A stretch of 32,759 nucleotides of DNA from Chitinophaga pinensis (GCA_945877575.1 CAMDUE010000018.1:1-32759); one strand, 5' to 3'; positions 1 through 32,759 are shown, counted from the stretch's first letter. Numbers and translations are program-made. The notes: generated from the sequence alone by a model not told the origin.

Positions 1-774
1 ACTGTGTGGTTCGGAAAATCGGTTCCAAGGGCAAACATCTTGGCAGATATCACATCCAAAGAGCCAATCTTTTCGCCATTCATTTTCCTGTTCGGTGAGG
101 TTTGTTTTTTTCTCAATGGTAAGATACGAAATACACCTGTTAGAATCTATAACACCCTCCTGAACAATGGCTTGCGTAGGGCATGCGTCAATGCAAGCAG
201 TGCAAGATCCGCAATGATCAGTAACGGGTTGGTCGGATTCTAGGTCAATATTGACGAGTATTTCAGCTAAAAAGAAAAAACTACCAGTGCCTTTTCTAAG
301 AATTAATGAGTTCTTTCCAATCCAACCAATTCCAGCAAGTTGAGCCCATTGTCTTTCCATTATAGGTGCAGAATCAACAAAACAACGGCCTTCCACTTGA
401 GCATGAATAGACTGGATAAAATGCAAGAGTTCTAAACATTTATCTTTAACTACGTAATGATAATCTTCGCCCAAAGCATATTTGGCTATTTTAATGGCAT
501 CTGAAGGTTGTTGTTGTCGGGGGAAATAGTTGTAAGCCAGGCTGATTACCGTTTTGCAGCCAGGTTCCAATAACTGCGGATCCAATCGCATTTCTTGGTT
601 TCTTTCCATGTAAGACATTTCACCTTGAAAGCCCTTTGAAAGCCAACTTTGAAAAGTAGGTTCGTGCTCTGTGAGTTTTCTTGCTTTGGCAAATCCACAA
701 GCCAGAAATCCTAATTCATGTGCTTTTGCTTTGATTTGGGATTCTAGGTCTGATACTTTTGGCTCGTGCAACAT
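1..774 (-). CDS. queG: Epoxyqueuosine reductase QueG (C-terminus cut by window edge)
   Basis: Reduces epoxyqueuosine to queuosine in the wobble position of tRNAs (Asp, Asn, His, Tyr), using cobalamin and two [4Fe-4S] clusters, in the cytoplasm. The reading frame is open from the ATG at 774 to base 1, giving 258 residues with no stop. Visible are a VDSAP segment holding the expected catalytic Asp (D134), the substrate-site stretch WIGKNSL (151-157), the first ferredoxin-like cluster C188-x2-C191-x2-C194-x3-C198-P, C214, and the second cluster motif C241-x2-C244-x3-C248-P-W-N. Roughly 50 or more C-terminal residues lie outside the window. The start sits 17 nt after ruvB, so it is probably the last visible gene of the ligA-to-queG run. 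The B12 requirement of this enzyme fits the B12 uptake operon elsewhere in the window. Family identity is very secure. Confidence 0.96.
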   Translation of the reverse strand, partial: MLHEPKVSDLESQIKAKAHELGFLACGFAKARKLTEHEPTFQSWLSKGFQGEMSYMERNQEMRLDPQLLEPGCKTVISLAYNYFPRQQQPSDAIKIAKYALGEDYHYVVKDKCLELLHFIQSIHAQVEGRCFVDSAPIMERQWAQLAGIGWIGKNSLILRKGTGSFFFLAEILVNIDLESDQPVTDHCGSCTACIDACPTQAIVQEGVIDSNRCISYLTIEKKTNLTEQENEWRKDWLFGCDICQDVCPWNRFSEPHS

Positions 775-791
775 GGAAGAGCGCTCTTGGT

Positions 792-1811
792 TTAAAATAG
801 GGAATTTCCTTGCTTTGGAATTTTACCCAAATGAGTAAATGCTTTGTGCGTTGCTTCTCGCCCTCTTGCCGTGCGTTGCAGATATCCTTCTTGGATTAAA
901 AAGGGTTCGTAAACTTCTTCAATAGTTCCAGAGTCCTCGCCAACGGCGGTAGCAATGGTTCCAAGTCCCACGGGTCCACCTTTGAATTTATCAATGATGG
1001 TAGTGAGTATTCGATTGTCCATTTCATCCAAACCATTAGCATCAACATTTAGGGCATTGAGGGCAAATTGTGAAATATCTAAATCAATGGTTCCATCACC
1101 CTTAATCTGAGCAAAGTCACGGGTTCTTCTTAAAAGTGCATTGGCAATACGCGGAGTACCTCTGCTTCTGCGGGCAATTTCATAAGATGCTTCTTCGTGA
1201 ATAGGTGTTTGTAAGATATTCGAACTGCGGGTAACGATTTGCGTCAAGACTTCAGCAGTGTAATACTGCAAGCGGCAATTGATACCAAATCGAGCCCTCA
1301 AAGGAGAAGTCAATAAACCACTTCGTGTGGTTGCGCCAATCAATGTAAAAGGAGCCAATTCAATTTGCACACTGCGTGCGTTAGGCCCTGTATCGATCAT
1401 GATATCAATTCGGTAATCTTCCATGGCTGAGTAAAGGTATTCCTCAACGACAGGACTTAAACGGTGAATTTCATCAATGAAAAGAACATCGCCTTTTTGC
1501 AAATTCGTGAGCAGACCAGCGAGATCACCGGGCTTTTCCAATACAGGGCCGCTAGTGATTTTCATGGAGCTCCCCATTTCATTGGCAACAATGTGCGAAA
1601 GGGTGGTTTTACCAAGTCCCGGAGGGCCGTGAAGTAAAATATGATCTAAAGCTTCACCTCTTAACTTGGCCGCTTGTACAAAGATTTTTAAATTCTCTAA
1701 AATCCCTTCTTGACCCGTGAAATCATCAAACTCAGATGGGCGCAAAACCTTTTCAATGTCGTTGTCGGACTTGCTCAGATGGTCTTTGTTGGGATTTAAA
1801 TTCGGGTTCAT
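792..1811 (-). CDS. ruvB: Holliday junction branch migration helicase RuvB
   Basis: AAA+ motor that forms hexameric rings on RuvA-bound Holliday junctions and drives branch migration during recombinational repair. The 339 residues match the usual length (about 335-345). Walker [10 protein letters not shown] lies at 62-70, Walker B LFIDEIHR at 110-117, and the sensor segment LIGATTRSG follows; the C-terminal third holds the small AAA+ domain and winged helix with the conserved GPVGLGTIA segment. The N-terminal extension is short and polar. The start codon overlaps the dapA stop by 4 nt (ATGA), implying coupled translation. RuvA and RuvC are not in the window, which is common in Bacteroidota. 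Confidence 0.98.
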
Positions 1812-2674
1812 CGTATCAACTTACGTAGTTTTTGTTCCACTTGAGGGTTAACACCGTATAACGGCGGACGAACGGTTGTTTCGCAGAGCCCCATTTCGTT
1901 CAACATGACCTTTATTCCGCCGGGACTTCCATCGGCAAAAATTTCAACGGCTGCTTCTAACAAGGGATAGTGCATGTAACGTGCGGCCACTAAATTGCCG
2001 TTCAAGGCAGTTTGAACCATACCTGAAAATTCTTTTGGGAACGCGTGATTTATTACAGATATCACTCCTTGTGCACCAGCTGCAATCAGCGGAAAAGTCA
2101 ATGCATCATCACCACTAATGACCATGAAATCAGAAGTTTTACAAGCAATGATTTTCATGATTTGTTCCATATTACCAGAGGCTTCTTTCGTAGCAACGAT
2201 ATTTGGATGTAATCCAAGTCTCAATTGGGTGTCCGCCGTCATGTTCGATCCGGTTCTACCAGGAACATTATAGATGATGATGGGCAATGGACTATCGTCT
2301 GCTAAGGTTTTATAATGTCTGTAAATACCCTCCTGGTTGGGTTTGTTGTAGTAGGGGCTCACCGATAAAATGGCACAAAATCCGTTCAAATCAGTGTTTT
2401 GAAATTCTTCGTGTACTCTCGCGGTATCATTTCCACCAATACCTAAAACTAAGGGTAATCTGCCTGCATTGGCAGACTTGATGCAATCAATAACTTGACG
2501 TTTTTCGTCTTTGCTTAAAGTGGCACTTTCTCCGGTGGTTCCAAGTACTACAAAATAATTGGTGTCGTTTTCAATTTGGTGATTAACAATTGCTTCAAGG
2601 GCATTAAAATCAATGCTATAATCAGATTTAAATGGGGTAATTAAGGCTGTGCCTGTTCCTATTAATTCTTTCAT
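1808..2674 (-). CDS. dapA: 4-hydroxy-tetrahydrodipicolinate synthase DapA
   Basis: Condenses pyruvate with aspartate semialdehyde, the first committed step towards lysine and meso-diaminopimelate for peptidoglycan. The 288 residues form one TIM barrel of normal length. The pyruvate-binding GTTGES motif is at 45-50, the catalytic Tyr and Arg are in YNVPGRTG (Y135, R140), and the Schiff-base Lys is K163 in VATKEASGN. It lies 5 nt downstream of the DUF6913-like gene and overlaps ruvB by 4 nt, so it is the middle of a tight operon. Members of this fold also include N-acetylneuraminate lyase, but the motif set and setting fit DapA. Confidence 0.97.
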
Positions 2675-2679
2675 GGGTG

Positions 2680-3225
2680 TTATGTTAAATGAGAAAAGAA
2701 TTCTCGAATTTGTTTTAAATATTCATTGAGGTTATCAGGAGTGCTTTTCAGCAAAATAGAATAATCATTCTTGTAAATGGTCTGATATGGGGTAATCTTG
2801 AAATAGGCCTTGCTCAGTTTGCCTAGAGCAAGTTCATGATATCCAGGCACTGAATTCAGATTGATAAACAACTCCGATGGCAAAGATGCTGCCTTTAGGG
2901 CTTTTTCTGATTTTGGATATCCATATCCGGAAAAGTCCTTTAAAATCAAGTGGATTTCGTCTGCAGGTGTTCCTTCAGCCACTGTTTTTGGGTCTTTAGT
3001 GGGATATAAAAAAACCAAGGTACTTTCAATTCCGAGGCTCTTTAAATAGGCTTTAAAATTCAATATTTCTGTTTGATTTCTTTGCCATAAATGCAAGCCC
3101 AAAAAGATAACCGCTCGTTTAACATCCTTAAAAGATGACAACGGTTTGGGTTTGCTCGCGTTCTTAGTCTTTAATTTCAATAAAGACAATTTAAAGGAAC
3201 TCAATTTTACCTCGTTTTGTTGCAT
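2680..3225 (-). CDS. Conserved hypothetical protein, DUF6913-like
   Basis: A 181-residue protein with no signal peptide or membrane segment, so probably cytoplasmic. The N-terminus is basic (Lys-rich in the first 40 residues), followed by alternating hydrophobic strands such as AVIFLGLHLW and STLVFLYP and a C-terminal helix, compatible with a small alpha/beta fold. From memory, Bacteroidota carry a short family annotated DUF6913 immediately before dapA, and size and position agree, but this assignment rests on recollection. It begins 58 nt after ligA and ends 5 nt before dapA. No catalytic motif is evident and no function is proposed. Confidence 0.7.
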   Translation of the reverse strand: MQQNEVKLSSFKLSLLKLKTKNASKPKPLSSFKDVKRAVIFLGLHLWQRNQTEILNFKAYLKSLGIESTLVFLYPTKDPKTVAEGTPADEIHLILKDFSGYGYPKSEKALKAASLPSELFINLNSVPGYHELALGKLSKAYFKITPYQTIYKNDYSILLKSTPDNLNEYLKQIREFFSHLT

Positions 3226-3283
3226 TTTTTAATTCTCTACTTTAGTCGCCTCTAGTTCTTGATATTTTGATTGTTGCCCCAAT

Positions 3284-5296
3284 TTAGTCAATGGATGAGC
3301 CAATTATTTCAATCAATTGATCTTCCGAAATCAAAGGTACACCCAATTTTTCAGCTTTTTCGAGTTTCGAGGGACCAATGCCCGATCCTGCAATCAAATA
3401 ATCTGTTTTGGAAGTTACCCCCGAAGCCATTTTTCCGCCATGACTTTCAACCATTTCTTTGAGTTCATCACGGGAGTATTTTTCGAAAACGCCAGAAATT
3501 ACAAAAGATTTTCCGTTCAAGGAATGTCCCTTTTTTTCTGCAATTACCGCCTCAAAAATGAGTCCCGCACCTTTCAATTTTTGAACTTCAGCCATATGGT
3601 CTGTTTGCCTGAAATAAGAATGAACGGTTTCGGCTATTCGTTGTCCAATTTCATCAACGGCTATCAATTCTTCTACCGATGCTTGAGCCAATTTGTCAAT
3701 ATTCACAAAAGCTTGAGCTAGTTTTTTAGCAACGGTTTCTCCTACATACCTGATGCCCATCCCAAACAAAACCCGTTCAAAAGGTTGTGTTTTGCTATTT
3801 TCAATGCCTTCTACGATGTTTCGAGCACTTTTTTCACCCATTCGTTCTAGGTTTAGCAAATTTTCCATGGTCAAAGTGTAAAAATCAGAAGGCTTGCGAA
3901 CCAAGTTGTTTCGATAAAGTGTCTCGCATAGTTCACTGCCTACCGATTGAATATCCATGGCCTTTCGACCTATGAAATGTTCTAATTTACCAACCACTTG
4001 TGGCGGACAATGGTCTTCATTTGGGCAGTAATGTTGTGCTTCGCTCTCTTGTCTTGTGAGTTCACTGCCGCATTCAGGGCAATGAGTGATATACGCTTGA
4101 GGTGGAATGTCTTTTGGTCTCAAGGCCAAATCAACACCCACAATTTTAGGGATGATTTCACCCCCTTTTTCCACAAAAACAGTATCTCCAACCCGAATAT
4201 CCAAACGAGCCATTTCATTGGCATTGTGCAGGGAAGCGCGTTTTACGGTGGTTCCCAACAGTTGAACGGGCTGAAGCTCGGCAACAGGTGTGATAGCACC
4301 GGTTCTGCCAACCTGATAGGTGATTCCGAGCAGTTTGGTACTCGCAGTCTCCGTTTGAAACTTGTAAGCTATTGCCCAACGCGGAGTTTTTGCTGTGAAG
4401 CCCAATTCTTCCTGCAATCTTTTTGAATTGACCTTAATCACAACACCATCGGTGTCGAACGACAAATCATGCCTTTTATTGTCCCATTCATGCAGAAATT
4501 CAATTACTTGGTCTATTCCTATACAGGTTTTTGAAGTTCCCGGCACTGGAAGTCCCCAAGAACCAGCAGCCTCAATGCTATCTGAATGTTTTGAAAAGGT
4601 ATTTTGGTCTTCGTAAAGTTGGTACAAAAAGATATCGAGAGGGCGTTTCGCTACTTCATTAGAATCTTTAATTTTTAGGGATCCAGAGGCCACGTTTCGC
4701 GGATTGGCATACGTGGGTTCTCCTGCTTGGATTCGCTGTTCATTGAGTCGTTCGAAGCCTTTTCTGTGCATGAAAATTTCACCGCGCACTTCAAAACTTG
4801 GCAGAAAATTCCCTTTGAGTTTTTTAGGGATGTTTCTGATGGTTTTTACGTTTTCGGTAACTATATCGCCCTGAATTCCATCACCCCTGGTTACCGCTTT
4901 CACGAGTTCTCCATTTTCATAGAATACTGAAATAGCCAAGCCATCAATTTTTAGTTCGCAAACGTATTCAATCTCATTCAAGCCGGTTGAATTTCTCACC
5001 CGCTCGTCAAATTCTCTCAACTCATCTTCGTTGTAGGTATTTCCCAACGAGAGCATGGCTCGTTTGTGTTTTTCGGTAATAAACCCGTCAATGGTTTGTC
5101 CACCAACTTTCTGTGTGGGAGAATCAGCCAATTTGAACTCAGGAAATTGATTTTCAAGGTATTCCAGTTCTTTCAGTAGTTGGTCAAACTCAAAATCTGA
5201 GATGCTGGGCTCAGCCAACACGTAATAACGGTAGTTGTGCAATTGCAGCTCATTTGACAGATTTTCAAGGCGTTGTTTCGCTTCAGACGGATTCAT
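3284..5296 (-). CDS. ligA: NAD-dependent DNA ligase LigA
   Basis: Seals nicks in DNA during replication and repair using NAD+ as the adenylate donor. The 670 residues match E. coli LigA almost exactly. In order: Ia domain with the paired Tyr segment HNYRYYVL (20-27) that binds NMN; adenylation domain with the catalytic Lys in ELKIDG (K116); OB-fold; a four-Cys zinc finger (CPECGSEL then CPNEDHC); helix-hairpin-helix repeats; and a C-terminal BRCT domain from about residue 595. It is the first gene of the minus-strand run and is divergent from slyD across a 95-bp gap in which I could not find a clear TAnnTTTG promoter. Confidence 0.98.
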   Translation of the reverse strand: MNPSEAKQRLENLSNELQLHNYRYYVLAEPSISDFEFDQLLKELEYLENQFPEFKLADSPTQKVGGQTIDGFITEKHKRAMLSLGNTYNEDELREFDERVRNSTGLNEIEYVCELKIDGLAISVFYENGELVKAVTRGDGIQGDIVTENVKTIRNIPKKLKGNFLPSFEVRGEIFMHRKGFERLNEQRIQAGEPTYANPRNVASGSLKIKDSNEVAKRPLDIFLYQLYEDQNTFSKHSDSIEAAGSWGLPVPGTSKTCIGIDQVIEFLHEWDNKRHDLSFDTDGVVIKVNSKRLQEELGFTAKTPRWAIAYKFQTETASTKLLGITYQVGRTGAITPVAELQPVQLLGTTVKRASLHNANEMARLDIRVGDTVFVEKGGEIIPKIVGVDLALRPKDIPPQAYITHCPECGSELTRQESEAQHYCPNEDHCPPQVVGKLEHFIGRKAMDIQSVGSELCETLYRNNLVRKPSDFYTLTMENLLNLERMGEKSARNIVEGIENSKTQPFERVLFGMGIRYVGETVAKKLAQAFVNIDKLAQASVEELIAVDEIGQRIAETVHSYFRQTDHMAEVQKLKGAGLIFEAVIAEKKGHSLNGKSFVISGVFEKYSRDELKEMVESHGGKMASGVTSKTDYLIAGSGIGPSKLEKAEKLGVPLISEDQLIEIIGSSID

Positions 5297-5391
5297 TTTA
5301 TGGATTCGAAACTAATCGATTTTATGCACAATTTAAGTCCTTTTGATTCACAATTTATGGATATCTCAACAGATTTTCAGTTCTTCGAATC

Positions 5392-5898
5392 ATGGACGCT
5401 AAAATCATCGCACCCAATCGTGTTGTCAGTTTGGCATACGAACTTATGCTAAGCAACGGAGAGTTGGCTGACTCAGCCACTGCCGAGCACCCCTTGTTAT
5501 TTATTCACGGTATCGGACAAACCCTCCCAGCTTTTGACGACCAATTGAACGGACTTAGCGTTGGTGCTGAGTTTTCATTTACATTGAGCGCTGAAGACGG
5601 TTACGGCGTTTCAGATCCTAATTATTTATTGGAACTCCCAAAGTCTATTTTTGCGGGTCCAGACGTTCCCGAAGATCTTCTTCAAATTGGCGCGGTACTT
5701 CCTATGCAAGACCAAGAGGGCAATCCATTAGACGGTAAAGTTGTTGAAATTGGCGATGAAACTGTTAAGATGGATTTTAATCATCCCCTAGCGGGGGAAG
5801 CTTTGAGCTTCTCAGGCGTTGTAATTGATGTACGCGAAGCCACCGAAGAAGAACTTGATCACGGTCACGTTCACGGTCCAGGCGGGCATCATCATTAA
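5392..5898 (+). CDS. slyD: FKBP-type peptidyl-prolyl isomerase, SlyD family
   Basis: Catalyses proline isomerisation and acts as a chaperone; SlyD-type members also bind nickel. The 168 residues show the FKBP core split by the insert-in-flap chaperone domain, including the FIHGIGQTLPAFDDQLNG segment and AEDGYGVSDP, which are typical of SlyD rather than of secreted FKBPs. There is no signal peptide. The C-terminus is histidine-rich (HGHVHGPGGHHH), a short version of the metal-binding tail. The gene ends with its own TAA at 5896-5898, only 4 bp before the first heptamer array begins. Confidence 0.93.
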   Translation: MDAKIIAPNRVVSLAYELMLSNGELADSATAEHPLLFIHGIGQTLPAFDDQLNGLSVGAEFSFTLSAEDGYGVSDPNYLLELPKSIFAGPDVPEDLLQIGAVLPMQDQEGNPLDGKVVEIGDETVKMDFNHPLAGEALSFSGVVIDVREATEEELDHGHVHGPGGHHH

Positions 5899-5902
5899 TT
5901 TA

Positions 5903-6049
5903 TACCAAGTACCAAGTACTAGGTACTAGGTACTAGGTACTAGGTACTAGGTACTAGGTACTAGGTACCTGGTATTGGGTATCGGGTGCCGGACCACCGA
6001 CCACCGACCTCGGACTACCAACTACCAACTACCAACTACCAACTACCAA
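5903..6049. repeat. Heptamer tandem array 1 (21 units of 7 bp)
   Basis: The whole space between slyD and the DCC gene is one 147-bp array in which every 7 bp is a unit with no slip of register: 2 TACCAAG, 7 TACTAGG, then single units TACCTGG, TATTGGG, TATCGGG, TGCCGGA, two CCACCGA, one CCTCGGA, and 5 CTACCAA. Many neighbouring units differ by one or two bases, so the consensus drifts along the array. The last unit ends one base before the DCC start codon. The two end blocks are partly complementary (5 of 7 positions), so a weak foldback is possible. No spacers are present, so it is not a CRISPR. Confidence 0.95.
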
Positions 6050-6050
6050 C

Positions 6051-6401
6051 ATGATATATTTTGATGGCATTTGCAACCTGTGCAACTTCTGGATTCGATT
6101 GGTTCGCCGTTTCGATAAAGACAAAAAATTTCAATTTCAGTCTCTTCAATCGGCCAATCAAGAAGGGATTCTGCAGGGTGAAGTTTTGGAAATGGACTCT
6201 GTTGTTTATTCAATAGACGGTAAACTTTACTTTGAATCGGATGCTATTTTGAAAATCATCTATGATTTGGGAGGCAAATTCCGATTTTTATATTTTTTCT
6301 TGAGATTATTCCCTCGCTTTTTAAGACAAGCAATCTACAAATTCATTGCTCGCAATAGATACCGATTTTTCGGGACGTGTGAGTTGGATGGTACTAGGTA
6401 G
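6051..6401 (+). CDS. DCC family thiol-disulfide oxidoreductase-like protein (DUF393), 3' end in repeat
   Basis: A 116-residue DUF393 protein. The family-defining DGxCxxC motif is present near the N-terminus (YFDGICNLCNFWIRLV), and the C-terminal RNRYRFFG stretch is also typical. The family is presumed to have a thioredoxin-like redox role, but substrates are unknown. The gene is bounded by heptamer arrays on both sides: the upstream 10 bases are pure repeat with no Shine-Dalgarno-like purine run, and the last residues (G-T-R) and the TAG stop come from the first units of array 2. Relatives usually continue about ten residues past this point, so the C-terminus may have been replaced by the repeat. 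Function probably retained, since the CxxC and main fold are intact. Confidence 0.85.
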   Translation: MIYFDGICNLCNFWIRLVRRFDKDKKFQFQSLQSANQEGILQGEVLEMDSVVYSIDGKLYFESDAILKIIYDLGGKFRFLYFFLRLFPRFLRQAIYKFIARNRYRFFGTCELDGTR

Positions 6402-6692
6402 CGGGTACCAGGTAGCGGGTTTCGGGTTTCGGGTTTCGGGTTTCGGGTAGCGGGTTTCGGGTTTCGGGTAGCGGGTAGCGGGTTTCGGGTAGCGGGTTTC
6501 GGGTTTCGGGTAGCGGGTAGCGGGTCTCAGGTTTCGGGTTTCGGGTTTCGGGTCTCAGGTCACTCGTCCCTCGTCTCTAGCCCCTCGTCTCTAGCCCCTA
6601 GCCACTAGTCTCGATACTACAGACTATTGACTACGTACTACAGACTACAGACTACAGACTACAGACTACAGACTACAGACTACAGACTACAG
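6392..6692. repeat. Heptamer tandem array 2 (43 units of 7 bp)
   Basis: A 301-bp array of 43 units in perfect 7-bp register between the converging DCC and dnaE2 genes. Order: TACTAGG, then a block mixing TAGCGGG, TTTCGGG and TACCAGG (6399-6524), TCTCAGG and TTTCGGG units to 6559, a TCCCTCG/TCTCTAG/CCCCTAG-type block (6560-6608), TCTCGAT, and finally ACTACAG units with two variants (6616-6692). The first unit equals the main unit of array 1. The stop codon of the DCC gene (6399-6401) and that of dnaE2 (6680-6682) both lie in the array. It fills the only long gene-free stretch of this part of the window; I see no ORF or RNA gene in it. Confidence 0.95.
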
Positions 6693-9600
6693 ACAATCCT
6701 GACTCCCATTTTTTCCATTTTGGTTACCTCTAAAGCAACTACGCCAAAGTCTTCTACAACTGTGCCCCATAAGCGGTATATGCCTCTGCCTTTGAAAGGG
6801 TTTCGGGCTACCACCGGCGGAAAGTGTACCGTGTCAAAAAAATAGCCGTCTCGGTCTAGCCAAGTGCCGAAGTTCATTTCTTTGCCACCCAATGTTTTGG
6901 TGGGTTTTACCGTGACTAAATATCCCTCGAGATAAAGAGTTTGCCCTAACATTGATGCAAGGTGTTTGCCTCGAATGTTGGAAGGTGGAACCTCGTCTTC
7001 CAATGATAATTTGAAGGGATTGCAAAGCGGGAAGCCCAACAATTCTCGCTGATCAATGGCCTCTTCTAGCCAACTGTCTTCGAGATCTGGGAGGATGTAT
7101 TCTTTGGGTTTTTCTACAAAAAGTGGAGCTGCTGGAACGAGGTTTTTCTTTTCATTGTGTAGGGCGTGACATTCCCAAAAAAGAGCCCTCCGTGTTTTTC
7201 CGGTGAACCTTAAAGCTCCAATGCGAATCAAGATTTTCATCTGCTCCAAACCGGGTTCGCAGCGAGTTTTGAAGTTATATAAGTCTTCAAAAGGGCCTGT
7301 AGATTGTTGGTTGATAATTCGTTCAATGACTTTGTGTTCTAGGCTTTGCACCAATCCGAGGCCCAGCCAAAGTGTATGTCCCTCAATTTTGGTGAGAAAA
7401 TGACTGTGGTTGACGCAAGGCGCTTGCACATCGGCGCCGCACATGCGAGCTGCGTGTACGTAAAATTCGGTTCGATAAAACCCTCCAAAATTATTGATGA
7501 CCGCCGCATAAAATTCAAGAGGATAATAGGCCTTCAAGTGCAAACTTTGATAACTCTCAACCGCATAACTAGCGCTGTGTCCCTTGGCAAAACTGTATCC
7601 AGCAAAACTCTCAATTTGGTGCCAAACTTCATTGACGAGGGTCGGAGGGTGCTTCTTTTTGTGTGCTTGCGCAAAAAATTGGTCTTTGACTTTTTGGAAT
7701 TCTTCCTTACTGCGAAATTTACCGCTCATGCCTCGGCGTAACACGTCGCTTTCAGCCAAGCCCAGTCCCGCAAATTCGCTGGCCACCCGAATCACATCCT
7801 CTTGGTAAACCATGATTCCGTAGGTTTCGGGAAGTATTTGCAGCATGGTGGGATGTCCCTCGGCTCGTTTTTTGGGGTCAATGTGTCGTTCTATGAATGC
7901 CCGCATCATACCGCTTCGGGCAACGCCGGGACGAATGACGCTGCTGGCGGCCACCAAGGTAAGGTAGTCTTTGCATTTTAACTTGCGCAAGAGCTGCCGC
8001 ATGGCCGGACTTTCCACATAGAAGCAACCCATCGTATTGCCGTGGGAAATCATTCGAGCAATGCGATCATCATCTTTAAAGGCTTGAATTTGGTGGGCAT
8101 CCACATCAACGCCTCGATTTTCTTTAATGTAAATCACGGCATCTTTGATGTGCCCCAGGCCGCGCTGACTGAGAATATCAAACTTGGCAATGCCCAAGTC
8201 TTCGGCTTCTAGCATGCTGAATTGCACCGAGGGAAATCCTTTCGGAGGAAGGTCTAACGCTGAGAAATAGAATATGGGCTTTTCAGTAATGAGAATGCCG
8301 CCTACGTGCAAACTTCGATAGTTGGGGAGGTCGTGAATCTTGCCAGCATGCCTCATCAATTCTTGATAAACCGATTCCTTGTCGTTTAACCCTAAGGATT
8401 CTAATCCTTCGATTTCAAACTCAGAACTCTGTTGGCCGAGCGTTCGTTCTCGCGTTCGTTGCCCAATGCCGGGCGTGCTGTAAACGAGCTTTTTATCTCT
8501 GATGCCGCCGCCTCCGGCGGCGGACGAATCAGTGCTCGCAAATTGCAAATAGTTCTTCGGAGAGTAAAAACTCTCCCGCTCCAAAAGGGCGTCAATTTCT
8601 GATTTCGGAAGCCCGTAAACTTTACCCAATTCCCGAATCACCGCGTTTGATTGAAACGTGTTGTAAGTGGCCAGCAATGCGGCATTGTGAGGCCCATATT
8701 TATTCAGAATGTAACCGGTAACCGTGTCTCTGTCCTGCCAAGAAAAATCCAAATCAAAGTCGGGTGGACTGCTTCGATAGGGATTGATGAATCGTTCAAA
8801 ATACAGGTCTAAGTCAATGGGGTCAACATCGGTGATGCGCAGGCAATACGCCACCATGCTGTTGGCACCGCTTCCACGTCCCACGTAAAAAAAGCCCTGC
8901 TCCCGAGCAAACCGACAAATATCCCAATTGATCAAGAAGTAGGAGGTAAATCCGAGTTCGTAAATCAACTTCATCTCCTTTTCGAGCCTTTCGGTAGTGG
9001 AATACGTGTACTTGGGATATCGGTATTTAAGTCCCTCGAAAGCCAAGTCGCGCATCATGCGATAGTCCTCATCGGGATCGCCGGTGAAGGTTTTTTTATT
9101 TTGGGATATTCCAGCCTCGAAGTTCCAGGGAGAAACACTTAAAAGTTGTTCAGCCTGAGCCCATAACCCAGCATAAGGCTCAAAGGCATTTTTAAGCTCG
9201 TTCAAGGGCATCAGTAAATCATGCCGAGAACCCGTTTCGGTGGGTTTTAGCTTGGTAATGAGGCAGTTGTGTGCAATGCATCGGAGCAAAACGTGGGTCT
9301 GCCAATCGTCAGTGTTTCGCAAAGTAGCGCGGTGATAAGCCAACAGTTTTTGAGGATGTTTCTTCCAAGTAGACAGTGGAAGCCTCCGCAAATCGCGGTG
9401 CGTCACCCCAATAAAAGACCCTTTGTAAAGGTCTTTGACTGATAGTCCCACTATTTTTGAAAACGTATAAATGACCTGTACATCTCTGAAGGGCGGCGGT
9501 ACAAACGGAAAAGACTTTCCTTCGGTGATGTGGATGCTCAGAAATTCATTGATTTCTGCAAAACCCGATTGAGACAATGAAACCAAAACGTACAAGGCCT

Positions 9601-9823
9601 CGTCGCCATTTCTGATGTCAACCCCCACCCAAGGGCGAACACCTGAATGCTTCTGAGCTTCCCGAAAGAAATTGCTGACACCACTTACATTGTTGATGTC
9701 GGCAAGCAACACGTTGACCTTTTGCCGAGTAAGATCCGATTGGCTCTGCGCCCAACGCACAATATCTTCCGGACTCATGAGCCCGTACCGCAGACTGAAA
9801 TAGGAATGACAATGATACAACAT
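6680..9823 (-). CDS. dnaE2: DNA polymerase III alpha subunit, short DnaE2/ImuC-like
   Basis: Family C DNA polymerase, 1047 residues, shorter than the main replicative DnaE of Bacteroidota (above 1400) and the right size for the error-prone DnaE2 type used in damage-induced synthesis. In order: N-terminal PHP domain (HCHSYFSLRYG at 4-14), palm with PPDFDLDFSW carrying catalytic Asp residues, fingers with the GRGSGANSMVAYCL segment, LPNYRSLHVGGILI, GYSFAKGHSASYA, tandem helix-hairpin-helix, and a C-terminal OB-fold (LEGYLVTVKPTKT). The final VCSL and TAG stop are encoded by heptamer array 2. Residues around 425-480 look inserted relative to relatives. No imuA or imuB-like gene lies next to it; two operator-like palindromes precede it. 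Confidence 0.9.
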   Translation of the reverse strand: MLYHCHSYFSLRYGLMSPEDIVRWAQSQSDLTRQKVNVLLADINNVSGVSNFFREAQKHSGVRPWVGVDIRNGDEALYVLVSLSQSGFAEINEFLSIHITEGKSFPFVPPPFRDVQVIYTFSKIVGLSVKDLYKGSFIGVTHRDLRRLPLSTWKKHPQKLLAYHRATLRNTDDWQTHVLLRCIAHNCLITKLKPTETGSRHDLLMPLNELKNAFEPYAGLWAQAEQLLSVSPWNFEAGISQNKKTFTGDPDEDYRMMRDLAFEGLKYRYPKYTYSTTERLEKEMKLIYELGFTSYFLINWDICRFAREQGFFYVGRGSGANSMVAYCLRITDVDPIDLDLYFERFINPYRSSPPDFDLDFSWQDRDTVTGYILNKYGPHNAALLATYNTFQSNAVIRELGKVYGLPKSEIDALLERESFYSPKNYLQFASTDSSAAGGGGIRDKKLVYSTPGIGQRTRERTLGQQSSEFEIEGLESLGLNDKESVYQELMRHAGKIHDLPNYRSLHVGGILITEKPIFYFSALDLPPKGFPSVQFSMLEAEDLGIAKFDILSQRGLGHIKDAVIYIKENRGVDVDAHQIQAFKDDDRIARMISHGNTMGCFYVESPAMRQLLRKLKCKDYLTLVAASSVIRPGVARSGMMRAFIERHIDPKKRAEGHPTMLQILPETYGIMVYQEDVIRVASEFAGLGLAESDVLRRGMSGKFRSKEEFQKVKDQFFAQAHKKKHPPTLVNEVWHQIESFAGYSFAKGHSASYAVESYQSLHLKAYYPLEFYAAVINNFGGFYRTEFYVHAARMCGADVQAPCVNHSHFLTKIEGHTLWLGLGLVQSLEHKVIERIINQQSTGPFEDLYNFKTRCEPGLEQMKILIRIGALRFTGKTRRALFWECHALHNEKKNLVPAAPLFVEKPKEYILPDLEDSWLEEAIDQRELLGFPLCNPFKLSLEDEVPPSNIRGKHLASMLGQTLYLEGYLVTVKPTKTLGGKEMNFGTWLDRDGYFFDTVHFPPVVARNPFKGRGIYRLWGTVVEDFGVVALEVTKMEKMGVRIVCSL
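8394..8521. repeat. Candidate in-frame palindrome-bounded insertion inside dnaE2
   Basis: A block of about 128 bp within the dnaE2 reading frame has unusual structure. At one end is the inverted repeat AAGGATT-CT-AATCCTT (8394-8409); at the other is a fully GC hairpin GCCGCCG-cctc-CGGCGGC (8504-8521). Between them a 9-bp direct repeat GCGTTCGTT occurs at 8440-8448 and 8452-8460. The encoded residues are low-complexity (SSAAGGGG, GQRTRERTLGQQ) and sit between the fingers-region helix and the LHVGGILI motif, where I expect relatives to be shorter. The boundaries are approximate. It keeps the frame open, as Rickettsia-type palindromic elements do. I saw no second copy in this window. Confidence 0.5.
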
Positions 9824-9836
9824 ACCAACAAGTAAA

Positions 9837-9878
9837 TTGATAAGAATATTATCAATTATTTGTCGATAAATTAATCAA
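9837..9878. promoter_or_regulatory. Paired TTG-N13-CAA palindromes upstream of dnaE2 (operator candidates)
   Basis: Two 19-bp palindrome-like sites of form TTG-N13-CAA lie upstream of the dnaE2 start (ATG at 9823-9821). The proximal one, TTGATAAGAATATTATCAA at 9837-9855, is perfectly symmetrical and its arms extend to 9 bp (AATTGATAA / TTATCAATT, 5-bp spacer). The distal one, TTGTCGATAAATTAATCAA at 9860-9878, is imperfect. Their centres are 23 bp apart, about two helical turns, on the same face of DNA. This is the layout of a dimeric repressor pair. The regulator is unknown; a LexA-like or other HTH repressor is an inference from the gene downstream. Confidence 0.5.
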
Positions 9879-9901
9879 AAATTAAACTCTGCGCAAGTAG
9901 A

Positions 9902-11185
9902 TTATTTATCTTTTTTCGACAATTTCACTTTGTCGCCATCAATCAAGGTCTTTGCAATGGCCATGCTCGGTTCCACAATGATTTCTTCGCCGTCTTTAAG
10001 TCCCGATAAAACCTCAAAATAATCGATGTCTTGAATGCCCACTTCAATTTTAACGGCCTTGGCCTTGCCCTTTTCATATTTGAAAACCCAAGTAGACGCC
10101 TTCGATTCAGTCACCGGGCTGCTTCCGTTTTTGAATGATTGAGGGTTTCTGGTGGTCAATGCCGAGATGGGCACCGAAACCACTTGTGAACGCGTATTGG
10201 TTTTAATATCGGCCGATGCGGTCATGCCCGGCAATAAGGGCGACTTGATGCCTTTTGCAATCAAATCAGAGTAGCTTTCACGAGAAATGCGAATCTTTAC
10301 CGTGTAATTGGTTACTTGCTCACTCACGTTTTGAGCCGTGTTGAATTTCGCTGAATTGGCAATCTCCGAAACCACTCCTTTAAATACGCGATCAGGATAT
10401 GCGTCAACTCTCACGTCGGCGCTATCTCCCAAATGAATACGCACAATATCGTTCTCATTGATGTTCACTTGTACTTCCATGCTGCTTAAGTTAGAAATAC
10501 GCATGATTTCAGTTCCTGCCATTTGAGCAGTTCCTACAACACGTTCCCCTTTTTCGCTGTTCATTTGAGTGACAATGCCAGATGCTGGCGCATAAATGCT
10601 GGTTCTACCTAAGGTTTTTCTTCCCTCATCTAAGCGAGCTTCCAAACTGCGAACATTGAAACTGGAGGCCAAACGATTTTTTGAACTAACAACTGCCTCT
10701 GTTTTGGCCTGCTCAAATTGCAATTGCGCATTTTCCCATTCTTGGGAACTTATTACTTGCGACTCGAACAATTTTTTCTGTCTGTCAAAGGTGATCTTTG
10801 CGGTTTCTAAAGCCGTTTTTGCCCTCAATTCTTGAGCTTCAGCACCTGCCAAAGCCGCTCGAGAATTATCTAAATTGGCCTTCAATTGGCTTAAGGTGGA
10901 TTCGTAAATTTCAGGATTGATTCTCAATAATAATTGTCCCTTAACTACAGAATCGCCCTCTTGAACCAACATCTCGGTGATTTCTCCCGATACGTCAGGA
11001 CTGATTTTTACTTCTTTTTCAGGTTGGATTTTACCCGTTACACTCACCAATTCAGTGATGGTTCTTTTGGATACTTTTTCGGTGCTTACTTCCGTAATTT
11101 CCTTGCCCCCCTTAAAAATGGCTGATGCAGCGATGATTATGGCAACTACTGCCAAAACAATCCACAATATTTTCTTCTTTTTCAT
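9902..11185 (-). CDS. RND/ABC efflux periplasmic adaptor, HlyD/MacA family
   Basis: Membrane fusion protein linking an inner membrane pump to a TolC-type channel. The 427 residues begin with a basic stretch and one membrane anchor (about 5-25, ILWIVLAVVAIIIAASAIF). Then come the half-motif of a barrel-sandwich hybrid (EVKISPDVSGEITEMLVQEGDSVVKGQLL), a long alpha-helical hairpin rich in Ala, Glu and Lys (about 105-190), the second half-motif (TSIYAPASGIVTQM), and beta-barrel and membrane-proximal domains. It follows the tolC-like gene by 6 nt in the same direction. No pump gene follows: dnaE2 is next, after 78 bp. MacA-like assignment is favoured over RND by the sequence style, but the partner cannot be told from here. 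Confidence 0.9.
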   Translation of the reverse strand: MKKKKILWIVLAVVAIIIAASAIFKGGKEITEVSTEKVSKRTITELVSVTGKIQPEKEVKISPDVSGEITEMLVQEGDSVVKGQLLLRINPEIYESTLSQLKANLDNSRAALAGAEAQELRAKTALETAKITFDRQKKLFESQVISSQEWENAQLQFEQAKTEAVVSSKNRLASSFNVRSLEARLDEGRKTLGRTSIYAPASGIVTQMNSEKGERVVGTAQMAGTEIMRISNLSSMEVQVNINENDIVRIHLGDSADVRVDAYPDRVFKGVVSEIANSAKFNTAQNVSEQVTNYTVKIRISRESYSDLIAKGIKSPLLPGMTASADIKTNTRSQVVSVPISALTTRNPQSFKNGSSPVTESKASTWVFKYEKGKAKAVKIEVGIQDIDYFEVLSGLKDGEEIIVEPSMAIAKTLIDGDKVKLSKKDK

Positions 11186-11191
11186 TGATGT

Positions 11192-12658
11192 TTAAAATTG
11201 GTTGAGAGCCTCTAAATTGTTCAAATACAGGGTTTCAATAATTAAATAGCGCAAGGTAGCTTCGTATTTGGCATTCAAAAAAGATTGGTAAGCTGAAACT
11301 TCGTTATTTTTTGCCATTTGCATTTCAAAAACGGTTGCTTGTCCTAAATCCATTCTTTTTTGCACAAATTCTAAGTTGCGTTTTTGTACTTCGTAGTTTT
11401 GTTCGGCGGCATCGTATTGGGCACTGGCATTCTCAAAATTTTGAAATGCCAAAGTCACTTCATTGACAATGCTCTGTTTGAGTCGACGTTGATTCAATTG
11501 TGCTTGAGTGACCGCTACTTGAGCCCGTTTTACTTGACTATGGGTTTGCAATTGTCCAAATACGGGCACGGAAAGCGTAGCTCCAAAAGCTTGACCAAAA
11601 TTGTCCTTTATTTGATTGTTGAACTCGATGGTCTGAGCTTCGTAATTAAAAGTAGGAGCTTCCACAATCTGGTTTGTGCCTTGAACAATACCAATGGGTT
11701 GAACACCCGTTATGGTGTAGCCCGAAATTCTCTTAGCATTATCGGAATAAATGGTACTTAAACTTCCACCCAAGGAAAGGGAAGGAGTGAATGCGCCTTT
11801 GGCAATTTTAACGCCTATTTCGGCAGCTTTTGCGCGGTACATCGAACTTTGGTAATCCGCTCTTCTGTTTAATATGCTATCAAACAAAGTAGAATTCAAA
11901 ACAACACCGTTGGTTAAACTTGGCAGCGTAACTTCATTATCGGCTATTTCAAAGGGCTCATCAAACGGAATGACCAACATTCCTTTTAAGTTTAAGAGCC
12001 TGTTTTTATATTGGTTTAAGGCTTGTGTTTCTTGCGATCTCGCGTTAAAATATTGGGCACGAGCAGAAAGAACAACGCCCTCATTTGAGGCACCAAGTGC
12101 TAGAAGCTTTTCAGTGCGCTTTAATTCTTGTTGGAGGGACTCAGAATTCATTCGTGCAGCTTTCAATTGCTCCCTAGCTTGCATCACTTGTAAATAGGCG
12201 AGACTTACACTCAAAGCCATGTTTTGTTTGCTTTGAATTAAATCTAACGCGCTGGCTTGGTAATTGTATTTCGACTGTTTTACTGCGTTTTTTAGTTGTC
12301 CGCCAGCAAATACTACCCAATTTCCTTGTAGTTGAAAGGAACTATTTCCTACGGTGGTTTGAACGAATTGATTGGTAAATCGGTCAATGCTTCTTCCGCT
12401 CTGATAGTATTGTCCCATCGATCCGTTTATTGAGGGACTTAAATTCAGTACAGATTGTTGCATTTCTATATTGGCAGATTCAACACTTGCCGCCGATAGT
12501 AGAATATCTGGATTGTTTTTAAGGGCAATTTCAACGCACTCAGAGAGGCGATATGATTTTTTCTCAGATTGAGCATGTAATGGAGAGATTAAAAAAATAC
12601 TCCCAATTAAACATCCCCCGAAAAAAAGAAAACTTCGTGCAGAGTTTTGGCCAAACAT
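11192..12658 (-). CDS. TolC family outer membrane channel protein
   Basis: Outer membrane efflux protein of 488 residues. After a signal peptide (FLFFGGCLIGSIFLISPLHAQ) the mature part shows the two pseudo-repeats of the OEP family: long helices starting at YRLSECVEIALKNNPDILLSAASVE, a strand region, and a second helical half (TQAQLNQRRLKQSIVNEVTLAFQNF). The frame is open to 12703, but I choose the ATG at 12658 because it places the signal peptide near the N-terminus and because a TACCTTTG promoter box lies at 12666-12673, downstream of the longer start. It heads a two-gene unit with the adaptor gene and is divergent from the B12 operon. Confidence 0.92.
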   Translation of the reverse strand: MFGQNSARSFLFFGGCLIGSIFLISPLHAQSEKKSYRLSECVEIALKNNPDILLSAASVESANIEMQQSVLNLSPSINGSMGQYYQSGRSIDRFTNQFVQTTVGNSSFQLQGNWVVFAGGQLKNAVKQSKYNYQASALDLIQSKQNMALSVSLAYLQVMQAREQLKAARMNSESLQQELKRTEKLLALGASNEGVVLSARAQYFNARSQETQALNQYKNRLLNLKGMLVIPFDEPFEIADNEVTLPSLTNGVVLNSTLFDSILNRRADYQSSMYRAKAAEIGVKIAKGAFTPSLSLGGSLSTIYSDNAKRISGYTITGVQPIGIVQGTNQIVEAPTFNYEAQTIEFNNQIKDNFGQAFGATLSVPVFGQLQTHSQVKRAQVAVTQAQLNQRRLKQSIVNEVTLAFQNFENASAQYDAAEQNYEVQKRNLEFVQKRMDLGQATVFEMQMAKNNEVSAYQSFLNAKYEATLRYLIIETLYLNNLEALNQF

Positions 12659-12665
12659 AAAAACA

Positions 12666-12673
12666 CAAAGGTA
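12666..12673 (-). promoter_or_regulatory. Candidate -7 box of the tolC-adaptor unit
   Basis: On the minus strand TACCTTTG matches the Bacteroidota TAnnTTTG consensus exactly and ends 7 nt before the ATG at 12658. Transcription would start about 3 nt before the start codon, giving an almost leaderless mRNA. No TTG at the usual -33 distance was found (the nearest is about 27 nt away), so support is partial. Confidence 0.45.
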
Positions 12674-12751
12674 CCGGAATGTAGATAAACTTCGTTGAAT
12701 CAATCGATAGGCCGCGTAATTCTTCGTTTAATTATGTGGAAAAGATGGGTA

Positions 12752-12782
12752 TTGAATCTCAAACAAAAGGGATTTATATTTG
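12752..12782 (+). promoter_or_regulatory. Promoter of the B12 uptake operon
   Basis: TTG at 12752-12754, a 20-bp spacer, and TATATTTG at 12775-12782 fit the primary sigma consensus of Bacteroidota (TTG or TTTG, about 19-21 bp, TAnnTTTG). The predicted start, 4-5 nt after the final G, falls at about 12787, exactly where the first strand of the cobalamin riboswitch closing stem begins. That agreement supports both calls. Confidence 0.7.
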
Positions 12783-12786
12783 CATC

Positions 12787-12985
12787 GAGTTCTGGTTTCC
12801 ACAACCACAGGCTTGGAAGTGGAATTAAAATGGGAACATCGGTGAAAAACCGAGACTGTACCCGCAGCTGTAACCTCACGCCGAAAGGCAAACGTTTAGG
12901 GCATCTGAGCCACTGTGAATAACGGGAAGGCGCGCTAAACGAGGAAGTCAGAAGACCTGCCGCACTCAAAAAAATCCGCTTTCGG
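12787..12985 (+). ncRNA. Cobalamin riboswitch with downstream kissing-loop partner
   Basis: AdoCbl/B12-type riboswitch in the leader of the TonB receptor gene. Conserved pieces in order: GAGT (12787-12790) pairing with ACTC (12964-12967) to close the stem, the CCGAGACTGTACCCGCAGCTG core segment around 12850-12870, CCACTGTGAATAACGGGAAGG around 12910-12930, and the B12 box AAGTCAGAAGACCTGCC at 12945-12961. A loop segment CCGAAAG (12881-12887) is perfectly complementary to CTTTCGG (12979-12985), the expected L5-L13 kissing pair, which ends 12 nt before the ATG at 12998. Binding of B12 would therefore tie up the translation start region: translational repression is the likely mode, and no terminator hairpin is seen. 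Confidence 0.95.
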
Positions 12986-12997
12986 GAATAAAGGCGC

Positions 12998-14878
12998 ATG
13001 AGAAAGGTAATTAATAATATCGCACTATGCTTTTTGCTGTTGTCTGCTGAACCAATTTCAGCAACCCATTCTCGTGTGTTTAATACCGAGGTCGACTCCG
13101 CTTTAAATACCTTATTATTATCGCCCCATGATGTTCCAAAGAACATACCAAAATCAGATACCGTCTTTGTAAATATTAAGAGAATTTCTTTTGCCCAAGT
13201 AGGAAGACTATCCCAAAATGTCCCAATCAACGAGCAAGGAGCGGTTTTGACTCAAGACCTTTCGCATTCGGGCGCATTTTTTAAACAATACGGAATTTCC
13301 GGTTCGGCTACCATCAGTAAACGAGGTGCCGATGCCACTCAAACACAGGTTCTGTGGAACGGACTTCCCATCAATCATCCCATGTTGGGAATGACGGATT
13401 TTAATAATTTTAGCACTTTTGGACTATCAGAACTTACTTTTATTGACGGTGGAAACTCCTCTATGTACGGCAGTGGAAGTGTGGGTGGTACAGTTCTGAT
13501 GAATCACGATGCCGATTTTAACAAAGGCAAAATCATCAATGCGGCTATAGCATTGGGGAGCTTTTCCAATAATCAATTAGCGGGAACCATTGGGTATTCT
13601 GGAAAAAAAGCAGTGATACAATTTTCCCAATCGGCGGTGAAACACCAGAATGTATTTACCTATTTTGACCGCACATTTGAACAAACGCGAAAAGCAGGTA
13701 ATTCTGAATTTAGTCAATTCATCAGCCGAGTTTTAGCTAACGCTCAACTATCAAAACACAGCCAAACCAAATTGGTGCTGGAATCGGCAAATATGAATCG
13801 GGGATTGGGCATGCTCACTGGAAGTTTCAATACCTTAGGAAATCAAAAAGACCAATCAATCAGAGGTGTTTTAGAACACAAATATCAAAAAGGGAAGTTT
13901 GCTTGGATTCAGAAATTTGGTGGCAGTCAAGATCAAATAGTGTTCACCCAATCAGGTATCAAAGACAGCAGTCAAGCGCAGTTGAGGTTCGCCATGACAG
14001 AACTTTATTTCACGGTCAATTCTAAAACTCAAATATTGACGGGAATCGATTTTCAACAGCAAAGAGGGAATACCCAATATTACCAACAAACCCAGATTAG
14101 GAATTTACCCGCTCAATTTATATCCCTCAGGCAAAAACGCAACAAAACTCAATGGCTAGCCAGTGCACGCTGGGAATGGAACGAGCGAATGCCATCTGCA
14201 GGATTGGGGCAAGAAACGAAAATTGGTAAAAATTGCTTGCTGAAATCCGATCTTCACACCAGCTTCCGAAGAGCGACTTTGAATGATCTTTACTGGGCTC
14301 AACCAGGAACAGCATCTCTCAATAATGAAACGGGTTGGGAAGCTGAGGCCGGTTTGGTAAAATGGAATGCACACCTAAAGTGGGAAATGACTGCTTTCTA
14401 CAGAGAATTGCTGAATCCCATTATTTGGATGCCTGCTGGGGGACTTTGGTCTGCACGAAACTATTATTTTGGTCGTTATTACGGACTTCAGAATAAACTG
14501 AAATTTCAATACACTCATTTCTTTGGACATTTAAGCGCTGATTGGGTGAGAACTAGGGTTAAATCTCATGAATCCAGTGATTTACTTCAGCAGATTTTTA
14601 TTCCCGATTTAATGGCCAACATTCAAACTGGTTTTATCTGGAAAAATTGGAAGATCTCAACCGAATTATCGCACACCGGAAATAGATTTATTCAAACAGA
14701 TAATGGGGAAGTAATGAAATCATACCGTCTATGGGGCGCGCAACTTCAGTATACGTATAAACATAAATACGCCTTCTCGCTAAACGCTCAAAATTTGTTG
14801 AATACCGTTTATGAAAATATGCCCGGAAGGCACATGCCCGGCAGATCAATCCAAATACAAATGAACATAAAACTATAA
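12998..14878 (+). CDS. btuB: TonB-dependent outer membrane receptor, BtuB-like
   Basis: Outer membrane transporter that imports cobalamin with energy from TonB-ExbB-ExbD. The 626 residues start with a signal peptide (about 1-22), then a TonB-box-like DTVFV (54-58), the plug domain (including SGSATISKRGADATQTQVLWNGLPINHP and the GGNSSMYGSGSVGGTVLM end), and a 22-stranded barrel ending in an aromatic-rich final strand. There is no carboxypeptidase-regulatory N-terminal domain and no SusD partner, unlike glycan receptors. The B12 specificity is inferred from the cobalamin riboswitch in its leader and from the BtuG-like gene two genes on. The next gene starts 2 nt after the stop. Confidence 0.9.
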   Translation: MRKVINNIALCFLLLSAEPISATHSRVFNTEVDSALNTLLLSPHDVPKNIPKSDTVFVNIKRISFAQVGRLSQNVPINEQGAVLTQDLSHSGAFFKQYGISGSATISKRGADATQTQVLWNGLPINHPMLGMTDFNNFSTFGLSELTFIDGGNSSMYGSGSVGGTVLMNHDADFNKGKIINAAIALGSFSNNQLAGTIGYSGKKAVIQFSQSAVKHQNVFTYFDRTFEQTRKAGNSEFSQFISRVLANAQLSKHSQTKLVLESANMNRGLGMLTGSFNTLGNQKDQSIRGVLEHKYQKGKFAWIQKFGGSQDQIVFTQSGIKDSSQAQLRFAMTELYFTVNSKTQILTGIDFQQQRGNTQYYQQTQIRNLPAQFISLRQKRNKTQWLASARWEWNERMPSAGLGQETKIGKNCLLKSDLHTSFRRATLNDLYWAQPGTASLNNETGWEAEAGLVKWNAHLKWEMTAFYRELLNPIIWMPAGGLWSARNYYFGRYYGLQNKLKFQYTHFFGHLSADWVRTRVKSHESSDLLQQIFIPDLMANIQTGFIWKNWKISTELSHTGNRFIQTDNGEVMKSYRLWGAQLQYTYKHKYAFSLNAQNLLNTVYENMPGRHMPGRSIQIQMNIKL

Positions 14879-14880
14879 TT

Positions 14881-15876
14881 ATGAAAATTAAAAATATCAT
14901 TCTCATTGCTTTTTTTAGCATTTCAACCGTGGCTATTAAAGCTCAAACCCCAACGGTTTATACTTGGGGTTTCGAAGAATTTTATCAAAACGGGCTAGAT
15001 TCTGGTCAAGTTTGGGACGGTTCAGAAGGCAAGAAATCCATCATTTTAGATCTACCTGATTATTTCAACATGGAAATACTTACCGGTTGGGACACTTCAT
15101 GGGGCGGATATTGGTCAAAAAACTGGGTGCTTACTGCAAAAGATTACAACACCGAAGAACCTTCTGATTTTGCAAAACACATTTATACGGTAAAGCCAGA
15201 TATTGACAATGAAAATACGGGTAGAGTTCATGCCATTGGAAAATCTGGAGCCTACATTCTCAATCGCCCGAAATACAAAGAATTTCAAGACATTGCATAC
15301 TTCAAGGTAGCAAATACCACTTTTGCCTACAACAGCATGAAGTTTGGCGACAATTTCGCCAAAAAATTCACTCCAGCTGATTACGATACATTTGTATTGT
15401 CTGTGAAAGTGTACACAAAAGACTCTTTTATTGCAGAAAAAAGGGTTTACCTCGCTGATTTTAGACTTGGTATAAACAGTTACATAGCAAGCAATTGGAT
15501 TGAAGTTATCATGCCACTGTCTGGAGATAGTATCACCTTCACCTTGGAAAGTTCTGACAATGGTGATTTTGGAATGAATACGCCCGCTTATTTCGCTTTA
15601 GATGAAATTACATTGATTGGTCCGGCATCTGTTAAAAAAATTCCTTCTCAAAACGTTTTGGTTTATCCAAATCCCGCTACAGATCAATTGAATTTTAAGA
15701 ACATTCCTGTTTCCATTTCAAAGGCTTCTTGCATCGACGCCCTGGGCCGTAAACTCGAATTGACTTTGAATTCCCAAGGTTCTGCTAATGTCAGCCATCT
15801 AAAATCAGGAATTTATTGGGTTGAATTGCAAGATATCAAAGGAGTTACTTACAGATCCTCTTTCATCAAGAATTAA
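14881..15876 (+). CDS. DUF4465-like secreted protein with T9SS sorting domain
   Basis: A 331-residue secreted protein. Signal peptide 1-21 (ending IKAQ), then a DUF4465-like region (Trp- and Gly-rich WDTSWGGYWSKNWVL, DFGMNTPAYFALDEI) that resembles a beta-sandwich, and a C-terminal type A type IX secretion sorting domain (VLVYPNPATDQL through GIYWVELQD and a final Lys-Asn). It should be exported by T9SS and anchored or released at the surface. Lying between btuB-like and btuG-like genes under a B12 riboswitch, with 2-nt gaps on both sides, it is likely a B12- or cobamide-binding surface component. Other Bacteroidota B12 loci encode extra surface B12 binders (BtuH), but I cannot confirm homology. 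Confidence 0.85.
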   Translation: MKIKNIILIAFFSISTVAIKAQTPTVYTWGFEEFYQNGLDSGQVWDGSEGKKSIILDLPDYFNMEILTGWDTSWGGYWSKNWVLTAKDYNTEEPSDFAKHIYTVKPDIDNENTGRVHAIGKSGAYILNRPKYKEFQDIAYFKVANTTFAYNSMKFGDNFAKKFTPADYDTFVLSVKVYTKDSFIAEKRVYLADFRLGINSYIASNWIEVIMPLSGDSITFTLESSDNGDFGMNTPAYFALDEITLIGPASVKKIPSQNVLVYPNPATDQLNFKNIPVSISKASCIDALGRKLELTLNSQGSANVSHLKSGIYWVELQDIKGVTYRSSFIKN

Positions 15877-15878
15877 AC

Positions 15879-16928
15879 ATGAGATTTTTGGCTTTTTTTC
15901 TGGGGATATTTTTAGCTCTTGGAAGCCTGGTCACTTCGTGCACTCCCGAGGACAAACCGGCACCGACACCTAAAAATATTCCCTTAGCCAAAGTTCTGAT
16001 CTTGTGTGAAGGAAACTTCCTTTGGGAAAACGCCCAACTCGATGTTTGGCTGCCAGATAGCCAGATGCTCATTTCTAACGCCTACGAAAAACAAAACAAC
16101 AAGCCTTTAGGCGATATTTTGCAATCGGGATTGTACTCTAACGGTCGACTTTGGCTTTCAGTAAATAATTCGGGAAAAATTCTGGAGTTGGATCCCAAAA
16201 CGCTGATCGAAACCCAAAAAAATATTACCCCTAATTTTCCCAGGTATCTGAGTTATTTGCCATCCATTAATTCACTTTTTGCAACTGATTTGAAAAAGAA
16301 TCAGGTGAGAGAGTTGGATGCAACTAACTTGTCAACGAAGCATACCTATTCTGTGTTACCTCAGAAAACGGGCGAATTTTCTGGATGGACAGAACATATT
16401 TTAGTATGGAATGAGAAGATTGTTGCCGCTAATTTAGACGGCAACCTCTTAATCATTGATCCAATCTCTAAAAATCAAAATTTATTGAAAATAGACTCTG
16501 GCGCCAGTTACTTATCCATTGATAGGTATAATCAACTGTGGGTGGCATGCAACAGCGGCAAAGAGTCTAGTTTGATTCAAGTTAAACAAGATTTGACTTT
16601 TGCTGTTCATCGCATAAATAAGCCCATTCAACGCATTTCCTTGGGGGATAGCAAGGATACACTCTGGTTTTTGAGCCAAAATGAGGTGTGTTTTGCCGTT
16701 TTAAGCGAATCGACCACCCCGTTGCAAAGCCAAAAAGCTTTCAGTATTCCCAATGCCCAAAATTTATATGCCTTCGCAGTGCATCCCCAAACGGGAGATT
16801 TTTACCTTGGAGATGCTAGAGACTACGTCAGTGCTGGGAAAGTATTCATTTTTAATTCAGACTTTAAACTCACCAGAACATTTGAAACCGGTGTGATTCC
16901 TACTGACTTTGTCTTTGTGGGGTTGTAA
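15879..16928 (+). CDS. btuG: BtuG-like surface lipoprotein (DUF5074 beta-propeller)
   Basis: A 349-residue lipoprotein with a lipobox LVTSC (acylated Cys at 21) and a Pro-rich linker. The rest is made of beta-propeller blades (for example GLYSNGRLWLSVNNSGKILELDPKTL, then SYLSIDRYNQLWVACNSG) and ends with DFYLGDARDYVSAGKVFIFN followed by GVIPTDFVF, the typical end of DUF5074/BtuG proteins. BtuG captures cobalamin at the cell surface with very high affinity and sits as a lid on BtuB. The gene starts 2 nt after the DUF4465 gene. The exact B12-binding residues cannot be assigned by eye; a general YncE-like propeller is the alternative, but the context argues for BtuG. Confidence 0.85.
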   Translation: MRFLAFFLGIFLALGSLVTSCTPEDKPAPTPKNIPLAKVLILCEGNFLWENAQLDVWLPDSQMLISNAYEKQNNKPLGDILQSGLYSNGRLWLSVNNSGKILELDPKTLIETQKNITPNFPRYLSYLPSINSLFATDLKKNQVRELDATNLSTKHTYSVLPQKTGEFSGWTEHILVWNEKIVAANLDGNLLIIDPISKNQNLLKIDSGASYLSIDRYNQLWVACNSGKESSLIQVKQDLTFAVHRINKPIQRISLGDSKDTLWFLSQNEVCFAVLSESTTPLQSQKAFSIPNAQNLYAFAVHPQTGDFYLGDARDYVSAGKVFIFNSDFKLTRTFETGVIPTDFVFVGL

Positions 16929-16947
16929 AGTCTTAACCTTATCTTTG
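16914..16947 (+). promoter_or_regulatory. Candidate promoter of the lptG operon
   Basis: TTTG at 16914-16917, a 22-bp spacer and TATCTTTG at 16940-16947. The -7 box matches TAnnTTTG exactly; the spacer is slightly long. The box ends 7 nt before the ATG at 16955, so the message would have a leader of only about 3-4 nt. The -33 element lies inside the 3' end of the btuG-like gene. Confidence 0.5.
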
Positions 16948-16954
16948 CAACCGC

Positions 16955-18403
16955 ATGTTGCGAATCAAGAATATCGACAAACTGGTACTCCGATCTTATG
17001 TGGGTCCATTCATTGTCACTTTTGTATTGAGCTTATTTTTATTCTTGATGCAATTCCTTTGGAAATACATCGATGAGCTCGTTGGAAAAGGCATTCCAAC
17101 CGGTGTCATGTTAAAATTGATTGGACTTTCATTGGCAGATTTGGTTCCTATGGCCCTTCCGCTGACGGTCATGGTTGCTGCCCTGATGACCTTCGGGAAC
17201 CTATCGGAGAGTTTTGAATTGGTAGCCATGAAAAGCAATGGAATTTCACTGCTCAGAATTTTGAGACCTATCTTTATCTTCATGTCTATTTTGGTTGTTG
17301 CCAATTTCTTTTTCCTGAATTATATCATCCCTAAGGCCAACCTCGAATTCAAAGCAATGCTTTTAGATCTAAGGTCAAAAAAGCCCGCTTTCAACATTGA
17401 ACCAGGACAATTTTATCAGCAAATAGACGGCGTAGCCATAAGGGTAGGAGAGAAAGAAGCTGACAACGAAACCGTCAAAGACGTACTCATTTACGAATAC
17501 AAACAAGACGATAGTAAACGTTTAAACGTGATCAGAGCAAAGCACGGAAAAATGGTCATGTCGCCTGATAAGCGTTTTCTAAATCTAACCCTCTATAAGG
17601 GCGTTCGTTATGAAGAAATGACCTCGGCCGAAGACTATCGCAAAACCATGCCTTTCAACCAAATGCTCTTCGAAAAACAAAGCATGGTCATCGATTTGTC
17701 AAGCCTCGATTTTACCTTTTCCAATCGTGAAAGAATGGCCACCGATTATCGATTGCTCAATGTAAAAAAACTGTTTTTAGAGATTGATTCTTTTCACATG
17801 AGAATGGATAAGCACAAAGATGATAATGCACAATATTTGAGTAGATTGATGCATTATAGAAACTTGTTTCCATCGCCTGTTCAAAATCAACCCCAAAATG
17901 TAATCAACAACTATATTGAGTTGAAAAAATCCAATATTTATCAAAATTTTGACTCTTCACAATGGGCATCGATGAGGTCTTTAGCTGTTTCTACGGCTCG
18001 TGGAATGAAAGGTACTTTAGATGGATATGCTGCAACTCAGAAATATGAATTGAAAGATGTTGCTCTATACCAATCTGAATTGCACAAGAAATTCTCCTAT
18101 TCGTTTCTATTGATGATGCTCTTTCTCATCGCCGCGCCTTTGGGCGCCATCATTCAAAAAGGGGGAATTGGTCTTCCTTTGGTAATTTCGGTCCTGCTTT
18201 TTGTGTTGTTTTATGCCATTAACATCACCGGCGAAAAAATGGGTAAGGAGTTAGTCTTTCCTGTTTGGTTTGGAATGTGGATGAGCACACTGGTTCTGCT
18301 TCCTATTGCCTTTGTCATAACATTTCAGGCTCTTAGAGACAGATCTACTGTGGGTGGAGGATTTTCATTCAAACGGTTATTCGTTAAAAAGACGACCAAA
18401 TGA
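16955..18403 (+). CDS. LptF/LptG (YjgP/YjgQ) family permease
   Basis: Inner membrane subunit of the lipopolysaccharide export machine that extracts LPS and passes it to LptC/LptA. The 482 residues have three N-terminal membrane helices (about 17-38, 57-82, 100-120), a large periplasmic beta-jellyroll domain (about 125-360) and three C-terminal helices (SFLLMMLFLIAAPLGAIIQKGG onwards). The IAAPLGAIIQKGG segment is characteristic of the family. Slightly longer than E. coli LptG (360 residues) because the periplasmic part carries an extra helical stretch around 260-340, as seen in Bacteroidota homologues. It overlaps the glycosyltransferase start by 4 nt. Whether it is LptF or LptG cannot be told here. 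Confidence 0.92.
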   Translation: MLRIKNIDKLVLRSYVGPFIVTFVLSLFLFLMQFLWKYIDELVGKGIPTGVMLKLIGLSLADLVPMALPLTVMVAALMTFGNLSESFELVAMKSNGISLLRILRPIFIFMSILVVANFFFLNYIIPKANLEFKAMLLDLRSKKPAFNIEPGQFYQQIDGVAIRVGEKEADNETVKDVLIYEYKQDDSKRLNVIRAKHGKMVMSPDKRFLNLTLYKGVRYEEMTSAEDYRKTMPFNQMLFEKQSMVIDLSSLDFTFSNRERMATDYRLLNVKKLFLEIDSFHMRMDKHKDDNAQYLSRLMHYRNLFPSPVQNQPQNVINNYIELKKSNIYQNFDSSQWASMRSLAVSTARGMKGTLDGYAATQKYELKDVALYQSELHKKFSYSFLLMMLFLIAAPLGAIIQKGGIGLPLVISVLLFVLFYAINITGEKMGKELVFPVWFGMWMSTLVLLPIAFVITFQALRDRSTVGGGFSFKRLFVKKTTK

Positions 18404-19581
18404 AGATTTTAGTCGTTGGAAATCGATTTCCTTGGCCCCTGCACGATGGCGGAGCAATTGCCTCCTACCGATTGCTCAAGTCTCTGAGTATTGTCGGACA
18501 TGAAGTAGTCTTTTTTTCCTTTAATACGGTTAAACATCATGTATCTTCAGAATCTATCCAAAAGGAATTTTCTTTTTGTAGAACCGTTGCTGTTTCTCTG
18601 AACGCAAATGTTAAACCCTTGGATGCGCTAAGAAATCTTTTTACACCTCACAGCTATTTTATAGGGAGATACAATCAAAAAGAAGCTCAAACACAATTAA
18701 TACAATTGGTTTCTGAGGAGAAATTTGATCTTGCAATACTCGAAGGATTTTATTCTTCTGCATTTTTACCGATATTGAAAGATCAATTACCCGTTATTTA
18801 TAGAGCACACAATCTTGAATACCAAATTTGGCAGCGATTAGCTGAAAATGAGTCATCTTGGCTCAAACGAGCGTATCTAAAAATCCAAGTGAAACGCCTA
18901 AAAAAGGAGGAGATCAACCTACTTAATCAGGTCAATGCAACCATTGCCATTTCACCCAATGATGCGTCTATTTTCCAGCAATTAGGTCCCAAACCCGTGC
19001 ATCTCTATCTTCCGGGAGTGGAAATTCAAATCAACGGAAAATCAAAACTGCAGCCCCAAAGTTTGTTTCATTTGGGTTCTATGGAATGGGATGCCAACCA
19101 GCAGGGTGTGGAATGGTTTTTGAGAAAAGTTTGGCCTTTAGTCTTGTCTGAACATCCGGATTTGACCTTCCATTTGGCCGGAAAAGGACTCAAAAAGAGC
19201 GATTCAAAATACTTTCAACAGGGGGTTATGAATCACGGTGAAGTCCATGATGCCCGAGAATTCATGCTCAATCATGGAATTTGCATTGTTCCCATTCTCG
19301 CGGGTTCTGGCATTAGAATGAAACTTTTGGATGCCATGAATTTTGGAATTCCTTGCGTCGCAACAAGCATTGGTGCACAAGGTCTAAAGGTTGAATCGGG
19401 CAATCAATTGGAAATAGCAGACAATCCCAAAGACTTTGCTGCCAAAATCATAGGACTCTTGAATGACCGATTGAAAGCCATTCAAATGGGCAAAAATGCC
19501 GCCGCTTATATTCAAGAAAATCACAATCCAGTCATCAATTTCGATAAACTGAATCAATTTATAGTATCCGTTACATCATAA
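18400..19581 (+). CDS. Glycosyltransferase family 4 (GT-B fold)
   Basis: A 393-residue nucleotide-sugar glycosyltransferase, cytoplasmic or membrane-associated. The N-terminal Rossmann half begins ILVVGNRFPWPLHDGGAIASYRLLKSL, the typical acceptor-side glycine loop; the C-terminal half has LFHLGSMEWDANQQGVEWFL and the donor-binding segment PILAGSGIRMKLLDAMNFGIPCVAT with the Glu position of the usual EX7E motif replaced (here K-L-L-D-A-M). It probably adds a sugar to LPS, capsule or another surface glycan, given coupling (4-nt overlap) to an Lpt permease and a following MsbA-like exporter. The acceptor and sugar are unknown. Confidence 0.9.
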   Translation: MKILVVGNRFPWPLHDGGAIASYRLLKSLSIVGHEVVFFSFNTVKHHVSSESIQKEFSFCRTVAVSLNANVKPLDALRNLFTPHSYFIGRYNQKEAQTQLIQLVSEEKFDLAILEGFYSSAFLPILKDQLPVIYRAHNLEYQIWQRLAENESSWLKRAYLKIQVKRLKKEEINLLNQVNATIAISPNDASIFQQLGPKPVHLYLPGVEIQINGKSKLQPQSLFHLGSMEWDANQQGVEWFLRKVWPLVLSEHPDLTFHLAGKGLKKSDSKYFQQGVMNHGEVHDAREFMLNHGICIVPILAGSGIRMKLLDAMNFGIPCVATSIGAQGLKVESGNQLEIADNPKDFAAKIIGLLNDRLKAIQMGKNAAAYIQENHNPVINFDKLNQFIVSVTS

Positions 19582-19585
19582 CCCA

Positions 19586-21316
19586 TTGAAAATTCTCATA
19601 CAGTATTTAAAACCGCAAGGTAAGCTCATTTTTTGGGCCCTATTTTTAGCCACCATTTCTCAAGTGTTTTCCATGATGGACCCCTGGGTAGGAAGAAACA
19701 TCATTGATAAATATTTGAATCAATTTCAAAAGTTTGGTCAGCACGAGTTCATCATGGGTGTTTTGGGCTGGCTGGGAATAGGTGTGAGTGTGGCAATGAT
19801 CAGCAGAATTGCCAAGAATCTGCAAGACTATTTTGTGAATGTAGCCATCCAAAAGGCTGGAGCCAAAATTTTCACCGATGGTATAAAGCATACCTTGGCG
19901 CTACCTTATGCTACTTTCGAAGATCACCGAAGCGGTGAAACACTGAACATACTTCAAAAAGTCAGAGCCGATTCAGAAAGATTGATTTCGTTAGCCATCA
20001 ATTTGCTTTATACCAGCGTTGTGGGTATTGTTGTTGTATTTGTAGCTTCTTTTTCTGTGCATTGGTTGATAGCTCCCGTATTTTTAAGCGCCATGGTGGT
20101 GGTAGGGGTAAGCAGTTCTGTGCTGAGCAAACAAATCAAAGTCATTCAGAAAATCATCATGAAGGAAACCAGCACTCTGGCGGGCACCACCACAGAGAGT
20201 TTGAGGAACATTGAACTGGTGAAAAGTTTAGGACTGGTCAATCAAGAAATGCGAAGAATTAGCAGCAATACGCTCAAAATTCTTGGCTTGGAATTGAAAA
20301 AGGTGAAAAAAGTGAGAACCTTGGGTTTTGTACAAGGAACCACAGTGAACCTCATGAGAAATGTGCTTTTGTTGTTTTTGAGTTGGATGGTTTTTCAAGC
20401 AAAAATCACCCCAGGAATGTACATACAGTTTTTATTTTACACCTTTTTTATCTTTAATCCTCTTCAAGAACTAGGAACCTTCATTCAGGCATACAGAGAG
20501 GCAGATGTTTCGCTCAATCGTTTTGATCAGTTGCTCAAAATGCCCGGAGAAACGGTTCCTGCAAATCCTGCGGTATTGGGTGACATTCAATCCATCGAAT
20601 TCAAGAATGTTAGTTTCAAACATCAGTCAGCCAAACAAAATGCACTTGACAATATAGATTTTAAGTTAGGGAAGGGTGAAACGATTGCCTTTGTTGGCCC
20701 ATCAGGAAGCGGCAAAAGTACTATGGTAAAGTTGTTGGTAGGGTTGTATTTGCCTACCGAAGGTGACGTGGTTTTTAACGGGAATTCGGTAACCGAAATA
20801 GATAGGAATGAGATCAGAGCTCAATTGGGATTAGTTTCTCAAGAGAGTCAACTTTTCTCTGGGACCATTAGAGAAAACCTTCAGTTTGTTTCTCCTGAAG
20901 CATCAGAACAAGACATTCTCAATGCATTAAACGCTGCTGCAACCCAGAATTTATTGCAAAGGGCAGAGAACGGTTTAGATACCCAAATTGGAGAGGGCGG
21001 AATTAAAGTTTCGGGTGGCGAAAAGCAGAGGTTATCTATAGCTCGTGCTTTGTTGAGAAATCCGAAATTATTGATTTTTGACGAAGCAACCAGTGCGTTA
21101 GATTCTATCACCGAAAGTGAAATAACCGAAACCTTGAGAGATATATCCTCTCAAAAAGATAGAATCAACGTGATGATCGCACATAGGCTGAGTACCATCA
21201 TGCATGCAGACCGTATTTATGTCCTCGAAAAAGGAAAAATAATTGAAGTGGGAACTCATTCAGAGCTTTTGGAGTTGAAGGGACTGTATTACGCCATGTG
21301 GCGACAGCAGACCTAA
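19586..21316 (+). CDS. ABC exporter, MsbA-like (fused membrane and ATPase domains)
   Basis: A 576-residue half-transporter that works as a homodimer to flip or export lipids, lipid-linked glycans or drugs. Six membrane helices occupy about 1-310, then the ATPase domain: Walker A GPSGSGKST (about 371-379), Q-loop SQESQLF, signature VSGGEKQRLSIARALL, Walker B LLIFDEATSALD, and switch His in IAHRLST. The start is a TTG at 19586, 4 nt after the glycosyltransferase stop; the first in-frame ATG would delete most of helix 1, so the TTG is preferred. The neighbours (LptF/G permease, glycosyltransferase) suggest a lipid A or glycolipid substrate, as inference. Confidence 0.93.
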   Translation: MKILIQYLKPQGKLIFWALFLATISQVFSMMDPWVGRNIIDKYLNQFQKFGQHEFIMGVLGWLGIGVSVAMISRIAKNLQDYFVNVAIQKAGAKIFTDGIKHTLALPYATFEDHRSGETLNILQKVRADSERLISLAINLLYTSVVGIVVVFVASFSVHWLIAPVFLSAMVVVGVSSSVLSKQIKVIQKIIMKETSTLAGTTTESLRNIELVKSLGLVNQEMRRISSNTLKILGLELKKVKKVRTLGFVQGTTVNLMRNVLLLFLSWMVFQAKITPGMYIQFLFYTFFIFNPLQELGTFIQAYREADVSLNRFDQLLKMPGETVPANPAVLGDIQSIEFKNVSFKHQSAKQNALDNIDFKLGKGETIAFVGPSGSGKSTMVKLLVGLYLPTEGDVVFNGNSVTEIDRNEIRAQLGLVSQESQLFSGTIRENLQFVSPEASEQDILNALNAAATQNLLQRAENGLDTQIGEGGIKVSGGEKQRLSIARALLRNPKLLIFDEATSALDSITESEITETLRDISSQKDRINVMIAHRLSTIMHADRIYVLEKGKIIEVGTHSELLELKGLYYAMWRQQT

Positions 21317-21741
21317 ATCAAGACCATTTTGTAATGCTCAATTTCTGCTTCAACAAACAAATCTCCGGTTCTTGCAAATCCAAATTGAGCATAAAACGAC
21401 TCAGCGTGAGTTTGAGCGTGCAAATAAAGCACGGGTTTTGTATGATTCATTTCAGCAATTTTTTCTAAACAAGATTTCACCAATTCTGCTCCAATGCGGT
21501 TGCCTCTATATTCCTTCAGAACGGCGAATCGCTCGAGTTTTATACCGTATTCTGTTTCTCTGAATCTGCATGTGCCGGCAGGGATTCCTTTGTATTTTGC
21601 TAAAAAATGTTGACTGCTTTCTTCGAACTGATCATATTCCTCTTTGGGATCAACAAACTGTTCAATCACAAAAACTTTACGTCGAATCTCAAAGATATCG
21701 GTCATTTGTTGGGCAGAGCGGGCTGGAATAATTTCAATCAT
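21313..21741 (-). CDS. GNAT family N-acetyltransferase
   Basis: A 142-residue single-domain acetyltransferase using acetyl-CoA. The N-terminal IRRKVFVIEQFVDPKEEYDQFEE and the core KLERFAVLKEYRGNRIGAELV, which includes the R-x-x-R-I-G-A pyrophosphate loop, resemble the ElaA/YjdJ-type GNAT group; LYLHAQTHAESFYAQFGF forms the CoA-facing end. Substrate unknown. It is convergent with the ABC exporter gene, the two stop regions overlapping by 4 bp, and divergent from fbaB with facing promoter boxes in a 52-bp gap. Confidence 0.9.
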   Translation of the reverse strand: MIEIIPARSAQQMTDIFEIRRKVFVIEQFVDPKEEYDQFEESSQHFLAKYKGIPAGTCRFRETEYGIKLERFAVLKEYRGNRIGAELVKSCLEKIAEMNHTKPVLYLHAQTHAESFYAQFGFARTGDLFVEAEIEHYKMVLI

Positions 21742-21753
21742 CAGAAAAATGGT

Positions 21754-21761
21754 TATTTTTG
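21754..21761 (+). promoter_or_regulatory. Candidate -7 box of the fbaB-accD-gcvH unit
   Basis: TATTTTTG matches TAnnTTTG exactly, with a predicted start near 21765 and a leader of about 29 nt to the fbaB ATG. I see no clear TTG at the -33 position, which would overlap the first codons of the divergent acetyltransferase gene. Confidence 0.5.
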
Positions 21762-21764
21762 TTC

Positions 21765-21772
21765 CAAATTTA
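21765..21772 (-). promoter_or_regulatory. Candidate -7 box of the GNAT gene
   Basis: On the minus strand TAAATTTG matches TAnnTTTG and would start transcription near 21761, about 20 nt before the acetyltransferase ATG. It lies 3 bp from the plus-strand box for fbaB, so the two start sites would nearly coincide and initiation could compete. No -33 TTG is apparent. Confidence 0.4.
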
Positions 21773-21793
21773 ACCCATAATTAAGAAATACGA

Positions 21794-22852
21794 ATGTCGA
21801 ACACCAACATCGAACAACTGTTAGGAAAAGATGCAGAGTATCTTTTGAATCACAAATGCAATACCATCAGCAAAGAGAGCATTCATGTTCCTGGTGCTGA
21901 TTTCGTAGATCGCATTTTTGCTCAAACAAATCGTTCAACCCAAGTATTGCGTTCATTGCAATCTCTATACGGTCATGGACGTTTGGCTAATACGGGTTAT
22001 TTGAGCATTCTTCCAGTTGATCAGGGAATTGAACATAGTGCAGGTGCATCATTTGCACCTAACCCAATATATTTTGATCCAGAAAACATCATTAAGCTTG
22101 CCATCGAAGGCGGTTGTAATGCTGTTGCATCAACCTACGGTGTATTGGCTATGAATTCAAGAAAATATGCACATAAGATTCCGTTTATTGTGAAAATTAA
22201 CCATAATGAGTTCTTGTCTTATCCTAATAAATTTGATCAATTCATGTTTGGTTCTGTTCGTGATGCTTGGAACCTAGGTGCAGCAGCTGTTGGAGCAACC
22301 ATTTACTTTGGAAGCCCTGAAAGCTCTAGACAAATCATGGAAGTAGCAGCGGCATTTGAAGAAGCACATTCTTTAGGAATGGCAACCATCTTATGGTGCT
22401 ACACTCGTAATAATGGTTTTAAAGTAGATGGCGTTGATTATCACACTTCTGCTGATTTAACCGGTCAAGCAAACCATTTAGGAGTAACCATTCAAGCTGA
22501 TATCATCAAGCAAAAACTTCCAACCAACAACGGTGGATATAACGCAACCAAGCATGGTAAAACCCACCCTAAGGTATATTCTGAACTTACTACTGATCAC
22601 CCAATTGATCTTACTCGTTACCAAGTAGCTAATTGTTACATGGGTCGTGCTGGTTTAATCAATTCAGGTGGAGAAGCAAAAGGCCAAGGAGATATCGAAG
22701 AGGCAGTATTCACAGCCGTAGTAAACAAACGTGCTGCTGGCTCTGGATTGATCTTAGGTAGAAAAGCGTTCCAAAAACCCATGAATGAAGGTATTCAATT
22801 GCTGAACTCTGTTCAAGATGTTTATCTTGACTCATCAGTAACTATTGCATAA
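21794..22852 (+). CDS. fbaB: Class I fructose-bisphosphate aldolase (FbaB/DhnA type)
   Basis: Cleaves fructose-1,6-bisphosphate to dihydroxyacetone phosphate and glyceraldehyde-3-phosphate, and makes it in gluconeogenesis, through a Schiff-base mechanism without metal. The 352 residues match E. coli FbaB (350). Recognisable are [12 protein letters not shown] (74-84), VKINHNE, and ADIIKQKLP with the probable Schiff-base Lys (K239), then the phosphate-binding NSGGEAKG and [10 protein letters not shown]. It is the DeoC/LacD-like archaeal-type aldolase, not the zinc class II enzyme. accD follows after 11 nt. Confidence 0.94.
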
Positions 22853-22863
22853 TTTTGAAAGAT

Positions 22864-23760
22864 ATGTCTTCTGAAGGATTTGAAGAGTTCGATGAACTTG
22901 ATTCAAACGACTCTAAGTGGTATCAGCGAACCCTAACGGGGATTCTTACCAAAACCAAAGATAAGAAACCTACCCCTGATGGTTTGTGGGAGAAATGTAA
23001 ACGTTGTAAAACAGTTCATACTGCCAAAGATTGGATTGATCACAAATACGTTTGTCCCTCATGCAACTACCACGAAAGAATTGGTTCACACGAGTATTTC
23101 GAAATCTTGTTTGACAATAACGAATTTACCGAGCTTAACGAGAATTTAAGCAGTGGTGACCCTCTTAATTTCGTAGATTCAGCACCCTACTCAGATAGAA
23201 TTGTAGTGGCACAGAAGAAAACAGGATTGAAGGATGCCGTAAGAACCGCTACTGGAAAAATGAATGGACAACCCTTCACCGTGGCTTGTATGGATTTCAA
23301 CTTCATCGGTGGTTCTATGGGTTCTGTAGTGGGTGAAAAGATTGCTCGTGCAATTGATTACTCAATCGCTAACAAAACGCCTTTTTTGATGATATCAAAA
23401 TCGGGTGGTGCACGCATGATGGAAGCTGCTTTTTCTTTGATGCAAATGGCTAAAACCAGTGCTAAATTAGCACTTTTGAATAAAGCAGGTATCCCTTATA
23501 TTTCCTTGATGACAAATCCAACAACTGGAGGAGTTACCGCTTCGTACGCCATGCTGGGAGACTTTAATATTGCTGAACCTGAAGCGCTGATTGGGTTTGC
23601 CGGGCCTCGCGTCATTCGTGAAACCATAGGCAAGGATCTTCCCAAGGGCTTTCAAAGTTCAGAATTTTTGGTTGAACACGGATTCCTTGACTTTATTGTT
23701 GGGAGAAACGAATTGAAAGAAAAATTAACGAGTCTTTTAAGTATCATTTGGAATAAATAA
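22864..23760 (+). CDS. accD: Acetyl-CoA carboxylase carboxyltransferase subunit beta
   Basis: With AccA it transfers carboxyl from biotin-BCCP to acetyl-CoA, forming malonyl-CoA for fatty acid synthesis. Using the ATG at 22864 it has 298 residues (a TTG three codons upstream is the alternative). The N-terminal zinc ribbon is complete: C45-x2-C48 and C64-x2-C67. The crotonase-like carboxyltransferase core follows, with [18 protein letters not shown] and the oxyanion-hole glycines in [10 protein letters not shown] and [15 protein letters not shown]. It is placed between fbaB and gcvH with 11-nt gaps on each side, forming a metabolic operon. Confidence 0.96.
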
Positions 23761-23771
23761 ACACAATTAAT

Positions 23772-24152
23772 ATGAATTTTCCTGAAAATTTAAAGTACAC
23801 CAAAGACCACGAGTGGATCTTGGTTGAAGGTGATCAAGCTACCATTGGTATCACTGAGTTTGCGCAAGGCGAGTTGGGCGATATCGTTTTTGTTGATATT
23901 GCCACTCAAGGTGAGACTTTAGGTGCAGAAGAAGTTTTCGGTTCTGTAGAAGCCGTTAAAACTGTGAGCGAACTATACATGCCCGTTGCTGGCGAAGTAT
24001 TGGAAGTCAATTCTTCTCTTGACGGTACTCCTGAATCAATTAATGCTGATCCTTACGGTGACGGTTGGATGATCAAGGTGAAAATGTCAAATGCTGCTGA
24101 TGCAGACGCTTTATTGACCGCTGATCAGTACAAAGCCCTCATTGGTGCTTAA
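23772..24152 (+). CDS. gcvH: Glycine cleavage system H protein
   Basis: Lipoyl carrier that shuttles the aminomethyl group between the P, T and L proteins when glycine is broken down to CO2, ammonia and a one-carbon unit; H protein can also serve as a lipoyl donor. The 126 residues match the usual length. The lipoylation site is K63 in GSVEAVKTVSELYMP, and the N-terminal YTKDHEW and C-terminal DPYGDGWMIKVK segments are conserved. GcvP and GcvT are not adjacent. Its stop overlaps the VanZ-like gene. Confidence 0.98.
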   Translation: MNFPENLKYTKDHEWILVEGDQATIGITEFAQGELGDIVFVDIATQGETLGAEEVFGSVEAVKTVSELYMPVAGEVLEVNSSLDGTPESINADPYGDGWMIKVKMSNAADADALLTADQYKALIGA

Positions 24153-24543
24153 TCTAAAACACGCATTTTTTAAATGGGTCCCCGCAATTTTGTGGGGACT
24201 TTTTATTTCTTGGGCCACACTAAAGCCCTCGAGCCATTCTACTTTGAATATCCCAATTTGGGCCGCATCCTTGCATTTAGATAAATGGGTGCACTTTGGA
24301 TTTTGGTTTATTTGGACATTCATCTACCTTAAGAACGTAAAACCAGATGGGATTTTCACAGTGGTTTCCCTCGTTTTTTTCTCCGCATACGGCGGATTCA
24401 TTGAATTGCTGCAAGGCTCAATGAATATAGGCAGAACCTGTGACATATGGGACTGGATGGCTGATACGGCAGGAGTGTTGGCAGTGCCAATATATTTCAA
24501 ACTGATAGAAAAATTATTGGGGTCACAAAAAAGGCCCGCCTAA
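24142..24543 (+). CDS. VanZ-like family membrane protein
   Basis: A small membrane protein of up to 133 residues with about four hydrophobic segments (FFKWVPAILWGLFISWATL, VHFGFWFIWTFIYL, FTVVSLVFFSAYGGFIELLQ, and ADTAGVLAVPIYFKL). The VanZ core pattern E-x2-Q then R and a D-x2-D-x3-A-D-x2-G stretch is visible. The family includes the teicoplanin-resistance protein VanZ, but most chromosomal members have no known role. The start is uncertain: TTG at 24142 or GTG at 24145, both overlapping gcvH; no in-frame ATG fits. The stop codon lies in the loop of the following terminator hairpin. A VanZ gene just after gcvH is a common pairing in this phylum. Confidence 0.85.
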   Translation: MVLNLKHAFFKWVPAILWGLFISWATLKPSSHSTLNIPIWAASLHLDKWVHFGFWFIWTFIYLKNVKPDGIFTVVSLVFFSAYGGFIELLQGSMNIGRTCDIWDWMADTAGVLAVPIYFKLIEKLLGSQKRPA

Positions 24544-24555
24544 GCGAGCCTTTTT
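24528..24555. terminator. Bidirectional hairpin terminator after VanZ
   Basis: AAAAAGGC, a C-A mismatch, CGC, loop CTAA, GCG, then GCCTTTTT: an 8-bp plus 3-bp stem with an A-run on one side and a T-run on the other, so it can act on both strands. It ends the fbaB-to-VanZ unit and may also end the minus-strand secreted-protein gene, whose stop is 38 bp away. Confidence 0.85.
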
Positions 24556-24593
24556 AAAGATTGAAGTTCTATTTATCAAAAGATTGAAGAATC

Positions 24594-25046
24594 TTATTTA
24601 AACATGGTAGCTTGGTAACCACGGTTAGCGTCGCCTTTCAAAGACAAACTAACAGTGATTGATCCTTGAGCACCAGCTTTGGTTTTCAATTGCTTAGCCA
24701 TAGCTTCAGACATGAAAACACAAGTAGTCCAATCTGGATCTTCTTTAATGCTTACAGTCAATTTTTGAGAACCAACCGGAGGATTGCAAGGAGCTGTTTG
24801 AGCACCTTTTGCGCCTGGAGCAGCATGTGGAGCTGCATGAGGAGCGCCAGCAGGAGCACCAACTGCTTGTTGACCATGGCCACCTACAGCTTCAAAAGTT
24901 ACCGTAACACCTGTAACCATCACTTGGCGGTTGTTGTAATTTTTTTGATTTTGAGCGAATTGCATACCAGCAACCTGCTCACCTTGTGCCATAGCTGCGC
25001 CAATCATCAAGATTCCAGCAGCTAAAAAAGAAGTAATTTTTTTCAT
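24594..25046 (-). CDS. Small secreted protein with Ala/Pro/His linker, possibly OB-fold
   Basis: A 150-residue protein with a signal peptide (about 1-20, ending AAMAQ), so periplasmic or secreted. The first half, FAQNQKNYNNRQVMVTGVTVTFE, resembles the start of small OB-fold domains (compare NQKYVGQIVEISGKV in the protein at 30118). A low-complexity linker follows (GAPHAAPHAAPGAKGAQ, about 66-84), then a second half with two cysteines (one in TAPCNPP, one in DWTTCVFMS) that could form a disulfide, and strands to the end. The linker histidines might bind metal. I recognise no named family and give no function. Confidence 0.75.
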   Translation of the reverse strand: MKKITSFLAAGILMIGAAMAQGEQVAGMQFAQNQKNYNNRQVMVTGVTVTFEAVGGHGQQAVGAPAGAPHAAPHAAPGAKGAQTAPCNPPVGSQKLTVSIKEDPDWTTCVFMSEAMAKQLKTKAGAQGSITVSLSLKGDANRGYQATMFK

Positions 25047-25143
25047 AATAAAAATATGTAACGCAATCTAGGATAATTATTTGCCTGATCGATCATTTTG
25101 CGATTGAAAGTATATAATGTTATAGGTAAACTTTACTAAAAAC

Positions 25144-25173
25144 AAAAACGCCCCAATAATTTGAGGCGTTTTT
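25144..25173. terminator. Bidirectional hairpin terminator after tRNA-Cys
   Basis: AAAAACGCC, a C-A mismatch, CAA, loop TAAT, TTG, then GGCGTTTTT: a 9-bp plus 3-bp stem with A- and T-runs on both sides. It lies 5 bp beyond the 3' end of the minus-strand tRNA. Its design, including the single C-A mismatch three pairs from a 4-nt loop, is the same as that of the terminator at 24528-24555. Confidence 0.85.
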
Positions 25174-25178
25174 ATAAG

Positions 25179-25249
25179 AGGTCGGAACCGGATTCGAACC
25201 GGTGTAAAGGGTTTTGCAGACCCGTGCCTAGCCGCTCGGCCATCCGACC
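25179..25249 (-). tRNA. tRNA-Cys (anticodon GCA)
   Basis: A 71-nt cloverleaf on the minus strand. Acceptor stem GGTCGGA / TCCGACC with discriminator T (the U73 identity base of cysteine tRNAs), D-arm with GCCG/GGC-type pairing, anticodon loop CTGCAAA giving GCA, and T-arm ACCGG-TTCGAAT-CCGGT. The 3' CCA is not encoded. It has its own promoter and a terminator directly after it. Confidence 0.96.
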
Positions 25250-25265
25250 TTATTTTTAAGGACTG

Positions 25266-25296
25266 CAAAAATAACCCAATTCAAGCAATCCCACAA
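25266..25296 (-). promoter_or_regulatory. Promoter of tRNA-Cys
   Basis: On the minus strand TTG (25296-25294), a 20-bp spacer and TATTTTTG (25273-25266) match the Bacteroidota consensus fully. The predicted start is near 25262, 12-13 nt before the mature tRNA 5' end. Confidence 0.75.
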
Positions 25297-25342
25297 CTAG
25301 AACCGATAAAATTATTTTATTAGCCGATAATAGAAACTTCTC

Positions 25343-26023
25343 TTAGCGTTCAGATATGATTTTACCGTCTGCCATCGTGATCACTCGGTCAGTGCGTTTG
25401 GCAAAATCATCATCGTGGGTGACAATGAGCATAGACATTCCAAGACTGTTTGTTAAATCTTTTAAAATCCCAAAAACCAAATCTGCATTTTTAGAATCTA
25501 AATTTCCTGTAGGTTCATCGCCCATAATGATATCAGGGTCATTGATCAGTGCTCGGGCTATGGCAACACGCTGTTTTTGTCCACCAGAGATTTGAGTGGC
25601 ACGTTTCCTGGCCTGCTCTGCAATATCTAACATCTTGAGTTTCTCATAGGCAATGTGTTCAACCTCCGCGCGAGACTTTAACCCTAGTTTTAAAGCAGGC
25701 ATCATGACGTTTTCCAACACTGAAAACTCAGGCAACAAATAGTGAAATTGAAATACAAAACCAATGTGCTCATTGCGAACCTTGGCTAGTTCGTTGGGTG
25801 ATTTGCCCGTCAGCAATTCGCCTTTGAGCCAAATTTCACCTTCGTAATTCGTGTCCATGGTACTCAATAAGTACAGCAAGGTACTTTTTCCGCATCCACT
25901 TTTTCCTTGAATTGATACAAAATCTCCTTTGTTCATGGAGAAATTAACCCCATTCAAGACCTGAACTTTTACCGGGTCGTAAAAGTACTTATTGATGTTC
26001 CTGACTTCCAGTATGACACTCAT
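25343..26023 (-). CDS. ABC transporter ATPase, LolD/MacB type
   Basis: A 226-residue ATPase subunit for a type VII ABC (LolCDE/MacB-like) system. Walker A GKSGCGKST at 40-48, Q-loop FQFHYLLPEFS, signature ISGGQKQRVAIARAL, Walker B IIMGDEPTGNLDS, and switch His in IVTHD. The length is normal for LolD. It is the last gene of a three-gene set with the permease (1-nt gap) and a lipoprotein adaptor. The presence of the adaptor favours a MacB-like mechanotransmission pump over lipoprotein release, but LolD cannot be ruled out by the ATPase alone. Confidence 0.92.
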   Translation of the reverse strand: MSVILEVRNINKYFYDPVKVQVLNGVNFSMNKGDFVSIQGKSGCGKSTLLYLLSTMDTNYEGEIWLKGELLTGKSPNELAKVRNEHIGFVFQFHYLLPEFSVLENVMMPALKLGLKSRAEVEHIAYEKLKMLDIAEQARKRATQISGGQKQRVAIARALINDPDIIMGDEPTGNLDSKNADLVFGILKDLTNSLGMSMLIVTHDDDFAKRTDRVITMADGKIISER

Positions 26024-26024
26024 G

Positions 26025-27290
26025 TTATTGTCCTCTAATGATTTCTACAGGGTCAATTTTACTGGCTTTACGAGCAGGAAGATATCCAGCAAAAAAAGTA
26101 GTGACAAGCGCAAATAGACTTCCACCTATATAAAAGGCGAGTTCAAAATTTACAGGGAACGTTTTAACGGTGGGCAACGCCTCCGTTTCAAAAGGTGCTT
26201 TGCTGATCAACACGCTGACACCGTAACCCATTAAAAGTCCTACAGCACCGCCAATAATGCCAATCAATAATGCTTGATAAATGAATATGCGTTTCACATC
26301 TCCGCCTGAAAATCCCATCGCTTTTAATATGGCAATGTCGTTCATTTTTTCATATATCAACATATTCAGAATGTTGTAGATCCCAAATCCAGCAACAATC
26401 AATAGAGTGATGGAAACTGCATAACTGATGAGGTTTCTGATGCTGGTTCCTGTCTCAAATTGTGCATTTGCGGTATTGATGTCAACGGCATGTACGCCAA
26501 AAGATTCTGAAATTTCAGCAGTCATGGGAATAGCATTTTCAATATCCTTGAGTTTGATGTACAGATCAGTAGCATAGGAAGGGCCTTCGTTGGCAGCCAT
26601 TTGAGCGGTTTTGATGTTTACGTAACTTTGAGTATTATCTACATCGGCTAGTCCACTTTGGAAAAAAGCTACAATCTTCAATCTCATCGATTCACCGTTT
26701 GGCGTAATCAATGGCACATAGTCGCCCACTTTCAGACGTAGTTTTTTTGCCACACCAGCACCCAAGATAATCCCGTTTTTACTGTTATCGAGATCGTCGG
26801 GTTTACCTCCAATTACGTATTGATTGAAATTAAATAATTTCTCCTGTGCAATAGCATCAATTCCCATTAAGTTTCCATTCAGAAGCACACTGCCAGATTG
26901 ATAAAACACTCGTGCCGATACCAGAGGAGTGATGCCCTTAACTCGAGGGTCTTTTTGAAGGGCGAGTTTAATGCCCTGATTGTTTCTAATGCTTGCATGT
27001 GATCTCCGAGGCTTTACATTTTCAACAACGTGAACAAAGCCAGAATCTTTGAAAGGATCAGCCATTTCAATGGGTTGTACCTTGCTCGCTTCAACTTCGT
27101 TGTATATTCTAATGTGTGGAGTTCTGTTGAGGATTAAACCATCTAACAAACCATTCAAACCGGTCATGAAGCTCATCAAGATAATGTAGGTGCCAATTCC
27201 AAAGGTCACCCCGAGTGCAGCAATAATTGATTGCTTTTTGCGCTCAACTAAATGAGTACGAGCTATTTTTACCAAGACCGAATTGTTCAT
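26025..27290 (-). CDS. ABC transporter permease, FtsX/MacB domain
   Basis: A 421-residue permease with the four-helix MacB/FtsX layout: helix 1 at about 20-45 (QSIIAALGVTFGIGTYIILMS), a large periplasmic MacB_PCD domain (about 50-290) and three C-terminal helices (LISYAVSITLLIVAGFGIYNILNMLIYEKMNDIAILKAMGFSG, then two more before ARKASKIDPVEIIRG). The EKMNDIAILKAMGFSG coupling helix and the PARKASKIDPVEIIRG ending are diagnostic of the family. It sits between adaptor and ATPase genes with 3- and 1-nt gaps. It transmits ATP-driven movement to the periplasm; the substrate is unknown. Confidence 0.92.
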   Translation of the reverse strand: MNNSVLVKIARTHLVERKKQSIIAALGVTFGIGTYIILMSFMTGLNGLLDGLILNRTPHIRIYNEVEASKVQPIEMADPFKDSGFVHVVENVKPRRSHASIRNNQGIKLALQKDPRVKGITPLVSARVFYQSGSVLLNGNLMGIDAIAQEKLFNFNQYVIGGKPDDLDNSKNGIILGAGVAKKLRLKVGDYVPLITPNGESMRLKIVAFFQSGLADVDNTQSYVNIKTAQMAANEGPSYATDLYIKLKDIENAIPMTAEISESFGVHAVDINTANAQFETGTSIRNLISYAVSITLLIVAGFGIYNILNMLIYEKMNDIAILKAMGFSGGDVKRIFIYQALLIGIIGGAVGLLMGYGVSVLISKAPFETEALPTVKTFPVNFELAFYIGGSLFALVTTFFAGYLPARKASKIDPVEIIRGQ

Positions 27291-27293
27291 GGA

Positions 27294-28382
27294 TTATTTT
27301 TTCTTTTTCAGGGGAAGCAAAACCGTTTCGCCATCTTTCAAACCATCCAAAACTTCCACGAAAAGATCGCTTTTTAATCCAAGGGAGACGGTTTTTAGTC
27401 CATCTGATGTTTCAACCTGATTGTTCTCTTTGAGGAATTTTTGAGGAATCACCAATGCATTGTTTTTTGTTTCAATGACAATATTTGCTTCGGCGGTAAG
27501 CCCTGGAACCAAGTTGGGCATATCTTCGGTGAAAACGGCTTCGGCTTTGAAAGATTGGGTTTTAGCATCAATTGCGGGAGTAATATTTGAGATTTTAGCT
27601 TTGAAACTCTTGGAAAAAGCATCCATTTTAACCCAAACCTCTTGTCCAAGTTGAATTTTTTCTAAATCTACTTCATCAATTTCCAATTCAATGAAAAAGG
27701 ATTTGCCTGATCCCACAATTGCGGCAACCTGTTGAGGGCCAACCAAATCACCTTTGTTGAGTGGTAAGGAAAATACCTGTCCTTCAATCTCACTGCTGAT
27801 TTTAAAGAACTTCAGGTTTTCATTGGCGTTGCTTTGATTCAATTCAGCTATTTTCTGACTGTATTGTTTTTGTTTTTGGAGCTGTAATCTTTTTGATGTT
27901 AAAATGGTTAGTTGACTTTTTGAGGCATCGAATTTCAACTTTCTCAATTCCAACTGATTTTTACTGCCAATTCCCTCTAAAAAGAGCTTGTTTTGTCGAG
28001 CATAGTCAATGGAATCCTGTTCAACTGTTTTTCTTGCGAGCAAAATTTGATTTCGCAATTGCAACAAGTCGTATTCTGGAAGTTCGGCTTGTTTTTTTTG
28101 CATTTCGGCAAGTTCAATGTTGTTAAGTTGAATATTGGTGCTGATTCTTCCAATTTCTTGACCCACTTTAACGGTTTCGCCTTCTTTTACCGTATACCCT
28201 AAAAATCTGCCTGTTGATAAGGGTCTAACATCGTATTGGTTAAGGGCTTTAACCTTACCACTGGCATATACCGAGTGTACAATATTCTTTCTTTCTGCTT
28301 GCGCAGATTCGTATTTTTCGCCGCACGAAATTAAAAATGTAGCAAAAATGGCCAAAAGAAGGGGGTAGGTGTGGGGCTTCAT
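27294..28382 (-). CDS. HlyD/MacA-like adaptor, lipoprotein form
   Basis: A 362-residue membrane fusion protein. Instead of a membrane helix it has a lipoprotein signal (lipobox FLISC, acylated Cys at about 20). Biotinyl-lipoyl half-motifs flank a coiled-coil hairpin: DVRPLSTGRFLGYTVKEGETVKVGQ, then helices rich in Gln, Lys and Leu (about 95-175), then EGQVFSLPLNKGDLVG; a beta-barrel domain follows, ending with GLKDGETVLLPLKKKK. It is first in the adaptor-permease-ATPase set, 3 nt before the permease. No outer membrane factor gene is next to it; the TolC-like gene at 11192-12658 is the only one in the window. Confidence 0.9.
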   Translation of the reverse strand: MKPHTYPLLLAIFATFLISCGEKYESAQAERKNIVHSVYASGKVKALNQYDVRPLSTGRFLGYTVKEGETVKVGQEIGRISTNIQLNNIELAEMQKKQAELPEYDLLQLRNQILLARKTVEQDSIDYARQNKLFLEGIGSKNQLELRKLKFDASKSQLTILTSKRLQLQKQKQYSQKIAELNQSNANENLKFFKISSEIEGQVFSLPLNKGDLVGPQQVAAIVGSGKSFFIELEIDEVDLEKIQLGQEVWVKMDAFSKSFKAKISNITPAIDAKTQSFKAEAVFTEDMPNLVPGLTAEANIVIETKNNALVIPQKFLKENNQVETSDGLKTVSLGLKSDLFVEVLDGLKDGETVLLPLKKKK

Positions 28383-28404
28383 TATACAAAGGTCATTAAA
28401 ATGT

Positions 28405-30096
28405 TCAAAATTTCATTTTCTTTCCACCGATGAATGTACGCTTCGCTCGAATTCTTTTCAAATCATCTACTGAGCATTCCAGAATATCTTTGTCTAGAAC
28501 AATAAAATCAGCCACTTTATTACGTTCAATACTGCCTTTCCAAGTATCTTCCCTGTTAGCATAGGCTGCCCAAAGAGTCATTCCAAGCAAAGTTTCTTTT
28601 CGACTTAAAGCTTGTTTCGGTAAAAAGGGAACTGTTAAATTTCCAGCAATATCCATCCTCTGCGTAGCAGAATAAAAAGATGCAAAAGGGTTGATGGCTT
28701 CAACAGGGAAATCTGTTCCAATGGCCACAACTCCAGCACTTTTTAGTAAATCTTTGTAGGCGTAAGCACCCGATTGAGGGTTGTAAAATTGAGTGTAACC
28801 AATTCTTTGAGTTGAATCAATGCAAAGTCTTGACATTGCCCATGGCGCGTCTGAAGTAGCATGCGTGGGCTGAATACTCGGAATAATTCCCCAATTAGAA
28901 AGCTGTTTTTGATCACGGGGATCAACAATTTGTGCATGTTCTATCCTCCAACGAGCGTCAAATCCTTCCGGGATGGTTTGCTTGAAATTGTTAATAACTA
29001 ACTTGTTGGCCGAGTCACCAATGGCATGAACACAGACTTGAAAGTTCTTATTTAACAAGTATTGAGTGTAATAACTGAATTGACCGTAACTAATTAGTTG
29101 AAGTCCATGATATCCATTTCTATCACAGTAATCCGTTTTCAGTAAGGCACCTTTAGAGCCCAATGCACCGTCTAAATAAATTTTCATGCTTTCGCAATGC
29201 ATGAGGTAATTATTTGGGATTTCATTGGTCCCCACTTTGATTAGATTCTCATCTTTACCAGAAAGCATGGCACAAAACCGCATGTGAATTTTCTGATCTT
29301 TTTGCAATTTTTGCAAATAATTCATTTCATCCAATTCTAAACCAGCTTCATCTAAAGTGGTCAGACCATATTTATAGATGGTTTTTGCCTGTTTTACAAC
29401 GGCTTTAGTCAGTTCTTTTTCATCCATTGGAGGAATGAATTTCCTCACCCAATCAGAGGCATTATCTACAAATATTCCTGTTGGTTTTCCGCTGGAATCT
29501 TTAATGATCTCACCGCCAGCGATGATTGTGTCCCAGTTCAAATTCAACGTTTTTAGTGCTATATCATTGACCCAGATAGCATGTCCATCAACTCTTGATA
29601 AACAAATTGGTTTTTTAGATGCTCCTTTAAGGTCAACTGCCGCAGGAAATGTTTTTTCGCTCCAGTCATTTTGATCCCAACCTCGACCAACAATCCAAGT
29701 ACGCTTAGTTTTGAATTTCTTTACCTTTTTATAAACCTCAGATTTGCTTTTTGTGCCAAAAACATTGACTTCTTTGGTGCCCCTGCAATAAGCTAAAAAA
29801 TGACAGTGTGCGTCTATGAGCCCAGGGTATAAATATCCGTTGTGTTTGGTGGTTTTTGCTGTTGGATATTTTAACTGAGCATCATTCACGGAACCCGTAA
29901 AACGAATCCATCCATTCTCTTCAACAAAGCACTCCACTGTTGACATAGCTGAATCACAAACGTAAATCTTTGTGGCTGTATGAATTGTAGCTTGAGACAT
30001 CGAATATTTTGAGCTCAGTCCCAATAAAATAAATAAAAAGTGAAAGATTTTTTGGGGGACAAACGTTTTTAGATTGTTATACCTTTGTTTCATCAT
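28405..30096 (-). CDS. Exported amidohydrolase, YtcJ-like (amidohydrolase 3)
   Basis: Metal-dependent hydrolase of the amidohydrolase superfamily, 563 residues. It begins with a hydrophobic signal-like segment (FHFLFILLGLSSKYSMSQA), suggesting export. The first metal-ligand motif is DAHCHF after GYLYPGL, then GRGWDQNDW, DGHAIWVN, the HAIGDSANKLVI motif typical of YtcJ, HAQIVDP and the final catalytic Asp in GTDFPVE. Family members cleave amides, formamides or related bonds; the substrate is unknown. There are two adjacent ATGs (30096 and 30093). The adaptor gene follows after 22 nt, so it may be co-transcribed. The gene is divergent from the OB-fold gene with a 21-bp gap. Confidence 0.9.
   Translation of the reverse strand: MMKQRYNNLKTFVPQKIFHFLFILLGLSSKYSMSQATIHTATKIYVCDSAMSTVECFVEENGWIRFTGSVNDAQLKYPTAKTTKHNGYLYPGLIDAHCHFLAYCRGTKEVNVFGTKSKSEVYKKVKKFKTKRTWIVGRGWDQNDWSEKTFPAAVDLKGASKKPICLSRVDGHAIWVNDIALKTLNLNWDTIIAGGEIIKDSSGKPTGIFVDNASDWVRKFIPPMDEKELTKAVVKQAKTIYKYGLTTLDEAGLELDEMNYLQKLQKDQKIHMRFCAMLSGKDENLIKVGTNEIPNNYLMHCESMKIYLDGALGSKGALLKTDYCDRNGYHGLQLISYGQFSYYTQYLLNKNFQVCVHAIGDSANKLVINNFKQTIPEGFDARWRIEHAQIVDPRDQKQLSNWGIIPSIQPTHATSDAPWAMSRLCIDSTQRIGYTQFYNPQSGAYAYKDLLKSAGVVAIGTDFPVEAINPFASFYSATQRMDIAGNLTVPFLPKQALSRKETLLGMTLWAAYANREDTWKGSIERNKVADFIVLDKDILECSVDDLKRIRAKRTFIGGKKMKF
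30080..30087 (+). promoter_or_regulatory. Candidate -7 box of the OB-fold/YceI/cytochrome operon
   Basis: TACCTTTG matches TAnnTTTG and predicts a start near 30091, giving a leader of about 27 nt to the ATG at 30118. The nearest upstream TTTG is 25 bp away, longer than usual. The box lies inside the first codons of the divergent amidohydrolase. Confidence 0.45.
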
Positions 30097-30101
30097 CTAT
30101 T

Positions 30102-30131
30102 CAAATTTAATCATTCTATGAAGTTAGCCAA
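30102..30131 (-). promoter_or_regulatory. Promoter of the amidohydrolase gene
   Basis: On the minus strand TTG (30131-30129), a 19-bp spacer and TAAATTTG (30109-30102) match the consensus fully. The box ends 5 nt before the ATG at 30096, so the message would begin at or within a base or two of the start codon. It overlaps the start of the divergent OB-fold gene. Confidence 0.6.
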
Positions 30132-30579
30132 TCGAAAAATTCTTGTATGGACAGTGTTCTCAGTAATTTTAGTTTCAGTTACAGTAATATTTTTTATGGC
30201 ATCAGAATCAAATTCAGGCGTTGTAGAAGAGGAAGCCAAATATAAATTGACGGTTTCTGATTGGGTTAAGGAAGGTTTGGAAACGTCTGACAGCAGTTTC
30301 AATCAAAAATACGTAGGGCAAATTGTAGAAATCAGCGGCAAAGTTGCTTCGGTGAAAGCAGTGGAGGCACAAAATAGCACTAACGTAAAATTGGAAAGCG
30401 GACAAGAAGAAGTCATTGTCGGAGCTCTTTTCAATAAAACGTCAAAAGAGATTCAAGAATTAGCTCCCGGTCAAGATGTAACGGTAGTTTGCGAATGCAA
30501 TGGAGTTTCTAAACCGGAAGAAGATGATCTTATCAGTGAAGTATTATTCACTCTAAAACATTGTCAATTAAAAAAATAA
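30118..30579 (+). CDS. Membrane-anchored OB-fold protein (tRNA_anti-like)
   Basis: A 153-residue protein with an N-terminal membrane segment or signal anchor (about 8-27, ILVWTVFSVILVSVTVIFF) followed by an acidic linker and a domain resembling the tRNA_anti-like OB-fold family: NQKYVGQIVEISGKVASV, a middle strand with NVKLESGQEEVIVGALF, and LAPGQDVTVVCECNG at the end. Two cysteines near the C-terminus (VVCECN) and one in KHCQL are notable. The name refers to the fold only; an exported protein is unlikely to bind tRNA. I use the ATG at 30118 rather than the upstream TTG at 30085, which overlaps the divergent gene. It leads the redox-looking operon, 9 nt before the YceI gene. Confidence 0.82.
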   Translation: MKLANRKILVWTVFSVILVSVTVIFFMASESNSGVVEEEAKYKLTVSDWVKEGLETSDSSFNQKYVGQIVEISGKVASVKAVEAQNSTNVKLESGQEEVIVGALFNKTSKEIQELAPGQDVTVVCECNGVSKPEEDDLISEVLFTLKHCQLKK

Positions 30580-30588
30580 AACATAAAT

Positions 30589-31140
30589 ATGAAAAAGTAC
30601 ATTGCAGTTTTCTTGATGGCCATACTCTTTACAGTGGGCACCTTATTCTCTCAAGCCACCGTTTACAAAACATCTACTGGAAATATCACGTTTGTTAGTG
30701 AAACAGAATTTGAGAAGTTTTCGGCCGTTAATAATCAAGTTACCGCAGCAATATCTTCACAAGGGAAGGTACAATTCAAAGCGCCGGTAAATTCTTTTGA
30801 TTTTGAAAAGAAGTTAATGCAAACCCATTTCCAAGAGAATTATATGGAGTCTGCTACCTTTCCGAACGGAGTTTTCAAAGGGCAAATTGAAGATTTGAAA
30901 TCGTTTAATTTGGCTAAAAATGGAACATATTCTGTTTCGGTGAAGGGAACCTTAGAAATTCATGGTGTCACTAAAGAAGTGGTAATTCCTGGTAAAATAG
31001 TGGTTGATGGCGATCAAGTAACTTTGAAATCTAACTTTTCCATCTCCTGTGCCGAGTACGGCGTGAAAATCCCCAAAAACAACGTAAATCAAATTTCAGA
31101 CAGCATCAAGATCTCTATTAATTGTTCTTTATCCAAATAA
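30589..31140 (+). CDS. YceI-like periplasmic protein
   Basis: A 183-residue secreted protein with a signal peptide (about 1-22, ending LFSQA). The remainder is a YceI-like lipocalin-type barrel: TGNITFVSETEFEKFSAVNNQVTA, QFKAPVNSFDF, the MESATFPNGVFKG motif that corresponds to the conserved yP-a-F-s element, and GTLEIHGVTKEVVIPGKI, the family's L-t-i-h-G-v-T-k motif. Known YceI structures bind isoprenoid chains such as polyisoprenoid quinones. It lies 9 nt after the OB-fold gene and 8 nt before the first cytochrome gene, suggesting a role in an envelope redox path. Confidence 0.9.
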   Translation: MKKYIAVFLMAILFTVGTLFSQATVYKTSTGNITFVSETEFEKFSAVNNQVTAAISSQGKVQFKAPVNSFDFEKKLMQTHFQENYMESATFPNGVFKGQIEDLKSFNLAKNGTYSVSVKGTLEIHGVTKEVVIPGKIVVDGDQVTLKSNFSISCAEYGVKIPKNNVNQISDSIKISINCSLSK

Positions 31141-31148
31141 TTACATAG

Positions 31149-31793
31149 ATGAAATTGGTTTATTTTGGTGCAGTTATTGCCGCGGCAGGTTTGTTATTGG
31201 GCTCATGCCAACACGAAGTACTTCCCAAAGTAAATGCATCTGACATCTGTTTTGAGCGAGATGTATTGCCCATTTTTGTTTCCAATTGTGCCATGAGTGG
31301 TTGCCACGACGCAGGTACTGCGGCAGAAGATTATATTCTGACCAATTATGCTACCATTATGGCAGAAGGCATTAAACCAGGAAGACCAGAGAATTCAAAA
31401 ATTTGGGAAGAAATTGAAGAAAATGAAATGCCCCCAAATCATCCATTGACCGCCGAGCAAAAATCCATCATTAAAACATGGATCGCTGCAGGTGCTCCCA
31501 ATGGAGTTAATTGTACAAGCAATTGTGATTCATCTAAATTCACATATTCAGAGGCTGTGTCGCCCATTATTACTAAAAACTGTGTAGGATGCCATCAATA
31601 TCCAAGTGCAAGTGGTAGTGTTGATTTGAGTTCATATCAAGGGGTTCGAGACATCGCAAAGTCAGGAGCGTTTGTTCATAGTGTGCAAGGCACAATCGGG
31701 TATAAAAAAATGCCACCTTCGGGTGCGGGATTGTCTGAGTGTGAAATTAATCAAATCAAAAAATGGGTAGCAAACGGAGCTCAACAAAATTAA
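31149..31793 (+). CDS. c-type cytochrome lipoprotein, two heme motifs
   Basis: A 214-residue lipoprotein (lipobox LLGSC, acylated Cys 20) with two tandem cytochrome-like domains. The first has C47-x4-C52-H53, a spacing wider than the standard; the second has C145-x2-C148-H149. Each domain carries a later Met-Pro-Pro segment (ENEMPPN at 92-97 and KKMPPSG) that can supply the Met ligand, and a W-I-A-x-G-A or W-V-A-N-G-A ending. Extra cysteines at 34, 122 and 126 could form disulfides. It should carry electrons at the periplasmic or outer-membrane surface. The last 31 nt overlap the next cytochrome gene. Confidence 0.88.
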   Translation: MKLVYFGAVIAAAGLLLGSCQHEVLPKVNASDICFERDVLPIFVSNCAMSGCHDAGTAAEDYILTNYATIMAEGIKPGRPENSKIWEEIEENEMPPNHPLTAEQKSIIKTWIAAGAPNGVNCTSNCDSSKFTYSEAVSPIITKNCVGCHQYPSASGSVDLSSYQGVRDIAKSGAFVHSVQGTIGYKKMPPSGAGLSECEINQIKKWVANGAQQN

Positions 31794-32149
31794 TTTCGGC
31801 AAGCCTAATTGCCCTAGTTACAGTTTTCGGTTCATGCTATTACGATAAGTATGAGAGCCTTTACGGCGTAACAAAATGCGATACCACCAATGTGGGTTAT
31901 TCAAATGTGATTTCACCAATCATTCAACGCGATTGTGCAGGTTGCCATTCGGGGTCAGGAGCTTCAGCTGGAATTCAATTGTACGATTACACTTCCGTTA
32001 AAACATACATGAGCTCGAATAAAATGCGTTTGTTGGGTTCTGTAAAATGGGATGGTACTGCATCAAATATGCCCAAGGGTGGTAATAAATGGAGCAATTG
32101 CAACATCAACTCAATGCAGTCTTGGGTCAATCAAGGCATGAAACCATGA
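31763..32149 (+). CDS. c-type cytochrome lipoprotein, single heme
   Basis: A 128-residue lipoprotein whose start lies inside the previous gene (31-nt overlap). Lipobox VFGSC with the acylated Cys at 25, then a single CxxCH motif (C58-A-G-C61-H62) and a Met-Pro segment (SNMPKGG) as likely axial ligand; the end SMQSWVNQGMKP matches the ending of the preceding cytochrome domains. The strong resemblance in layout to the second domain of its neighbour suggests duplication. Cys39 and the Cys in WSNCNI may pair. Its TGA overlaps the next ATG by 4 nt. Confidence 0.88.
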   Translation: MGSKRSSTKLISASLIALVTVFGSCYYDKYESLYGVTKCDTTNVGYSNVISPIIQRDCAGCHSGSGASAGIQLYDYTSVKTYMSSNKMRLLGSVKWDGTASNMPKGGNKWSNCNINSMQSWVNQGMKP

Positions 32150-32759
32150 CGGCAATTTCACTATGGAAATTAATTGCCCTAAAACTGGCATTAATTACAA
32201 GCATATTTCAACCTAATTCGGCTAAATCTCAAGAAATTGCAGAAAAACCAAAGAAGGAAAAACCCAACTATAACGTTCCTCTGACCGAAGCTCCAAGCAA
32301 TTCAAAATCGCTCAGGCTCATCACAGGACATACATCCTCGACATTACCCAAAGGAACCTTTGAATTTGTTATTCAACACCGATTTGGAGAATTGAATGAA
32401 GGTGCTGAGAATCTATTTGGATTGGATAATTTCAATTCTGTGCGTTTGGGATTTGATTGGGCTCTAGGGAACAGAATCACCATTGGCGCAGGTCGGAGTT
32501 CCAGAGGAAAAATGTTCAACTCCTATTTTAAATGGAGAATGATTGGAAGTCCCAGAACCAAATTCAATATGACTTATCTCGCCAATACCGATATTGACGG
32601 CAGGAAAACAAGCGACTGGGGCGTATCACCTTTCTTTTTTACTCATAGATTGGCCTATACGCATCAACTGATTTTTTCCCAACAATTTGGAGAAAAATTA
32701 GTCATTGGTGTTGCACCAACGCTGGTGCATTTCAATTTGGTTGACCTGAACAATCAGTC
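32146..32759 (+). CDS. DUF5777-like outer membrane beta-barrel protein (3' end cut by window edge)
   Basis: Open from the ATG at 32146 to the window end, 204 complete codons. It starts with a signal peptide (LIALKLALITSIFQPNSAKSQ), then a Lys/Pro-rich stretch and alternating beta-strands typical of an outer membrane barrel (LPKGTFEFVIQHRFGELNEGAENLFGLDNFNSVRLGFDWALGNRITIGAGRSS). The opening matches my memory of the DUF5777 barrel family of Bacteroidota, often next to cytochrome and YceI genes. The start overlaps the cytochrome stop by 4 nt (ATGA), so the genes are translationally coupled. Function not established; a channel or scaffold for the redox lipoproteins is an inference. Confidence 0.8.
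   Translation, partial: MTAISLWKLIALKLALITSIFQPNSAKSQEIAEKPKKEKPNYNVPLTEAPSNSKSLRLITGHTSSTLPKGTFEFVIQHRFGELNEGAENLFGLDNFNSVRLGFDWALGNRITIGAGRSSRGKMFNSYFKWRMIGSPRTKFNMTYLANTDIDGRKTSDWGVSPFFFTHRLAYTHQLIFSQQFGEKLVIGVAPTLVHFNLVDLNNQ

Follow-up and report, generated by a model that had tools for sequence, protein, structure and literature searches.

On balance, from comparative evidence and with moderate confidence, we favour a reading in which the operon described here is one lineage's version of an envelope redox module found across the Bacteroidota, in which the encoded parts would form an outer-membrane port for electron exchange with a docked carrier, akin to Cyc2 but built from separate and exchangeable proteins. 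The window that was analysed is a complete contig of 32,759 nt from Chitinophaga pinensis (GCA_945877575.1 CAMDUE010000018.1:1-32759); gene calling here and at the surveyed loci followed a simple frame rule, and the surveyed neighbourhoods were labelled with models built on the window proteins. The operon lies at the contig end, and the five exported products reported for it by the initial annotation are all encoded on one strand, with the spacing claimed (gaps of 9 and 8 nt, overlaps of 31 and 4 nt):

28405..30096, minus strand: amidohydrolase (PF07969, by Pfam), divergent, forming the upstream boundary of the operon and lying outside the module
30118..30579, plus strand: OB-fold protein (tRNA_anti-like, PF12869; Pfam 4e-11) with one N-terminal membrane helix, starting at the ATG at 30118
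30589..31140, plus strand: YceI-family lipocalin with a signal peptide (Pfam YceI, 1e-17), after a gap of 9 nt from the OB gene
31149..31793, plus strand: lipoprotein with two cytochrome c domains (PSCyt1 2e-11, Cytochrome_CBB3 1e-7), after a gap of 8 nt
31763..32149, plus strand: lipoprotein with one cytochrome c domain (CAGCH; Cytochrom_C 0.02, a weak match under the cut-off), overlapping by 31 nt
32146..32759+, plus strand: DUF5777 outer-membrane barrel 1, of the cytochrome-linked clade (DUF5777, 2e-35), overlapping by 4 nt and continuing beyond the contig end

The last of these had been read as an outer-membrane barrel, in agreement with its Pfam match (PF19089, 122.8 bits for the truncated barrel 1 at a cut-off of 23.1). 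The contig end interrupts the gene at profile position 152 of 247, and the remainder is found on the minus strand of contig C16 (locus L005), from 8028 downwards, where a second, complete DUF5777 gene (barrel 2, 247.6 bits) follows within 8028-6898. When placed on a close relative (L045), the ends of the window contig (C18) and of C16 fall in a single gene with 49 bp between them, so the operon has a sixth gene, barrel 2, and its order is OB, YceI, diheme-motif lipoprotein, monoheme-motif lipoprotein, barrel 1, barrel 2. This second barrel across the contig gap rules out an operon with one barrel only. The downstream boundary is a convergent membrane-protein gene, and upstream most same-genus relatives carry a divergent gene of similar length at the amidohydrolase position. 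The OB gene has an in-frame TTG upstream of its start, at 30085. Elsewhere in the window (24594-25046, minus strand), a small protein, exported and unmatched in Pfam, has a start, VAGMQFAQNQKNYNNRQVMVTGVTVTFEA, that looks OB-fold-like.

Three c-haem motifs had been counted in the two lipoproteins; the count stands, but the first of them is a CX4CH motif (CAMSGCH) and not CX2CH, the others being CVGCH and CAGCH. In the two-domain lipoprotein, CAMSGCH precedes CVGCH and each is followed downstream by M-P, as is CAGCH in the monoheme lipoprotein. The neighbourhood survey returned the same CX4CH-then-CX2CH order in 76 of 80 long lipoproteins and a single haem motif in 127 of 131 short ones, and a downstream Met-Pro accompanies nearly every haem motif among the relatives. 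With attachment motif and distal M-P ligand both present in the window lipoproteins and kept in nearly all relatives, the two proteins are predicted c-type cytochromes; the genome also encodes cytochrome c assembly genes and haem-copper oxidases. The N-terminus of the monoheme lipoprotein reads CYYDKYES, the family form being CYYD(N/V)EEEL, and at least three acidic residues at positions +2 to +8 were found in 81% of these lipoproteins versus 4% of other predicted lipoproteins at the same loci, a contrast inflated by shared ancestry; in the copy from the window there are just two. Such an acidic N-terminus resembles the surface-export signal of Bacteroidota lipoproteins (PMC5080379), which suggests that the monoheme lipoprotein may be surface-exposed.

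A gene-neighbourhood survey, which the initial annotation had proposed, revealed conserved co-occurrence at the scale of the phylum. DUF5777 was present in 49 of 118 evenly drawn Bacteroidota genomes, about four in ten, and 37 of 40 DUF5777 loci from this sample, a hand choice comprising most of the matches, adjoin an electron carrier (36 have a cytochrome or a Rieske protein no more than four genes away, one more a cupredoxin). Of the remaining three loci, one is affected by contig truncation and the other two show YceI alone. YceI is missing from 10 of the 40. Closer to the window, DUF5777 occurs in 53 of 57 genomes drawn from its genus, family and order, nearly always beside cytochrome lipoprotein, YceI or OB genes and in at least three gene orders; the four genomes without it likewise have neither this YceI nor these cytochromes. 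Among 80 named Bacteroidota loci chosen as the best matches to the query, and hence an uneven sample, a cytochrome lipoprotein adjoins DUF5777 in 73, and cytochrome, YceI and OB genes occur together in 48. These statistics count related genomes as independent. Chance or a local artefact is ruled out by the recurrence of the same families across the phylum in different gene orders.

The carrier is occasionally missing from the neighbourhood. Barrel and YceI occur with no carrier nearby at L220 and L224, and there are OB-YceI-barrel clusters of the same kind, although most such genomes hold a cytochrome and barrel cluster elsewhere. Barrel and carrier are the predicted core of the module, from which YceI and OB are often absent. 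A tree of 79 barrels places barrel 1 of the tandem operons among barrels from clusters that have only cytochromes and barrel 2 among those from OB-YceI-only clusters, and in five or six relatives the two units are held at separate genome sites. The carrier and barrel unit and the OB-YceI-barrel unit are therefore separable, and in the lineage of the window they are merged in a single operon.

The strongest sign of what the carrier slot does comes from its occupants. In the family around Emticicia sp. BO119, a Rieske [2Fe-2S] protein encoded directly upstream of the barrel replaces the monoheme lipoprotein in 28 of the 30 loci read (Pfam-confirmed for two), and a search of Spirosomaceae genomes placed a Rieske match within 2.2 kb of the barrel in 57 of 64 cases and a YceI match in 60 of 64. 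The presence of barrel and that of YceI coincided in 79 of 81 Spirosomaceae genomes (Fisher p 3e-19, kinship uncorrected), the two disagreements being one truncated contig and one divergent YceI. As a Rieske paralogue occurs in all 81 genomes, whole-genome presence of Rieske genes is uninformative and only adjacency counts. Outside the Emticicia BO119 family, Rieske genes accompany DUF5777 at L223, L231, L239 and L281; a cupredoxin occupies the carrier slot at L238 and lies upstream of the barrel at L212; and proteins with an EB_dh domain, which we take to be related to haem-b subunits, stand beside cytochrome and barrel at L078, L210 and L213. Since unrelated redox proteins substitute for the carrier, the job of this slot is therefore taken to be electron transfer.

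Carrier and barrel can also be joined in one chain. Three proteins (L232, L276 and L277), which come from two families in a different class of Bacteroidota, carry a CX4CH cytochrome domain fused at the N-terminus of DUF5777, and this domain is a homologue of domain 1 in the window's two-domain lipoprotein; no YceI gene was seen at these loci in the stretch read. No published function was found for DUF5777, and none of the open-access papers searched names it. A homologous barrel, the single one of L081, has 12 strands as modelled by AlphaFold (mean pLDDT 86.8), with FapF, KdgM, NanC and autotransporter barrels as its best structural matches. Its lumen is rich in conserved charged or polar residues (D60, R66, R86, D111, K115, Q163, K169, R205, E217, D239, Q248 and N280), which disfavours a hydrophobic quinone channel through the barrel; the difference in conservation between inner and outer faces was not significant (p 0.16). 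The structural matches, which include solute porins (KdgM and NanC), would fit an ordinary solute channel, or else a helper of lipoprotein export, that adjoins redox genes for regulatory reasons only. We regard this as highly improbable, as the pairing persists through gene-order change, carrier exchange, co-loss and gene fusion.

On the L081 model, there is no room for a cytochrome inside a 12-strand barrel, and unaided electron tunnelling is too slow to span the membrane, so that either a small solute or ion would enter the pore or electrons would never cross. Barrel and c-type cytochrome lipoproteins are co-encoded as in MtrCAB/Pcc, and a few loci carry additional haem motifs (five at L163; six CXXCH motifs in an upstream lipoprotein at L213), yet a classical Mtr/Pcc conduit, with a haem chain threaded through the barrel, is barely credible here. 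Most systems of this type have 8 to 14 haems, whereas the window operon has far fewer, three motifs in total and at most two per protein, and includes no multihaem periplasmic cytochrome. The barrel is also much smaller, with 12 strands in the modelled homologue versus 26 in MtrAB (PMC8406198), and this strand count together with the charged lumen of the L081 model makes a multihaem wire inside the barrel very unlikely.

Cyc2 of iron oxidisers is the nearer analogue. Here too a small c-type haem domain is placed at a modest outer-membrane barrel, an arrangement matched by the N-terminal fusions in the three DUF5777 relatives. In contrast to the window, where the parts are separate genes that are fused only in L232, L276 and L277, Cyc2 is one polypeptide; its porin is 16-stranded (PMC8406198) as opposed to the 12 strands of the modelled DUF5777 homologue; and the carriers of the module can be Rieske or copper proteins, with YceI and OB proteins added. 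For Cyc2, a small solute or ion has been proposed to enter the pore (PMC8406198). The module is akin in kind to Cyc2 and to porin-cytochrome systems, yet fails defining features of each. The envelope electron-transfer role put forward in the initial annotation by analogy with porin-cytochrome modules is retained in part: phylum-wide co-occurrence, carrier swaps and cytochrome-barrel fusions speak for the role, whereas the Mtr/Pcc analogy fails in mechanism given the 12 strands and charged lumen of the homologue model.

Neighbouring genes bear on where electrons might come from or go to. At L209, L213 and L243, the cytochrome and barrel pair adjoins an NrfC-like ferredoxin, an NrfD membrane subunit and a further cytochrome c, and NrfD-type proteins swap electrons with quinones in known enzymes; an inner-membrane partner is absent from most loci. 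No enzyme partner recurs as a constant neighbour, and no electron donor or acceptor enzyme is conserved, among the loci surveyed. The haem-DUF5777 fusion at L276 (9-4137) shares its gene run with MbnP, a molybdopterin oxidoreductase and a CCP_MauG di-haem protein, a hint that the chemistry could involve copper or be of the sulfite type. Only LytTR two-component genes, beside the module in 14 loci, recur as outside neighbours across different families; the remaining repeats reflect local synteny. A LytTR response regulator lies next to the module together with a large Reg_prop/Y_Y_Y histidine kinase at L104, L105, L109, L110, L117, L127, L128, L138, L160 and others; dedicated regulation of the module by this pair is possible. 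Several of these LytTR loci carry a second YceI gene. In one genus (L071, L077, L080, L083 and L087), a conserved gene upstream of the module encodes an exported protein of some 310 residues that matches no Pfam family and may be another barrel.

Another rival reading is a supply of electrons to particular secreted or periplasmic oxidoreductases. Such a role has been proposed for Cbp2D of Cellvibrio, which combines YceI-like and c-type cytochrome domains and whose cytochrome can reduce the copper of a lytic polysaccharide monooxygenase (PMC12542752), and the molybdopterin enzyme, MbnP and di-haem peroxidase-type protein at the one fusion locus would suit it. We nevertheless consider it improbable, given that no oxidoreductase recurs beside the module and that the recurrent outside neighbours are only the histidine kinase and LytTR genes.

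The YceI protein of the window (65.4 bits against PF04264, cut-off 23.7) belongs to a subfamily with the signature LM..HFNENYMES.KYP, which it carries as LMQTHFQENYMESATFP, and a YceI of this type was found in 47 of the 57 relatives. Some YceI proteins bind isoprenoid quinone, with ubiquinone-8 bound, and in Burkholderia mutants of bcnA/lcoA, the latter encoding a cytochrome b561, lipid peroxidation is raised (PMC9113575). The main rival explanation builds on these observations and posits an envelope antioxidant of the kind proposed for BcnA/LcoA in Burkholderia, in which YceI quinol quenches lipid peroxyl radicals, the carrier lipoproteins re-reduce it and the barrel anchors the complex. The joint inheritance of YceI and DUF5777 in Spirosomaceae (79 of 81 genomes), together with the frequency of this YceI among the relatives, is in line with it. 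A YceI lipocalin inherited jointly with a cytochrome is also a feature of the BcnA/LcoA systems of Burkholderia and others. The membrane cytochrome b561 of those systems is, however, replaced in the module by soluble c-type, Rieske or copper carriers and an outer-membrane barrel, and no cytochrome b561 partner stands beside YceI in the operon, which encodes no membrane cytochrome. In addition, many carrier and barrel loci are without YceI (the 10 of 40 in the even sample and several f2 relatives), as are the haem-barrel fusion loci in the stretch read; the lumen is charged and not lipid-like; and the loci showed no stress regulator, LytTR being the one that recurs. We therefore think the antioxidant role unlikely.

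The OB protein was modelled by AlphaFold with a pLDDT of 91 as a helix (6-32) followed by an OB fold, and its nearest PDB structure is 3f1z (Z 13.1), CcmE scoring Z 9.2. It is similar to the haem chaperone CcmE in having an OB fold behind one N-terminal membrane helix, but the conserved haem-binding histidine of CcmE is absent from the OB protein alignment, and a Klebsiella lipoprotein without known function is the nearer structure. Across 30 aligned OB proteins there is no conserved histidine, and only G74, G118, C127 and G129 reach 90%. A CcmE-type haem chaperone was rejected on this basis, in spite of the similar tether and fold.

In the favoured carrier-docked port, the core would consist of a 12-stranded DUF5777 barrel and a small one-electron carrier lipoprotein, to which a YceI lipocalin would usually be added and, frequently, a diheme-motif lipoprotein and the tethered OB protein. 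The carrier would dock at the barrel mouth, as the fusions and gene pairing suggest, and single electrons would be exchanged with it at a narrow polar pore admitting a small solute or ion and not a protein wire; this Cyc2-like geometry is drawn from the fusions and one homologue model. The diheme lipoprotein could relay electrons, in either direction, between the port and periplasmic carriers and the respiratory chain, and YceI, judging from its family, may hold a lipophilic redox ligand such as menaquinone. Searches of open-access papers for YceI with Rieske proteins, or for YceI and envelope electron transport in Bacteroidota, turned up nothing on this module, and none of the papers links YceI, Rieske proteins and Bacteroidetes. 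More tentatively, the module may add a third type of outer-membrane electron conduit to Mtr/Pcc and Cyc2, namely a 12-strand port that is indifferent to its carrier (c haem, Rieske or copper), draws on the quinone pool and occurs in the 49 of 118 Bacteroidota genomes; we hold this to be a reasonable possibility rather than an expectation.

Overall, if the favoured reading is right, a large share of Bacteroidota would carry an undescribed outer-membrane redox system, and DUF5777, a family without known function, would gain one, with the Rieske, cupredoxin and fusion variants serving as natural controls. The module would bear on how a short-range carrier may serve the outer membrane without a haem wire, and also on how Bacteroidota meet oxygen, metals, humic substances and reactive lipids.
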